DNA of 64,000 nt. Source: an uncultured Alphaproteobacteria bacterium (GTDB taxonomy: Bacteria; Pseudomonadota; Alphaproteobacteria; Parvibaculales; Parvibaculaceae). This document shows positions 1 to 64,000 of the stretch, piece by piece. The stretch is from positions 1 to 64,000 of the forward strand of contig CAISYL010000245.1 of NCBI GenBank assembly GCA_903889655.1, in the 5' to 3' direction. Position 1 is the stretch's first letter; every line of letters begins with the position of its first letter. The position numbers and the translations under genes were made by a program. The notes beneath the pieces were generated by a model. The model was not told the origin of the DNA. It worked only from the letters and a program-made list of their open reading frames with translations, and made no database searches.

Positions 1-208
1 CATTGAGCGTCACCGTCACGAGGTCGGCGTGGCCGGCCAGCGCCTCGTCGATGGCGTTGTCCACCACCTCATAGACCATGTGGTGCAGGCCCGAGCCGTC
101 GTCCGTATCGCCGATATACATGCCGGGGCGCTTGCGCACCGCGTCGAGGCCCTTCAGGACCTTGATCGATTCCGCGCCGTATTCTTCCGGGCTGCTATTG
201 GGAGACAT
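1..208 (-). CDS. gyrB: DNA gyrase subunit B, N-terminal part (truncated by window edge)
   Basis: Reverse-strand translation [62 protein letters not shown], the typical GyrB start; not in the ORF list because it runs off the edge. Confidence 0.96.
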
Positions 209-266
209 GGATATTTCCTCGGTCTTTCCTCCGGCATATGCCGGCTTGCAAATCAATTCCGTAAGA

Positions 267-1472
267 TCAGTTCAGCGGCGTGACCGCGCCGCGCCTGACG
301 TCGAAGGACTGTGCGCCGGCCCCGAGCGCTTCGAAAAGCACGGGGTCCGTGCCGGTCATGAAGGCCTGGAGCCCGAGCGACACGATCTCGTCGAACAGCG
401 CGCGGCGGCGCTCCTCGTCGAGATGGGCGGCGATTTCATCGAGCAGCAGCAGCGGCGGCGCGCCGCGAGCCGCCAGCAGCCGCGCATTGGCCAGCACGAT
501 GCCGATGAGCAGCGCCTTCTGCTCGCCGGTCGAACAAAGCCGCGCCTCGCGATCCTTCGCGCGGTGACGCACGAGAAGGTCCGAACGGTGCGGACCTTCG
601 AGCGTGCGGCCCGCCGCCGCATCGCGTGTGCGGGAAGCAGCGAGACGGCGGATAAACTCGTCCTCGACATCGACGGCAGGCTTTGCCGCCAGCGCGTCTT
701 CGAGTGTGCCCTCGAGCGCGAGATCGGCGCGCGGAAAATGCGTTTCGCTCGCCGCGTCGATCGCGCCGCGGAGCCTCGCCAGCGTCTCGACGCGGGCGGC
801 GGCGACGGCGACGCCATGTTCGGCCATCTGTTCCTCGAGACCGCCGAGCCACGCATCGTCCATGATCTCGTCGGCGAGAAGCTTGTTTCTCTCACGCAGC
901 GCGCGCTCATAGGCATTGGCGCGGGTGCCATGGGCCGGATCGAAGCCCATCACGAGACGATCGAGAAAGCGGCGGCGTTCGCCCGCGCTTTCAAGAAAGA
1001 GCCGGTCCATCGCCGGTGTCAGCCAGACGACCCGCACCAGCGCGGCCAGCGCGCCGACGCCGGAGGCGGGCGCGCCGTCGATGCGCACCGCGCGGGAGCG
1101 CGTGGCTTCCGCACCGGGCTCAATACCGGTGCCGATGCGGACCGGGCCATCCACCGTCTCGACCGTGGCCGCCACGGCCCAACCGCCCGCGCCGTTGTCG
1201 CGCGCGATCTCCGTATAAGCCGCGCCGCGCAGGCCACGGCCCGGCGACAAAAGCGAGACGGCTTCGAGAAGGTTCGTCTTGCCCGCACCGTTCTCGCCGG
1301 TGAGCACGACAGGCCGCCCGTCCAGCGCGATCTCACTGCGCGCATAGGAACGGAAATCCGTAACCACGAGACGGCTCAGCCAGCTCGCGCGCAACGATGC
1401 CTTCGCTCCAAAGGAGGCTGGAGCGCCGGTGTCGCCACTGATCGCGAGCTTCTCACCCGTTCGGGCCAACAA
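267..1472 (-). CDS. recF: DNA replication and repair protein RecF
   Basis: Walker [26 protein letters not shown]-terminal [16 protein letters not shown]; between gyrB and dnaN. Confidence 0.95.
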
Positions 1473-1497
1473 TTCTTTTCCGTTCCTTACAGACGGC

Positions 1498-2616
1498 TTA
1501 CACCCGCATGGGCATCAGCACGTAGATCGCCTTTTCGTCGTCGCTGTCGCGGACGAGCGTGGGCGAACCGGAATCCGCCAACGCAAAGGTCGCTTCGGCG
1601 CCGTCGAGCTGCCCGGTAATGTCGAGCAGGTAGCGGGCGTTGAAGCCGATTTCGAGCGGCGTGCTCGAATAGGAGACCGAGAGTTCCTCAGTGGCGCTGC
1701 CCGAATCCGGGTTCGTGACCGAGAGCGTCAGCTTGCCCTCGTCGAGATTGAGCTTCACCGCGCGCGACTTCTCGGTCGAGATGGTCGAGACGCGGTCCAC
1801 GGCTTCGGCAAAGCGCTTGCCGTCGACCTGCATGATCTTGTCGTTGTCGGCCGGAATGACGCGGCCGTAGTCCGGGAAGGTGCCGTCGATCAGCTTCGAG
1901 GTCAGCACCACGCCGCCGAATTCGAAGCGGATTTTCGTTTCCGAGACGCCGATCGAAATCGTGCCCGCATTGCCTTCCAGAAGCTTCTGGAGTTCGAGCA
2001 CGGTCTTCCTCGGGATGATCACCCCCGGCATGCCGGATGCGCCGGAAGGAAGATCGTGATCGACCTGGGCGAGGCGGTGGCCGTCGGTCGCGACCGCGCG
2101 CAGCACCTTCAGCTTGCCGTTCTCGACGGCGTGGAGGTAGATGCCGTTCAGATAGTAGCGCGTCTCCTCGGTCGAGATCGCAAAGCGCGTCTTGTCGATC
2201 AGGCGGCGGAGCACCTCCGCCGGGAGATCGAAATGATGCGGCAACTGCCCGGCCGCCATAGCGGGGAAGTCCTCCTGAGGCAGCGACTGCAACGCAAAGC
2301 GGGAGCGCCCCGCTGTGAGCTGGAGACGGCCCTCGTCAGTCCCTGTGGAGAGCTCCACCTGGGCGCCGTCCGGCAGCTTCCGGACGATGTCGTAGAGCGT
2401 ATGGGCCGAGGCGGTGGTGCCGCCCTTCTGCGCCACGTCCGCATCGATCGACTCGATCACCTCAATGTCGAGATCGGTCGCCGTGAGGCTCAGTTGCCCG
2501 TTATCGGCCTTGATGAGCACGTTGGAGAGGATCGGGATCGTGTTGCGACGTTCCACGACCGACTGCACGTGATTGAGGGACTTCAGCAAGGCGCCCCGTT
2601 CGATCGTGATCTTCAT
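1498..2616 (-). CDS. dnaN: DNA polymerase III beta sliding clamp
   Basis: MKITIERGALLKSLNHVQSVVERRNTIPILSNVLI...; C-terminal YVLMPMRV. Confidence 0.97.
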   Translation of the reverse strand: MKITIERGALLKSLNHVQSVVERRNTIPILSNVLIKADNGQLSLTATDLDIEVIESIDADVAQKGGTTASAHTLYDIVRKLPDGAQVELSTGTDEGRLQLTAGRSRFALQSLPQEDFPAMAAGQLPHHFDLPAEVLRRLIDKTRFAISTEETRYYLNGIYLHAVENGKLKVLRAVATDGHRLAQVDHDLPSGASGMPGVIIPRKTVLELQKLLEGNAGTISIGVSETKIRFEFGGVVLTSKLIDGTFPDYGRVIPADNDKIMQVDGKRFAEAVDRVSTISTEKSRAVKLNLDEGKLTLSVTNPDSGSATEELSVSYSSTPLEIGFNARYLLDITGQLDGAEATFALADSGSPTLVRDSDDEKAIYVLMPMRV

Positions 2617-2985
2617 GGTCTCTCTTCGGTCCCCCGTTTGGGCGCTTCAAGCCCTTGACGCTTATCGGACGTTCCGGCTCCGGGCTCCGGCACCTATGTC
2701 AGCAGGTCCTGAAGGGGGGCGCGCCGTGGCCTGAAAGGTGGCTGGGAGCGTCCGGTCCTGTTCGGGAACCGCGAACATGGGAGTCGGAAAAACACGCCGG
2801 GGGAGGCCCTGGAGGCCCTCTCCGGACGCGCTCCGGCGAGCGCCGGAAATCCGCAGAAAATCATGTGTCAAAGTATAGCAGATCGTCCGCGCGATGCACG
2901 TTTTTCAGCATCGGCGGGAGATCGCTTTCGGGCCGAAATTCACCTGATTCGGCCGGGGCTTAGCGGAGGTCCGAAAGGGCGGCTC

Positions 2986-4704
2986 TCAGCTTGCGCCGTT
3001 GCCGCCCTCCAGCATGCGCCGAAGCAGGTCGACATCCTCGTCCATGCCGGAATCGGCCTGGCGCAATTCGTCGATCTTGCGGACCGCATGGATGACCGTG
3101 GTGTGGTCGCGGCCGCCGAATTTACGGCCGATCTCAGGCAGCGAACGGGTCGTGAGCTGCTTCGAGAGATACATCGCCACCTGACGGGGGCGAGCCACCG
3201 CGCGGGCACGGCGGGCCGAGAGCATGTCGGCAAGGCGGACATTGTAATATTCCGCCACGCGGCGCTGGATCTCCTCGATGGTGATCTTGCGGTCGTTGCA
3301 GCGCAGGAGATCGCGCAGCACGTCCTGGCTCATGTCAAGTGTGATCGGGCGGCCGACCAGCGAGGCATAGGCGACGACACGCTTCAGCGCACCTTCGAGT
3401 TCACGCACGTTCGAGACGATGCGGTGCGCCAGGAATTCGAGCACGCCCGGCGGGATCGTGACCGGTCCGTTGCGGCTCGCCATCTCCTCGGCCTTGGCCT
3501 GAAGGATGCCGAGGCGGAGTTCGTAATCCGTCGGATGGATGTCGGCGGCGAGGCCCCAGCCGAGGCGCGATCGAATGCGCTCCTCAATGCCTTCGAGATC
3601 GGAAGGCGAGCGGTCGGCAGAGATGATGACCTGACGATTGTGATCGATCAGCGCATTGAAGGTGTGGAAGAACTCTTCCTGCGTCGAATCCTTGCCCGAG
3701 ATGAACTGCACGTCGTCGATCATCAGCACGTCGACGGTGCGGAACTGCTGCTTGAAGGCCATCGTGTCCTTGAAGCGCAACGCCCGCACGAATTGGTACA
3801 TGAACTTCTCGGCCGACAGATAGAGCACCTTGCGCTCCGGCTGACGGCGACGGATTTCCCATGCGATGGCGTGCATCAGATGCGTCTTGCCGAGGCCCAC
3901 GCCGCCATAGAGGAAAAGCGGATTGAAGGTGACGTCGGTTGCTTCCGCGACGCGGCGGGCGGCCGCATGCGCGAGTTCGTTCGACTTGCCGACGACGAAG
4001 GCATCGAACGTGAAACGCGGATCGAGCGGCGCGCCGACGCCGGCATCCTCGAAGTTGGATGGCACCTGCATCGAGGTCGCGTTCGTCGGCGTCGTGGGCA
4101 ATTGCGGCGCGGCGGGCCTGGCACGCGATGCCGCGTGGCGATCCATCGGCCGCTCTGCAGGCCGCTCCGCGGAACGATCGGCAGAAGAAACATTGTCGCC
4201 GTCGCGCGCCGGCAGCTCGCGAACGACGCCGCCCTGCGCCGTCTCGTCATGGACCGCCGTCGTCTCGCCGCCACGGGTGCGCACCAGCACCTCGATACGC
4301 GACAGCGCCGGATCTTCCTCGCCCCACAGCGTCGATAGCCGTTCGGCGTAATGGGACAGCAGCCAATTGCGGATGAAGCGCGTCGGCACGGCGAGCATGA
4401 CGCGGCCATCGCCCACACCGATCAACTCGATCTGCTTGAACCAGCTATTGAACGTCGCCTCGCCGAGCTCCGCATGAAGGCGCGCGCGCACACGGCGCCA
4501 TTGTTCGTTGAGGCTCGTTTCCACCACCGACGTCGTCCCCGATCCGATCTTCGATTCTGATTCCGTCTCCGGCGCCGCCTCGCGCGCGACACCACGGAAT
4601 GTTCTTCCCGCACCACGACCCTCCGCCAGTCCCGACTCGGCGAGAGCTTCGCCACCCGGACGGAAGGCCGATTTGGCCGATGCGATCAGCTTGTTTTCGT
4701 TCAC
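2986..4704 (-). CDS. dnaA: Chromosomal replication initiator DnaA (start uncertain; ORF open to 4941)
   Basis: [31 protein letters not shown]-terminal [18 protein letters not shown] at 4704 preferred because the longer ORF overlaps the rhodanese CDS. Confidence 0.95.
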
Positions 4705-4852
4705 GACCTCTACCCCTCGTCTACCCCGGCTCCCCAACATGCCGGGATTTTCAGGAACCGGCGTTTCCCCCAGCCGGTCCTGCGGACTTACCCCTGTCGG
4801 CGCGGGCGCCGCGCCCTCACCGGTCAAACTCGAAATCGACCCGCGCCCAGAG

Positions 4853-5329
4853 TTAACCCTGGGCCCATGGAAGGCCTGCCGCCTTCCATCCGTTGCGGTG
4901 TCCGCGATGGCGATCCTGATCGAGATCGCCCTCGAAGCCACCTGCGACGTTGTAGCAACGCGAGAAGCCCTGCGCCGTCAAAGCGACCGCCGCCGCCTTC
5001 GAACGCGCGCCGGACCGGCAGAGAAACAGCACCGGCACGTCCTTGCGCTCCGCACCAAGCGCCGCCGCCACGTCGCCCGAAAAAGCGGCATTCACCGCCA
5101 TCGTCGGAAACGTCTGCCATTCGGCGAGCAAAGGCTCCTTGCCGACAGGCGTCAGATCGGGCAGCCCGACATAGGACCACTCCGCGCGCGTGCGCACGTC
5201 GATCAGCACAGCTTGCGGATTTTCGCCGAGAACGCGCCAGGCCTCTTCGGCCGAAACGTCGCCTGCGTAATTCGAAGGACGATCACCGAGGATCCGAGGC
5301 TCAACATCATTGCTCGCATTACCCGACAT
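4853..5329 (-). CDS. Rhodanese-like domain protein
   Basis: [20 protein letters not shown] ... [15 protein letters not shown]; purine-rich sequence upstream of ATG at 5329. Confidence 0.85.
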
Positions 5330-5853
5330 TCGCCTCTCTCCATCAACTTCCGGCCCGCACCCATACCGCAGACACAGCATTCTCGTCGGCGGCAATCCCT
5401 AGAGGAATTCCTCCGTCCCGTCACGCGTAACTGTCTGGATACTTTTGGCCGGGCGAAACGACGCAATCAAATACTGTATTCGAACGAATAATTATTGAAG
5501 TTCATCAGTATTCGCTGGCCCCGTCGCGGTTAACAAACATACCTTCGACCCCCTTTAGAGGCAAGTGAGAAGAGTCGGCGGTGACAAAAAAAGTTCTTAC
5601 AGGATGCGAAAAAACACCGCTGTCCCTAGGTGAAATTCGTTCCTCTTTCGGACAGCGCCGCAACGCACACATGAAGATGTGAATGAATCCAATTCGATGC
5701 GCAGATGTAGCGCGTGACATCTTCGCGTTCGCGGAAACGCGACGCAACGACGCGTCATTCACAAACGGATGCGTAACGATCGACGTCGTGGATCACACTT
5801 AGCGATATGCGAAAAACAGCAGCCCTCGCCATTCGCGACGACAGGCGGAAAAG

Positions 5854-5878
5854 AAAAAGCCCGCGTCATTCGCGGGCT
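5854..5878 (-). terminator. Rho-independent terminator of rpsT
   Basis: Minus strand AGCCCGCG-AATGA-CGCGGGCT followed by TTTTTCTTTTCC; perfect 8-bp stem. Confidence 0.85.
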
Positions 5879-5933
5879 TCGTTCTCTCGTCGCCGATGCG
5901 CCATTCCGAAATGCGCAATGCGACCGGGTCGCC

Positions 5934-6239
5934 TCAGGCGAGAGCCTTCACGCGGGCGGTCAGACGCGACACCTTGCGCGACGCCGTGTTCTTGTGAATG
6001 ACGCCCTTCTGGGCGGAACGCATGATCTCGGGCTGCGCTTCCTTCAGCGCAGCGGCGGCGGCGGCCTTGTCGCCGCTGGCGATCGCTTCCTCGACCTTGC
6101 GGACGAAGGTGCGCATGCGCGAACGACGGTCCTTGTTGACCTCGGTGCGCGCCGCGATCTTGCGGATTGCCTTTTTTGCGGAGGGAGTATTCGCCATCGT
6201 CTTCGAACCCTTGTCTCGCCGGACATCCCGCGATGCCAA
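5934..6239 (-). CDS. rpsT: 30S ribosomal protein S20
   Basis: [39 protein letters not shown]...; real start ATG probably about 6197 (MANTPS). Confidence 0.95.
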
Positions 6240-6453
6240 CGTAAAATTTCATACGGATCGCGAGACACCGAAAATTCCGGTGACAAAAGTTCCGGCCAAA
6301 GGGGCCTCGCGCCTTCGAAAAAACGGTCCTGTGCCGGAGGCACGCGACCGTTCTTTCCGAGGCGCGCGTTATACGCGCGGCGGCTCCCTGCGTCAACCGG
6401 GCGAAAGAGGACGAAAAAGGCTCATTAACGGGTCGAATTAACGAATCCCGAGC

Positions 6454-6882
6454 CTATTCCGGCTCGATGGAGAACCGCACCTCGGTGGTCCCGCCCGTTT
6501 CAGGAACGGTCTGGATTTCAAGGCGCTCGCCTTCGCGGCGGAAGACGAGGAGATCCTTGATCAGTTCGAGCTTTTTCTGCCTCGTCCAACCGAGCTGGGG
6601 CAGGGTCGCCGTATAGAAACGGCGGACGGCCTGGGGCGCGACCCTGCCGGTCGCGACCGATCGGACGATGCGGCCGTTCGGCTTGTCGAAGACGACACCG
6701 CCATCGCCGGTTTCATGGAGGCCCTCCATCAGCGGCATATCCTCGACCGCATCCAGATAGCCGCCTGCGTGTTCCTCGGCGCGGAGGCCGGTGGGCACGG
6801 CAGCAAGGGCCAGACCGATACACAGACAGAGCGCGAGCGCCGGAACCGCCAGCCGTCTCGTCGTCGACGCATCCCTCGTCAT
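6454..6882 (-). CDS. Conserved hypothetical exported protein
   Basis: N-terminal hydrophobic signal segment (LAVPALALCLCIGLALAAVPTGLRAEE); no recognised domain. Confidence 0.65.
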   Translation of the reverse strand: MTRDASTTRRLAVPALALCLCIGLALAAVPTGLRAEEHAGGYLDAVEDMPLMEGLHETGDGGVVFDKPNGRIVRSVATGRVAPQAVRRFYTATLPQLGWTRQKKLELIKDLLVFRREGERLEIQTVPETGGTTEVRFSIEPE

Positions 6883-6937
6883 CGGCTTCCCGTTCCCCTC
6901 ATATCCCGCTCCCGGCGCTCACCTTTGCCGCCATCGT

Positions 6938-7819
6938 CTATCTTTGACATTGCGGGCAGTAATAGGTCGAGCGACCGGATTGCACGGTTCGCTTCACCGT
7001 ACCGCCGCAGCCGGATTTTGAACAGGCCACGCCGTCGCGGTCATAGACGGCGAAGGAGTGCTGGAAATAGCCGAGTTCGCCGTCCGTCTGCGCATAGTCG
7101 CGCAAGGTCGAGCCGCCGGCGGCAATGGCGTCGCCGAGGACGTCGCGGATGGCGCGGGCGAGGCGCTCGGATCTCTGCGGGCCGGCAACGCTCGCCGCCA
7201 GGCGGTTCGGCGAAATGCCGGCGCGATAAAGCGCTTCGCAGACATAGATATTGCCGAGGCCCGCCACGGTGCGCTGATCGAGAAGCGCCGCCTTGATCGG
7301 CGCGCGGCGGCCCTTCAGCCGTTCGGAGAGCACGGCAGCGGAGAACTCGTTGCCCAGCGGTTCGGGACCGAGATTTGCCAGATGCGGATTGGCCTCGAGT
7401 TCGGCCTCCGCAATCAGATCCATGAAGCCGAAGCGGCGGTGATCGGCATAGACGATGCGGGCGCCGTCCTCCATGTCGAGGACGATGTGGTCATGCGCGC
7501 CGAGGCCCGCGCCATCGTCCGGCGCGGCATAATGGAACCCGCCGGGCGTCAGGCCGCCGGCCGCCGGCATGTGGATGGTGAAGCGCCCCGACATGCCGAG
7601 ATGGATCAGCAGCACCTCCTCGCCTTCGAGACGGGCGAGGATATATTTCGCACGACGGTCGAGACGCTCGATGCGCCGCCCGGTCAGCCGCTCGGCAAAG
7701 CGCTCGGGCAATGGATAGCGCAGATCGAGACGACGCTGGGTCGCCAGCCGGATACGGCGTCCTTCGAGCACCGGCGCAAGGCCGCGGCGGACGGTTTCGA
7801 CTTCGGGCAGTTCGGGCAT
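6938..7819 (-). CDS. mutM: Formamidopyrimidine-DNA glycosylase
   Basis: [15 protein letters not shown]-terminus and C-terminal zinc finger [27 protein letters not shown]. Confidence 0.97.
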
Positions 7820-7872
7820 TTTGTCCTTCTCGACGATGGCGGCGAAAGTAGCGCCCTTTGGGGGCCTAGGCT

Positions 7873-8694
7873 ATGGTCCGCCCGATGGATGAGACAATGC
7901 AGAGCGCGGGACAGCCCGCAGACCATAGCGACGCGCCGGAAGGCGAGGCGACGACGCATTTCGGCTTCAAGACGGTCGCCGAGGGCGAGAAGGCAAAGCT
8001 CGTTCACGACGTGTTCGAGCATGTGGCCTCGCGCTACGACCTGATGAACGACCTGATGTCGGGCGGGCTACATCGCGCCTGGAAGCAGGCGATGATCGAC
8101 TGGCTCAACCCGCCGCGCGGGGACCGACCTTTCGACCATATCGACGTCGCGGGCGGTACGGGCGATATCGCCTTCCGCATTCTCGACCGGGCGGGCCCGC
8201 AGACGCATGTGACCGTCTGCGACATCAATCCCCACATGCTCGGCGTCGGCCAGAGCCGCGCCGAGGCCCAGGCGCACCGGGCCCATGTCGAATTCGTCTG
8301 CGGCGATGCGGAGAAGCTTCCCTTTCCCGACCGCAGCTTCAATGCCTATACGATCGCCTTCGGCATCCGCAACGTCACTCATATAGAGAAGGCGCTGGCC
8401 GAGGCCTTCCGCGTGCTGAAGCCGGGCGGGCGTTTCCTCTGTCTCGAATTTTCCCAGGTCGCCGTGCCCGGCCTCGACGCGATCTACGACGCCTATTCCT
8501 TCAGCGCGATTCCGCAGATGGGGAAATGGGTAACGGGCGACGGTGAGCCCTATCAATATCTCGTTGAGAGCATTCGCCGCTTTCCGCCGCAGGAGCGCTT
8601 CAAGTCGATGATCGAGGCTGCCGGCTTCGCGCGTGTGCAATACCGGAACCTGACCGGCGGCGTCGCCGCGATGCATTCCGGCTGGCGGCTTTAG
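7873..8694 (+). CDS. ubiE: Ubiquinone/menaquinone biosynthesis C-methyltransferase
   Basis: [43 protein letters not shown]. Confidence 0.95.
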
Positions 8695-8709
8695 GAAAGA
8701 TCGTCCTCG

Positions 8710-10317
8710 ATGCTCCGCGCGTTCCGCAATCTCACGCGTCTCGTCCGTGCCGGTCGCGTACTCGCGCGGCACGACGCGCTCTTTCCGCTGGAACTGCGCG
8801 GCGAGATGCCGGGGATTGTTCTCTTCCTGCTCACCGTCGCGAAGCTGCGGTTGCCCTGGGAAGAAGCGGCACCCGATGCCGGCGGCGCCGAGCCCGCGGC
8901 CCGACTTGCCATCGCGCTCGAAAAGCTCGGCCCTTCCTACATCAAACTCGGCCAGTTCCTCGCGACGCGCGCCGACATTATCGGCACCGAACTCGCGACC
9001 GACCTCACGCGTTTGCAGGACAAGCCGCCGCCTTTTCCGATGGCGGAAGCGCGCACGATCATCGTGGAGGAATTCGGAAGGCCCGTCGAAGAGCTCTTCA
9101 CCGCGTTGAGCGAGCCGGTCGCCGCCGCCTCGATCGCGCAGGTGCACAAGGCCCGAACGCATCCGGACGCCGCCCATGAAAGCGGCCGCGACGTGGCGGT
9201 GAAGGTCCTGCGCCCCGGTATCGAGGCCGGTTTCGCGCGCGACCTCGACAGTTTTTTCTGGATCGCCGAGACGATCGACCGCGTCTACGCGCCGGCGCGT
9301 CGCCTGCGTCCGGTCGAAACCGTGCAGACGCTTGCCGACAGCGTGAAGCTCGAGATGGATTTCCGCCTCGAAGCGGCGGCGATGTCGGAGATGGCGGAAA
9401 ACGTAGCCAGCGACAAGGGCTTTCGCGTGCCCGCCGTCGACTGGGAGCGGACGGGCCGCCATGTTCTGACCCTCGAATGGATCGACGGCATTCCCGCCTC
9501 CGACGTGCCTGCGCTCATCGCCGCCGGCCACGACATGAAGAAGCTGGCGCGGCAGGTCATCCAGTCTTTTCTGACCCATGCGCTGCGCGACGGCTTCTTC
9601 CATGCCGACATGCATCAGGGAAATCTCTTCGTCGATGCCGACGGAACGCTGGTCGCCGTCGATTTCGGCATCATGGGCCGGCTCGACGCCACCCAGCGCC
9701 GCATGATGGCGGAAATTCTCTATGGCTTCGTGCAGCGCGATTACCGCCGCGTCGCCGAGATGCATTTCGAGGCGGGCTATGTCCCGCATACGAAGAGCAT
9801 CGATACTTTCGCGCAGGCGCTGCGCTCGGTCGGCGAGCCGATCTTCGGGCGGCCGGCGCGCGACGTCTCGATGGGCCGGCTCCTTGCGCAGCTATTCCAG
9901 GTGACGGAGCAGTTCGACATGAAGACGCGGCCGGAACTCATCCTGCTGCAGAAGACGATGGTGGTCATCGAAGGCGTCGCCCGGAATTTCGACCCCGATC
10001 ACAATATCTGGGACAGTGCCGAGCCTGTGCTGAAGTCCTGGATGATCGAGCGGCTGGCGCCGGAAACGCGGCTCGAAGAGGCCGCCGCCGGCGCGCGCGA
10101 ACTCGGACGCATCGTCGGCCATCTGCCGGAACTACTCGACCGGGCCGAACGGACGGCACGGCTCTTCTCCGAAAGCATCGACGAGGAGGGGATCAAGCTC
10201 CATCCGAGCTCGACGGAGGCGCTCGCCCGCGCACAGAACCGGCGGAGCTACGGCACTCCGGTCGTCTGGGCCGTTGCGGGCGCGGCGGCCGCCGTCCTGC
10301 TGCTGAAGCTGTTCTAA
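8710..10317 (+). CDS. ubiB: UbiB-family ABC1 kinase-like protein (2-polyprenylphenol 6-hydroxylation accessory)
   Basis: KLGPSYIKLGQFLATRADIIG, PVAAASIAQVHKA, FHADMHQGNLFVDADGTLVAVDFGIMGRLD. Confidence 0.94.
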   Translation: MLRAFRNLTRLVRAGRVLARHDALFPLELRGEMPGIVLFLLTVAKLRLPWEEAAPDAGGAEPAARLAIALEKLGPSYIKLGQFLATRADIIGTELATDLTRLQDKPPPFPMAEARTIIVEEFGRPVEELFTALSEPVAAASIAQVHKARTHPDAAHESGRDVAVKVLRPGIEAGFARDLDSFFWIAETIDRVYAPARRLRPVETVQTLADSVKLEMDFRLEAAAMSEMAENVASDKGFRVPAVDWERTGRHVLTLEWIDGIPASDVPALIAAGHDMKKLARQVIQSFLTHALRDGFFHADMHQGNLFVDADGTLVAVDFGIMGRLDATQRRMMAEILYGFVQRDYRRVAEMHFEAGYVPHTKSIDTFAQALRSVGEPIFGRPARDVSMGRLLAQLFQVTEQFDMKTRPELILLQKTMVVIEGVARNFDPDHNIWDSAEPVLKSWMIERLAPETRLEEAAAGARELGRIVGHLPELLDRAERTARLFSESIDEEGIKLHPSSTEALARAQNRRSYGTPVVWAVAGAAAAVLLLKLF

Positions 10318-10447
10318 AGCTCCTCGATTTTACCGGTCTTCGTCGGAGAAATAATTTATCTCCACATTGACCGCGTAGAACCCTATATTCCCCTTTCGCC
10401 GTCAGGCATCGCCAGGATCCCGCCCTCAAGCCGGAGTTTTCATTCTC

Positions 10448-11701
10448 GTGAGTGACATGTCCGCCAACGACAGCGCGCTCGAAAATCGCCGCATCCTGCT
10501 CATCATCGGAGGCGGGATCGCCGCCTATAAATGCCTTGAGCTGATCCGGCGGTTGCGCGGCAAGGGCGCAAGCGTGCGCGCGATCCTGACCGAGGCGGCG
10601 GCACAATTCGTGACGCCGCTTTCAGTTGCGACGCTGAGCGAGCAGGCCGTGTTCCAGTCGCTGTTCGATCTCACCCGAGAGGCCGAAATCGGCCATATCG
10701 AATTATCTCGCGAGGCGGACCTTCTGGTCGTTGCGCCGGCAACGGCGGACCTGATGGCGAAGATGGCAGCGGGCCTTGCCGACGATCTGGCGACGACGAC
10801 GCTGCTCGCGACCGACAAGCCGGTGCTGATCGCACCCGCCATGAATGTGCGGATGTGGAGCCATCGCGCGACGCAGCGCAATCTAGAGCAGTTGATGGCC
10901 GACGGCGTCGAGATCGTCGGGCCGAACGAAGGGCCGATGGCCTGCAATGAATTCGGCTATGGGCGCATGGCGGAGCCCGCCGAAATCATCGCCGCGATCG
11001 AGCAGCATTTTTCCGAAAATGCCTTTGCCGGCGAATTGCCGCTCAAGGGCATTCGGGCGCTCGTCACTTCCGGCCCGACGCATGAGCCGATCGATCCGGT
11101 GCGCTATCTCGCCAACCGCTCCTCGGGCAAGCAGGGCTATGCGATCGCCACCGCCCTGCAACGTCTCGGCGCGGAGACGATCCTCGTTTCCGGGCCGACC
11201 AATCTGCCGCCGCCGCCCGGCGTCACCGTCCACAATGTCGAGACGGCGCGGGACATGCTCGCCGCCTGCGAAGCATCGCTGCCCGTCGATGTCGCGGTCT
11301 GCGCGGCGGCCGTCGCCGACTGGCGCGTGGATGTCGATGCGACCCAGAAGATCAAGAAAGAGCCTGGGGCACAGGCACCCGATCTCAAGCTCATCGAGAA
11401 CCCGGACATTCTCGCGACGCTGTCCCGCCTGGCGAAGAACCGTCCGTCGCTCGTGGTCGGCTTTGCCGCCGAGACCGAGAAGGTCATCGAGCACGCGGTC
11501 GCCAAGCGCGCCCGCAAGGGCTGCGACTGGATCGTCGCAAATGACGTGTCGCCGGAGACCGGGGTGATGGGCGGCGAACTCAACACGGTTCATCTCATCA
11601 CGGGCGACGGTCAGGAGGACTGGCCGTTGCTGCCGAAGCAGGCGGTCGCCGAACGACTGGCGCGGCGCATTCTCGCGCATTTCACGAAAAAGGATTCCTG
11701 A
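10448..11701 (+). CDS. coaBC: Bifunctional phosphopantothenoylcysteine decarboxylase/phosphopantothenate-cysteine ligase
   Basis: GGGIAAYKCLELIRRL, APAMNVRMW, TSGPTHEPIDPVRYLANRSSGKQGYAIA. Confidence 0.95.
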   Translation: MSDMSANDSALENRRILLIIGGGIAAYKCLELIRRLRGKGASVRAILTEAAAQFVTPLSVATLSEQAVFQSLFDLTREAEIGHIELSREADLLVVAPATADLMAKMAAGLADDLATTTLLATDKPVLIAPAMNVRMWSHRATQRNLEQLMADGVEIVGPNEGPMACNEFGYGRMAEPAEIIAAIEQHFSENAFAGELPLKGIRALVTSGPTHEPIDPVRYLANRSSGKQGYAIATALQRLGAETILVSGPTNLPPPPGVTVHNVETARDMLAACEASLPVDVAVCAAAVADWRVDVDATQKIKKEPGAQAPDLKLIENPDILATLSRLAKNRPSLVVGFAAETEKVIEHAVAKRARKGCDWIVANDVSPETGVMGGELNTVHLITGDGQEDWPLLPKQAVAERLARRILAHFTKKDS

Positions 11702-11704
11702 GCC

Positions 11705-12178
11705 ATGACGAAAACCGTTCACGTCAACGTGCAGCGGCTGGCGCATGGCGCCGGGCTGGCGCTTCCACGCTACGAGACGGAAGGCGCCGCCGGCATGGAT
11801 CTTCTCGCCGCCGTGCCCGACGCCGAGCCGCTGACGCTTGCGCCGGGCGCCCGTGCGCTGGTGCCGACCGGCCTCGCGATCGCTCTGCCGCAAGGCTTCG
11901 AGGCGCAGGTTCGTCCGCGCTCGGGGCTCGCCGCCAAGAACGGCGTCACGGTGCTCAACTCGCCGGGGACGATCGATTGCGACTATCGCGGCGAGGTAAA
12001 GGTCATCCTGATCAATCTGGGCGCCGAACCCTTTGTCGTTACGCGCGGTACGCGCATCGCGCAGATGGTGATTGCGCCGGTGACGCAGGGCCTTCTCGCC
12101 GAAGTCGAAACGCTGGATGAAACGGTACGCGGCGCGGGCGGCTTCGGCTCGACCGGCGTCGGCGCCCGAGGCAACTAG
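11705..12178 (+). CDS. dut: Deoxyuridine 5'-triphosphate nucleotidohydrolase
   Basis: [47 protein letters not shown]. Confidence 0.95.
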
Positions 12179-12191
12179 GAGAAACGGCCGG

Positions 12192-12641
12192 ATGCTACGC
12201 CTGTCCAAGAAAACCTGGCTTGCGCTCGAAGCGGTGGTCGACGTCGCGATCAACGCGCGGCCTGATCCCGTGCAGTCGAAGGAAATCACGAAACGCCAGG
12301 GCATTCCGCAGCGTTACCTCGAGCAGGTGATGCAGCAACTCGTCCATGCGGGCATCCTGAAGGGGGTGCGCGGTCCGCGCGGCGGCTACCGGCTCGCCCG
12401 CGAACGGCGGCGCATCACGGTCGGCGAGGTGGTGCGTGTCGTCGGCGCGATGGAGTCGGCCGACGATCCGGTGACGACCGGACCTTCCGAACTCGGCGAG
12501 CGCGTCATCGCGCCGCTCTGGGAAGATGTGCAGCGCGATCTGATGGAGCGGCTCGACAAGATCACCGTCGACGATCTCTGTCGCCGCGCCGAAGGCGCAA
12601 CGGACACCAACGCTGCTCCGGCAGCGGATTTCACGATCTGA
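12192..12641 (+). CDS. Rrf2 family transcriptional regulator
   Basis: [16 protein letters not shown]...[47 protein letters not shown]. Confidence 0.85.
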
Positions 12642-12663
12642 ACACCACAGCAAGGAGGCGAGC

Positions 12664-13620
12664 ATGGCAAACAAGGTTCCGGGTCGCGGCCGCATCTATG
12701 ACAGCATCATCGATACGATCGGCGATACGCCGCTTGTGCGGCTCAACCGCATGGCGAAGGAAGCAGGCTCCGTCGCCGACATCCTGCTGAAGCTCGAATT
12801 CTTCAATCCGCTGGCGAGCGTCAAGGACCGCATCGGCGTCGCGATGATCGAGGCGCTGGAACTGCAGGGCAAGATCCGGCCCGATACGGTCATCATCGAG
12901 CCGACCTCCGGCAATACGGGTATCGCGCTCGCCTTCGTCTGCGCCGCCAAGGGCTACAAGCTCATTCTCTGCATGCCGGAGAGCATGTCGATCGAGCGGC
13001 GCAAGATGCTGGCGCTGCTCGGCGCGCAGATCGAACTGACGCCAGCCGAAAAGGGCATGAAGGGCGCGCTCGCCCGGGCCGAGGAACTGATGCGGCAATA
13101 TCCGAATTCCGTCTCGCCGCAGCAATTCGACAATCCGGCGAACCCTGAGATCCACAAGCGCACCACCGCCGAGGAAATCTGGAACGACACGGACGGCAAG
13201 GTCGACGCCGTCATTTCCGGCGTCGGCACGGGCGGTACCTTCACCGGCGTCGGTTCGGTGCTGAAGGCGCGCAAGCCCAGCGTCCGGATGATCGCGGTCG
13301 AGCCGGAGGACAGCCCGGTTCTCTCCGGCGGCCAGCCCGGCCCGCACAAGATCCAGGGCATCGGCGCGGGCTTCGTCCCGGGCAATCTCGACAAGACGCT
13401 GATCGACGAGGTCGTCACCATCGGCAACGAGACCGCCTTCGAGACGGCCCGAAAGGCGGCGAGGATGGAAGGCATTCCCTGCGGTATCTCGTCGGGTGCG
13501 GCTATTGCCGCCGCTCTCGAGGTCGGCACCAGACCGGAGATGAAAGGCAAGATTATTGTCGCGATCATCCCATCTTTCGCGGAACGTTACCTCTCGACAG
13601 CGCTTTTCGACGGGTTATAA
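12664..13620 (+). CDS. cysK: Cysteine synthase A
   Basis: [53 protein letters not shown]. Confidence 0.94.
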
Positions 13621-13659
13621 ATCGCCGCTTACTTCGGTCGGCGAAAGGCGCGCGGAAAC

Positions 13660-14652
13660 ATGTTGAAGAAATTCGGTCTCGATTGGTTTCTGCTCGCCCT
13701 CGTCGCCGTCGTGGCCGCAGCCATGATCTGGCCGGCCCCCGGCGTCACGGGAAGCCCGCTCCATGTCGAATGGGTTGCGAGCTACGGCCTCTGCATCGTC
13801 TTCTTTCTCTACGGGCTGACGCTGGCGCCGGAGAAGATGCGCGAGGGCTTTGCGAAATGGCAGGTCCATATCGCCGTGCAACTTTCGACCTTTGTGCTCT
13901 TCCCGATCGTCGTACTTTTCTTCGGGCTTTTTGTGAGGGACTTCTTTCCACCCGAGGTCTGGCTGGGGTTCTTCTATCTCGCGGCGCTGCCGAGCACGGT
14001 TTCCTCGTCGGTCGCCATGACATCGCTCGCGCGCGGCAATGTTCCGGTCGCGATCTTCAATGCAACGCTTTCGGCCTTTCTCGGCGTCTTCATCACGCCG
14101 CTGCTGATGGCCTGGTACATGCGCACGACCGGCCACTCACTACCGCTCGAAAGCGTGATCCTGAAAGTCGTTCTGCTGGTGCTGGTGCCGACGGCGCTCG
14201 GGCAGATCGCGCATCGCTGGCTCGCCGAATGGGCCAAGCGCAATGGCGCCTGGCTCAAGATCTGCGACCGCGTCGTCATCCTCGCGATCGTCTACAACTC
14301 GTTCTGCGACTCGATCGAGGCCGGCATCTGGAGCCGCCACGACGTTTCGCTGCTTGTCATGATGATCGCGGGCGTCATCATTCTATTCTTCACGATCTAC
14401 GAGTTGATGCGGATTCCGTCGAAACTGCTCGGTTTCAATCGCGAGGACACGATCGCCTGTCTCTTCTGCGGCTCGAAGAAATCGCTGGCGACCGGCGTGC
14501 CGCTATCGAAGGTGATGTTCGGCGCGACGCCGACGCTCGGCCTGATCATCGCGCCGCTGATGCTCTTCCACTTCTTCCAGCTCGTAATCGTAAGCTTCAT
14601 CGCCAATCGCTTCGCGCGCGATCCCGTGGCGCCGCAAACGGCGAAAGCCTGA
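13660..14652 (+). CDS. Bile acid:sodium symporter family (SBF-like) membrane protein
   Basis: Multiple hydrophobic segments; ALPSTVSSSVAMTSLARGNVPVAIFNATLSAFLGVFITPLLM. Confidence 0.85.
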   Translation: MLKKFGLDWFLLALVAVVAAAMIWPAPGVTGSPLHVEWVASYGLCIVFFLYGLTLAPEKMREGFAKWQVHIAVQLSTFVLFPIVVLFFGLFVRDFFPPEVWLGFFYLAALPSTVSSSVAMTSLARGNVPVAIFNATLSAFLGVFITPLLMAWYMRTTGHSLPLESVILKVVLLVLVPTALGQIAHRWLAEWAKRNGAWLKICDRVVILAIVYNSFCDSIEAGIWSRHDVSLLVMMIAGVIILFFTIYELMRIPSKLLGFNREDTIACLFCGSKKSLATGVPLSKVMFGATPTLGLIIAPLMLFHFFQLVIVSFIANRFARDPVAPQTAKA

Positions 14653-14656
14653 CGCG

Positions 14657-15142
14657 TCAACGCGCGCGGACCATAGCCGGCAACGCGCCCTCGACGGCGC
14701 CCGGGCCGGGCTCGACGCGAACGTCGCGCGCCACGATCGGCTCGTTGCATTCCGAACAGACCATGACGCCCCGCATGGCGTGACCGCAGCTCTTGTGTAC
14801 ACGGAGGAGCGGCGCACCCGCCTCGCCCGCCATGTGGCGGTCGCCCCATTGCACCAGCGCGAGGATCGCCGGATAGAGGTCTAGGCCCTTATCGGTCAGG
14901 CGATATTCCTCACGCCGCGGGCGCTCCTGATAGGCGCGCTTCGTCAGCACGCCGGCTTCGGTGAGCTTCTTCAGCCGGTCGGCCAGTACATGGCGCGCGA
15001 TGCCGAGCCGCGCCTCGAATTCCTCGAAGCGGCGCATCCCCAGAAAACATTCACGCAACACCATCAGCGTCCAGCGATCGCCGACCACGGAGAGGGTGCG
15101 GGCGAGCGAACAGCATTCGCGATCCAGATCTTCCCAGCGCAT
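14657..15142 (-). CDS. HxlR family winged-helix transcriptional regulator
   Basis: CSLARTLSVVGDRWTLMVLRECFLGMRRFEEFEARLGIARHVLADRLKKLTEAGVL; C-terminal CGH..CSEC. Confidence 0.88.
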   Translation of the reverse strand: MRWEDLDRECCSLARTLSVVGDRWTLMVLRECFLGMRRFEEFEARLGIARHVLADRLKKLTEAGVLTKRAYQERPRREEYRLTDKGLDLYPAILALVQWGDRHMAGEAGAPLLRVHKSCGHAMRGVMVCSECNEPIVARDVRVEPGPGAVEGALPAMVRAR

Positions 15143-15146
15143 GACC

Positions 15147-15195
15147 GGTTCTCCTTTGAACAGGAGTCTAGCTTGACAGGTTCTCTTTTGGAACC
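15147..15195. promoter_or_regulatory. Candidate HxlR operator: two GGTTCTC-type inverted repeats
   Basis: GGTTCTCCTTTGAAC (15147-15161) and GGTTCTCTTTTGGAACC (15179-15195), 32 bp apart, in the divergent promoter. Confidence 0.5.
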
Positions 15196-15260
15196 CAATC
15201 TCATATCAGTTCTGAAAAGAAACTTATTGGCATATCGACGCAACCGGCAAGGAGATCGAC

Positions 15261-15962
15261 ATGATACAGCCCCTCGCCCTTGTGACCGGCGTCGGTCCGG
15301 GCACCGGTTCGGCCATCGTGCGGCGCTTCGCGAAAGGCGGCTACCGGGTCGCCATGCTGGCGCGCAACGGCGACAGACTTGCGGCGCTCGAAAAGGAAGT
15401 TGCCGGCACGCATGCTTTCATCTGCGACGTCTCCGACGAAGCGCAGGTCAATGCGACGCTTGCCGACGTGCGGGCGAAGCTCGGCAATCCGGGCGTGCTG
15501 ATCCATAATGCGGTCGGCGGCGCCTTCGGCAATTTCCTCGATGTGGATCCGCAGGTGCTCAACCGGAATTTCCAGGTCAATACGATGGGGTTCCTCTATC
15601 TCGCAAGGGCACTTGCGCCCGCGATGATCGAGGCGGGGCATGGCGTGATCGTCGCCACCGGCAATACATCGGCGCAACGCGGCCGCGCCAATTTCGCCGG
15701 CTTCGCGCCTAGCAAGGCGGCGCAGCGTATTCTGGCGGAATCGATCGCACGGGAGGTCGGCCCCAAGGGCGTCCATGTCGCCTATGTCGTCATCGATGCG
15801 GTGATCGACCTCGAATGGACGCGGAAGATGCGGCCCGATGCGCCGGACTCCTTCTTCATCAAACCCGATGCAATCGCCGAGGAAATCTGGCATGTGACCG
15901 GACAGGATCGTTCGGCCTGGTCCTTCAATGTCGAGATACGTCCCTTCGGCGAAGCCTGGTGA
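15261..15962 (+). CDS. Short-chain dehydrogenase/reductase
   Basis: ALVTGVGPGTGSAIVRRFAKGGYRVAML, ATGNTSAQRG, APSKAAQRILAE. Confidence 0.85.
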   Translation: MIQPLALVTGVGPGTGSAIVRRFAKGGYRVAMLARNGDRLAALEKEVAGTHAFICDVSDEAQVNATLADVRAKLGNPGVLIHNAVGGAFGNFLDVDPQVLNRNFQVNTMGFLYLARALAPAMIEAGHGVIVATGNTSAQRGRANFAGFAPSKAAQRILAESIAREVGPKGVHVAYVVIDAVIDLEWTRKMRPDAPDSFFIKPDAIAEEIWHVTGQDRSAWSFNVEIRPFGEAW

Positions 15963-15970
15963 GGTTTGAC

Positions 15971-16747
15971 GTGAACGTAGCAATGCCCGTGATCGAGCCG
16001 GTCTTCTCGCGCGACGACAGCTTCTGGCAACCTCATGTCGAGGCGACCGGACCTTTCCGGGGGCTTCATGGCGGCGCGGTGTCCGGGCTCATTGCCGCTG
16101 TAATGGAAGAGAAGGCACGCGAGGAGGGTTGGGGGATTCCGCTCGCTGTCTCGGTCCTGATCCTGCGGCCGGCGCCACTCGAACGTCTTGAAACGCGGAT
16201 CGAGGTGCTGCGCGCAGGCGGACGCACGGCGATGCTCGAAACCTCGCTCGTTGCAGGCGACAAACTCATCGCCAAGGGTACGGGCGCCTTCGTGAAGCCG
16301 ATCTCGTTGCCCGAGGCCGCGCGCCTGCAGGCGGCGCCGGCTGTCACCGATCCATCCGGGCTCGCTCCGTGGAGTGCGCGGGGACCGCAGACGCGCACGA
16401 CCTTCTTCGATGCGCTCGACATTCGCGACGACAACAAGGGCATGAAATGGGGACGGATGAAGCGGCCCATGGTGCCCTTCGACGCGCCCTTCGCGAACCT
16501 CTTCGCCTTCGCCGACAACGGCACGCCCTACTGGCTTTCCGGCACCGCGTTCTGGCCGCCGCCCTGGGGCTTTCCGAATATCGACATCACGGTTCACGCC
16601 TCACGCGCGCCCGTCGGCCCGTGGGTCGGCGTCGAGCCGGCATCGGACTGGCGCGCCGACGGCATGGGCCTTACGGATTCAAAGCTTTACGACGAGGCAG
16701 GGCCGCTCGGCCGCGCCTGCCAGACCGTGGTGCTGACGCCGGTTTGA
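15971..16747 (+). CDS. Acyl-CoA thioesterase-like (double hotdog) protein
   Basis: FRGLHGGAVSGLIAAVMEE and C-terminal WVGVEPASDWRADGMGLTDSKLYDEAGPLGRACQTVVL; GTG start. Confidence 0.8.
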   Translation: MNVAMPVIEPVFSRDDSFWQPHVEATGPFRGLHGGAVSGLIAAVMEEKAREEGWGIPLAVSVLILRPAPLERLETRIEVLRAGGRTAMLETSLVAGDKLIAKGTGAFVKPISLPEAARLQAAPAVTDPSGLAPWSARGPQTRTTFFDALDIRDDNKGMKWGRMKRPMVPFDAPFANLFAFADNGTPYWLSGTAFWPPPWGFPNIDITVHASRAPVGPWVGVEPASDWRADGMGLTDSKLYDEAGPLGRACQTVVLTPV

Positions 16748-16751
16748 CGCG

Positions 16752-17498
16752 TCAGCCGCGCGCCTCTTTCGCGCCACCGCAGCAGTGATCCACGGCGCTT
16801 TCTTCATAGCGGTCGTGATGGCGCATCCAGTCCATGATTTCCGCCTCATTGCGACCCTTCGGCGCCATATCGAGATAATTGTAGGCGCCGATCAGAATGT
16901 CGCCGCCCCGCGCATAGGCGGAATAGGCATGGAAGACGTTTCCGGCATCGTCCTTGATGAAGGTGCTGATGCCCGGCGCCTCGCCTTCCTCCCCGGATGT
17001 CCGAGGCTCGAAATTATAGGTCGTCGGCCCCTTCGCGAGATCGTCGCTGGTGAAGGAAACCCCATAGTCGCTGTTGAAATCGCTGCCGTATGACGAGACC
17101 CAGTTGAAGCGCCAGCCCATGCGCTTCCTGAACGGCAGGAGTTCGGCGAGCGGCGCGCGGGAGACGGCGATCAGCGTCACGTCGTGATGGGCAAGATGGA
17201 GGTTGGCGCCGTCGATGTGATCGCAGAGGAAGGAGCAGCCGGGGCAGCCTTCCTTCCAGCCGGGCGCAAACATGAAGTGATAGGTCATGAGCTGGCTGCG
17301 CCCGTCGAAGAGTTCGGCAAGGGTCTTTCGGCCAGCGGTCGTTTCGAAAACATAGTCCTTCTCGACCTTCACCCAGGGCAAGGCGAGCCGCTGAGCGGCG
17401 ACGGCGTCCTGGAGATGCGTCAGTTCCTTTTCACGCGCGAGAAGCGCCTTGCGCGCGGCAAGCCATTCGGTCTGGGTTACGATCTTGTGCTGTTCCAT
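16752..17498 (-). CDS. DUF899 family thioredoxin-like protein
   Basis: LTHLQDAVAAQRLALPWVKVEKDYVFET...MTYHFMFAPGWKEGCPGCSFLCDHID. Confidence 0.85.
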   Translation of the reverse strand: MEQHKIVTQTEWLAARKALLAREKELTHLQDAVAAQRLALPWVKVEKDYVFETTAGRKTLAELFDGRSQLMTYHFMFAPGWKEGCPGCSFLCDHIDGANLHLAHHDVTLIAVSRAPLAELLPFRKRMGWRFNWVSSYGSDFNSDYGVSFTSDDLAKGPTTYNFEPRTSGEEGEAPGISTFIKDDAGNVFHAYSAYARGGDILIGAYNYLDMAPKGRNEAEIMDWMRHHDRYEESAVDHCCGGAKEARG

Positions 17499-17551
17499 CT
17501 TCTGTCCTCCCTTGGGTCAGATCGCGAAGCATCTTCGGGATGCGGAATATC

Positions 17552-17998
17552 TCAGGCGAAATAGGCCTCAAGCTTGTCGAGCGAGCCGCTCCAGCCTCTG
17601 TTGTGGCCGTCGCGCGCAGCTTCGTCGAAAAACTTTTCATGCGTCAACGTCAGCATGCAGCCGTCGCCGTCGGGTTTCAGCGAAACCGTCACCTGAGACT
17701 GGCGATCCGGCAAGGTGATCCACATCCAGGTAAAGACGAGCTTTCGGGCGGGCACCACTTCGAGATAGGTGCCGCTCACATTGTGGTTCTCTCCGTCTGG
17801 CGTCGTGAAGATGACGCGGAACCGTCCGTCTACCCGCACATCCATTTCGGCGGAGAGAACCTCGGCGCCGGTCGGGCCGAACCACTGCACTATTTGCGAC
17901 GGTTCCGTCCAGGCGGCGTAGACTTTTTCGGGCGCGGCATTGAGACGACGTTTGAGCGTGAGGCTCGGCTGCTGGACGATTCCGGGTTTGGCGAACAT
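17552..17998 (-). CDS. SRPBCC/AHSA1 domain protein
   Basis: LTLKRRLNAAPEKVYAAWTEPSQIVQWFGP...LTLTHEKFFDEAARDGHNRGWSGSLDKLEAYFA. Confidence 0.88.
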   Translation of the reverse strand: MFAKPGIVQQPSLTLKRRLNAAPEKVYAAWTEPSQIVQWFGPTGAEVLSAEMDVRVDGRFRVIFTTPDGENHNVSGTYLEVVPARKLVFTWMWITLPDRQSQVTVSLKPDGDGCMLTLTHEKFFDEAARDGHNRGWSGSLDKLEAYFA

Positions 17999-18339
17999 GG
18001 CTCCTCCTCCACGAATGCGGCTAGACGCTCGAGACTTTCGGACCAGAAGCGAAGGGCACGATTGAGCCAGTTCACCGCTTCCTCCATGGGTTCGACGGTC
18101 AACTCGCAAGTCACGGTGCGGCCGACCTTGGTCCGCGCGACCAGGCCCGCATCCGACAAGACGTCGAGATGCTTCATGATCGCCGGAAGCGAGACCGGAA
18201 AGGGCCGCGCCAGTTCACTGACCGAAAGGCGCTCGCCCTCGATCAGACGGGCGAGCAGGGCCCGTCTCGTCGGATCGGCAAGCGCCGCGAAAATGCGGTC
18301 CAGTTCCGGCTCCTCATACTTAACCATCTGGTAAAGCAT
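17890..18339 (-). CDS. ArsR family regulator (C-terminus overlaps the next CDS)
   Basis: IFAALADPTRRALLARLIEGERLSVSELARPFPVSLPAIMKHLDVLSDAGLVARTKVGRTV. Confidence 0.85.
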   Translation of the reverse strand: MLYQMVKYEEPELDRIFAALADPTRRALLARLIEGERLSVSELARPFPVSLPAIMKHLDVLSDAGLVARTKVGRTVTCELTVEPMEEAVNWLNRALRFWSESLERLAAFVEEEPCSPNPESSSSRASRSNVVSMPRPKKSTPPGRNRRK

Positions 18340-18401
18340 GACTCCGCACCGCCGCACCTGTCAAGCACGGCGGCGCCGAATTTCCGGATCGTCGAAGACG
18401 C

Positions 18402-19400
18402 TCACACGTGGCCGAGCACGGGATGAGGCTTGTAGGGCTCCTCGAGCGCCGCCTTGTCTTCCGCAGACAGCGCGAGGTCCAGCGCGCCCAGCGCATCGTC
18501 CAGATGTTCGAGCTTCGAGGCACCGATGATCGGTGCGGTGACGGTGGGGTTCGAGAGAATCCAGGCGAGCGCCGTCTGCATGGGTTTCACGCCGAGCTTT
18601 TTCGCGATCTCGACATTGCGGTCGGCGACCGCGAAATCGCCGTCATGGAAATACATCTGGCCCGCGAACTCGTCGGTCTTGGCGCGGGTCGTATCGCCGC
18701 CGCCCTGGCGGTGGCGATTGCCGGCGAGGAAGCCGCGGGCGAGCGGGCTCCAGGGAACGACACCGATGCCTTCCGCCTTGCAGAGCGGCAGCATCTCGCG
18801 TTCCTCCTCGCGATAGATGAGGTTGTAATGGTTCTGCATCGAGACGAAGGGGACGAGGCCGCGCTCCCTTGCGATGGAAAGATATTTTGCGAATTGCCAG
18901 GCGTACATCGACGAGGCGCCGATATAGCGGACCTTGCCGGCCTTCACGAGGTCGGACAGAGCCTCGGCCGTTTCCTCGATCGGCGTGTTCGGATCGAAGC
19001 GATGGATCTGATAGAGGTCGATGTAATCGACGCCGAGACGTTTCAGCGATCGGTCGCAGGCATCCATGATGTGCTTGCGCGACAGGCCCCAGCGATTGAC
19101 CTTGCGGTTCTCGGTGCCGTTGAAGCATTTGGTGGCGATCACCACATCTTCACGGTCCTTGACGAGATCGCCGAGCGCCTTGCCGACGATTTCTTCCGAG
19201 ACGCCGTTCGAATAGACATCGGCTGTGTCGAAGAAATTGATGCCGGCGTCGAGCGCCTTTTCAAAGAAAGGGCGCGCTTCCTTCTCTTCGAGTACCCAGT
19301 CGCGCCATTGCTTCGAGCCGTAGGTCATGGTGCCGAGACAGAGACGCGAGACCCTGAGACCTGTATTGCCCAGACGCACATACTTCATTTTCGATGCCAT
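18402..19400 (-). CDS. Aldo/keto reductase
   Basis: MASKMKYVRLGNTGLRVSRLCLGTMTYG...FFDTADVYSNGVSEEIVGKAL...VVIATK. Confidence 0.92.
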   Translation of the reverse strand: MASKMKYVRLGNTGLRVSRLCLGTMTYGSKQWRDWVLEEKEARPFFEKALDAGINFFDTADVYSNGVSEEIVGKALGDLVKDREDVVIATKCFNGTENRKVNRWGLSRKHIMDACDRSLKRLGVDYIDLYQIHRFDPNTPIEETAEALSDLVKAGKVRYIGASSMYAWQFAKYLSIARERGLVPFVSMQNHYNLIYREEEREMLPLCKAEGIGVVPWSPLARGFLAGNRHRQGGGDTTRAKTDEFAGQMYFHDGDFAVADRNVEIAKKLGVKPMQTALAWILSNPTVTAPIIGASKLEHLDDALGALDLALSAEDKAALEEPYKPHPVLGHV

Positions 19401-19553
19401 GACGGCCTCCATGTTCTGTATGACTATTTTCGTATAGTTGGTCTTTCGCCAGCGGGGCGCAACAGGAGAGCGCGGCGACGACATCGACCCGGCATTGCCT
19501 CGGGCATTGACAACGGGCCTCCCCGTATGGCGCAAAGGAGGCGGAGAAAGACC

Positions 19554-20357
19554 ATGTCGCTTTCGGATACCCAGCTCGAACGCTATGCCCGCCATATCGT
19601 CCTCAAGGAGATCGGCGGACCCGGGCAACAGAAGCTTCTCAATGCGCGCGTGCTGGTCGTCGGCGCGGGCGGGCTCGGCGCGCCCTGTCTTATGTACCTC
19701 GCCGCCGCCGGCATCGGCACGCTGGGCATTGTCGATCACGACAGTGTCTCGCTCTCGAACCTGCAGCGCCAGATCATCCATGACACGGAAAGCATCGGCA
19801 AGCCGAAGGTCGAGAGCGCGGCGGCAAGTCTCGCGCGCGTCAATCCCGATGTGAAGATCGAAATGCATCGCACGAGGCTCACCGCCGAGAACGCACTCGA
19901 TCTCGTTTCACGCTACGACATCGTCGCCGATGGCTGCGACAATTTTCCGACGCGGTTTCTCGTCAACGATGCCTGTCATTTCGCAAAGGTGCCGCTGGTT
20001 TCCGGTGCGGTCGGGCAATTCGAGGGACAGGTCGCAACTTTCAAATCCTATCTGCGCGATGCGGATGGCGTTCCCTTTCCCGATTATCGCGATCTGGTCG
20101 GCGAAGCGCCGCCGCCGGGCAGCATTCCGGCCTGCGAGGAAGCGGGCGTGCTCGGCGCGCTGACCGGCGTCATCGGTTCGCTGATGGCGCTCGAAGTCAT
20201 CAAGGAAATCGCAGGGGCAGGGACGAGCCTCGCCGGCAAGCTTCTCATCTATGACGCACTCGATACGCGCTTCCGCACGATCAGGCTTCGCCACGATCCA
20301 AAGAATCCATTGTCAGGCGACGAGCCGGCGATCAGGGATTTGAGCGCGCACGTCTGA
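19554..20357 (+). CDS. moeB: ThiF/MoeB-family adenylyltransferase
   Basis: RYARHIVLKEIGGPGQQKLLNARVLVVGAGGLGAPCLMYLAAAGIGTLGIVDHDSVSLSNLQRQI. Confidence 0.88.
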   Translation: MSLSDTQLERYARHIVLKEIGGPGQQKLLNARVLVVGAGGLGAPCLMYLAAAGIGTLGIVDHDSVSLSNLQRQIIHDTESIGKPKVESAAASLARVNPDVKIEMHRTRLTAENALDLVSRYDIVADGCDNFPTRFLVNDACHFAKVPLVSGAVGQFEGQVATFKSYLRDADGVPFPDYRDLVGEAPPPGSIPACEEAGVLGALTGVIGSLMALEVIKEIAGAGTSLAGKLLIYDALDTRFRTIRLRHDPKNPLSGDEPAIRDLSAHV

Positions 20358-21414
20358 GCCCTTCCACATAAGCGGCGAGCTCGCGTTTGCGGGCGAGGCA
20401 AGGGCGTTCGAGCCAGTGCCAGGAGGCAATCGCCAGCGCGATCGCGAGAGGTGCCGCGGCGGCAAAGAGCGCAAGCGGCGTCAGACGCGGCAGACGTTGC
20501 ACCAGAAGCTGCTGGATCGGATAGGCATAGATGTAGATGCCGTAGGAATAGTCGCCGAACCGGTTGAAATTGCGGATCACATTGGAAGGCACGAAGGCGG
20601 CCCAGATGGTCGCATAGGCCGTGAAGAGGCAGAGCGCACATTCGTAGGCCGCCGTGCGGCGCAGCAACACCGCGAAGACGAAGGCAGCCATGACAGCCCA
20701 CAAAGTCAGCGGAATGCGCCGCGCCGCGAAAAAGGCGACGACGCCGAAGCCGAAACAGAGCCCGAAACGAATGAGATGGTCGTAGGGATGCGTCACGTCA
20801 TGCGCGATAGGCATCAGGCTCGCCGCCGCCAGCAGAACGAGGATCGGTGCCATCCAGAGCCAGAAGCGGCGCTGTGCCGAAAATCCGCCCGCGAGGCCGA
20901 AGGCGGCGAGGCAGAGATAGCAGATCACTTCGTATTTGAGCGTCCAGAGCGGAGCGTCGATGCCGGTATCGCCGGGCACGGTGGTCGCGACGCCGGGCAG
21001 CGCACTGTCCGCACCGAGAAGACCCGCGACCCTCGGCAGATATTCCCAGGTACCGGCCGCACGGAGATATTGTGCCAGAGGTAGCGAGGTGAGAGCGGGG
21101 CCGACAAAAACGGTGACGAGTACGGCACAGAGGATCAGCGCCGGCCAGAGCCGCAGCAGGCGCGCCGACAGAAAGCCGGACAAGGACGGCGTTGCGAGCC
21201 AGCTCTGCGCGATCAGGAATCCGCTCGCGGCGAAGAAGACGTTAACCGCGTGATAGCCCAGATCGTGCCCTGTGGCGGAAACGAGGGGCCCCGCAAAACG
21301 GTTGCCGGTGACGACGATGAAGCTATGCGCGAAGACGACGGTACCCGCCGCGAGGAAGCGGATCAGATTGAAATTATTGTCCCGCCCGGACACATAGTCG
21401 GCAATATGTTTCAT
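20332..21414 (-). CDS. Acyltransferase 3 family (OafA-like) membrane protein
   Basis: NNFNLIRFLAAGTVVFAHSF...VNVFFAASGFLIAQS, multiple TM segments, FGDYSYGIYIYAYPIQQLLV. Confidence 0.88.
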   Translation of the reverse strand: MKHIADYVSGRDNNFNLIRFLAAGTVVFAHSFIVVTGNRFAGPLVSATGHDLGYHAVNVFFAASGFLIAQSWLATPSLSGFLSARLLRLWPALILCAVLVTVFVGPALTSLPLAQYLRAAGTWEYLPRVAGLLGADSALPGVATTVPGDTGIDAPLWTLKYEVICYLCLAAFGLAGGFSAQRRFWLWMAPILVLLAAASLMPIAHDVTHPYDHLIRFGLCFGFGVVAFFAARRIPLTLWAVMAAFVFAVLLRRTAAYECALCLFTAYATIWAAFVPSNVIRNFNRFGDYSYGIYIYAYPIQQLLVQRLPRLTPLALFAAAAPLAIALAIASWHWLERPCLARKRELAAYVEGLRRARSNP

Positions 21415-21528
21415 CGCAGGGCATCGTCCACCGCCCGGCGCCGCGAAATGCGCGCCATACGGACGAAGCCTGCATCGAAAGTGCCAAGGAAAACGATAAT
21501 TTCTGCCGGATTATGGCAGATGAACAAA

Positions 21529-21677
21529 ATTACATGATCGCCGGAATGACCCGGCTCCATGTATTTTTGATCGGCCTCATTCCGCCGATCATTACATGAT
21601 CGCCGGAATGACCCGGCTCCATGTATTTTTGATCGGCCTCATTCCGCCGATCATTACATGATCGCCGGAATGACCCG
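21529..21677. repeat. 62-bp tandem repeat, about 2.4 copies
   Basis: Units 21529-21590 and 21591-21652 identical by eye; third partial unit attacatgatcgccggaatgacccg at 21653-21677 lies inside the end of the downstream CDS. Confidence 0.95.
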
Positions 21678-22646
21678 ATCGGGGGGGCGATGTCCGTCCA
21701 TGAAGGTCTTGATGTTGACGATGACCTTGCCGCCCATTTCGATGCGGCCCTCGATCGTCGCCGAACTCATATGCGGCAGCAGGACCACGCTGTCGAGGCC
21801 GAGGAGCCGTGGATTGACCGTCGGCTCGTTCTCGAAGACGTCGAGGCCGGCACCCGCGATCTCGCCCGCTTCGAGGGCACGGGCAAGCGCGTTCTCGTCG
21901 ATCACCTCGCCGCGCGCCGTATTGACGATATAGGCATCGGGCCGCACCAGCTTCAGCCGGCGCGCATTCAGCAGGTGAAACGTCGCCGGGGTATGCGGAC
22001 AATTGACCGAGACGATGTCGACCTTGGGAAGCATCTGGTCGAGGCTCTCCCAATAGGTCGCCTCAAGCTCCTTCTCGATCACGGCATTGGCGGGCTTGCG
22101 ATTGTGGTAGTGAATTTCGAGACCGAAGGCGCGGGCGCGGCGCGCCACCGCCTGACCGATGCGACCCATGCCGATGATGCCGAGACGTTTGCCGAAAATG
22201 CGGCGGCCGAGCATCCAGGTCGGCGACCAGCCCGGCCATTTGCCCTCGTGATCGCGCAGGTAGCGGGCGCCGTCGGAAAGGCGGCGCGGCACGGCGAGGA
22301 TCAACGCCATGGTCATGTCGGCCGTATCCTCGGTCAGCACGCCGGGCGTGTTCGTCACCGTAATGCCGCGGCGGCGCGCCGTCTCGACATCGACATTGTC
22401 GACGCCGGTGCCGAACTGGGCGATCAGGCGAAGCTGGGGACCGACCTGCGACAGGACTTTCGCATCGATGCGGTCGGTCACCGTGGGCACCAGTACGTCG
22501 GCTTCCTTGACCGCAGCAACAAGTTCCGCCGTCGTCATCGGATGGTCGTCGGCGTTGAGGCGGACATCGAAGAGCTCGTTCATGCGCGCCTCGATGACTT
22601 CGGGGAGCTTCCGGGTGACGATGACGAGCGGCTTCTTCTGGGTCAT
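21654..22646 (-). CDS. D-isomer-specific 2-hydroxyacid dehydrogenase (glyoxylate/hydroxypyruvate reductase-like)
   Basis: LGIIGMGRIGQAVARRARAFGLEIHYHNR, NCPHTPATFHLLNARRLKLV, NTARGEVIDENALARALEAGEIAGAGLDVFENEP. Confidence 0.93.
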   Translation of the reverse strand: MTQKKPLVIVTRKLPEVIEARMNELFDVRLNADDHPMTTAELVAAVKEADVLVPTVTDRIDAKVLSQVGPQLRLIAQFGTGVDNVDVETARRRGITVTNTPGVLTEDTADMTMALILAVPRRLSDGARYLRDHEGKWPGWSPTWMLGRRIFGKRLGIIGMGRIGQAVARRARAFGLEIHYHNRKPANAVIEKELEATYWESLDQMLPKVDIVSVNCPHTPATFHLLNARRLKLVRPDAYIVNTARGEVIDENALARALEAGEIAGAGLDVFENEPTVNPRLLGLDSVVLLPHMSSATIEGRIEMGGKVIVNIKTFMDGHRPPDRVIPAIM

Positions 22647-22851
22647 GCTCGGAACAGCCTCATCGCAAGGAACTTCTACGCAAGGCGCGGCCGGTGGCGG
22701 GCGCTGCCAGCTCCTTGTCTAGCAGAGGGCAAGGGGGCCGACCAAGCCTGTTCTCAGGCCCCGCGCGGCCGCTGCCTCACGGCTTGACCCACTTGCCGCA
22801 GCCTTGTCATAAAGGAGCGGGGTCACGCCAGAGAAAGTCGCCATCATCGCC

Positions 22852-23478
22852 ATGTCCCGGCCGCCTTGCCGTAACGAAGCCGGCGCCATTCTCAGGCGGA
22901 TCGGAAGCGCGGGCGTCTGGCTGCTGCTGATGTCCGGCGCAGCCCACGCCCAGACCAAGGCCGCGAAAGCCGAACCGGCCCCGGCGACCCAGCTTCTCCC
23001 GCCCGGCGGCGACGCCAGCGCACAGCCCAAACAACTGCCGGGGCCGGCGACCGGTTTGCCGGTGCCGCGCTTCGTCAGCCTGAAATCGGGCCGCATCAAT
23101 GTCAGGCGCGGGCCCGGCGACGATTATCCGATCGAATGGGTCTTCGAGAAGAAGGGATTACCGGTCGAGATCACGGCCGAATCTGACCGCTGGCGCCGCA
23201 TCCGCGACCGCGAGGGCGATATCGGCTGGGTCTGGCATTCGATGCTCGACGGACGGCGGACGGCTCTCATCGAGAACAAGGCCACCGGCGGTCAGCCTGT
23301 GCCGCTTCATGCCGAGCCCAACGCCTCGTCCGCCATCGTCGCCTATGCGGAACCCGGCGTGATCGCGCAACTCGCCGCCTGCAAACCCGGATGGTGCGAA
23401 CTCAAGGCCAGCGGCTATGAAGGCTGGATCGAGCGGCCTTCGATCTGGGGCATCTATGCGAACGAGAATTTCGAGTAG
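22852..23478 (+). CDS. Exported SH3-like domain protein
   Basis: Signal-like N-terminus, SGRINVRRGPGDDYPIEWVFEKKGLPVEI...DIGWVWHSMLDGRR. Confidence 0.8.
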   Translation: MSRPPCRNEAGAILRRIGSAGVWLLLMSGAAHAQTKAAKAEPAPATQLLPPGGDASAQPKQLPGPATGLPVPRFVSLKSGRINVRRGPGDDYPIEWVFEKKGLPVEITAESDRWRRIRDREGDIGWVWHSMLDGRRTALIENKATGGQPVPLHAEPNASSAIVAYAEPGVIAQLAACKPGWCELKASGYEGWIERPSIWGIYANENFE

Positions 23479-23481
23479 GCG

Positions 23482-24075
23482 CTAGTCGAAATCCGCCGAA
23501 AGCGCGGCGCGCGTCTCGGGCGAGAGCAGCGCCATGTGGCCGTAATTCGGATGCGCGATGGCGATCAGGACCTGCGTCGCCGGATCGCGGAATTTCTCGA
23601 CTTCCTGCAGCTTGAAGGGAAAGTGCAGGAAGTGGACCGACGACGTCTTGCCGTCCGCCTTGGTGCGTTCGATGTCGCCTTCGGGTACCGCCGTCACGCG
23701 CAATCCGCCGACATCGATGTAGATGTGATCCTCGACACCGGTCAACCGGCGCAATTCCTTGTCGCGGCGGACTTCGTCGTCAATCTCGAACATCAGCGTC
23801 GCCACGAGTTCATCGCCTTTCGGGATCAACGGATTGTAAGCCGCGAGTTCGTCGGCGATCTGCTCCTCACCGCCCTTTTCGATGTAGAGCATTTCATGGA
23901 TCTGCTGAAACATCGTTTCGTAATTCTCGAAATAGAAAGTCGCGTAGGGCCCGACCGAAACGCGGCGTCCCTTCTTTACCGCCGTGATCGCGGCGCGGCG
24001 GTCCTTGCGCTCCTTCGCATAGACGTCGTAAGGCAGGATGTCGCTGCGTTCGATGATGTGCTTTGCTGCAGGCAT
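23482..24075 (-). CDS. DUF3501 family protein
   Basis: DILPYDVYAKERKDRRAAITAVKKGRRVSVGPYATFYFENYETMFQQIHEMLYIEKGG. Confidence 0.85.
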   Translation of the reverse strand: MPAAKHIIERSDILPYDVYAKERKDRRAAITAVKKGRRVSVGPYATFYFENYETMFQQIHEMLYIEKGGEEQIADELAAYNPLIPKGDELVATLMFEIDDEVRRDKELRRLTGVEDHIYIDVGGLRVTAVPEGDIERTKADGKTSSVHFLHFPFKLQEVEKFRDPATQVLIAIAHPNYGHMALLSPETRAALSADFD

Positions 24076-24097
24076 CGGCGTCACTCCACTTTTCTCG

Positions 24098-25474
24098 TTA
24101 TTCGATGAGACCCCAGGCGCGGGCCATGATCTCGATCGGATGCTGCACCCTGGGCGTCTGCGGCTCGCCCAGCGTCTCGATTTCATGCAGCAGATGCTTG
24201 CCGGCGAGCGGGCAGTCGGACGTCACGTATTTATTGCCGGTCTTCGCGACATTGCGCGCGGCGGGCTTTCCGACCTTCATCGCGACGTCGAAGGTTTCCT
24301 TCATCACGCCGAATGTTCCTCCGTGGCCGGAGCAGCGTTCGACCACGTCGACCTTTATGCCGGGGATAAGCTTCATCATCTCGGCGGATTTCGGCCCCAT
24401 GTTCTGGGCGCGCGCATGACAGGCGAGATGCGCGGTGACACCGCCCTCGACAGGCGTCATGCCGGGCGCGAGACCCTCTTTCTTCGCGATGTCGACGACA
24501 TATTCGTCGATGTCGTAGGTCGCGCGGGAAAGCTTCTCGACATGCGGATTGTCGGGGAGGATCAACGGCCACTCGAACTTGAACATCAAGCCGCAGGACG
24601 CCGTCAGCGTGACGATGTCGTAGCCTTTGTCGATCAGCTCGCACATCTCGCGCGAGATTTTTTCCGCCTGCTCGGCGACCTTGGCGAGGTTACCCTGCTC
24701 GAGAAACGGCATGCCGCAGCAGCCGGGATAGGCGACGGTCGTCTCGACGCCATTATGCGCAAGCACGAGACGCGCGGCTTCGCCGGCACCCGGATTGTTG
24801 TAATTGACAAAACATGTCGCGAAGAGCGCGGCCTTGCGACCTTTGGCGGGGGCGTCCTTCGGCGCGGCGGCACCGGACCTGTCCTGCGCTTTGGCGCGCA
24901 TCGTAAAAGTCTTGCCGTAGAATTTCGGCAACTCGGCGCGGGCGTCGATGCCGGCAAGTTTTTCGAGCACGGGCCGCGTCAGCTTGTTGCCGCGTGCCGA
25001 ACCCCAGTTTGCGAGCGGCGCGACAGGCGCCGCCAGCGTACCATTGCGATCGGTCTGTGCGAGCTGGCCTTGCACGAAAGGATAGCTCCCGTCCTGATGC
25101 GCGGTCGCGGCGCGGTAGCGCAACATCAGGTGCGGAAAATCGAGATTGAATTCATGCGGCGGCACGTAGGGACACTTCGTCATGAAGCACATGTCGCACA
25201 GCGTGCAGGCCTCGATGACGGGCGCGAAGTCCGCCGACTTCACTTCGTCGAGTTCTTCGGTCGGCGAAGCATCGATGAGATCGAAGAGGCGCGGGAAACT
25301 GTCGCAGAGATTGAAGCAGCGGCGGCAGCCGTGGCAGATGTCGAAGACGCGGCGGAGTTCCGCATCGAGCTTGTCGAGATCGTAGAAGTCGGGATTTTGC
25401 CATTCTATCGGATGGCGCGTGGGCGCTTCGGTGCTGCCTTCTTTCATCCTGTCCCCTCCGGTATTCATTTTCAA
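24098..25474 (-). CDS. GlpC/HdrB-like Fe-S oxidoreductase with CCG domains
   Basis: Cys clusters CHGCRRCFNLCDSFP and CTLCDMCFMTKCP, then CCGMPFLEQGN and CSGHGGTFG. Confidence 0.9.
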   Translation of the reverse strand: MKMNTGGDRMKEGSTEAPTRHPIEWQNPDFYDLDKLDAELRRVFDICHGCRRCFNLCDSFPRLFDLIDASPTEELDEVKSADFAPVIEACTLCDMCFMTKCPYVPPHEFNLDFPHLMLRYRAATAHQDGSYPFVQGQLAQTDRNGTLAAPVAPLANWGSARGNKLTRPVLEKLAGIDARAELPKFYGKTFTMRAKAQDRSGAAAPKDAPAKGRKAALFATCFVNYNNPGAGEAARLVLAHNGVETTVAYPGCCGMPFLEQGNLAKVAEQAEKISREMCELIDKGYDIVTLTASCGLMFKFEWPLILPDNPHVEKLSRATYDIDEYVVDIAKKEGLAPGMTPVEGGVTAHLACHARAQNMGPKSAEMMKLIPGIKVDVVERCSGHGGTFGVMKETFDVAMKVGKPAARNVAKTGNKYVTSDCPLAGKHLLHEIETLGEPQTPRVQHPIEIMARAWGLIE

Positions 25475-25536
25475 AGGTCGCGAAAGGGGAGCCGGGCAAC
25501 CGCCCGCCTCCCCTCGCAGTGTCGTTCTTCGAGCGA

Positions 25537-25953
25537 CTAGACCAGGCTGTCGAGCGCCTTCTGGAAACGGCCGGCATGGCTCTTTTCAGCCTTGGCCAGC
25601 GTCTCGAACCAGTCGGCGATTTCGTCGAAGCCTTCTTCGCGCGCGGTGCGCGCCATGCCCGGATACATATCGGTGTATTCGTGCGTTTCGCCGGCGATCG
25701 CGGCCTTGAGGTTCAGATCCGTGGGTCCGATGGGCTCGCCCGTTGCCGGGTCGCCGACCGATTCCATGAATTCGAGGTGGCCATGCGCATGGCCCGTTTC
25801 GCCTTCCGCCGTCGAGCGGAAAACGGCGGCCACGTCGTTGAAGCCTTCGACGTCGGCCTTCTGCGCGAAATAGAGATAGCGGCGGTTTGCCTGGCTCTCG
25901 CCGGCGAAAGCTGCCTTCAGATTGTCGAGGGTTTTGGATTTTGCGAGCGACAT
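25537..25953 (-). CDS. Rubrerythrin-family protein
   Basis: [26 protein letters not shown]...[13 protein letters not shown]...[42 protein letters not shown]. Confidence 0.92.
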
Positions 25954-26119
25954 GAGTTCCTCACCTTTCCTCGCCTTGCCGATCCGCCTGAGCGACGGTC
26001 GGCGCGGCCTGCCTGTTGGAGTTCTGGCCGGGGATAAGGCGCGAGCCATTCTTCCGGCCACCGCCCGGGACGGCGGTTAACCGAAACCATACTGCCGTCG
26101 ACCGGAGACGGTCAACAAC

Positions 26120-26152
26120 TTAGAACGATTCTAAAATTGAGAAGGGTTCTCA
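26120..26152. promoter_or_regulatory. Tandem candidate iron control elements (Irr-box-like)
   Basis: TTAGAA-CGA-TTCTAA (26120-26134) and TGAGAA-GGG-TTCTCA (26138-26152), both perfect 6-3-6 palindromes, 18 bp centre to centre, upstream of the rubrerythrin gene. Confidence 0.6.
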
Positions 26153-26593
26153 GCTCGCCTGACGGGGGGCGCCGTGGAGGCGGACGATCACGTCGACGCG
26201 GGCGACGTCCGTGCCTTCCGGCGCCTGGGGCAAGCCGGTAACGGCGATCTTGTCGCCGTCGATATCCATCAGCGAGCCCGAATTCTCGAGGAAGAAATGG
26301 TGATGGTCGCTGACATTGGTATCGAAATAGGTGCGCGCGCTGTCGACCACGACCTCACGCAGCAATTGCGCCTCGGTGAACTGGTGCAGCGTGTTGTAGA
26401 CGGTGGCAAGCGAAACGCTGACGCCGGCCGCCTGGGCTTCCTCATGGAGAGCTTCGGCCGTGACATGACGGTCGCCACCATCGAAGAGGAGGCGGCCCAG
26501 CGCGAGGCGCTGGCGGGTCGGACGCAGACCGGCTTCCCGCAAGCGGGTGAGTGTCTGGCTATAGGGCCGATCCTGGGTCACGGAGCTCATCAT
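26150..26593 (-). CDS. irr: Fur-family regulator, Irr-like
   Basis: LREAGLRPTRQRLALGRLLFDGGDRHVTAEALHEEA...SLATVYNTLHQFTEAQLLREV...SDHHHFFLENSG. Confidence 0.82.
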   Translation of the reverse strand: MMSSVTQDRPYSQTLTRLREAGLRPTRQRLALGRLLFDGGDRHVTAEALHEEAQAAGVSVSLATVYNTLHQFTEAQLLREVVVDSARTYFDTNVSDHHHFFLENSGSLMDIDGDKIAVTGLPQAPEGTDVARVDVIVRLHGAPRQAS

Positions 26594-26838
26594 CCTTTCG
26601 CCCGCCCTGCTTCGGACCGGCGGTAGTTTTTAATCATTACAATGTCCAAGATGTAATTACCGTCATGCTTTTGTCAAGGCTCGCTTTTTCGGCCGACCAG
26701 CGCATGGGTTCCCGTGGAGGCGCCTATATGTTAGGAAGCGCGTCGAGGAAACCGGGGTGGGGCGAGAACCTCACCCTTCAAGCCAAGGATAGCCCTCCGC
26801 TTACAGCGGCAAGACGGGCATAGCCGAGCGGACGGGGA

Positions 26839-27357
26839 ATGGCGGACCAAAAGTCGAGCTATAGTTACGAAGAGCTTCTCGAATGCAGTCATGGCCGCAT
26901 GTTCGGCCCCGGCAACGCCCAGCTCCCCCTGCCGCCGATGCTGATGATCTCGCGGATCACGCATATTTCGGACAAGGGCGGCGATCACGACAAGGGGCTG
27001 ATCAAGGCCGAATTCGACATCACGCCGGACCTCTGGTTCTTTCCCTGCCATTTCGAAGGCGACCCGATCATGCCGGGCTGTCTCGGCCTTGACGGCGCGT
27101 GGCAGTTGCTCGGCTTCTTCCTCGGCTGGATCGACGGCAAGGGCAAGGGCCGCGCGCTCGGTGTGGGCGAAGTGAAATTTTCCGCCATGGTCACGCCAGC
27201 CGTGAAGAAGATCGAATACAATATTCACTTGAAGCGCGTCATCAATCGCCGCCTGGTTCTTGGCGTTGCCGATTGCACCATCCTGGCGGATGGCGAGGTC
27301 GCCTATACAATCACCGACATGAAAGTCGGCCTGCAGACGGAAGAACAGCCGGCCTGA
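26839..27357 (+). CDS. fabA: 3-hydroxydecanoyl-ACP dehydratase/isomerase
   Basis: [16 protein letters not shown]...[32 protein letters not shown]. Confidence 0.96.
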
Positions 27358-27399
27358 TAGGGCGCGGCGGGTTTGATCCACGCGAAAAGAGAGGCTGCC

Positions 27400-28623
27400 A
27401 TGAGGCGAGTGGTCGTGACCGGCATGGGGATCGTTTCCTCGATCGGAAACAACACGCAGGAGGTTCTCGCGAGCCTGCGCGAAGGCCGATCGGGCATCGT
27501 CAAATCCGAGACCTATGCGGAAATGGGTTTTCGCAGCCAGGTTCACGGCAGCCTGAAGATCGATGTCGACACAGTCGTCGACCGGCGGGCGCGCCGCTTC
27601 ATGGGCGACGGCGCGGCCTATGCCTCGATCGCGATGGAACAGGCGATCCGCGACGCAGGCCTTGAGCCGAGCGACGTCAGCAACGAGCGCACGGGCCTCA
27701 TTGTCGGCTCGGGCGGTCCCTCGACCAAGGCGATCGTCGCGGCCGCCGACATAACGCGCGATCCGGCCAAGGGCCCGAAGAAAGTCGGCCCCTTCGCGGT
27801 GCCGAAAGCGATGTCCTCGACCTGCTCGGCCAATCTCTCGACCTGGTACAAGACCAAGGGCGTCAATTATTCGATCAGCTCGGCCTGCTCGACCTCGGCG
27901 AACTGCATCGGCAACGCGGCCGAGATGATCCAGTGGGGCAAGCAGGACGTGATGTTCGCCGGCGGCGGCGAGGAGCTCGACTGGACGCTGTCCGTCCTTT
28001 TCGACGCGATGGGCGCCATGTCCTCCAAGTACAACGACACGCCCGACAAGGCCTCGCGCGCCTATGACAAGAACCGCGACGGCTTCGTCATCTCGGGCGG
28101 CGGAGGCATGCTGGTGCTCGAGGAACTGGAACACGCGAAAGCGCGCGGCGCGAAGATCTATGCCGAACTCGTCGGCTATGGCGCGACGGCCGACGGCGCC
28201 GACATGGTGGCGCCGTCCGGCGAAGGCGCGGTGCGCTGCATGAAGATGGCGATCAAGGATCTGAAGGCGCCGGTCGATTATATCAATCCCCATGCGACCT
28301 CGACGCCGGTCGGCGACATTCCCGAGATCAAGGCGATCCTCGAGGTCTTCGGCGACAAGACGCCGCCGATCAGCGCGACGAAATCGCTGACGGGCCATGC
28401 GCAGGGCGCGGCGGGCGTTCACGAGGCGATCTACACGCTCCTGATGATGCAGAACGGCTTCATTGCGGCGAGCGCCAATATCGACGAGATCGATCCGGAG
28501 GTTGCGGCAGCGAACATCGTGCGCGAACGCATCGACGGGGCGAACATCAATCTGGCGATTTCGAACAGCTTCGGTTTCGGCGGCACCAACGCGACGCTCG
28601 CCTTCCAGCGCTACCACAATTGA
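27400..28623 (+). CDS. fabB: Beta-ketoacyl-ACP synthase I
   Basis: [64 protein letters not shown]. Confidence 0.95.
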
Positions 28624-28688
28624 CGTAACGGGGCTGACATACAAAGTCGGCAAAAAAACAACCGGGCAACCAGACGGGTCGAAAACGA

Positions 28689-29555
28689 ATGCACGGGTCG
28701 GATCACAAGGCGGGCGGCAAGGGACTGGTTCTGAGCGGACCCTTGATGAAAGGGCGACGCGGCCTGGTGATGGGCGTTGCGAACGACCATTCAATTGCCT
28801 GGGGCATCGCGCAAGCGCTGTCGCTGCACGGCGCGGAAATGGCGTTCACCTATCAGGGCGAAGCTTTCGGACGGCGCGTGAAGCCGCTGGCGGAGTCTGT
28901 CGGCTCGAAAATTCTTCTGCCTTGCGACGTCACCGACAGCCAAAGCCTCGATACCGCCTTCCGCACGTTGAAGGAGGAATGGGGCACGCTCGATTTCGTC
29001 GTTCATGCGATCGCCTATTCCGACAAAAACGAGCTCAAGGGCCGCTATGCCGACACGACGCGGGAGAATTTCCTGCGCTCGATGGATATTTCCTGCTTCT
29101 CCTTCACCGACGTCGCGCGCCGCGCCGCCGAACTGATGCCCGATGGCGGCTCGATGGTGACGCTGACCTATGAAGGCGCGCAGCGCGTGATGCCGAACTA
29201 CAACGTGATGGGTGTCGCCAAGGCGGCGCTCGAAGCGAGCGTACGCTATCTCGCCGCCGATTTCGGCCGCGACGGCATTCGCGTCAACGCGATCTCGGCG
29301 GGACCGATGCGGACGCTGGCGGGATCCGCCATCGGCGATGCGCGTTTCGTGCACAAGTGGAACAAGACGCATTCGGCGCTGAAAGAAACGATCGAACTCG
29401 AGCATGTCGGCGGCGCCGGTCTTTACCTGCTCTCCGATCTCTCGGCCCGCGTGACCGGTGAAATCCATTATGTCGACTCGGGTTACAATATCATCGGCCT
29501 GCCGCGCGCCGAGGAGATGAAGCAGAGCGATCTCGAAACCGGCAACGGCGGCTAA
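28689..29555 (+). CDS. fabI: Enoyl-ACP reductase (NADH)
   Basis: GRRGLVMGVANDHSIAWGIAQAL, YNVMGVAKAALEASVRYLA, ISAGPMRTLAGSAI. Confidence 0.94.
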   Translation: MHGSDHKAGGKGLVLSGPLMKGRRGLVMGVANDHSIAWGIAQALSLHGAEMAFTYQGEAFGRRVKPLAESVGSKILLPCDVTDSQSLDTAFRTLKEEWGTLDFVVHAIAYSDKNELKGRYADTTRENFLRSMDISCFSFTDVARRAAELMPDGGSMVTLTYEGAQRVMPNYNVMGVAKAALEASVRYLAADFGRDGIRVNAISAGPMRTLAGSAIGDARFVHKWNKTHSALKETIELEHVGGAGLYLLSDLSARVTGEIHYVDSGYNIIGLPRAEEMKQSDLETGNGG

Positions 29556-29570
29556 CCTCCGGAGGCTCCT

Positions 29571-29930
29571 GTGCTCACCGGCATCGATCACGTCCAGATT
29601 GCCATCCCTGAAAAAGGCGAAGACGAAGCACGGCGTTTCTATCTCGATGTGCTCGGCTTCACGGAAGTGCCGAAGCCGGCGGTGCAGGCGGCACGTGGCG
29701 GTTGCTGGTTCGAGCTCGGCGCGCTGAAGCTCCATCTCGGTATCGACAAGGGCTTTCACCCCGCGACCAAGGCCCATGTGGCTTTTCTGACGAACGACCT
29801 TCAGGGGCTGGCAAAGCGTGCGCAGGCAGGCGGCTACAGGCTCGCGGAGGACGTCGCCGTCGAGGGTTATGACCGGCTTTTCGTCTTCGATCCCTTCGGC
29901 AATCGCATCGAACTAATGCAGCCGAAATGA
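29571..29930 (+). CDS. Glyoxalase/bleomycin resistance/dioxygenase-fold protein
   Basis: GIDHVQIAIPEKGEDEARRFYLDVLGFTEV...VAFLTNDL...FVFDPFGNRIELMQ; GTG start. Confidence 0.85.
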   Translation: MLTGIDHVQIAIPEKGEDEARRFYLDVLGFTEVPKPAVQAARGGCWFELGALKLHLGIDKGFHPATKAHVAFLTNDLQGLAKRAQAGGYRLAEDVAVEGYDRLFVFDPFGNRIELMQPK

Positions 29931-29959
29931 AAAAAGGCGCCGGGGTTAATCCGGCGCCT
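29931..29959. terminator. Bidirectional terminator between convergent genes
   Basis: AAAAAA-GGCGCCGG-GGTTAAT-CCGGCGCC-TTCTTC; strongest U-tract on the minus strand. Confidence 0.8.
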
Positions 29960-29986
29960 TCTTCAGTTCAAATCGTCCGCAACCGA

Positions 29987-30445
29987 TCAGTAGAAGAGAT
30001 TGAGCACGATCTGCGCGATCAGGCCGTTCTGCTGCGAGACGAGATAGACATTATTGTCGTTGCGCACCCAGACATAGCCGCGGGGCGGCTGCTTCAGGTG
30101 ATAGGCACGGTAGTCGACCACATAGGAGCGGTCGCGATAGGCCTTGGGAAGCTTCTGGCCACGCGACCAGCTCTTGTGCCCGTCATAGCCCTTCGGGGCA
30201 TGCCAGGCAGGACCCTGGACCGCGTCATATTTCTTTCCGCCATAGGAATATTGCGGCTTCGGACGATTCTGGTCCGGACGCTGGTTCTGGCCCTGATTCT
30301 GACCCTGGGGCCCATGATCGTCGGGTTTGTGGTTCTGCCCCATGGAGGGCTGGTTGCCATGCTGCTGGTTCTGACCATAGGGATCGGCCATGGCGGGCGC
30401 GGCGAGCATCGACAGCGCAATGGCGGCTGCGAAGATGTGTTTCAT
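29987..30445 (-). CDS. Exported RcnB-like protein with Q/N/P-rich linker
   Basis: Signal peptide MKHIFAAAIALSMLAAPAMA; C-terminal RGQKLPKAYRDRSYVVDYRAYHLKQPPRGYVWVRNDNNVYLV. Confidence 0.8.
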   Translation of the reverse strand: MKHIFAAAIALSMLAAPAMADPYGQNQQHGNQPSMGQNHKPDDHGPQGQNQGQNQRPDQNRPKPQYSYGGKKYDAVQGPAWHAPKGYDGHKSWSRGQKLPKAYRDRSYVVDYRAYHLKQPPRGYVWVRNDNNVYLVSQQNGLIAQIVLNLFY

Positions 30446-30570
30446 TTGCGGGATCCTTGCTGCCCGTGAAAGGGCTCTTGTGTTCGATGTCCGTAAGATG
30501 GAGCCCGCAAGCTGAACTCATACTGAACGACGGCAGCAGCGTTCCTTCATCCTTCACCACAAACGAAAAT

Positions 30571-30596
30571 GGCGCCGGAAAACCGGCGCCCTTGTT
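30571..30596. terminator. Terminator downstream of pnp
   Basis: GGCGCCGG-AAAA-CCGGCGCC; on minus strand followed by ATTTTCGTTT. Confidence 0.75.
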
Positions 30597-30614
30597 TTAA
30601 ATATTCGACCGATC

Positions 30615-32798
30615 TCAGTCGCGGTTGCGACGACGACCGCCACCGCCGCCTTCGCGCTTCTCGCGCGGCTGCTCAGCGGGCTCGTTCTCATAGACGATCT
30701 CTTCGCCCGTCTCCTGATTGACGTGCTTCATCGAGAGGCGGACCTTGCCGCGCTCGTCGAAGCCGAGGAGCTTCACCTTGACCTTCTGGCCTTCGGCAAC
30801 GACGTCGGCGACCTTCTCGACGCGATTCGGCGCCATCTGCGAGATGTGAACGAGGCCGTCGCGCGGCCCGAAGAAGTTCACGAAAGCGCCGAACTCGACG
30901 ACCTTCACGACAGTGCCTTCGTAGATGTGGCCGACTTCCGGCTCCGCGACGATGCCGCGGATCCAGTCGATCGCCTTCTTGATCGAGGCGCCGTCGGAGG
31001 ACGCCACCTTGATCGTGCCGTCGTCGGAAATGTCGATCTTCGCGCCGGTCTTCTCGACGATCTCGCGGACGACCTTGCCGCCGGTGCCGATGACTTCACG
31101 GATCTTGTCGGTCGGAACCGTGATCACCTCGATGCGCGGCGCATGTTCGCCGAGCTCGGAGCGGGCCGTCGTGAGGGCCTTGGCCATCTCGCCCAGGATA
31201 TGGACGCGACCGCCCTTCGCCTGCTCGAGGGCCTGCTTCATGATGCCTTCGGTGATGCCGGTGATCTTGATGTCCATCTGGAGCGACGTGACACCCTCTT
31301 CCGTGCCCGCCACCTTGAAGTCCATGTCGCCGAGGTGATCCTCGTCGCCGAGGATGTCGGAGAGCACCGCGAAGCGCTCGCCTTCGAGGATCAGGCCCAT
31401 GGCGATACCAGCCACCGGGCGCTTGAGCGGAACGCCCGCATCCATCATCGAGAGGGACGAGCCGCAGACGGTCGCCATCGAGGAGGAGCCGTTCGATTCC
31501 GTGATCTCGGAGACGAGGCGGATCGTGTAGGGGAACTCGGTCTTCGCGGGCAGCACGGCGCGCATCGCACGCCAGGCAAGCTTGCCGTGACCGACTTCGC
31601 GACGGCCGGTGAAACCGACGCGGCCCGTCTCGCCGACCGAATAGGGCGGGAAGTTGTAATGCAGCAGGAAGTTTTCCTTGTAGGTGCCTTCCAGCGCGTC
31701 GATGAACTGTTCGTCTTCACCGGTGCCGAGCGTGGCGACGACCAGCGCCTGCGTCTCGCCGCGCGTGAAGAGCGCCGAGCCGTGGGTGCGGGGCAGGATG
31801 CCGACTTCCGAAACGATCGGGCGAACCGTCTTCACATCGCGGCCGTCGATGCGGATGCCCGTATCGAGGATCGAGTTGCGGACGACGTCGGCTTCGAGCG
31901 CCTTGAAGACACCGCCGACGGTCGCTTCCGGAACCGCGTTCGGATCTTCGGGATTGCAGAGCGCTGCCTTGACCTTGTCCTTCGCCTTGGCGAGGGCTTC
32001 GTGGCGTTCGCCCTTGTCCTTGAGGCCGTAGGCGGCGCGGACGTCGCTCTCGGCCAGCGCGCGGACCTTGCCTTCCAGTTCCGACTCGTCCTTCGCTTCG
32101 AAGGCGCGCGGTTCCTTGGCGCATTTCTCGGCCATGCGGATGATCGCATCGATCACCGGCTGGAACTCGCGATGACCGAACATGACGGCGCCGAGCATGA
32201 TTTCCTCGGAAAGCTCCTTGGCTTCCGATTCCACCATCAGCACCGCATCGGCCGTGCCGGCGACGACGAGATCGAGGTCGCTCTCGACCATCTCATCGAT
32301 CATCGGGTTGAGCTTGTATTCGCCGTTGATGTAGCCGACGCGGGCGCCGCCGATCGGACCCATGAAGGGCAGGCCCGAAATCGTCAGGGCGGCGGAGACC
32401 GCGACCATCGCGACGATGTCGGGATCGTTCTCCATGTCGTGGCTGACGACGGTGACGATGACCTGCGTCTCGTTCTTGAAACCCTTGGCAAAAAGCGGAC
32501 GGATCGGACGGTCGATCAGGCGCGAAACGAGCGTTTCCTTTTCGCTCGGACGGCCTTCGCGCTTGAAGAAGCCACCCGGAATCTTGCCGGCGGCATAGGT
32601 CTTTTCCTGGTAGTTCACGGTCAGCGGAAAGAAGTCGAGGCCGGGCTTCGGCTTTCTCTCGCCGACGACGGTCGCGAGCACGGAGGTCTCGCCATAGGTC
32701 GCGAGGACGGCACCGTCGGCCTGGCGGGCGATCTTGCCCGTCTCGAGGACGAGCGTACGGCCGCCCCATTCAATTTCTTCGCGTGTGATATCAAACAT
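30615..32798 (-). CDS. pnp: Polyribonucleotide nucleotidyltransferase
   Basis: [38 protein letters not shown]..., KH and S1 domains ([47 protein letters not shown]). Confidence 0.97.
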
Positions 32799-33115
32799 AT
32801 CTATTTCCTGTTCCGCGCCGCCGCGTTTTTCGCGTTCTTGCCATCATCTGGCGGACGGCGCTCATTTCTGCCGCTGACGTCGCGGCCGGACATGTACGGG
32901 TCTGCTCGCGAGGGCGCGTTTACTTGCGCCACGCGTAATCACCGAGGGACCTCAAGCCGTGAGACGACGGCAGAGAGGACCACCCGCGAGCATTGTTCCG
33001 TTGACGGACGATTGTCTCTTCGGACCGGGAAACGCTGATGGCCGGTAGGGTCGAAGCCACGCCGGCGCATGTCGCGCAAAATCCCGGGTCATGGGGAGAA
33101 ATAATCACCCCGTGT

Positions 33116-33385
33116 TTACCTCCGGATTCCCAGTCGGGAAATCAGGGACTCGTAACGCTTCTGGTCGTGCTTCTTGACGTAGTCGAGAAGCGAACGACGC
33201 TGGCTCACCATCTTCAGAAGGCCGCGGCGCGAATGGTTGTCCTTCGCGTGACCCTTGAAATGTTCGGTGAGGTTCGTGATGCGCTCGGTGAGGATGGCGA
33301 CCTGCACTTCGGGCGAACCGGTGTCGCCTTCCTTGCCGGCGAATTCCTTGATCAGCTGAGCTTTACGCTCGGGCGTAATCGACAT
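33116..33385 (-). CDS. rpsO: 30S ribosomal protein S15
   Basis: [64 protein letters not shown]. Confidence 0.97.
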
Positions 33386-33394
33386 CGGGATCTC

Positions 33395-34321
33395 CTATGG
33401 ATCGAGATTAAAGACACGCACGGGCTTCAGCTCGCCCTGGCAATACTCGGTCAGAGCCACCGGGTCTCCCCGGTGTGTCGCCAGAACCGGCCCCGACAGG
33501 ATCGGAGCGTCGCGCCCGCGCAATAAAACTCCCTGACCCCGTCTCAGACGGGAGGCATCGTCACTGCTCAGGGCCAGGGCCGGGATGTCGTCCAGCGCGG
33601 TCTCAAGCGGTAGCAGATGCTCCAAAAAGGCTTCGGAAGCGGGCGCAATATGGCCGAAGCCCATCAGTTTATCCAGCGGAATTGCGGCCTCCTCCCGGAA
33701 AGGACCATGAGCGGTCCGCCGCAGCGCCGAAACATGCCCGACGGTGCCGAGCGCCAGGGCCAGGTCGCGAGCCAGCGAGCGGACGTAAGTCCCTTTACTG
33801 CAAAGGATTTCGAACTCGGCATAGTCGCCGTCCGGGCAGGCCAGAAGGCGGGCTTCATGGACGGTCACACGGCGGGATTTCAGCTCGACCGCCTCGCCGG
33901 CGCGCGCCAGATCATAGGATCGCTCGCCGTCGACCTTGATAGCCGAGTAAATTGGTGGGACTTGGTCGATCTCGCCAGTGAAGCGAGGTAGCAGGCCGAG
34001 GATGGCTTCGGCCGTCGGCCGGACGGGGCTCGTCGCCGTCACCGCGCCTTCGGCATCGTCGGTCGCGGTCGCCTCGCCGAAGCGGATCGTGAAGCGATAG
34101 CGTTTCGAGGCGTCGAGAATGAAGGGGACGGTTTTCGTCGCCTCGCCAAGCGCGACGGGAAGGACGCCGCTCGCCAGCGGATCGAGGGTGCCGGCATGGC
34201 CCGCCTTCTGGGCGTTGAAGAGGCGGCGGACACGCGAGACCACGTCGGTCGAGGTAAGGCCCAAAGGCTTGTCGACAACGACCCAGCCCGAGATCGCCTC
34301 ACCCTTTTTGCGCCGGGCCAT
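33395..34321 (-). CDS. truB: tRNA pseudouridine(55) synthase
   Basis: GWVVVDKPLGLTSTDVVSRVRRLFNAQKAGHAGTLDPLASGVLPVALGEATK. Confidence 0.96.
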   Translation of the reverse strand: MARRKKGEAISGWVVVDKPLGLTSTDVVSRVRRLFNAQKAGHAGTLDPLASGVLPVALGEATKTVPFILDASKRYRFTIRFGEATATDDAEGAVTATSPVRPTAEAILGLLPRFTGEIDQVPPIYSAIKVDGERSYDLARAGEAVELKSRRVTVHEARLLACPDGDYAEFEILCSKGTYVRSLARDLALALGTVGHVSALRRTAHGPFREEAAIPLDKLMGFGHIAPASEAFLEHLLPLETALDDIPALALSSDDASRLRRGQGVLLRGRDAPILSGPVLATHRGDPVALTEYCQGELKPVRVFNLDP

Positions 34322-34327
34322 GGGCGT

Positions 34328-34777
34328 TCAGTCCTCGTCGTCCGAGTCGATATCCTCACCTGCGTCTTCGGACGCCAGATCGCGGGCGACCTTCGGCGAA
34401 TGAAGAATCCGGTCGACCGCCTCGGCGCGGTCGAAGGAGACGTCGGGCTCGAAGGCGAGATCCGGCATGAACTTGAAGGTCACTTCGCGCGACAGCTGAC
34501 CGCGCAGATAGGCGCGGACGCGGGTCAGGGCTGTTGCGATCCCGGTCGCGTCGCCGCCACCCAGCGGCGCCACAAAGCAGAGCGCATGCCGCAGATCCGG
34601 ACTCATGCGCACTTCGGAAATCGTGATCGGCCGGCCCATCAGATCGGGGTCCTGAATGTCGCCGCGCGCGACGATCTCAGCCAGGGCGCGGCGCACGAGT
34701 TCGCCGGCACGCAACTGTCGCTGACTCGGACCGCGCGTCTCGCGGTGACCTGGTTTGGAATGTGACTTCTTGCGCAT
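34328..34777 (-). CDS. rbfA: Ribosome-binding factor A
   Basis: SQRQLRAGELVRRALAEIVARGDIQDPDLMGRPITISEVRMSPDLRHA; next to truB. Confidence 0.93.
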   Translation of the reverse strand: MRKKSHSKPGHRETRGPSQRQLRAGELVRRALAEIVARGDIQDPDLMGRPITISEVRMSPDLRHALCFVAPLGGGDATGIATALTRVRAYLRGQLSREVTFKFMPDLAFEPDVSFDRAEAVDRILHSPKVARDLASEDAGEDIDSDDED

Positions 34778-34802
34778 GGTCTGTCGGTTCGATCCACCAA
34801 TA

Positions 34803-34926
34803 GCCCTCCCCCCTTGAGGGGGAGGGTTGGGAGGGGGGTAAGCGGCAGAAAAGAGTCTTTCGAAGAAGACGCCCCACCCGATCAGCTTCGCTGATCGACC
34901 TCCCCCTCAAGGGGGGAGGTAAGCGG
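34803..34926. repeat. Intergenic palindromic repeat element (CCTCCCCC..GGGGGAGG type)
   Basis: CCCTCCCCCCTTGAGGGGGAGGG and CCTCCCCCTCAAGGGGGGAGG flank GATCAGCTTCGCTGATC; both copies are followed by TAAGCGGC. Confidence 0.75.
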
Positions 34927-35044
34927 CGATTCGTCTTTGCAAAACTGCCATCTCGCATAACACCCTGAACACTCGTTCATCGCTTGTGATTTCGCATACG
35001 CACGCGATAGAGTGCGCCGCAAACTTTATTCCCCCGCGAGCCTC

Positions 35045-35491
35045 ATGATCGAACCCGCCGGCTATTGCATCGAAGACCTGAACGAAGGCATGGAAGCGTC
35101 CTTTTCGAAGACGCTGACCGATGCCGACATCGTTCTGTTTTCCGGCGTCTCCGGCGACACCAATCCGGTGCATCTCGATGCCGTCTATGCGGCGGGAACG
35201 CGCTTCGGCGGCCGCATCGTCCATGGCATGCTGACGGCGAGCCTGATCTCCGCCGTGCTCGGCACGAAGCTCCCCGGACCCGGCGCGATCTACCTCTCGC
35301 AGAACCTGCGCTTCCGCGCCGCGGTGAAGCCGGGCGACACGGTGACGGCGCGCGTCCGCGTCGCCACGCTCGACCGCGCCCGCAACCGCGTCACGCTTGC
35401 CTGCACCTGCCATGTCGGCGAGACGCTCGCCGTCGATGGCGACGCGCAGGTGATGGTCCCGTCGCGCGAGCAGAAGGGCGCCGCGTCCTGA
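35045..35491 (+). CDS. MaoC-like (R)-specific enoyl-CoA hydratase
   Basis: FSGVSGDTNPVHLDAVYAAGTRFGGRIVHGMLTASLISAVLGTKLPGPGAIYLSQNLRFRAAV. Confidence 0.9.
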   Translation: MIEPAGYCIEDLNEGMEASFSKTLTDADIVLFSGVSGDTNPVHLDAVYAAGTRFGGRIVHGMLTASLISAVLGTKLPGPGAIYLSQNLRFRAAVKPGDTVTARVRVATLDRARNRVTLACTCHVGETLAVDGDAQVMVPSREQKGAAS

Positions 35492-36450
35492 TGCAGATCC
35501 TCCGCCATTATGCCGGCGTGCCGAAACCGCTTCAGGGCGGCGTCTTCGCGCTCGGCAATTTCGACGGCGTGCATCTCGGCCATCAGCGTGTCATCGCCGA
35601 AGCCGCCGCCGTCGCGCGTGAGATGGGCGTGCCCCTCGGCGTGCTCGTCTTCGAGCCGCATCCCAAGCAGTTCTTCTTTCCCGACGAACCCTTCTTCCGC
35701 CTGACGCCCTTCCGCGCCAAGGCGCGCCTTCTCGAAAGCCTCGGCGTCGACATTCTCGCGGCCCTTCCTTTCGACGCCGACATGTCGAGAAAGCTCGCGC
35801 CGGAATTCGTCATGGATGTGGTCGTGAACGGGCTCAACGCGGTCCATGTCGTCGCCGGTTACGATTTCCGTTTCGGCAAGGGCCGCGCCGGCGATGCCGC
35901 GGTGCTCTCCTACATGGGCGAGATGGAGGGCTTCGGCGTATCGATCGTCCCCGAAGCCTCGCTCGACGGCGAAGCCTTTTCCTCGACCCGCATTCGCGAA
36001 CGGCTCGGCAGCGGCGATCCGAAAGGCGCCGCGCGCCTCCTCGGCCATTGGTGGACGGTCGAGACGCATGTGCGCACCGGCGACAAGCGCGGCCGCACCA
36101 TCGGCTTTCCGACCGCCAATCTCGCGCTCGAGGATCATGTGCAGCCGGCGCTTGGCGTCTATGCGGTCCGCATCGAACTCGAGGACGGGCCCTTCAAGGG
36201 CGTCTATGACGGCGTTGCCAATCTCGGCCGCCGCCCGACCTTCGACAAGCAGGACGTCGTGCTCGAAGTCCATATCTTCGACTTCGAAGGCGACATCTAC
36301 GGCCATCACGCCGCCGTCTCCTTCATCGACTATCTGCGGCCCGAGCAGAAATTCTCCGGCCTCGACGCGCTGAAGGAACAGATCGCGAAGGACAGCGCCC
36401 GCGCCCGCGCGCTGCTGGCCGCGACCCCCGCCGAATTCGCCGGCGCATGA
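35491..36450 (+). CDS. ribF: Bifunctional riboflavin kinase/FAD synthetase
   Basis: FALGNFDGVHLGHQRVI, GYDFRFGKGRAGD, SSTRIRERL, GFPTANL. Confidence 0.95.
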   Translation: MQILRHYAGVPKPLQGGVFALGNFDGVHLGHQRVIAEAAAVAREMGVPLGVLVFEPHPKQFFFPDEPFFRLTPFRAKARLLESLGVDILAALPFDADMSRKLAPEFVMDVVVNGLNAVHVVAGYDFRFGKGRAGDAAVLSYMGEMEGFGVSIVPEASLDGEAFSSTRIRERLGSGDPKGAARLLGHWWTVETHVRTGDKRGRTIGFPTANLALEDHVQPALGVYAVRIELEDGPFKGVYDGVANLGRRPTFDKQDVVLEVHIFDFEGDIYGHHAAVSFIDYLRPEQKFSGLDALKEQIAKDSARARALLAATPAEFAGA

Positions 36451-36460
36451 GCGCATCTTC

Positions 36461-37111
36461 ATGAGCATGGGCGACCCCGCCGCCTTCATCCGCGCCAACA
36501 CCATGCTCCACGAGCCGCCGCTGGTGCCGGAGGTGAAGCTCCACCTCGCCAGCGAGATCGTGCCGATCTGGCAGATGACGGAAGAAGAACTCGAAAAATC
36601 GGGCCTCCCCCCGCCCTTCTGGGCCTTCGCCTGGGCGGGCGGTCAGGCGCTGGCCCGCTATATCCTCGACCATCCCGAAACGGTCGCCGGCAAGCGTGTC
36701 CTCGATTTCGGCGCCGGCTCCGGCATGATCGGTATCGCCGCCATGAAAGCGAACGCGGCTTCAGTTCTTTCCGTCGACATCGACCCTTTCGCCGCCGCCT
36801 CCATTCACCTCAATGCAGAAGTGAACGGCGTTTCACTGAATGTCGCGACCGACGATATTGTCGGTTCGGCGAATGGGGGTTGGGACGTGATCCTGATCGG
36901 CGACATGTGCTACGAGCGCCCGCTGGCCGAACGGATAGAAACTTGGGTTCACTCTTTGGTCGATGGCGGCGCCACCGCCTATATCGGCGATCCGGGCCGC
37001 ACCTATCTGCCGAAATCCGGGCTGGAAAAGATCGTCTCCTATGCGGTCAAGACCACCCGCGAGCTTGAGGATACCGACGTCCGCAATACCAGCGTCTGGC
37101 GCGTTATATAG
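36461..37111 (+). CDS. Class I SAM-dependent methyltransferase, ETFB-lysine-methyltransferase-like
   Basis: PPFWAFAWAGGQALARYILDHPETVAGKRVLDFGAGSGMIGIAAMKANAASVLSVDIDPFA. Confidence 0.8.
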   Translation: MSMGDPAAFIRANTMLHEPPLVPEVKLHLASEIVPIWQMTEEELEKSGLPPPFWAFAWAGGQALARYILDHPETVAGKRVLDFGAGSGMIGIAAMKANAASVLSVDIDPFAAASIHLNAEVNGVSLNVATDDIVGSANGGWDVILIGDMCYERPLAERIETWVHSLVDGGATAYIGDPGRTYLPKSGLEKIVSYAVKTTRELEDTDVRNTSVWRVI

Positions 37112-37115
37112 TGAA

Positions 37116-37700
37116 TTAAAGTTCACCTTTTCGTGCGACGACATCCTCGATGACCTTGGCGACCTTGCCCAGCAGGAACAGCGTCCCGCCCGCGACGATG
37201 AGATCGATGCCGAGCAGGATACCGAGGACGTAGAGCGAAGCGTCGGGCAGGAGCCAGAGCAGCGCGGCCGCCAGCGCAAGACTTGAAACGCCGTTCACGA
37301 TAACCCAGCCCTGCCCCGGCCGCTGGCTCATCTGCGCCGCCGAAAGGATGCGGATGATGCCGTCCGCCGCGAGGAAGCCGCCCAGCAGCAGGGTCAGGCT
37401 CAAGGCACCGGCGAGCGGATCGAAGAGGATCAGCGTGCCGACGCCGAGGCTGAGCAATCCCGCCAGCAGGTTCAGCACCACCGCCGGCGCGCCGCGCACG
37501 GAAAGCGCATGGGCGACCTCGACCAGCCCCGACATGATGAGCACCCAGCCGACGAAAATCGCCGTCGCCAGCGTACTGATAAAGGGAAAGACGATGGCGA
37601 GGATACCGCCCAGAATCAGGATCGCGCCCGCCACCAGATAGCCGTTCCGGTACCGCTGCATGGCCCCCGAGAGGCCCTTGTCGGTATTGTGATCGCTCAT
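37116..37700 (-). CDS. HdeD family acid-resistance-like membrane protein
   Basis: Six hydrophobic segments; GGILAIVFPFISTLATAIFVGWVLIMSGLVEVAHAL. Confidence 0.8.
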   Translation of the reverse strand: MSDHNTDKGLSGAMQRYRNGYLVAGAILILGGILAIVFPFISTLATAIFVGWVLIMSGLVEVAHALSVRGAPAVVLNLLAGLLSLGVGTLILFDPLAGALSLTLLLGGFLAADGIIRILSAAQMSQRPGQGWVIVNGVSSLALAAALLWLLPDASLYVLGILLGIDLIVAGGTLFLLGKVAKVIEDVVARKGEL

Positions 37701-37906
37701 CGAAATCTCCTTCAAGGGTCCGGGCCGCTTTCCCTCACTCTACCCCGCTCGCGCGACGGACCGATATGGCCCCATGCCGCAGGAACGGGCAAGCCGGTCA
37801 GATTTCGAAATAGGATGTGCAAATTTACGGTTTGCAGCGCGCCGTCCGCTCCTGCAGGTTCGCCTCGCCATTCATTCGATCCTCGCGACCCAAAAGGGAG
37901 CCCGTC

Positions 37907-38698
37907 ATGACCGAACACGTGATCACCGCCGTCGACAAGGGCGTGCTGACGCTGACGCTGAACCGCCCGGAAAAGAAGAACGCGCTGACCGACGCGATGT
38001 ACAAGGCGCTGGCCGACGGCATCGAACAGGCCGAGCGCGATCCGGCGATCCGCGTCACGCTCTTCCGCGCCAATGGCGATGCCTTCACCGCCGGCAACGA
38101 TCTCGCCGATTTCGCCGCCGCGGGCAACGCCCCGGCAAGCGCCACCAACGCCGGCCTCCAATCCAACGTGACGCGCTTTCTCGAGAATCTCGCGACGGCG
38201 GAGAAGCCGCTGATCGCCGCGGTGAACGGGCTCGCCGTCGGCGTCGGCGTGACGATGCTGCTGCATTGCGACCTCGCCTATGCGGGCGAGAGCGCGACCT
38301 TCCAGATGCCGTTCGTCAATCTCGGCCTCATCCCCGAAGCCGGCTCGACGCTGCTGCTGCCGCGCCTCGTCGGCCTGCAGAAGGCCGCCGACCTCTTCCT
38401 CACCGGCAAGAAGATCGGCGCCGCCAAGGCCGAGGCGATCGGCATCGTCGCCGAAATCTTCGCCGACGACGCCCTGCAGGCCGAAGCCCTTCTCCGCGCG
38501 CAGACGCTCGCCGCCAAGGCGCCCACCGCCGTCAAGCTTACCAAGGCGCTTCTGAAGGGCGACGACCGCGCCGCCGTGCTGGCGCAGCAGAAGAAGGAAG
38601 GCGCGCATTTCGCCGCCCAGCTCCGCTCGGCCGAAGTGAAGGAGGCGATCGCCGCCTTCTTTGAAAAGCGCGCGCCGGATTTCTCGAAACTGTCGTGA
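37907..38698 (+). CDS. Enoyl-CoA hydratase/isomerase family
   Basis: LTLNRPEKKNALTDAMYKAL, FTAGNDLADF, FVNLGLIPEAGSTLLLPRLVG. Confidence 0.92.
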   Translation: MTEHVITAVDKGVLTLTLNRPEKKNALTDAMYKALADGIEQAERDPAIRVTLFRANGDAFTAGNDLADFAAAGNAPASATNAGLQSNVTRFLENLATAEKPLIAAVNGLAVGVGVTMLLHCDLAYAGESATFQMPFVNLGLIPEAGSTLLLPRLVGLQKAADLFLTGKKIGAAKAEAIGIVAEIFADDALQAEALLRAQTLAAKAPTAVKLTKALLKGDDRAAVLAQQKKEGAHFAAQLRSAEVKEAIAAFFEKRAPDFSKLS

Positions 38699-38783
38699 TA
38701 ACGGAACGAATGTGACTTGAACCGGAGCGAGCCGGGCCCGACATAGGCGTCACTGCCAAAAACAAACAAGACAGAGGACGCCC

Positions 38784-39290
38784 ATGTCGCTTTCCATGTA
38801 TCAGGCTTCGATTCCCGTCATACTGCAGATGTTCGGCAGTATCTCCGCCGTGCTCGACAAGGCCGCCGCCCAGGCCGCCGAGCGCAAGATCGACCCCACG
38901 GTCCTCGTCAATGACCGCCTCGCGCCGGACATGCTTCCGCTCTCGGCCCAGATCCAGATCATGACCGACCAGGCCAAGGGCTGCGCCGCCCGCCTCGCCG
39001 GCATCGACATTCCCGCTTTTGCCGACACCGAAAAGACCATCGACGAGCTGAAGGCGCGTATCGCCAAAACCGTGGACTTCGTGAAGAGCCTGACGCCGGA
39101 TCAGATCAACGGCGCCGAGGACCGCGAGGTCGTGCTGAAAATCGGCGGCAACGACCTGAAACTGAAGGGAAGCCAGTATTTCTTCCACTTCTTCCTGCCG
39201 AACTTCTACTTCCACGCGACGACCGCCTACGACATCCTGCGCCACAACGGCATCCAGATCGGCAAGCGCGACTTCATCGGGCAGATTTGA
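38784..39290 (+). CDS. DUF1993 family protein
   Basis: MYQASIPVILQMFGSISAVLDKAAAQAAERKIDPTVLVNDRLAPDMLPLSAQIQIMTDQAKGCAARLAG. Confidence 0.88.
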   Translation: MSLSMYQASIPVILQMFGSISAVLDKAAAQAAERKIDPTVLVNDRLAPDMLPLSAQIQIMTDQAKGCAARLAGIDIPAFADTEKTIDELKARIAKTVDFVKSLTPDQINGAEDREVVLKIGGNDLKLKGSQYFFHFFLPNFYFHATTAYDILRHNGIQIGKRDFIGQI

Positions 39291-39314
39291 TTGCAGACTG
39301 ACAAAATAAAAAAT

Positions 39315-39399
39315 TGTCGTCCCGGGCTCGTCCCGGGACCCAGGGGCGTCGAATGCTGAGCAAGCGGCTTCTGGGCCCCGGCACAAGGCCGGGGTGACA
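39315..39399. repeat. Dispersed-type imperfect inverted repeat (GTCGTCCCGGGCTCGTCCCGGGACCC ... GGGCCCCGGCACAAGGCCGGGGTGAC)
   Basis: Extrapalindromic element with self-complementary ends in an intergenic region, of the kind common in alphaproteobacteria. Confidence 0.75.
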
Positions 39400-39418
39400 T
39401 CTGAGTGAAAATGAAAAC

Positions 39419-40015
39419 TCAGTAAGCCAGCGGCCGGGTGCCCGTCGAAAGACGCTGCTGGAAAAGCCGCGGGCGGCCGGTGGCGCCGAAGGTCAGCGGG
39501 CGGCGCGCCGAAAGCGGATTGGCGCCGGCATGGGGCTGGGCCGTATCGATGCGCAAAGAGCCGAGGCGGCGCTCCGCCTCCTGCAATTCGCCGCCGCGAT
39601 CCTCGAGCAGCAGAGGCAGCCGCAGCACGCGCGCCCAGCTCCGCCAGCGCGCGGCGACGTCGGCGCCGTCGAACGAGGCATGCAGCACCACCGAATGCTT
39701 CTCGTTCGTCGCATGCACCATCTCGACGAGAATGACGGGCTTGGACCCCGATCCGTCGCGATGCGCGACGCGGAGCGCGACGCCGCGATAGGCCGACAGA
39801 AGCTCTGTCCAGACGAAGGGTCCGAGAATGGGCGAGGAATCGGTGACCTTCACGCAATCGCTGTGGACGACCGCATAGCGGATGAAGCCGAAAAGCCGCG
39901 AGGTGAGATCGGAGGCCGGAATGGTCACGCGCTGCGGCAGCACGAAGGGATCGGAATCGATCTCGCCCCCGTTCCAGCGTTTGCGTATCTGCCGAGCGGT
40001 CGCCGCCCTGCCCAT
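39419..40015 (-). CDS. Conserved hypothetical protein (possibly DUF6101)
   Basis: Fills the gap between a convergent gene and divergent ubiD-like gene; VTIPASDLTSRLFGFIRYAVVHSDCVKVTDSSPILGPF. Confidence 0.65.
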   Translation of the reverse strand: MGRAATARQIRKRWNGGEIDSDPFVLPQRVTIPASDLTSRLFGFIRYAVVHSDCVKVTDSSPILGPFVWTELLSAYRGVALRVAHRDGSGSKPVILVEMVHATNEKHSVVLHASFDGADVAARWRSWARVLRLPLLLEDRGGELQEAERRLGSLRIDTAQPHAGANPLSARRPLTFGATGRPRLFQQRLSTGTRPLAY

Positions 40016-40193
40016 CGGATATCTCCGGTCGTTTCAGCCAATTTGTTTCGAATTGAAGCTATTCCCCCAAGGTTGGCATTCCCTTAACGTGCGGCCCGCC
40101 GGCGGTTCACCCACCCGAAACCGCTCCGATTTGGCTTGAACCCGGCTTTCCGGCATTCTCCCCGGCACCCGAAGCGCCTATCCCGGAAGCCTT

Positions 40194-41738
40194 ATGTCCT
40201 ATTCCTCCCTCCGCGACTTTCTCGACCGGCTCGACCAGACAGGCGACCTCGCCCGGGTGAAGGCGCCCGTCTCGACCGTGCTCGAAATGACGGAGATCCA
40301 GACGCGGCTGCTCGCGGAAAAAGGCCCCGCCGTCCTCTTCGAACAGGCCCTGATGGCCGACGGCCGCCCCTCGCCCATGCCGGTCCTCGTCAACCTTTTC
40401 GGCACGGTCGAGCGCGTGGCGCTGGCGGTCACGATGCCATCTTCCGGAAAAGGGGAAGCCGTCGAGCGCCGCAGTGCGAAAGACCTCCGCGAAGTCGGCG
40501 AGCTTCTGGCCTTCCTCCGCCAGCCCGAACCGCCGGGCGGCTTCCGCGAGGCCTTCTCGATGCTGCCGCTGCTGAAGACCGTCATGGCCATGAAGCCGAA
40601 GACGGTCTCCTCGGCGCCTTGTCAGGAAGTCGTGCTGAAGGGCGACGACATCGACTTGAACGCCTTGCCGATCCAGACCTGCTGGCCGGGCGAGCCCGCG
40701 CCGCTCATCACCTGGCCTCTCGTCGTGACCAAGGGTCCCGGCACCAAACGCGAGGACGATTACAATCTCGGCATCTACCGCATGCAGGTACTGGCAAAGA
40801 ACAAGACCATCATGCGCTGGCTCGCGCATCGCGGCGGCGCGCAGCATCATCGCCGCTGGAAGGCAGAAAAGTCGGAGCCGCTGCCCGTCGCCGCCGTCAT
40901 CGGCGCCGATCCGGGCACCATCCTCGCCGCCGTCACGCCGGTGCCGGACACGCTCTCGGAATACCAGTTCGCCGGACTGCTCCGTGGACAGAAGGTCGAG
41001 CTCGTCGACTGCAAAACCGTACCGCTGAAGGTTCCCGCCGAAGCGGAGATCGTCATCGAGGGCCATGTTTCCCTCGACGATTATGCCGACGAAGGCCCCT
41101 ATGGCGACCACACCGGCTATTACAACTCGGTCGAGAAATTCCCGGTCTTCACCGTCAGCGCGATCACCATGCGGCAGAAGCCCATCTATCTCTCGACCTT
41201 CACCGGCCGCCCGCCGGACGAGCCCTCGGTGCTGGGCGAGGCGCTCAACGAGGTCTTCATTCCGCTTCTCCAGCAGCAATTCCCCGAGATCGTCGATTTC
41301 TGGCTGCCGCCCGAGGGCTGCTCCTACCGCATCGCCGTCATCTCGATGAAGAAAGCCTACCCCGGCCATGCCAAGCGCGTGATGATGGGCGCCTGGTCCT
41401 ATCTTCGCCAGTTCATGTACACGAAATGGCTGATCGTGGTGGACGACGACATCGACGCGCGCGACTGGAAGGATGTGATGTGGGCGATCTCGACCCGCAT
41501 GGACCCGGTGCGCGACGTGACGCTGATCGAAGGCACGCCCATCGACTATCTCGACTTCGCAAGCCCCGAGTCAGGCCTCGGCGGCAAGATCGGCCTCGAC
41601 GCCACCAACAAATGGCCGCCCGAAACGAAACGCGAATGGGGCACGCAGATCCGCATGGACCAGACCGTCATCGACGAAGTGACGCGCAAATGGTCATCAC
41701 TCGGCCTTCCGGGCGCCGGCAAGCCGATCTGGAAGTGA
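40194..41738 (+). CDS. ubiD: UbiD-family decarboxylase
   Basis: [74 protein letters not shown]. Confidence 0.92.
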
Positions 41739-41923
41739 CGTCGCGCGTGATACGCAATTCGCAATCTGCGTATAACGCGCGCCCCTCACCATAAGCCCAA
41801 CCCACGGCATATCTCTTGCTCCGCTTCGGCCGGAACGCGCGTCACACATGCCGTCGTTAATCTTTCCTAAAGCATGACGACGGACACTTGGCGCGGGACG
41901 ACAGCGATTCAGCGGGGACTTGC

Positions 41924-42604
41924 GTGGAACCCAGTCGAGTGTTGCGTGTGTTGTTTGTGCTGGGTTTTGCCGCTTCGCTGGCGATACCTGCGTCCGCGCG
42001 CGGCTTCGACGTGAATGTTTCCGCACCGGCGACCATGCCCATCGGCCCGCAGGTCGAAGCGCCTTACGGCTTCGTCGATTTCTGCACCCGCAATCCGGCG
42101 CCCTGCCGCCTGCATGCCACCGAAATCACCAACATCCGCCTCACGCCTGAGCATCGGGCGACGCTCGAGCGCGTCAATGCGGAAGTGAACCACCTGCCGC
42201 AAATCACCGACCTCGATAATTACGGCGTCGTCGAATACTGGTCCTACCCGAACAAGCGCGGCGGCGATTGCGAGGATCTGGCGCTCGAGAAGCAGCGCCG
42301 TCTCGTTGCGCTCGGCTTCCCCGAAGACGCGCTTCTCCTCGCCGTGGTGCGCCAGGCGAACGGCGAAGGCCACACGGTGCTGGTCGTCGAAACGGATCGC
42401 GGCGAATTCGTCCTCGACAATCTGAACCCCTCTATCCTCGCCTGGGCCGACGTCCCCTATACCTGGCGCAAGCGCCAGTCGCGCCTCGCCTCGGGCCTCT
42501 GGCAGAGCGTCGATCCGGACGCGACGAGAATCGCCGAAGCCTCGAAGCTCTCCAGCCAGCGCGATACGACCTCGGCCCCGCTTCGGTCCGGCACTCTGCG
42601 CTGA
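41924..42604 (+). CDS. Bacterial transglutaminase-like cysteine proteinase (BTLCP), copy 1, Sec signal
   Basis: GFVDFCTRNPAPC, YWSYPNKRGGDCEDLALEKQRRL, EGHTVLVVETDRGEFVLDNLNPSI (Cys/His/Asp set). Confidence 0.9.
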   Translation: MEPSRVLRVLFVLGFAASLAIPASARGFDVNVSAPATMPIGPQVEAPYGFVDFCTRNPAPCRLHATEITNIRLTPEHRATLERVNAEVNHLPQITDLDNYGVVEYWSYPNKRGGDCEDLALEKQRRLVALGFPEDALLLAVVRQANGEGHTVLVVETDRGEFVLDNLNPSILAWADVPYTWRKRQSRLASGLWQSVDPDATRIAEASKLSSQRDTTSAPLRSGTLR

Positions 42605-42830
42605 AAACGCCCCTCATTCGCCTGCCTGCGACGAAATGTCGAAGACATATGCTCCGTAGGCTGAATCCGCGGAACTTCGACTAAAAATTCCATGGTGAAA
42701 TGTCCCGTCGCTAAAATTTTAGGAAAATGCCGAATTTTAAGCACATTCCTCCCATGGTGAATTAACTCGTCGGTAAGTCCCGCAACCGATTTTGCGCCTC
42801 GCGTTGGATCGAGAGACCGGGAATTGGGCG

Positions 42831-43562
42831 ATGAAACCCTTGTGGCGGTGGTTGAGTGTCGTGAGCGAGGTGGGCCTTGCTCTGATGTTGACAGGATGTG
42901 CGGGCACGAACGGGACGGGCTTTCCGGATCTTCGGGGCAGCGTGCAGCTCGCATCCTACATGCCTGTCGGGCAACAGGTTGTGCCGCCCCACGGCTTCAT
43001 CGGCTTCTGCCTGCGCAGCGAGCCGGACTGTGCCGGCGGCACGGACACGCCGTCGAACCCCGCGCTGACGCCCGCTCGCTGGTCGGAACTCAACGACGTC
43101 AACGACTACGTCAATCGTCTTCCTGAAATCGAGGACAGCGATAATTACGGCCGCACGGAATACTGGACCTATCCCAACGAACGCGGCGGCGACTGCGAGG
43201 ATCTGGCGCTGCTGAAGCGCAAGCTGCTCATCGCCCGCGGCTGGCCTGCCGATGCCGTCCTTCTCGCCACGGCGCAGGAATGGAACGGCGAAGGCCATGC
43301 GCTGCTGGTCGTCGTGACGGACAAGGGCGACTTCGTGCTCGACAACAAGAACCCGGCGATCGTCTCATGGCGGGATGCGCCTTACACATGGAAGGCGCGC
43401 CAATCCCGCGCCCGGCCCTACGTCTGGGTCGATCTCGATCGCGACACGTTCAGAAACGCCGCGATGGAGACGCTTCCCCCGCTCGGCGCGACAGCCCCCT
43501 TCATTCTTGCCGCCCGCAGGATCTCCGGCCGGGCCGAACGAGACGGAGCCGCTCGCGGTTGA
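42831..43562 (+). CDS. BTLCP copy 2, predicted lipoprotein
   Basis: Lipobox LTGC in MKPLWRWLSVVSEVGLALMLTGCAG; GFIGFCLRSEPDC, YPNERGGDCEDLALLKRKLL, EGHALLVVVTDKGDFVLDNKNPAI. Confidence 0.9.
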   Translation: MKPLWRWLSVVSEVGLALMLTGCAGTNGTGFPDLRGSVQLASYMPVGQQVVPPHGFIGFCLRSEPDCAGGTDTPSNPALTPARWSELNDVNDYVNRLPEIEDSDNYGRTEYWTYPNERGGDCEDLALLKRKLLIARGWPADAVLLATAQEWNGEGHALLVVVTDKGDFVLDNKNPAIVSWRDAPYTWKARQSRARPYVWVDLDRDTFRNAAMETLPPLGATAPFILAARRISGRAERDGAARG

Positions 43563-43713
43563 AGACCGTCCGTAGACGATCTTTCCTCCGTTTCGGATGA
43601 ACGCCTCACGCGAACGCGGATGCATCCAATCCCGTCTCGATTGACCGCTCGATTTAAGACGCGGGTAAGGACGCTGGACGACGCTCGGAGACCTCACGAT
43701 CGAGGTCGCTTCG

Positions 43714-44481
43714 ATGACGTTCTCCGCCTGCCTGCGTGTTCTGCTTGTGGCGACGCTCCTGCCCGTCGTCGCGGCCTGCGCCCGCGATCTGCCGGGCGAC
43801 GATTGGTTGCACCCCGCGCCGCTCCTTTCCGCCTCGCCCGGCGGCGAACCCATGCCGGTCGCGAACGCCATGCCGACCGGCCAGCGCATCGTTCCGCCCA
43901 TCGGCTATATCGGCTACTGCCTTCGCCATGCGGAAGACTGCGGCGGCGGCACCGACGCGCCTGCCGACGTCGATCTTACGCCCGCCCGCTGGTTCACCCT
44001 CGTCGCCGTCAACGACGAGGTGAACCGTCTGCCGGAAATCACCGACATCGCCAATTATGAAAAGCCCGAATACTGGACGCTGCCCAATGCGCGCGGCGGT
44101 GACTGCGAGGATATGGCGCTGCTGAAACGCAAGCGCCTCATCGAGCGCGGCTGGCCCGCCGACGCGCTGTTGCTCGCGACCACGCTCGATACCGATGGCG
44201 CAGGCCACGCGGTGCTGCTGGTCGCCGCCCAGGGCGGCGAACTCGTCCTCGACAACAAGACGAGCGCGATCCTTCCCTGGCGGATGACGCCCTATCGATG
44301 GAAGGCGCGTCAATCGCGCGAGCGTCCCTATGCCTGGGTCGATCTCGATCCCTCGACCTTCCGCGCCGTCACCGAGGCGCATCTGCCGCCGCCGGGCGCG
44401 CCGCCGCCTTTCATCGTCGCCGCGCTGAAGCTGAAGGCGCGCAATGCGACGACGGGCACGCTCGCATCGGCGCCGCGCTGA
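43714..44481 (+). CDS. BTLCP copy 3, predicted lipoprotein
   Basis: Lipobox-like VAAC in MTFSACLRVLLVATLLPVVAACARD; GYIGYCLRHAEDC, LPNARGGDCEDMALLKRKRL, AGHAVLLVAAQGGELVLDNKTSAI. Confidence 0.9.
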   Translation: MTFSACLRVLLVATLLPVVAACARDLPGDDWLHPAPLLSASPGGEPMPVANAMPTGQRIVPPIGYIGYCLRHAEDCGGGTDAPADVDLTPARWFTLVAVNDEVNRLPEITDIANYEKPEYWTLPNARGGDCEDMALLKRKRLIERGWPADALLLATTLDTDGAGHAVLLVAAQGGELVLDNKTSAILPWRMTPYRWKARQSRERPYAWVDLDPSTFRAVTEAHLPPPGAPPPFIVAALKLKARNATTGTLASAPR

Positions 44482-44621
44482 CCTCCACCGCCGCGCTTAT
44501 GCGGCCGGAAACGAATCCATATCGAACGTTTATGCGTCTTTGCCTAGGTTTGGCCTGCTCACGACGCAGCGCTTTCGGGTGCGCATCGCGGGCACAGTCG
44601 AAACAGCCAGGACGTTGTCCA

Positions 44622-44888
44622 ATGTCTGCCCGTGCCTATCTCCTCCCGGATTTCCCCGTCGATGCCGTGCGCAAGACGCCGCGTCGGACGGAAGCACCGA
44701 GAACAGGATTCACCACCATAGACGTGATCGAACTTCCCAACGGTTTCTGGGAAGTGCGCGGCGATCGCGGCCTTTTCGGCGGACGTTTCAGGTCCAGCGA
44801 ACAGGCGCTCCGCTTCGCCATCGAAGAGGGCCGGACCTACCGCGCATTCGTTCTGCAGATGAAATCCCGTCCGCTGACGGAACACTGA
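44622..44888 (+). CDS. Small hypothetical protein (88 aa)
   Basis: ORF MSARAYLLPDFPVDAVRKTPRRTEAPRTGFTTIDVIELPNGFWEVRGDRGLFGGRFRSSEQALRFAIEEGR; followed by a terminator. Confidence 0.65.
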   Translation: MSARAYLLPDFPVDAVRKTPRRTEAPRTGFTTIDVIELPNGFWEVRGDRGLFGGRFRSSEQALRFAIEEGRTYRAFVLQMKSRPLTEH

Positions 44889-44922
44889 CCCACAGCCGCT
44901 CTCTGACCGCGGGGGCGGCACT

Positions 44923-44966
44923 GAAGGGACGCGCGCCTGCTCTCCGGCCGCGTCCCTTCTTTTATT
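44923..44966 (+). terminator. Rho-independent terminator
   Basis: GAAGGGACGCG-N15-CGCGTCCCTTC (11-bp perfect stem) then TTTTATT. Confidence 0.85.
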
Positions 44967-44983
44967 GTGTCGGTCGACGAAAA

Positions 44984-45220
44984 TTACTGCAGGCGATAGA
45001 CGAGTCCGGGTTCGAGCAGGAATTCGCCATCCCGCAATTGTCCAAGATCGTAGCGGCCGTCGCTGCGGCGCGGCGCGAGCCCGGTAAAGACATAGCGCCG
45101 CTCATAAGCGTCGATCACCGCATCCGCGACCGGCTTGCCTGAATAGTGCCCGACCGTCGGGCCGTCCGGCCTTATGCCATGCAGCAGATAATATTCGAGA
45201 GGATAGGCGATGAAACGCAT
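44984..45220 (-). CDS. Small hypothetical protein (78 aa)
   Basis: MRFIAYPLEYYLLHGIRPDGPTVGHYSGKPVADAVIDAYERRYVFTGLAPRRSDGRYDLGQLRDGEFLLEPGLVYRLQ; compact ORF. Confidence 0.6.
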   Translation of the reverse strand: MRFIAYPLEYYLLHGIRPDGPTVGHYSGKPVADAVIDAYERRYVFTGLAPRRSDGRYDLGQLRDGEFLLEPGLVYRLQ

Positions 45221-45342
45221 GATGACGACCGAATGACAGCACGTCGCGGCAGATGCCGCACCGCGCCGGACACTAGGCCGCCCACAGATAAAAATTCCAT
45301 CGTGATTTCCGCGAAGCCTCATAAGCGGAAGAACCGCTCCGC

Positions 45343-45972
45343 CTATGAAGCCTTCTTGATGAACTCCGCCTGGATCGAGACATGCACGTCGTTGCCGACG
45401 GCAGGCCACCACGCATTGAGGCCCCAATCCGCGCGATTGAAATTACCCGTCGCCGAAAAGCCCAGCGTGTCGTCGCCGGTCAGCGGATCGGGCGCGGCGC
45501 CGTTGAAGACGACGGCGAGCGTCACCGGCTTCGTCTTGCCGTGCATGGTGAGATTGCCGGTCATCTCGCCGGTGTTCTTGCCCGTCCGCTTCAGCGAAGT
45601 GCTTTCGAAGCCGATCTCGGGATAGCGTCCGGCGTCGAGAAGATCGCTGCCCGTGATCATCTTGTCGAGTTCCGCGACATTGGTGTCGACACTCGCGGCC
45701 TTGACGGTAACGCGGAGTTTGCTCGTCTCGGGCTTCCCGGGCGCGGCGTCGAGCACGGCCTCGACCTTGTCGAAGCGCGCGGTGAAACGCGAATAGCCGA
45801 AATGATCGACATCGAAGAGGAGGCTCGAATGGCGCGTGTCGAGATGATAGGTGCCGGGCTTCGCCGCCACCGGATCGTCCGAGACGTCATGCGTGATGAC
45901 GCGCGCCGCGACGCAGGCGCCAAGCAGAAGCGCAAGCCCGAGCGCAAGAACAAGACGGAGTGAATTGCGCAT
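45343..45972 (-). CDS. YceI family protein (predicted lipoprotein, LLGAC)
   Basis: GTYHLDTRHSSLLFDVDHFGYSRFTARFDKVEAVLDAAPGKPETSKLRVTVKAASVDTN. Confidence 0.9.
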   Translation of the reverse strand: MRNSLRLVLALGLALLLGACVAARVITHDVSDDPVAAKPGTYHLDTRHSSLLFDVDHFGYSRFTARFDKVEAVLDAAPGKPETSKLRVTVKAASVDTNVAELDKMITGSDLLDAGRYPEIGFESTSLKRTGKNTGEMTGNLTMHGKTKPVTLAVVFNGAAPDPLTGDDTLGFSATGNFNRADWGLNAWWPAVGNDVHVSIQAEFIKKAS

Positions 45973-46547
45973 CACATCTTCCTCGTCGCCATGAAGTCGA
46001 TCTTGACCTTCACATCGGGTCCCGCGACGTCGCTCGACGAAAGCTGCGCGCCGGCGCCTACGCCGAAGGCGAGCCGCTGCAGCGTCGTTTCGCCGATGAC
46101 ATGCGCGGTATCGCCCTTGATGTCGAGCGTGAAGGGAAGCTCCACCTTCTTCGATACGCCCCTGAGCGTCAGCGTTCCCTCGGCGACATATTTGTCGCCG
46201 CCCCCATGCCGGAAACTCCTGGCCTCGAAGACGGCCTTCGGAAAGGCCGCCACATTGAACCAGCCCTCCTGCGGCAGATAGGTATCCTTCTGCTGCTCGC
46301 CGGTGACGCAGGACGCCATGTCGATCGTGACTTTCACGGAAGAATGCGCGAGGTCCGCCGGATCGAAGACGATGTCCGAATCGAAAGCCCCGCAATGGCC
46401 GGTGAAGACGTTCCCGCCCTGCGTTCCTTCCCAGGAAATCGCGGTCGCGCTTTTCTGGGGTTGCCAGCTCGCCGCCGCGCGCGCTGGCAGGGCGGCAAGG
46501 CTCGACATCGACATGACGAGAACGAGCGATCTGAAAAAATGCGTCAT
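45972..46547 (-). CDS. YceI family protein
   Basis: Signal peptide, WQPQKSATAISWEGTQGGNVFTGHCGAFDSDIVFDPADLAHSSVKVTIDMAS; start/stop overlap with neighbours. Confidence 0.88.
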   Translation of the reverse strand: MTHFFRSLVLVMSMSSLAALPARAAASWQPQKSATAISWEGTQGGNVFTGHCGAFDSDIVFDPADLAHSSVKVTIDMASCVTGEQQKDTYLPQEGWFNVAAFPKAVFEARSFRHGGGDKYVAEGTLTLRGVSKKVELPFTLDIKGDTAHVIGETTLQRLAFGVGAGAQLSSSDVAGPDVKVKIDFMATRKM

Positions 46548-47146
46548 CGGGCGATCTCCTTGCCGCGCGTGAAAAGAACCTTCGAGGGAAGCATCCGCCG
46601 CATCACATTGTCCTTGAGCCAGAAATGATGCCGGAGTGCCGCTCCCGCATGCAGCGCGACGAGCGCGATGCCGCACCAGGCGAGCACTTCGTGAACGGTC
46701 GAAGCCACATCCTCGATCGCCGCCTTGTCGGGCCGCGCCGAGATGAAGCCGATATGCGGCAGCTTCACGAGCCCGTAAAGGATCGTCGGTATGCCGAGCG
46801 GCGACGCGGAAACGATCACCCAGCCGGTCAGCGGCATCGCGATCAGGATCGCGTAAAGTCCCCAATGCGTGAGCCGCGCGGCGGCGCGCTCGAAAGCGGT
46901 CAGGTCTTCCGGCGGCGGCGGCACGGTGCCGCTCGCCCGCCAGAAGAGCCGCAACCCGACCAGCCCGAAGATCGTAACGCCGATCGACTTGTGGATCTGA
47001 TAAAGCGGAAAGGTCAGCGGATGGGTCAGCGCGAGCGACGTCATGGTGAGGCCGATGGCGATCATCGCGACGAAAAGAAGCGCGATCAGCCAGTGCAGGA
47101 AAACGGCGACGAGGCCGAAACGGGTCTCACTGTTGCGAAGCTGCAT
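46544..47146 (-). CDS. Cytochrome b561
   Basis: RFGLVAVFLHWLIALLFVAMIAIGL, HKSIGVTIFGLVGLRLFWR, VHEVLAWCGIALVALHAGAALRHHF. Confidence 0.92.
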   Translation of the reverse strand: MQLRNSETRFGLVAVFLHWLIALLFVAMIAIGLTMTSLALTHPLTFPLYQIHKSIGVTIFGLVGLRLFWRASGTVPPPPEDLTAFERAAARLTHWGLYAILIAMPLTGWVIVSASPLGIPTILYGLVKLPHIGFISARPDKAAIEDVASTVHEVLAWCGIALVALHAGAALRHHFWLKDNVMRRMLPSKVLFTRGKEIAR

Positions 47147-47442
47147 CTGTTCTCAAGTCCCTCTCCTCCGCGGCGGCACAATGCGCCGCCCTACGGTTTC
47201 CGGCAATGCGGCCGGCAGTCACGAATGCGTGAAATGGGGATCCGCTACCGGATTGTAATTGGGGATATCTTTTATTTGCACAGCTCCCGGAAAATTGCGC
47301 CGTCCGACTGTGGCACAAGCCCCACATTGTCGAAAATCATGGCCAAGGCCGCCCGTTATGAGGCGCATGCCTGTTGTTGCACCCGGCCGTTTTCGTTAAT
47401 CGGAGGAGCGTCCTTCGTGTGTTCCATCCTGGTAATGCCCCC

Positions 47443-48030
47443 ATGACCCAGACAGCTCTTGCCACGGCGACCTTCTTCGGTCCGACGCATGACCGTCGTT
47501 CCCCCGAAAGCATCCGCTTCGAGCAGCTGCGCAACGCGATTTGCGGCGCCCGCGCCCTGATGGGCCAGCATGAGCTTCTGTCCCCGCTTTTCGCCGAGCT
47601 TCTGCCTTTCATCGGCGTCATCGAGCCCGACCGTCTGGGCATGAGCCTTCCAGTCGTGCTTGCGGGCGAACATCTGGCCGCGGTCAGTTCGCGCAACGTT
47701 CCGGACAATGATTTCCTCAACATGATCCGGGAAGACATGCGTCCCTATGCCTATCGCACCACGATCGAGATGATCACGCGTCCGTGCGGCGTCTGGGAAC
47801 GCATCATTGCTCAGTCGTCGGACAATTCGTTTTTCGAATTCGAGGTGACGGGCTTTCCCGTCATCGACGAGGCGCGCGACGCCTGCCAGATCGCCTTTCT
47901 GGTCCGCGCCTCCACGAGCGCGCTCAGCCGGCCAGCCGAATACGTGGCCGGTATCGAGGAAGGCGTCGAAGGCGGCTGGATCGATCTCGGCCACGGCATT
48001 CCCGAGGTGAGTCCGATCGGCTTTCTCTGA
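47443..48030 (+). CDS. PAS-like domain protein, hypothetical
   Basis: LLPFIGVIEPDRLGMSLPVVLAGEHLAAVSSRNVPDNDFLNMIREDMRPYAYRTTIEMITRPCGVWERI. Confidence 0.65.
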   Translation: MTQTALATATFFGPTHDRRSPESIRFEQLRNAICGARALMGQHELLSPLFAELLPFIGVIEPDRLGMSLPVVLAGEHLAAVSSRNVPDNDFLNMIREDMRPYAYRTTIEMITRPCGVWERIIAQSSDNSFFEFEVTGFPVIDEARDACQIAFLVRASTSALSRPAEYVAGIEEGVEGGWIDLGHGIPEVSPIGFL

Positions 48031-48045
48031 TCTCAACCTCCGGCC

Positions 48046-48564
48046 TCAACCCTTCAGCGCGGCCCGCAGGGGGCCGGCGGCACGGTCGTCGAAAGCGACG
48101 AGCAGCACGCGGCGCGGCCAGTCATGCGACGCCATATGCGCTTTCACGGCGCCAACCGCGATCCGCGCCGCTTCATCCGCCGGATAGCCGTATATGCCGG
48201 TCGAGATCGCCGGAAAGGCGACGCTTTCAAACATCCGTTCGGCGGCAAGCGCCAGCGCCCGCCTATAGCAGGCGGCGAGAAGCGTCGCCTCCCCGCGCCC
48301 GCCGCCATGCCACACCGGCCCGACGCAATGCAGGATCCACGCGGCGGGCAATCCATATCCCTTGGTGATCCGGCAATCGCCGGTCGGGCAGCCGCCCAGC
48401 GCCCTGCACTCTTCGGCGAGCCCCGGCCCGGCTGCCTGGAAGATCGCGCCGCACACGCCGCCGCCGGGCGCCAGAGCCTCATTGGCCGCATTCGCGATGG
48501 CGGTCGCCGGCAACCGCGTGATATCGCCGACATGGATTTCGAGCGCCGCCTCGATGGGTGTCAT
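48046..48564 (-). CDS. Macro domain protein (MacroD-type O-acetyl-ADP-ribose deacetylase)
   Basis: GDITRLPATAIANAANEALAPGGGVCGAIFQAAG, LHCVGPVW, FPAISTGIYGYPADEAARIA. Confidence 0.92.
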   Translation of the reverse strand: MTPIEAALEIHVGDITRLPATAIANAANEALAPGGGVCGAIFQAAGPGLAEECRALGGCPTGDCRITKGYGLPAAWILHCVGPVWHGGGRGEATLLAACYRRALALAAERMFESVAFPAISTGIYGYPADEAARIAVGAVKAHMASHDWPRRVLLVAFDDRAAGPLRAALKG

Positions 48565-48656
48565 GAAGACCTCGACATGCTAGCGTTCCGGCGGCAACAA
48601 GCGAATCACGCCAGAGCAGAGCCTGCGGCCGAGCGTGACCATCATCGGAGGGCCCC

Positions 48657-49058
48657 ATGCTGGAGTATTCTGCGGAGATCGTCGGCGTCTATGTCGGCCT
48701 CAATCTTCTGATCAATCTCTTCCTCGCCTATCGCGTTTCAGCGAACCGCGTCCGCAGCAATGTGATGACCGGCACCGGCGACGACGAGAAGCTCTACAAT
48801 GCAAGCCGGGCGCACACCGTCAATGTCGAATATACGCCGATCGCGCTCATCGGCCTCGTCATGCTGCACCTTCTGTCGGCCTCGATCTATGTGATCCATC
48901 TGGCCGGCATCTGCCTGACCGTCGGCCGCATCCTGCACGCCATCGGCCTCACCAGGGCGGCGAGCACCTCGACGCCGCCGCGCCTCATCGGCACCGTCTT
49001 CACCTGGGCCGCCCAGCTCATTGCCGGCATCGCCTGCCTCTATTACGCGCTGGGCTGA
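48657..49058 (+). CDS. MAPEG family membrane protein
   Basis: ALIGLVMLHLLSASIYVIHLAGICLTVGRILHAIGL; NAxRAHTVNVEYTPIA. Confidence 0.82.
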   Translation: MLEYSAEIVGVYVGLNLLINLFLAYRVSANRVRSNVMTGTGDDEKLYNASRAHTVNVEYTPIALIGLVMLHLLSASIYVIHLAGICLTVGRILHAIGLTRAASTSTPPRLIGTVFTWAAQLIAGIACLYYALG

Positions 49059-49193
49059 CCCGCAAAGGCCGGAAGACTGCGGCGAAACCTCGCCCGTCTG
49101 CGCCAGCCCCTTGTTCTTTTCCCTTCGGGCCTCGATCTGTATAAGGGTCGGGGCCCTTCTCATATGGGCCATCCCTCAACAGAGAGCCCGCCC

Positions 49194-50567
49194 ATGGCCG
49201 AGACAAAGCCTGCCCCTTCGCCATCCGGACAGACGGGTGTTCTCGACGCCGCCGCGATGCTGGTCGAGCGCGCGCTGAAGGCCGGCGCCGAAGCTGCGGA
49301 GGCGATCGTACTCGAAGGCCAGTCGCTCGGCGTCTCGTGGCGTCTCGGCAAGCTCGAGGATGTGGAGCGCTCCGAAGGCCGCGACGTGGGGCTCCGCGTC
49401 TTCATCGGCAAGCGCCAGGCCGTCGTCTCGACGACGGACCTCTCCGAGCGCTCGCTGAAGCCGCTCATTGAGCGTGTCGTCGCCATGGCCCGCGTCGCGC
49501 CGGAAGACCCCTACGCGACGCTCGCCGACCGCGCCTTGCTCGCTCGCGACTTCCCCGATCTCGACATCGACGATCCCGTCGCGCCGCCGACGGCCGAAGC
49601 GCTGGCCGACGCCTCCGCCGAAGCCGAGGAAGCGGCGCTCGCCGTCAAGGGCGTCACCAATTCGGGCGGCGCCGGCGCGCAATGGGGCCGTTCGGGCGTC
49701 GCCCTCGTCACCAGCGAAGGCTTCTCCGGCTCCTATGCCGGCACCTCCTTCTCGGTCTCCTGCTCGGTCCTCGCCGGCGAAGGCACCGGCATGGAGCGCG
49801 ACTACGATTTTTCCTCGACGCGCCATCTCGCCGATCTCGACCGCCCGGTCGATATCGGCCGTTCGGCGGGCGAACGCGCCGTGCGCCGCATCGGACCCCG
49901 CAAGGTCCGCTCGCAGGCCGTCCCCATTGTCTACGACCCGCGCGTCTCGGCGGGTCTCGTCGGCCATTTCGCCGGTGCCATTTCCGGTGCCTCCATCGCG
50001 CGCAAATCGAGTTTCCTCCAGCAGTCGCTCGGCAAGCCCGTCTTCGCGCCCGGCATCGACATCGTCGACGACCCGCATCGCAGGCGCGGCCTGCGCTCGA
50101 AGCCTTTCGACGGCGAAGGCGTCGCGAACCGCGCGATGAAATTGATCGACGACGGCATCCTGACGACCTGGCTTCTCGATACGGCCTCGGCCCACCAGCT
50201 CGGCCTTACCAGCACCGGCCACGCAGCGCGCGGCACCGGCGGCCCGCCCTCGCCGTCGACGACCAATCTCCATATGGCGGCAGGCGCGCTTTCGCCCGAC
50301 GAACTCATGGCCGACATTGCCGAGGGTCTCTACATCACCGAGCTGATCGGCATGGGCGTCAACGGCGTCACCGGCGATTACAGCCGCGGCGCCTCCGGTT
50401 TCTGGATCGAGAACGGCAAGCTCGCTTTTCCGGTGAGCGAGATCACCGTCGCCGGCAATCTGAAGGACATGTTCTTCCACATGGTCCCGGCGAACGATCT
50501 CGTCTTCCGCTACGCGACCAATGCACCCACCATCCGCGTCGAGGGCATGACCGTTGCCGGCACCTGA
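49194..50567 (+). CDS. pmbA: TldE/PmbA family metalloprotease subunit
   Basis: LDTASAHQLGLTSTGHAARGTGGPPSPSTTNLHM, YITELIGMGVNGVTGDYSRGASGFWIENG. Confidence 0.92.
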   Translation: MAETKPAPSPSGQTGVLDAAAMLVERALKAGAEAAEAIVLEGQSLGVSWRLGKLEDVERSEGRDVGLRVFIGKRQAVVSTTDLSERSLKPLIERVVAMARVAPEDPYATLADRALLARDFPDLDIDDPVAPPTAEALADASAEAEEAALAVKGVTNSGGAGAQWGRSGVALVTSEGFSGSYAGTSFSVSCSVLAGEGTGMERDYDFSSTRHLADLDRPVDIGRSAGERAVRRIGPRKVRSQAVPIVYDPRVSAGLVGHFAGAISGASIARKSSFLQQSLGKPVFAPGIDIVDDPHRRRGLRSKPFDGEGVANRAMKLIDDGILTTWLLDTASAHQLGLTSTGHAARGTGGPPSPSTTNLHMAAGALSPDELMADIAEGLYITELIGMGVNGVTGDYSRGASGFWIENGKLAFPVSEITVAGNLKDMFFHMVPANDLVFRYATNAPTIRVEGMTVAGT

Positions 50568-51369
50568 GGCGACATTGCCCACCCGCACCGAGGATCGCGA
50601 CCTGATGGTCGAGGCCGTGCGCGAAGCGGGTGCGCTGGCGCTCACCTTTTACCAGACCGAGCTGAAGAAGTGGCTGAAGCTCGGCGACAGCGTCGTCACA
50701 GAGGCCGACATCGCCGTCAACGACCTCCTCGAGAAACGCCTCGCTCTCACGCGGCCCGATTATGGCTGGCTCTCGGAGGAAACCGAGGACGACCCCGCCC
50801 GTCTCAAACGCTCCCGCGTCTGGGTCGTCGATCCGATTGACGGCACACGCGCCTTCGCCAAGGGCAAGCCGCATTTCGTCCTGTCGGTGGCGCTCGTCGA
50901 GGACGGGGCGCCGGTAATGGGTGTGCTCTTCAATCCGGCGACCGGCGAATTCTTCGAGGCGGCCCTCGGCCAGGGCGCGACTTTGAACGGCGCGCCTATC
51001 GCACCGAGCGACCGCACCGAAATCGAAGGCTGCCGCATGGCGGCGCACGGGCCGATGTTCAGGCACCCCGCCTGGCCGGAGCCCTGGCCGCCGATGGAAA
51101 TCATCGAGCGCAATTCGGTCGCCTATCGAATCGCACTGGTCGCCTGCGGACAGGCCGATGCGGCGCTCGCCCTCACGGCCAAGAACGACTGGGATCTCGC
51201 CGCCGCCGACCTCATCCTGCGCGAAGCCGGCGGCCGCTTCACGACGCATGACGGCAAGCCCTTCGTCTACAATCGCGAACTGCCGCGCCACCGCAGCCTG
51301 CTTGCCGCGGGTCCGCGGTTTTATGACGTGCTCTATCGGCGCGTCGGCCATCTGGCGCTACCATCCTGA
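50554..51369 (+). CDS. Inositol monophosphatase/3'(2'),5'-bisphosphate nucleotidase family
   Basis: DSVVTEADIAVND, WLSEETEDD, VWVVDPIDGTRAFAKG, WDLAAADLILREAGGRFT. Confidence 0.9.
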   Translation: MPAPEATLPTRTEDRDLMVEAVREAGALALTFYQTELKKWLKLGDSVVTEADIAVNDLLEKRLALTRPDYGWLSEETEDDPARLKRSRVWVVDPIDGTRAFAKGKPHFVLSVALVEDGAPVMGVLFNPATGEFFEAALGQGATLNGAPIAPSDRTEIEGCRMAAHGPMFRHPAWPEPWPPMEIIERNSVAYRIALVACGQADAALALTAKNDWDLAAADLILREAGGRFTTHDGKPFVYNRELPRHRSLLAAGPRFYDVLYRRVGHLALPS

Positions 51370-51413
51370 CGGCGCCGTGTTAGACTGAACCGATATGGCG
51401 CTTCGACGGGGTA

Positions 51414-51650
51414 GTGCGCGTGTCTCAACAACTTCTTCATCTCGTATTCGGCGGCGAACTCGAAAATCTCGAGCGGGCGGATTTCCGCGACACGTCCAAT
51501 CTGGACATCGTCGGCATCTTTCCGGACTACGCCAGCGCCTACAGGGCCTGGAAGGCGGCGTCGCAACGCACCGTCGATAACGCGCATATGCGCTATTTCA
51601 TCGTCCACCTGCATCGTCTGCTCGATCCGGAGACGGAGCACAGGGAATGA
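51414..51650 (+). CDS. DUF4170-like small protein
   Basis: LLHLVFGGELENLERADFRDTSNLDIVGIFPDYASAYRAWKAASQRTVDNAHMRYFIVHLHRLLDPE; GTG start. Confidence 0.82.
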   Translation: MRVSQQLLHLVFGGELENLERADFRDTSNLDIVGIFPDYASAYRAWKAASQRTVDNAHMRYFIVHLHRLLDPETEHRE

Positions 51651-52195
51651 CCGACGACGGGATCAGGTCGCGGAGACGGCATCTTCCGCCGGAACCGGCG
51701 GCCCCTCAGCAGCCCGGCACCGCCCTGTCGATCCTGCTTCTCTTCGGCTTTCTCGGCTTCGTCTTCGCTTTTGCTTCGATGGCCGGCTTCGTCACCGCCC
51801 ACAATGTCGAGGGCTGGTACACGACGATCGCAAAGCCGCCCCTGACACCGGCGAACTGGGTTTTCCCGGTCGTCTGGAATTTCCTCTATTTCCTGATGGG
51901 CCTTTCGGGCTGGCTCGTCTGGCGAAAGGCGGGCGGCTTTGCCGCCGCCGCAGCGCCCCTGATCCTCTTCGCCTTGCAGATCACGCTCAACTTCACCTGG
52001 AGCGTCATCTTTTTCGGCCTGCACAGCACCGGTGGCGCGGCCATCGAGATTTTCGTTCTGATCGCGGCCCTTGCCCTCACCATCCTGTTCTTCTGGCGCG
52101 TCACGCCGCTCGCCGCGATTCTGCTGCTGCCCTACCTTGCATGGACGCTCTTCGCGGCCTATCTGACCATTGCGATCTGGCTGATAAACGCCTGA
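51647..52195 (+). CDS. tspO: TspO/MBR family tryptophan-rich sensory protein
   Basis: WYTTIAKPPLTPANWVFPVVWNFLYFLMGLSGWLVWR...FTWSVIFFGLHSTGGA. Confidence 0.92.
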   Translation: MTDDGIRSRRRHLPPEPAAPQQPGTALSILLLFGFLGFVFAFASMAGFVTAHNVEGWYTTIAKPPLTPANWVFPVVWNFLYFLMGLSGWLVWRKAGGFAAAAAPLILFALQITLNFTWSVIFFGLHSTGGAAIEIFVLIAALALTILFFWRVTPLAAILLLPYLAWTLFAAYLTIAIWLINA

Positions 52196-52341
52196 AACCA
52201 GCGTCGAAGCCGAACCGAAAAACCTAGCCGGGTCGGGCATTTACCTTATATAAGGCGGCTCCATCGCGGTGGCGGCTCCGCCCCCGCCATGTTATGGTTC
52301 GGGCAGGAACGCCGGCCCGAGGCCGGCTTCGCCAATTTCCC

Positions 52342-54261
52342 ATGCCCGCCAGAAATCATGTGACGAGGCCGTATTTGAGCGACACGACCGCACCGGGCCC
52401 GCAAGCCGACACGCAAAAGACCGTACGTCGGAAGCCGGTCTCGTCGTCCCCTGACGACCTGAAGACTTTTGCCGTCCTGAAACGAACGGCCACCGACTAT
52501 CTGTTGCCGAACTGGCGCCTGGTCGCCGCGTCCCTTATCGGCAGCGTCGTCGTCGCCGGCACGACCGGCATTCTGCCCTGGCTGATCCAGCAGGTCTTCG
52601 ACGAAGTCCTCGACCGCAAGGACATCACGAAGCTCATCCTGATCGCGGTCGGCACCATCGGCGTCTCCGCCTTCAAGGGCGCCGCCGCCTATACGACCAA
52701 CATCACCAAGAACGCCATCGGCCAGCGGATCATCTCGGCGATCCAGTCCCGCATGTTCACCCGCATCATGCGCGCCGACCTCGCCTGGATTTCCCGGACG
52801 CATTCGGGCCGGTTCATTTCGAGCTTCATGAACGATGCCGGCCGTGTGCGCGACACGGTGACCATGTCCATCATCGATTTCACACAGAACTCTCTTACAG
52901 TCGTCGCGCTCATGGGCAGCATGTTCTTCATGAACTGGAAGCTCGCGCTGCTCGGCTGTTCGGTGATCCCCTTCGGCATGATCTACATGCGCAAACTCGG
53001 CAAGAAAACGCGCAAAGCATCGCGGCAGGGTCTTGAAGGAACAGGCGATCTTTCGGCCCATATCTCGGAAGCGCTCGGCGGCATTCGCGTGGTCAAGGCC
53101 TACAATCAGGAAGACCGCGAAATCACGAGAGTGAGCGACAAGGTGCAGGAAGTGCTTCGGCATTCCATGCGCGGCTTCCGCGCCAAGGCGAAGGCCAGCC
53201 CGCTGACGGAATCGCTTTCCGGCGTCGGCATTGCCGGCGTCATCTATTTCGGCGGCATGGCCGTCATCGACGCACATCTGACCAAGGGCGAGTTGATGGC
53301 TTTCATCTCCGCCATGATGCTTGCCTATCAGCCGCTGAAATCCGTCGCGAACACGCAGACGATCATGCAGGAAGGCGTCGCGGCGGCGGCCCGCGTTTTC
53401 CCCATCCTCGATGTCGAACCGGAAATCGTCAGCCGTCCCGACGCGAAGCCGATCGACCTGAAGCACGGCGCGATCCGTTTCGAAGACGTCAACTTCGCCT
53501 ATGCCGACGGCACGCATGCGCTGAAGGGTATCAGCATCGAAGTGCCGAGAGGGCATACCGTCGCCCTTGTCGGCCCGTCCGGCGGCGGCAAGAGCACGAC
53601 GCTCAACATGGTTCCGCGCTTCTACGACCCCTCGTCGGGCCGTGTCGTGATCGACGGCCAGGACATTCGCGACGTAACGCTTTCCTCGCTCCGCCAGTCG
53701 ATCTCGCTCGTGACGCAGGAGCCTTTTCTCTTCGACGACACCGTGCGCGCGAATATCGCCTACGGACGTCCCGACGCCAGCGACGCCGAGATCGAGGAAG
53801 CCGCGCGCAACGCGGCCGCCCATGACTTCATCACTGCGCTGCCCAGGGGCTACGAAACGCGCGTCGGCGAAGCCGGCATGAAGCTCTCCGGCGGTCAGCG
53901 GCAGCGCATCGCGATCGCCCGGGCCATGCTGAAGAACGCGCCAATCCTGCTTCTCGACGAAGCAACCTCCGCGCTCGACACCGCGTCCGAGCTTCAGGTG
54001 CAGACCGCGCTCTCCGCGCTGATGAAAGGCCGCACGACGCTCGTCATCGCGCATCGCCTTTCGACCATCAAGCACGCAAACAACATCTATGTGATCGACG
54101 ACGGCCGCGTTCTCGAATCCGGCGACCATGCCTCGCTGGTCGCTCAGGGCGGGCTCTACGCGGAACTGTCGCGGTCGCAATTCGAGCGGGACGTTTCCGA
54201 CGAGGATAATGCCGCCCCCGAAGCGGCAACCGCCGTCAAGGCTGCCGTGGCGCGAGCGTGA
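52342..54261 (+). CDS. msbA: MsbA-like ABC transporter (permease-ATPase fusion)
   Basis: Six-TM half followed by VALVGPSGGGKSTTLNMVPRFYDPSSG, MKLSGGQRQRIAIARAMLKNAPILLLDEATSALD; lipid A neighbourhood. Confidence 0.9.
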   Translation: MPARNHVTRPYLSDTTAPGPQADTQKTVRRKPVSSSPDDLKTFAVLKRTATDYLLPNWRLVAASLIGSVVVAGTTGILPWLIQQVFDEVLDRKDITKLILIAVGTIGVSAFKGAAAYTTNITKNAIGQRIISAIQSRMFTRIMRADLAWISRTHSGRFISSFMNDAGRVRDTVTMSIIDFTQNSLTVVALMGSMFFMNWKLALLGCSVIPFGMIYMRKLGKKTRKASRQGLEGTGDLSAHISEALGGIRVVKAYNQEDREITRVSDKVQEVLRHSMRGFRAKAKASPLTESLSGVGIAGVIYFGGMAVIDAHLTKGELMAFISAMMLAYQPLKSVANTQTIMQEGVAAAARVFPILDVEPEIVSRPDAKPIDLKHGAIRFEDVNFAYADGTHALKGISIEVPRGHTVALVGPSGGGKSTTLNMVPRFYDPSSGRVVIDGQDIRDVTLSSLRQSISLVTQEPFLFDDTVRANIAYGRPDASDAEIEEAARNAAAHDFITALPRGYETRVGEAGMKLSGGQRQRIAIARAMLKNAPILLLDEATSALDTASELQVQTALSALMKGRTTLVIAHRLSTIKHANNIYVIDDGRVLESGDHASLVAQGGLYAELSRSQFERDVSDEDNAAPEAATAVKAAVARA

Positions 54262-54271
54262 GATCAGGTCG

Positions 54272-55018
54272 ATGTCGCTGGGCAAGCAGATCGTAAAGAG
54301 CGAATGGACGCAAACGGGGGTCGCCTTTCTGGCCGCCCTGCTAATCAAGCTCGTCCGCCGCACCAGCCGCTTCGAAGTGCGCCGCGGCGACATTGCGGCC
54401 CGCTTCTGGACGGGCGACGAACCTTTCATCGGCGCGACCTGGCACGGGCAGAACCTCATCCTGCCGACCTTCTGGCACAACTGGCGCGAGATGCGCATTC
54501 TCGTCTCGCGACATGGCGACGGCGAGATCGTCTCGCAGATCATGCACTTCCTCGGCGTCGGTACGATCCGCGGCTCAGGCGTTCCGAAAGGCGAGGAGCG
54601 GCGCGAGAAGCATCGCGGCAAGGGCGGCGCGGGCGCGCTACGCGCCATGGTGCGGGCGCTCGGCGAGAATATCTCGGTCGGCATGACGGCCGATCTTCCG
54701 CCCGGCCCCGCCCGCAAGGCCGGCGACGGTATCGTCATGCTGGCGCGGCTCTCGGGCTGCCCGATCGTCCCCGTGGCCGCGACGACGCGGGCGCGTGTGC
54801 AACTCAACAATTGGGACAAGTTCACGATCAACCTGCCTTTCTCGAAAGGTGCACTGGTCTGGGGCGAACCGATCTATGTCCCGCGCGATGCCGATCCGGA
54901 AACGCTGGAAGACGCGCGGCGTCGCGTCGAGGATGGCCTCAACGCCGTGAGCGAGGAGGCGGAGCGCATCGTCGGCCGCAGACCGAAGACGCAAGGCGCC
55001 GGGGCGGCGCTCCTTTGA
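54272..55018 (+). CDS. DUF374 lysophospholipid acyltransferase-like protein
   Basis: FIGATWHGQNLILP...LVSRHGDGEIVSQIMHFLGVGTIRGS...MTADLPPGPARKAGDGIVMLARLSGCPIVPVA. Confidence 0.88.
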   Translation: MSLGKQIVKSEWTQTGVAFLAALLIKLVRRTSRFEVRRGDIAARFWTGDEPFIGATWHGQNLILPTFWHNWREMRILVSRHGDGEIVSQIMHFLGVGTIRGSGVPKGEERREKHRGKGGAGALRAMVRALGENISVGMTADLPPGPARKAGDGIVMLARLSGCPIVPVAATTRARVQLNNWDKFTINLPFSKGALVWGEPIYVPRDADPETLEDARRRVEDGLNAVSEEAERIVGRRPKTQGAGAALL

Positions 55019-55035
55019 CCGGCCTGACGACGCAC

Positions 55036-56355
55036 ATGTCCGCTACGCCGCGGCGGGCGGGCTTCGGCCTCACCGCCTATCGGCTTGCGACGCGCGCCCT
55101 CGGCCCCGCCCTGCCGCTCCTGCTGGCGCTGCGCATGCGGCGCGGCAAGGAAGACGAGCTGCGCCTTGCCGAGCGCTGCGGCATCCCCTCGCTCGACCGT
55201 CCGCATGGGAAACTCGTCTGGATTCACGCCGCGAGCGTCGGCGAGTCGCTCTCTGTACTGACATTGATCGATCGCCTGATCGCCGACGGCCTTCACATTC
55301 TCGTCACCACAGGCACCGTCACCTCCGCGCATCTGATGGAGGAACGCTTGCCCGAAGGCGCGATCCATCAGTTCATCGCGCTCGACCATCCGGACTACAC
55401 CGCGCGCTTTCTCGATTACTGGAAACCCGACCTCGCCGTCTGGGTCGAATCCGAATTCTGGCCGAACCTGATCGTCGCGGCGCATGAGCGCGGCATCCCG
55501 CTCGCCCTCGTCAATGCGCGCATCACGGAGCGCTCCTTCCGCGGCTGGCAGCGCTTCCCGCGTTTCATCGCCAATCTGCTCGGTCGCTTTTCGCTGCTGC
55601 TCGCGCAGGACGAGGCGAGTGCCCGCCGCTTGCGGATGCTCGGCGCGCCGGTGGTCGCCACGCCCGGCAACCTGAAACACGATGCGGCGCCTCTCACCGC
55701 CGACGAGACGAACCTTGCGCCTTTGCGGGCGAGCATCGGTGCAAGGCCGGTCTGGCTCGCCACAAACACGCATGAGGGCGAGGAGACGGTCGCGGCCGAC
55801 GTCCATCTCCGCCTGGCCCCCGCGCGGCCGGACCTGCTGACGTTGATCGTGCCGCGCCATCCGGCACGTGGAACCGCCATTGCCGTCGAACTGGAAAAGC
55901 GCGGCCTCAAGGTTGCGCGCCGTTCGCTCGGCGACACAATCACGCCATCGACGCAGATCTATCTCGCCGACACGCTGGGCGAACTGGGCCTTTTCTATCG
56001 CCTCGCGGACATCGTCTTTATCGGCGGTACGCTGACGGAAACCGGTGGGCACAATCCCTTCGAGCCGGCTCGGCTTCACTGTGCGCTGATCGCGGGACCG
56101 AGCGATTTCAATTTCGCCGAAGCCTATGCGGCTTTTGCTGGCGTCGACGCTCTCATCCGCATCGGGAATGCCGCGACGCTCGCCGACGCCGTCGCCCGTC
56201 TTCTGACCGACGAGACCGAGCGCAAGCGCCGCGCCGATGCCGCCGCCGCACTTGCCGGCACATCGAGCGGCGCCACCGACCGCACCGCCGAGGCGCTGCT
56301 CTCGCTTCTCGACGGCGTGCGCGCCCATCCGGCGACGGGGGAACGCCATGCGTGA
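55036..56355 (+). CDS. waaA: 3-deoxy-D-manno-octulosonic acid transferase
   Basis: ERCGIPSLDRPHGKLVWIHAASVGESLSVLTLIDRL, ESEFWPNLI, IVPRHPARG, FIGGTLTETGGHNPFEPA. Confidence 0.95.
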   Translation: MSATPRRAGFGLTAYRLATRALGPALPLLLALRMRRGKEDELRLAERCGIPSLDRPHGKLVWIHAASVGESLSVLTLIDRLIADGLHILVTTGTVTSAHLMEERLPEGAIHQFIALDHPDYTARFLDYWKPDLAVWVESEFWPNLIVAAHERGIPLALVNARITERSFRGWQRFPRFIANLLGRFSLLLAQDEASARRLRMLGAPVVATPGNLKHDAAPLTADETNLAPLRASIGARPVWLATNTHEGEETVAADVHLRLAPARPDLLTLIVPRHPARGTAIAVELEKRGLKVARRSLGDTITPSTQIYLADTLGELGLFYRLADIVFIGGTLTETGGHNPFEPARLHCALIAGPSDFNFAEAYAAFAGVDALIRIGNAATLADAVARLLTDETERKRRADAAAALAGTSSGATDRTAEALLSLLDGVRAHPATGERHA

Positions 56356-57403
56356 ACCGCGCTTCTGGCGGGCACCCCGCGCCGGGGAGGTCAGCATCCT
56401 GCCGCGTCTCCTGTCGCCCGCGGCCTTCCTCTATGGCGTCGCAGGCCGGCTGCGCCATCGCTTTGCAAAGCCCGAACAGGCCGCCGTGCCGATCATCTGC
56501 ATCGGCAACATCACCGTTGGCGGCACGGGCAAGACACCGCTCGCGCTGACGCTCGCCGAATGGCTGATCAGGCAGGGCGAGGCGGTTCATTTCCTGACAC
56601 GCGGCTATGGCGGCACGGAAGAAGGCCCGTTGCGCGTCGATCCCGCCAGACACACCGCCGAGGAAGTCGGCGACGAGCCGCTGCTTCTCGCCGCCGTTGC
56701 GCCGACATGGGTTTCAGCCGACCGGGCCGAAGGCGCCGCCGCTGCCGTGCGCGACGGCGCGAAGCTCATCCTGATGGATGACGGACTGCAGAACCCGGCG
56801 CTCATAAAGGATTTCTCGATCCTCGTCGCCGATGCCCAGACCGGTCTTGGCAATGGCAGGCTCATCCCCGCCGGGCCTTTGCGCGAGCCGATGGACAGGG
56901 GCCTTTCGCGCGTCGGCGCCGTCGTCATCATCGGCCGCGGTCACGCGGCGGACAGGATCGCCGCCCGGGCGCGGGCCCGTGCGATCCCGGTCTTCCGCGC
57001 CATCCTTCGCGCGGCCCCCGCGCCGGACCTCGACGGGCTGCCTGTGCTTGCCTTCGCCGGCATCGGGCGGCCCGAGAAATTCTACGCGACGCTGCGCGAA
57101 CTCCATGCGGACATCGTCGGCACGGCGAGCTTCGCCGATCATCACATCTTCGGCGAACGCGAAGCACTCGACCTCCTCCTTCGCGCTCGCGAACTCAATG
57201 CGGCCCTCGTCACCACCGAAAAGGATCTGGCCCGGCTCCGCGCCGCGCCAGCGGGAACGGCGCGGGCGCGGCTTCGGGACACGGCGAAAACCGTGACCGT
57301 CCATGCACTGATCGACGATTTCGCCGCCCTCGGAACACTGCTGCGCGACCAGATCAGGCTCGCCCGCAGCCGGGCCGCCAAGCGCGCCAGCCAGCCCGAT
57401 TGA
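56348..57403 (+). CDS. lpxK: Tetraacyldisaccharide 4'-kinase
   Basis: IICIGNITVGGTGKTPLALTLAEWL, LTRGYGG, MDDGLQNPALIKD, FADHHIF. Confidence 0.95.
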   Translation: MREPRFWRAPRAGEVSILPRLLSPAAFLYGVAGRLRHRFAKPEQAAVPIICIGNITVGGTGKTPLALTLAEWLIRQGEAVHFLTRGYGGTEEGPLRVDPARHTAEEVGDEPLLLAAVAPTWVSADRAEGAAAAVRDGAKLILMDDGLQNPALIKDFSILVADAQTGLGNGRLIPAGPLREPMDRGLSRVGAVVIIGRGHAADRIAARARARAIPVFRAILRAAPAPDLDGLPVLAFAGIGRPEKFYATLRELHADIVGTASFADHHIFGEREALDLLLRARELNAALVTTEKDLARLRAAPAGTARARLRDTAKTVTVHALIDDFAALGTLLRDQIRLARSRAAKRASQPD

Positions 57404-57471
57404 CGGGCTCGCCAGAAATACGTCGCGGCTGATATAAGCGGCGATCAGGAAGCAGGACGGCGCCGGAATCC

Positions 57472-58353
57472 ATGTTCAGGAAGAAACTTCAATATCTGGC
57501 GGAGGCCGCGCTCCTGAAGGCCATGCTCGCCTTCTGCCGCCTGCTCGGCCTCGACCGCTCCTCGGCCCTGGGCGGCTGGCTCGGCCGGAACATCGGACCG
57601 AAGCTCGGCATCACCCGGCGCGCACGGAACAACATCGCCCGCGCCATGCCTGAACTTTCGAACGCCGAGATCGAGCGCATCGTCGTCGGCATGTGGGACA
57701 ATCTCGGCCGTACCGCTTTCGAATATGCCCATCTCGATAAATTCAGCCGGCCGGAAGAACGCCATCGCATCGAGATCGTGGGCATAGAGCCTCTGCTCGC
57801 CTATGCGGCGACCGGCAAGGGCGGCATCCTGGTGTCCGGCCACTTCGCCAATTGGGAACTGATGCCTCTCGCCATGCGGCTCGAGGGACTGGATGGCGGC
57901 GGCGTCTACCGCGCGGCGAACAATCCCTATGTGAACGACTGGATGGTGACGATGCGGCGCGAGCTCATCGTCCCCGACCAGATCGCCAAGGGCCCCAAGG
58001 GCGCCCGCCTGCTGATACAGGCCATCCGCGACAAGCGCTTCGTCGCCATGCTGATCGATCAGCGCCTGAGCGAAGGCATCGAGGCCAGGCTGTTCGGCCT
58101 GCCCGCCATGACGACACCGACGCCGGCCGTCATCGCGCTTCGCTACAACGCGGCTCTCATTCCGGCTTCCATCGTGCGGACCGAAGGCGCGCATTTCCGC
58201 GTCACCGTCCATGCCCCTGTCGAACTTCGCAGGGACGCCGAGCCGACGGCCGAAATCCTTCGCGTCACACAGCTTCTCAACGACTTCCTCGAAGCCCGCA
58301 TCCGCGAGAAGCCGGAAAGCTGGTTCTGGCTGCACAACCGCTGGAAAGACTGA
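57472..58353 (+). CDS. Lipid A biosynthesis acyltransferase (LpxL/HtrB-like)
   Basis: GGILVSGHFANWELMPLAM, VYRAANNPYVNDWMVTMR, LIDQRLSEGIEARLFG, WFWLHNRWK. Confidence 0.92.
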   Translation: MFRKKLQYLAEAALLKAMLAFCRLLGLDRSSALGGWLGRNIGPKLGITRRARNNIARAMPELSNAEIERIVVGMWDNLGRTAFEYAHLDKFSRPEERHRIEIVGIEPLLAYAATGKGGILVSGHFANWELMPLAMRLEGLDGGGVYRAANNPYVNDWMVTMRRELIVPDQIAKGPKGARLLIQAIRDKRFVAMLIDQRLSEGIEARLFGLPAMTTPTPAVIALRYNAALIPASIVRTEGAHFRVTVHAPVELRRDAEPTAEILRVTQLLNDFLEARIREKPESWFWLHNRWKD

Positions 58354-58367
58354 GTTCCCTCGCGTCG

Positions 58368-59222
58368 TCAGTCGCCGCCGACTTTCGTTCCCGGTACCGC
58401 GCCCTGCGCCGAGACGCCGTCGACCAGCAGCGACGGATCGATATGCGCGCTGCGCCAGACCATGCCCCAATGGAGATGCGGGCCGGTCGCGCGGCCGGTC
58501 TTCCCGACGGCGCCGATCGCCTCGCCCTGATGCACATGCTGTCCCGCCTTCACGTCGATGCGCGACATATGCATCATGAAGCTGATGACGCCCTGTCCGT
58601 GATCGATGAAGACGAGCCCGCCTTCGAAATACATGTCGGGCTCGGCCAGCCGCACGATGCCGTCGGCCGGCGCGATGACCTCGGCGCCGACCGGCGCGGC
58701 GACATCGACGCCGTAATGCGGGTTCTTGGGTTCGCCGTTATAAACGCGCTGACTGCCGAAAACGCCGGAGATGATCCCCTTGGCCGGCCAGATGAAGCGC
58801 CCGGCGAACCACTCTTCGGCGGTATCGCGCGGCCGCGCGGCAGCCTTTTCCGCGACTTCCTTTTTGATGCGCTCCATCGCCTCTTCCGGCGGCGTCACCA
58901 GAGCCGGCGCGATATGCTCGATGCGCTGGATTTCCCAGACACGCGGCGCGACGCTGAGCACCTTGGTCTCGACCTTGCCGTCCGGCAGCGTGACGACGAG
59001 CTTTGCCGTCGGCCCGTGATCCCGGTCGAAACCCATCGCGAAGAGCCCGGTCGACGAGACCTGCACCGTCTCGCCGTCGAGCACCGCCTTCGCACCAGGC
59101 TCCGTGCGGCCGACGACCAGCGAGCCCTGCTCGACCGCGCCCTTGAGCGCAATCGCCGCGCTCGCCTGCATCGGCGCCAGCACCGCCGCGCCGAGCAGCA
59201 TCAGCAACGCGACGCGTCTCAT
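58368..59222 (-). CDS. M23 family peptidase
   Basis: HYGVDVAAPVGAEVIAPADGIVRLAEPDMYFEGGLVFIDHGQGVISFMMHMSRIDVKAGQHVHQGEAIGAVGKTGRATGPHLHW. Confidence 0.95.
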   Translation of the reverse strand: MRRVALLMLLGAAVLAPMQASAAIALKGAVEQGSLVVGRTEPGAKAVLDGETVQVSSTGLFAMGFDRDHGPTAKLVVTLPDGKVETKVLSVAPRVWEIQRIEHIAPALVTPPEEAMERIKKEVAEKAAARPRDTAEEWFAGRFIWPAKGIISGVFGSQRVYNGEPKNPHYGVDVAAPVGAEVIAPADGIVRLAEPDMYFEGGLVFIDHGQGVISFMMHMSRIDVKAGQHVHQGEAIGAVGKTGRATGPHLHWGMVWRSAHIDPSLLVDGVSAQGAVPGTKVGGD

Positions 59223-59452
59223 GCCCGCGAATATTGGGACGGAAACTTCTCCAGATGCCGCTTCAACGAGGCCTCGGGGCTTTCGTAAGCCTCCTGCAGG
59301 TCCACGCTCCAGTAGCGAAGATCGTCGAGAAGAATGTGATTGCCCGTGACCGCGCAGATCACATAGGCGCCGGGCCGCACGACGTGAAACTCGCCATCGC
59401 CATAGACGATTTCGGCCTCACCGCCACTGCCCATTTTGTCGATCCTGTTCAT
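59219..59452 (-). CDS. DUF2093-like small protein
   Basis: MNRIDKMGSGGEAEIVYGDGEFHVVRPGAYVICAVTGNHILLDDLRYWSVDLQEAYESPEASLKRHLEKFP. Confidence 0.8.
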   Translation of the reverse strand: MNRIDKMGSGGEAEIVYGDGEFHVVRPGAYVICAVTGNHILLDDLRYWSVDLQEAYESPEASLKRHLEKFPSQYSRA

Positions 59453-59493
59453 GGGCCGCATTCTAGCCGGGCCGGAGCCGAACTTCAAAGCCG

Positions 59494-60957
59494 CTAGAGC
59501 AGGCTTCCCTGCGAGCCTCCGTTTGGCTCCTTTTTGCGGGAGGCGGGCCTCGGCGCATCGGCGCCGCTGACCACGACGCCGAGCCGGTCGTCGCGCGCGA
59601 ATTCGATCTCCAGCGCCTCGCCGGTCTTGCGGCCCGCCGACGCGCGAACGGGCTTTCCATCGGCGCCGCGTACCACGGCGAAGCCCCGATCGAGCACGCC
59701 TTGATAGGAATAGGATTGGAGGAGCTTTCCCGTCGCCTCGAGCCGCCGCGCCAGATCCGCCAGATGCCGCTTCTCGCCGGCACGGGCGCGAAGCTCGAGC
59801 TGACCGACCCGCTTCTTCCCGTCGTCGAGCTTGAACCGGATGACTCGCGGCGAAAGCTTGCCCTCGACCCGCAGGAGCCGCGCGCGCTTCACCTCGGCGG
59901 CGCGGCGGAGCGCCAGCGTCAACCGCTCGGCCGTATGGTCGAAACGCTGGCGCGGCAGCGCGATCAGATCGGCGAGGCGCGGCAGACCGCGCGCAAGCCC
60001 CTTGATCTGTCCCCGCGCGTTCTCGACGAGCCGCGTCTCGGCGCGAAGCATCCGACGTTCGAAATCGAGCACGGTTGCGAGACAATCGGCGCGCACCGGC
60101 ACCGCCATTTCGGCCGCCGCCGTCGGCGTCGGCGCGCGCTTGTCGGCGGCATAGTCGATCAGCGTGATATCGGTCTCGTGTCCGACCGCCGCAATCAGCG
60201 GTATGTCGCTCGCTGCCGCCGCGCGTACGACGATCTCTTCGTTGAACCCCCAGAGGTCCTCGATCGAGCCGCCGCCGCGCGCGACGATGAGAAGATCGGG
60301 CCGCGGAATTTTCCCGCCCGGCGCCAGCCTGTTGAAGCCGGCGATCGCCGCCGCCACTTCCGCCGCCGCCGTTTCGCCTTGCACGCGCACGGGCCAGACG
60401 ATGACATGGCGCGGAAAGCGATCCGCGAGGCGATGCAGGATGTCGCGGATGACGGCACCCGTCGGGCTCGTGATGACGCCGATGACGCCCGGAATATAGG
60501 GCAGCTTCTTCTTGCGTTCGGCGGCGAAGAGGCCTTCCGCCGCCAACATCTTCCGCCGCTCTTCGAGAAGCGCCATCAGCGCGCCGACACCGGCAGGCTC
60601 AAGCTGCTCGATGACGATCTGATATTTCGAACTGCCGGGATAAGTGGTGAGCTTGCCCGTCGCGATCACTTCGAGCCCTTCGGCGGGCTTGAAGCGCAGC
60701 TTCGAATAGGCGCCCTTCCAGATCACCGCTTCGAGCCGCGCGCCCTCGTCCTTCAGCGCGAAATAGCAATGCCCCGAGGAATGCGCGCCGCGAAAGCCCG
60801 TGATCTCGCCTCGCACGCGCACATGGCCGAAATTATCCTCGACCGTACGCTTCAGCGCGAAGGAAAGCTCGCTGACCGAAAACTCATGCGCATTGCCGGC
60901 CGGCTCCCCGGTTATGGAAGCGGCGGCTTTACGTCTGCCTGACACTGGCTCGGACAT
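59494..60957 (-). CDS. xseA: Exodeoxyribonuclease VII large subunit
   Basis: [30 protein letters not shown]...[33 protein letters not shown]. Confidence 0.95.
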
Positions 60958-61113
60958 CGGACTCCGCATTAAGAAAGCGATATGGTTAACATGGAACGCG
61001 CAGGCTTGCCTGAATCGGCCTCCATGTTACAAGGAAAACCCTTCGGTTCGTAACCCGAGCGGAGCGGCTTTGTTTACCATTCCAAGGCCCAAGATCAGGG
61101 ATTTTTTCGCGGC

Positions 61114-62397
61114 ATGAACGTACTCGTCATTGGCTCCGGCGGCCGGGAACATGCGCTCTCCTGGAAGCTCGCGGCAAGCCCGCTGGTGACGCGCCTTTAT
61201 TGCGCGCCCGGCAATGGCGGTATCGCCCAGGTCGCGGAATGCGTAGCCCTGAAGCCACTCGACTTCGACGCCATCGTCGCCTTCTGCCGCGAGAAGAATA
61301 TCGGCTTCGTCATGGTCGGTCCCGAAGACCCGCTGGTCGCGGGTCTCGTCGATCGTCTCGACCGCGAAGGCATCAAATCCTTCGGCCCGAGCGCCGCTGC
61401 CGCGCAGCTCGAAGGCTCGAAGGGTTTCACCAAGGATCTTTGCGCCGAGTTCGGCATTCCGACCGCCGCCTATGGCCGCTTCTCCGACGCGGCGAGCGCC
61501 AAGGCGTTCGTGGCCTCAAATGGCGCGCCCATTGTGGTGAAGGCGGACGGTCTCGCCGCCGGCAAGGGCGTCACCGTCGCCGAAACCGTGGCGGAGGCCG
61601 ACGCCGCGATCGACGAGATTTTCGCCGGACGCTTCGGCGCGGCAGGCGCCGAAGTCGTGGTCGAGGAATTTCTCGACGGCGAGGAGGCGAGCTTCTTCGC
61701 GCTTTGCGACGGCAAGACCGTGCTCCCCCTCGCGACGGCGCAGGACCACAAGCGCGTCTTCGACGGCGACAAGGGGCCGAACACCGGCGGCATGGGCGCG
61801 TATTCGCCGGCGCCCGTGCTGACGCCCGATCTCGTCGCCCGCGTGATGCGCGAAATCATCGAACCGACCGCCGCCGCGATGCGGGCGCGCGGCACGCCTT
61901 TCAAGGGCGTCTTCTTTGCCGGACTGATGATCACGAAGAAGGGCCCGCAGCTCATCGAATACAACACGCGCTTCGGCGATCCCGAGACGCAGGTGCTGAT
62001 GACGCGGCTCCGCTCGGATCTGCTGCCGGCGCTCATCGCCTGTCACGATGGCGCCCTCGACCGGATCGCGCTCGACTGGAAGGACGAGGTCGCGCTCACC
62101 GTCGTCATGGCCGCGAAGGGCTATCCCGGCGACTACGAAAAGGACACCGAGATCAAAGGTCTCGACAGGGCGGGCGCCGTACCCGATGTGCAGGTCTTCC
62201 ATGCGGGCACGCGTGCCGATGGCGGCCGTATCCTCGCCAATGGCGGGCGCGTTCTGAACGTCACCGCGACGGCCGCGACCGTCGCTGGGGCGCAGGCCGC
62301 CGCCTATGAGGCCGTCAACCTGATCGACTGGCCGGAAGGCTTTTGCCGCCGCGACATCGGCTGGCGCGCGATCGAACGCGAACGCCAGACGGCCTGA
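61114..62397 (+). CDS. purD: Phosphoribosylamine-glycine ligase
   Basis: [50 protein letters not shown]. Confidence 0.96.
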
Positions 62398-62454
62398 AAT
62401 GCCTATTGCACCATAATCCGTATACGAATAAAATAACTTCGGGAGGCGAACATC

Positions 62455-63549
62455 ATGAGCAACGGAGCGGAGACGAGCCGCCAGGACCAGTTTTCGGGCA
62501 CCAAGGACGTCGTCGAATCTCATCGTTTCGACGCGTCGAAGCTTGAAGCCTATATGCGCGAGCATGTCGAAGGCTTCGCCGGTCCGCTCGAAGTGCGCCA
62601 GTTCAAGGGCGGCCAGTCGAACCCCACCTATCAGCTCATCACGCCCAACCGCAGATATGTGCTGCGCCGCAAGCCGCCGGGAAAGCTTCTTCCCTCGGCC
62701 CACGCCGTCGATCGGGAATACAAGGTCATCACAGCGCTTCACAGCGTCGGCTTCCCCGCGCCGCGCACCTATTGCCTGTGCGAGGACGACGGCGTCATCG
62801 GCACGGCCTTCTACATCATGGACATGGTCGAAGGCCGTGTGCTCTGGGAGCCGCTGCTCCCGGGCCAGGAGCCGGCGACGCGCTCCAGGATCTACGCGTC
62901 GCTCAACGAGACGCTGGCGCAGCTTCACATGGTCGACTACGAGGCCGTCGGCCTCGCCGATTTCGGCAAGCCCGGCAATTATTTCATCCGCCAGATCTCG
63001 CGCTGGTCGAAGCAATATGTCGCTTCGGAGACCGAAACCATCGTCGAGATGAACAAGCTGATGGAGTGGTTGCCGGAGAACGTGCCGCAGGAGGATTCGA
63101 CCTCCATCGTTCATGGCGACTACCGGCTCGACAACACGATCCTGCATCCGACCGAGCCGAAGGTCATCGCCGTTCTCGACTGGGAACTCTCGACGCTCGG
63201 CCATCCGCTCGGCGACTTCACCTATAGCTGCATGCAATGGGTGATGCCGGGCCAGGGCACCGGCGGCGGCACGGGCTCGATCGCGACGGCCGACCTGAAG
63301 AGCCTCGGCATTCCGACGCTCGACGACTACATCAAGATGTATTGCGAGCGCACGAACCGCTCGGGTATCGACAATCTCGATTTCTATTTCGCCTACAACT
63401 TCTTCCGCCTTGCAGGGATTCTGCAGGGCATCGCGGGCCGCGTGCGCGACGGCACGGCGTCGAGCGAACATGCAAAGACCATGTCGCAGAACGTCCGTCC
63501 GCTCGCTCAGGAAGCATGGAAATACGCCCTGCGTGCAGGCGCCAAATAA
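62455..63549 (+). CDS. Phosphotransferase family protein (ACAD10/11 kinase-like)
   Basis: FKGGQSNPTYQLITPNRRYVLRRKPPGKLLPSAHAVDREYKVI, SIVHGDYRLDNTILHP, VLDWELSTLGHPLGD. Confidence 0.9.
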   Translation: MSNGAETSRQDQFSGTKDVVESHRFDASKLEAYMREHVEGFAGPLEVRQFKGGQSNPTYQLITPNRRYVLRRKPPGKLLPSAHAVDREYKVITALHSVGFPAPRTYCLCEDDGVIGTAFYIMDMVEGRVLWEPLLPGQEPATRSRIYASLNETLAQLHMVDYEAVGLADFGKPGNYFIRQISRWSKQYVASETETIVEMNKLMEWLPENVPQEDSTSIVHGDYRLDNTILHPTEPKVIAVLDWELSTLGHPLGDFTYSCMQWVMPGQGTGGGTGSIATADLKSLGIPTLDDYIKMYCERTNRSGIDNLDFYFAYNFFRLAGILQGIAGRVRDGTASSEHAKTMSQNVRPLAQEAWKYALRAGAK

Positions 63550-63578
63550 TAACAAGAACGAAGAGGACCGGTAAAAAT

Positions 63579-64000
63579 ATGAGTTGGTTGCGTCACGGCT
63601 TTGAGATCAACACGGACAAGACGAAGCTCGACAAGGATTCGATCCTGCGGATGCTTCGCGCCACCTATTGGGCGAGCGAAGTGCCGGCGGACGATCTCTG
63701 GGAGAGCATCCTGAATTCGCGCTCCTACGGCATGTATTCGCCGGACGGCGAACAGGCGGGCTTCGCCCGCCTCGTCACCGACATGACGCGCTTTGCCTGG
63801 TTCAGCGATGTCTATGTCCTGCCCGTGCACCGCGGTCACGGTCTTGGCAAGTGGCTCGTCGAAACGGTCGTCAACGATCCGGCCATTACGAAAGTCCGCC
63901 GCATCATGCTCAGCACGAAGGACGGCCACGCACTCTACGAACGCATGGGCTTCTCGGTGCTTGCCGGCGAAGAAGCCACCAAGATGATGATGCTGATGCG
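63579..64000 (+). CDS. GNAT family N-acetyltransferase (truncated by window end)
   Basis: FSDVYVLPVHRGHGLGKWLVETVV...RIMLSTKDGHALYERMGF. Confidence 0.88.
   Translation, partial: MSWLRHGFEINTDKTKLDKDSILRMLRATYWASEVPADDLWESILNSRSYGMYSPDGEQAGFARLVTDMTRFAWFSDVYVLPVHRGHGLGKWLVETVVNDPAITKVRRIMLSTKDGHALYERMGFSVLAGEEATKMMMLM

Follow-up and report, generated by a model that had tools for sequence, protein, structure and literature searches.

The window analysed here, a stretch of 64,000 nucleotides of DNA from an uncultured alphaproteobacterium, carries three consecutive + strand genes at positions 41924 to 44481, all of them intact and full-length and each coding for an exported protein. The genes, the sites that precede them and the conserved neighbour that marks the locus are the following.

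40194 to 41738, + strand: ubiD, conserved upstream neighbour marking the locus (context, outside the system)
41857 to 41871, + strand: CtrA-box-like site TTAATCTTTCCTAAA, one mismatch, 67 nt upstream of copy 1
41924 to 42604, + strand: BTLCP copy 1, GTG start, Sec signal without a lipobox (..IPASA/RG..), putative triad C116, H150, D165
42692 to 42714, + strand: distal copy of the promoter element ATGGTGAA-N8-TCGSTAA, before copy 2
42754 to 42776, + strand: proximal copy of the same element, before copy 2 and conserved upstream of the G006 and G020 orthologs
42762 to 42776, + strand: CtrA-box-like site TTAACTCGTCGGTAA, one mismatch, 69 nt upstream of copy 2
42831 to 43562, + strand: BTLCP copy 2, likely start ATG 42831, LTGC lipobox, putative triad C135, H169, D184 (P0002 numbering)
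43654 to 43668, + strand: CtrA-box-like site TTAAGACGCGGGTAA, one mismatch, 60 nt upstream of copy 3
43714 to 44481, + strand: BTLCP copy 3, VAAC lipobox, putative triad C131, H165, D180

The three open reading frames lie on one strand and in the places given to them by the first-pass annotation, but the core motif that it ascribed to all three needs one correction, since its YPN element fails in copy 3 (TLPNARGGDCED). Copies 2 and 3 are the most alike, with 60% identity, compared with 47% for copies 1 and 2 and 45% for copies 1 and 3. Neighbours of the array include ubiD, YceI, cytochrome b561 and a macro domain gene, and the flanking genes follow the order found in two related genomes, G006 and G020, mostly with 75-95% identity. 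An assembly or contamination artefact is thus unlikely: with 45-60% identity the copies have diverged too far, and their flanks keep synteny with both genomes. Downstream lie a small, unassigned ORF of 88 residues (44622-44888) that begins ELPNGFWEVRGDRGLFGGRF and, some 6-12 kb from the array (within 50554-57403), an inositol monophosphatase-like gene and a gene for a Kdo transferase of the lipid A core; an ORF at 56237-57403 comes next after the Kdo transferase region.

The assignment of these genes to the BTLCP family, made at first from the letters of the sequence, is borne out by PF06035 (Peptidase_C93/BTLCP), which matches across the whole domain with E values between 1e-49 and 1e-54 (9.8e-54, 1.4e-52 and 1.1e-49 for copies 1, 2 and 3) and with scores of 168.8-181.9 bits against a curated cut-off of 27 bits. 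The proposed Cys-His-Asp catalytic set is likewise intact throughout, with identical spacing in the three copies (34 residues from Cys to His and 15 from His to Asp). In a family alignment of 78 sequences the triad and both cysteines of the C-x6-C pair are invariant, and each copy keeps all 20 of the invariant columns. The C-x6-C pair, noted earlier as a shared N-terminal feature, is therefore present in all three copies as described, but it is a trait of the subfamily, found throughout the 78 sequences, and can be ruled out as a signature of the array. A structure model of copy 2, built from the same alignment, has a pLDDT of 89, and its six best matches in the PDB are all LapG structures, with E values down to 8e-8. 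The array products are exported proteins with the predicted papain/transglutaminase fold, and we infer that they act as cysteine proteases.

The copies differ in their predicted placement. As first proposed, copy 1 has an ordinary Sec signal and copies 2 and 3 have the lipobox motifs LTGC and VAAC, from which copy 1 is predicted to be free in the periplasm and copies 2 and 3 to be lipid-anchored in the envelope. A lipobox, called by motif (a regular expression) and not by a trained predictor, is found in 44 of 47 members from the window's bacterial family, one of these (L012) having been added by eye, whereas 95 of 106 high-scoring members from outside that family do not have one. These counts argue that the lipoprotein is the ancestral form in the window's family and that copy 1 is the copy that has lost its lipobox. 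The same split is seen in another genome of the genus, G019, where a tandem pair (L034, 6775-8642) comprises one copy with a lipobox and one without. Neither ubiD nor tldD, the neighbours of the array locus, was found around this pair, which is a second, independent tandem arrangement; the genus showed no others.

How did three copies come to lie at this locus? The window genome has a fourth BTLCP, a lipoprotein encoded on contig C117 (L001), and across the genus nearly all genomes have this type as their best match or their only one; most have a single BTLCP and no copy at the array locus. This core protein resembles copy 2 in its lipobox, its domain layout and its sequence (65% identity), but its gene is at another locus and has no CtrA-box-like site within 200 nt upstream. 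The array itself lies in a block, ribF-mt-hdeD-ech-DUF1993-ubiD ... mapeg-tldD, that is largely conserved in four other genomes (G003, G004, G006 and G020), although not every gene was found in each and ubiD had no match in G004. Each of the four has one BTLCP gene at the array's place; three are present only in the window genome. In a tree of 84 members the three copies group with these locus copies, next to the core gene of the genus, and the nearest neighbours of copy 2 are the orthologs from G006 and G020; long branches lead to copies 1 and 3, whose order this tree does not settle. A focused tree agrees on copies 2 and 3, and has copy 1 unplaced on a long branch.

The trees, together with the shared position, thus imply that an ancestor shared by some members of the genus acquired one copy at this locus. 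Copy 2 is orthologous and syntenic to the single copies of G006 and G020; copies 1 and 3 are fast-evolving extras. The grouping of copy 2 with the single copies of other species argues against one recent triplication, as does the mild rejection of the three copies as an exclusive clade (p-AU 0.028), a test that the long branches weaken. Duplication followed by differential localisation, as originally suggested, therefore stands in so far as there has been tandem duplication and a split in anchoring; it was not, however, a simple recent burst, and the array began as a single gene at a locus that is conserved. Either it formed before its lineage separated from G006/G020, in which case copies were lost in those genomes, or it formed later and its copies evolved at very unequal rates. 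On this evidence the array is best described as a lineage-specific tandem expansion of a known alphaproteobacterial family.

When the class was sampled evenly, 91 of the 289 genomes had a BTLCP. Unlinked multiple copies are common among BTLCP-bearing genomes, of which there are roughly 160, but tandem pairs occur in about five of them and a triple only in the window genome, so that three-copy arrays are not the norm. One tandem pair, from another family (L163 in G276), lies about 8 kb from a Poly_export gene.

Each of the three genes is preceded by a CtrA-box-like site. The motif TTAA-N7-TTAA was chosen because hvyA of Caulobacter crescentus and the Sinorhizobium genes SMc00998 and NGR_c12490, which also encode BTLCPs, are reported CtrA targets (PMC4241560). 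With one mismatch allowed, there are four sites in the 64 kb, compared with 1.54 expected, and three of the four lie 60-69 nt before the array starts. In shuffled upstream regions the probability of a site is 0.007, 0.07 and 0.005 for the three copies, or about 2e-6 jointly. Over the whole genome, however, exact boxes number 9 against 6 for a reversed control pattern, so the CtrA motif by itself is weak evidence; some of the exact boxes adjoin ORFs that, read by eye, are ftsE-like and rsmH-like. Conservation of the box across orthologs was considered and rejected, the full site not being found upstream of three of the four single-copy orthologs (G003, G006 and G020). A single ancestral promoter seems to have given copies 2 and 3 their boxes. 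Given this apparent relatedness and those three orthologs, CtrA control of the array genes is put forward as a candidate only. The element ATGGTGAA-N8-TCGSTAA has its two exact occurrences before copy 2 and none elsewhere in the genome, with a near-match before the G004 ortholog.

What might the array products do? To our knowledge the only BTLCPs with a worked-out role are HvyA and, in other lineages, LapG, and we know of no direct substrate of HvyA. HvyA (CCNA_00166), a periplasmic BTLCP of C. crescentus, prevents capsulation in G1 and requires its Cys, His and Asp to do so; CtrA drives its expression and MucR represses it (PMC4241560). SMc00998 and NGR_c12490 can partly replace it whereas some other rhizobial BTLCPs cannot, and dependence on LapD is not reported for it (PMC4241560). 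A wider link between BTLCPs and polysaccharide export is suggested by gene location. Among 42 genomes of the class that have both families, counted by hand from tables, a BTLCP gene lies within 15 kb of a Wza-type Poly_export gene in 9 (0.98 expected), and in 7 of 27 bacterial families (0.67 expected); most of the co-located genes belong to a weakly scoring subgroup. In G028, from the window's own family, a BTLCP gene (L162) has genes for GDP-mannose/fucose and glycosyltransferases on one side and a divergent wza on the other, with a metallophosphatase gene nearby, so that this fucose-containing polysaccharide locus resembles the hvyA locus of Caulobacter, metallophosphatase included.

Capsule or export genes were not found next to the array, the three Poly_export genes of the window genome being on other contigs. 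The reading that its products act as HvyA does, in control of the cell surface or capsule, rather than in the release of an adhesin as LapG does, is thus an argument by family and precedent, and we give it about an even chance. If it is right, the BTLCP copies would be made under cell-cycle control, with CtrA a candidate regulator, and would process an envelope protein so as to alter the cell surface, whether through capsule or other export, with no control by LapD. The split between soluble and anchored forms could then bring one activity to different substrates or sites. A more far-reaching proposal, which we regard as doubtful, is that tandem duplication of BTLCP genes repeatedly yields proteases with the same catalytic core, different placement and cell-cycle promoters (CtrA-type) of their own, giving a graded or place-specific module for surface remodelling that works without a c-di-GMP receptor.

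The main rival to the HvyA-like reading is a general role in envelope protein processing, with lipoproteins, peptidoglycan enzymes or outer-membrane proteins among the possible substrates and with no relation to polysaccharide; the BTLCP found almost throughout Rhizobiales would have this as its conserved role. A BTLCP is present in 38 of 41 genomes of one order (apparently Rhizobiales) sampled around the genome of L077, and a role tied to one type of capsule is therefore unlikely for all of them. Targets beyond polysaccharides are also expected in the Discussion of PMC4241560. The co-location of BTLCP and export genes above expectation points the other way, though mostly in other subgroups, and we consider general processing possible but rather unlikely. 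Alternatively, the copies may be redundant duplicates that have simply drifted and do not divide the work between them; dosage or recent chance would then account for their retention, and copy 1 would be a degrading copy. The long branches of copies 1 and 3 would fit such drift, as would the single BTLCP and empty array locus of most of the genus, but none of the three copies has lost its open frame, signal sequence, triad or any of the 20 invariant columns, each has its own promoter-like region, and the split between soluble and anchored forms arose separately in G019. Drift of this kind is accordingly judged unlikely.

Returning to the HvyA-like reading, we conclude that the array is a real expansion of a known family with differential anchoring, and that its link to cell-cycle control of the surface is testable but unproven. 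At least one large order of Alphaproteobacteria has BTLCPs almost throughout, but few of their roles have been worked out. The genus offers a natural series, from one core copy, through one locus copy in sister species, to three diverged copies with different anchoring. Such a series makes a tractable system for the study of BTLCP substrates, of whether localisation determines the substrate and of whether the cell-cycle control by CtrA reported for HvyA holds throughout the class.

Comparison with LapG shows both the kinship and its limits. The LapG proteins of Pseudomonas and Legionella (PDB 4fgo, 4u65) share with the array the Pfam family, the fold, the triad and the D-C-E-D motif around the catalytic Cys. 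They differ in that the array has lipid-anchored members, where LapG is soluble, and an extra C-x6-C pair, and its three copies score only 30.1, 15.4 and 15.6 bits with the LapG equivalog model NF045674, far below the cut-off of 320. A LapD or LapA partner, not seen at first around the array, was not found in genome-wide searches either: the LapD sensor domain PF16448 (LapD_MoxY_N) has no match in the window genome, but gave none in the control genomes, and the LapA retention module NF033682 has none in the window genome, in a search confined to the LapA type of adhesin as distinct from types such as CdrA. Despite the shared family and fold, it is thus improbable that the array products are LapG-like proteases of the periplasm, releasing one or more secreted adhesins by N-terminal cleavage under a c-di-GMP receptor of an unrecognised type.

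Independence from LapD, which the first-pass annotation raised as a possibility, fits these results, but the functional reading in that annotation left out HvyA, which is probably the closest studied alphaproteobacterial relative of the array and a better functional precedent than LapG (PMC4241560). HvyA, SMc00998 and NGR_c12490 share with the array copies the BTLCP domain, a signal sequence and the triad spacing of 34 and 15 residues. Their promoters are bound by CtrA (PMC4241560), whereas the one-mismatch sites of the array are predicted only. The Trp-to-Cys spacing is 14 in HvyA (W178 and C192, in the numbering of PMC4241560) and 13-14 in the weakly scoring subgroup, compared with 9-11 in the window's subgroup, so the HvyA residue numbers alone suggest that it belongs to a different subgroup from the array. 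Finally, Caulobacter HvyA is encoded by a single gene inside a capsule export locus, whereas the array comprises three copies, two of them putative lipoproteins, at the ubiD-tldD locus.
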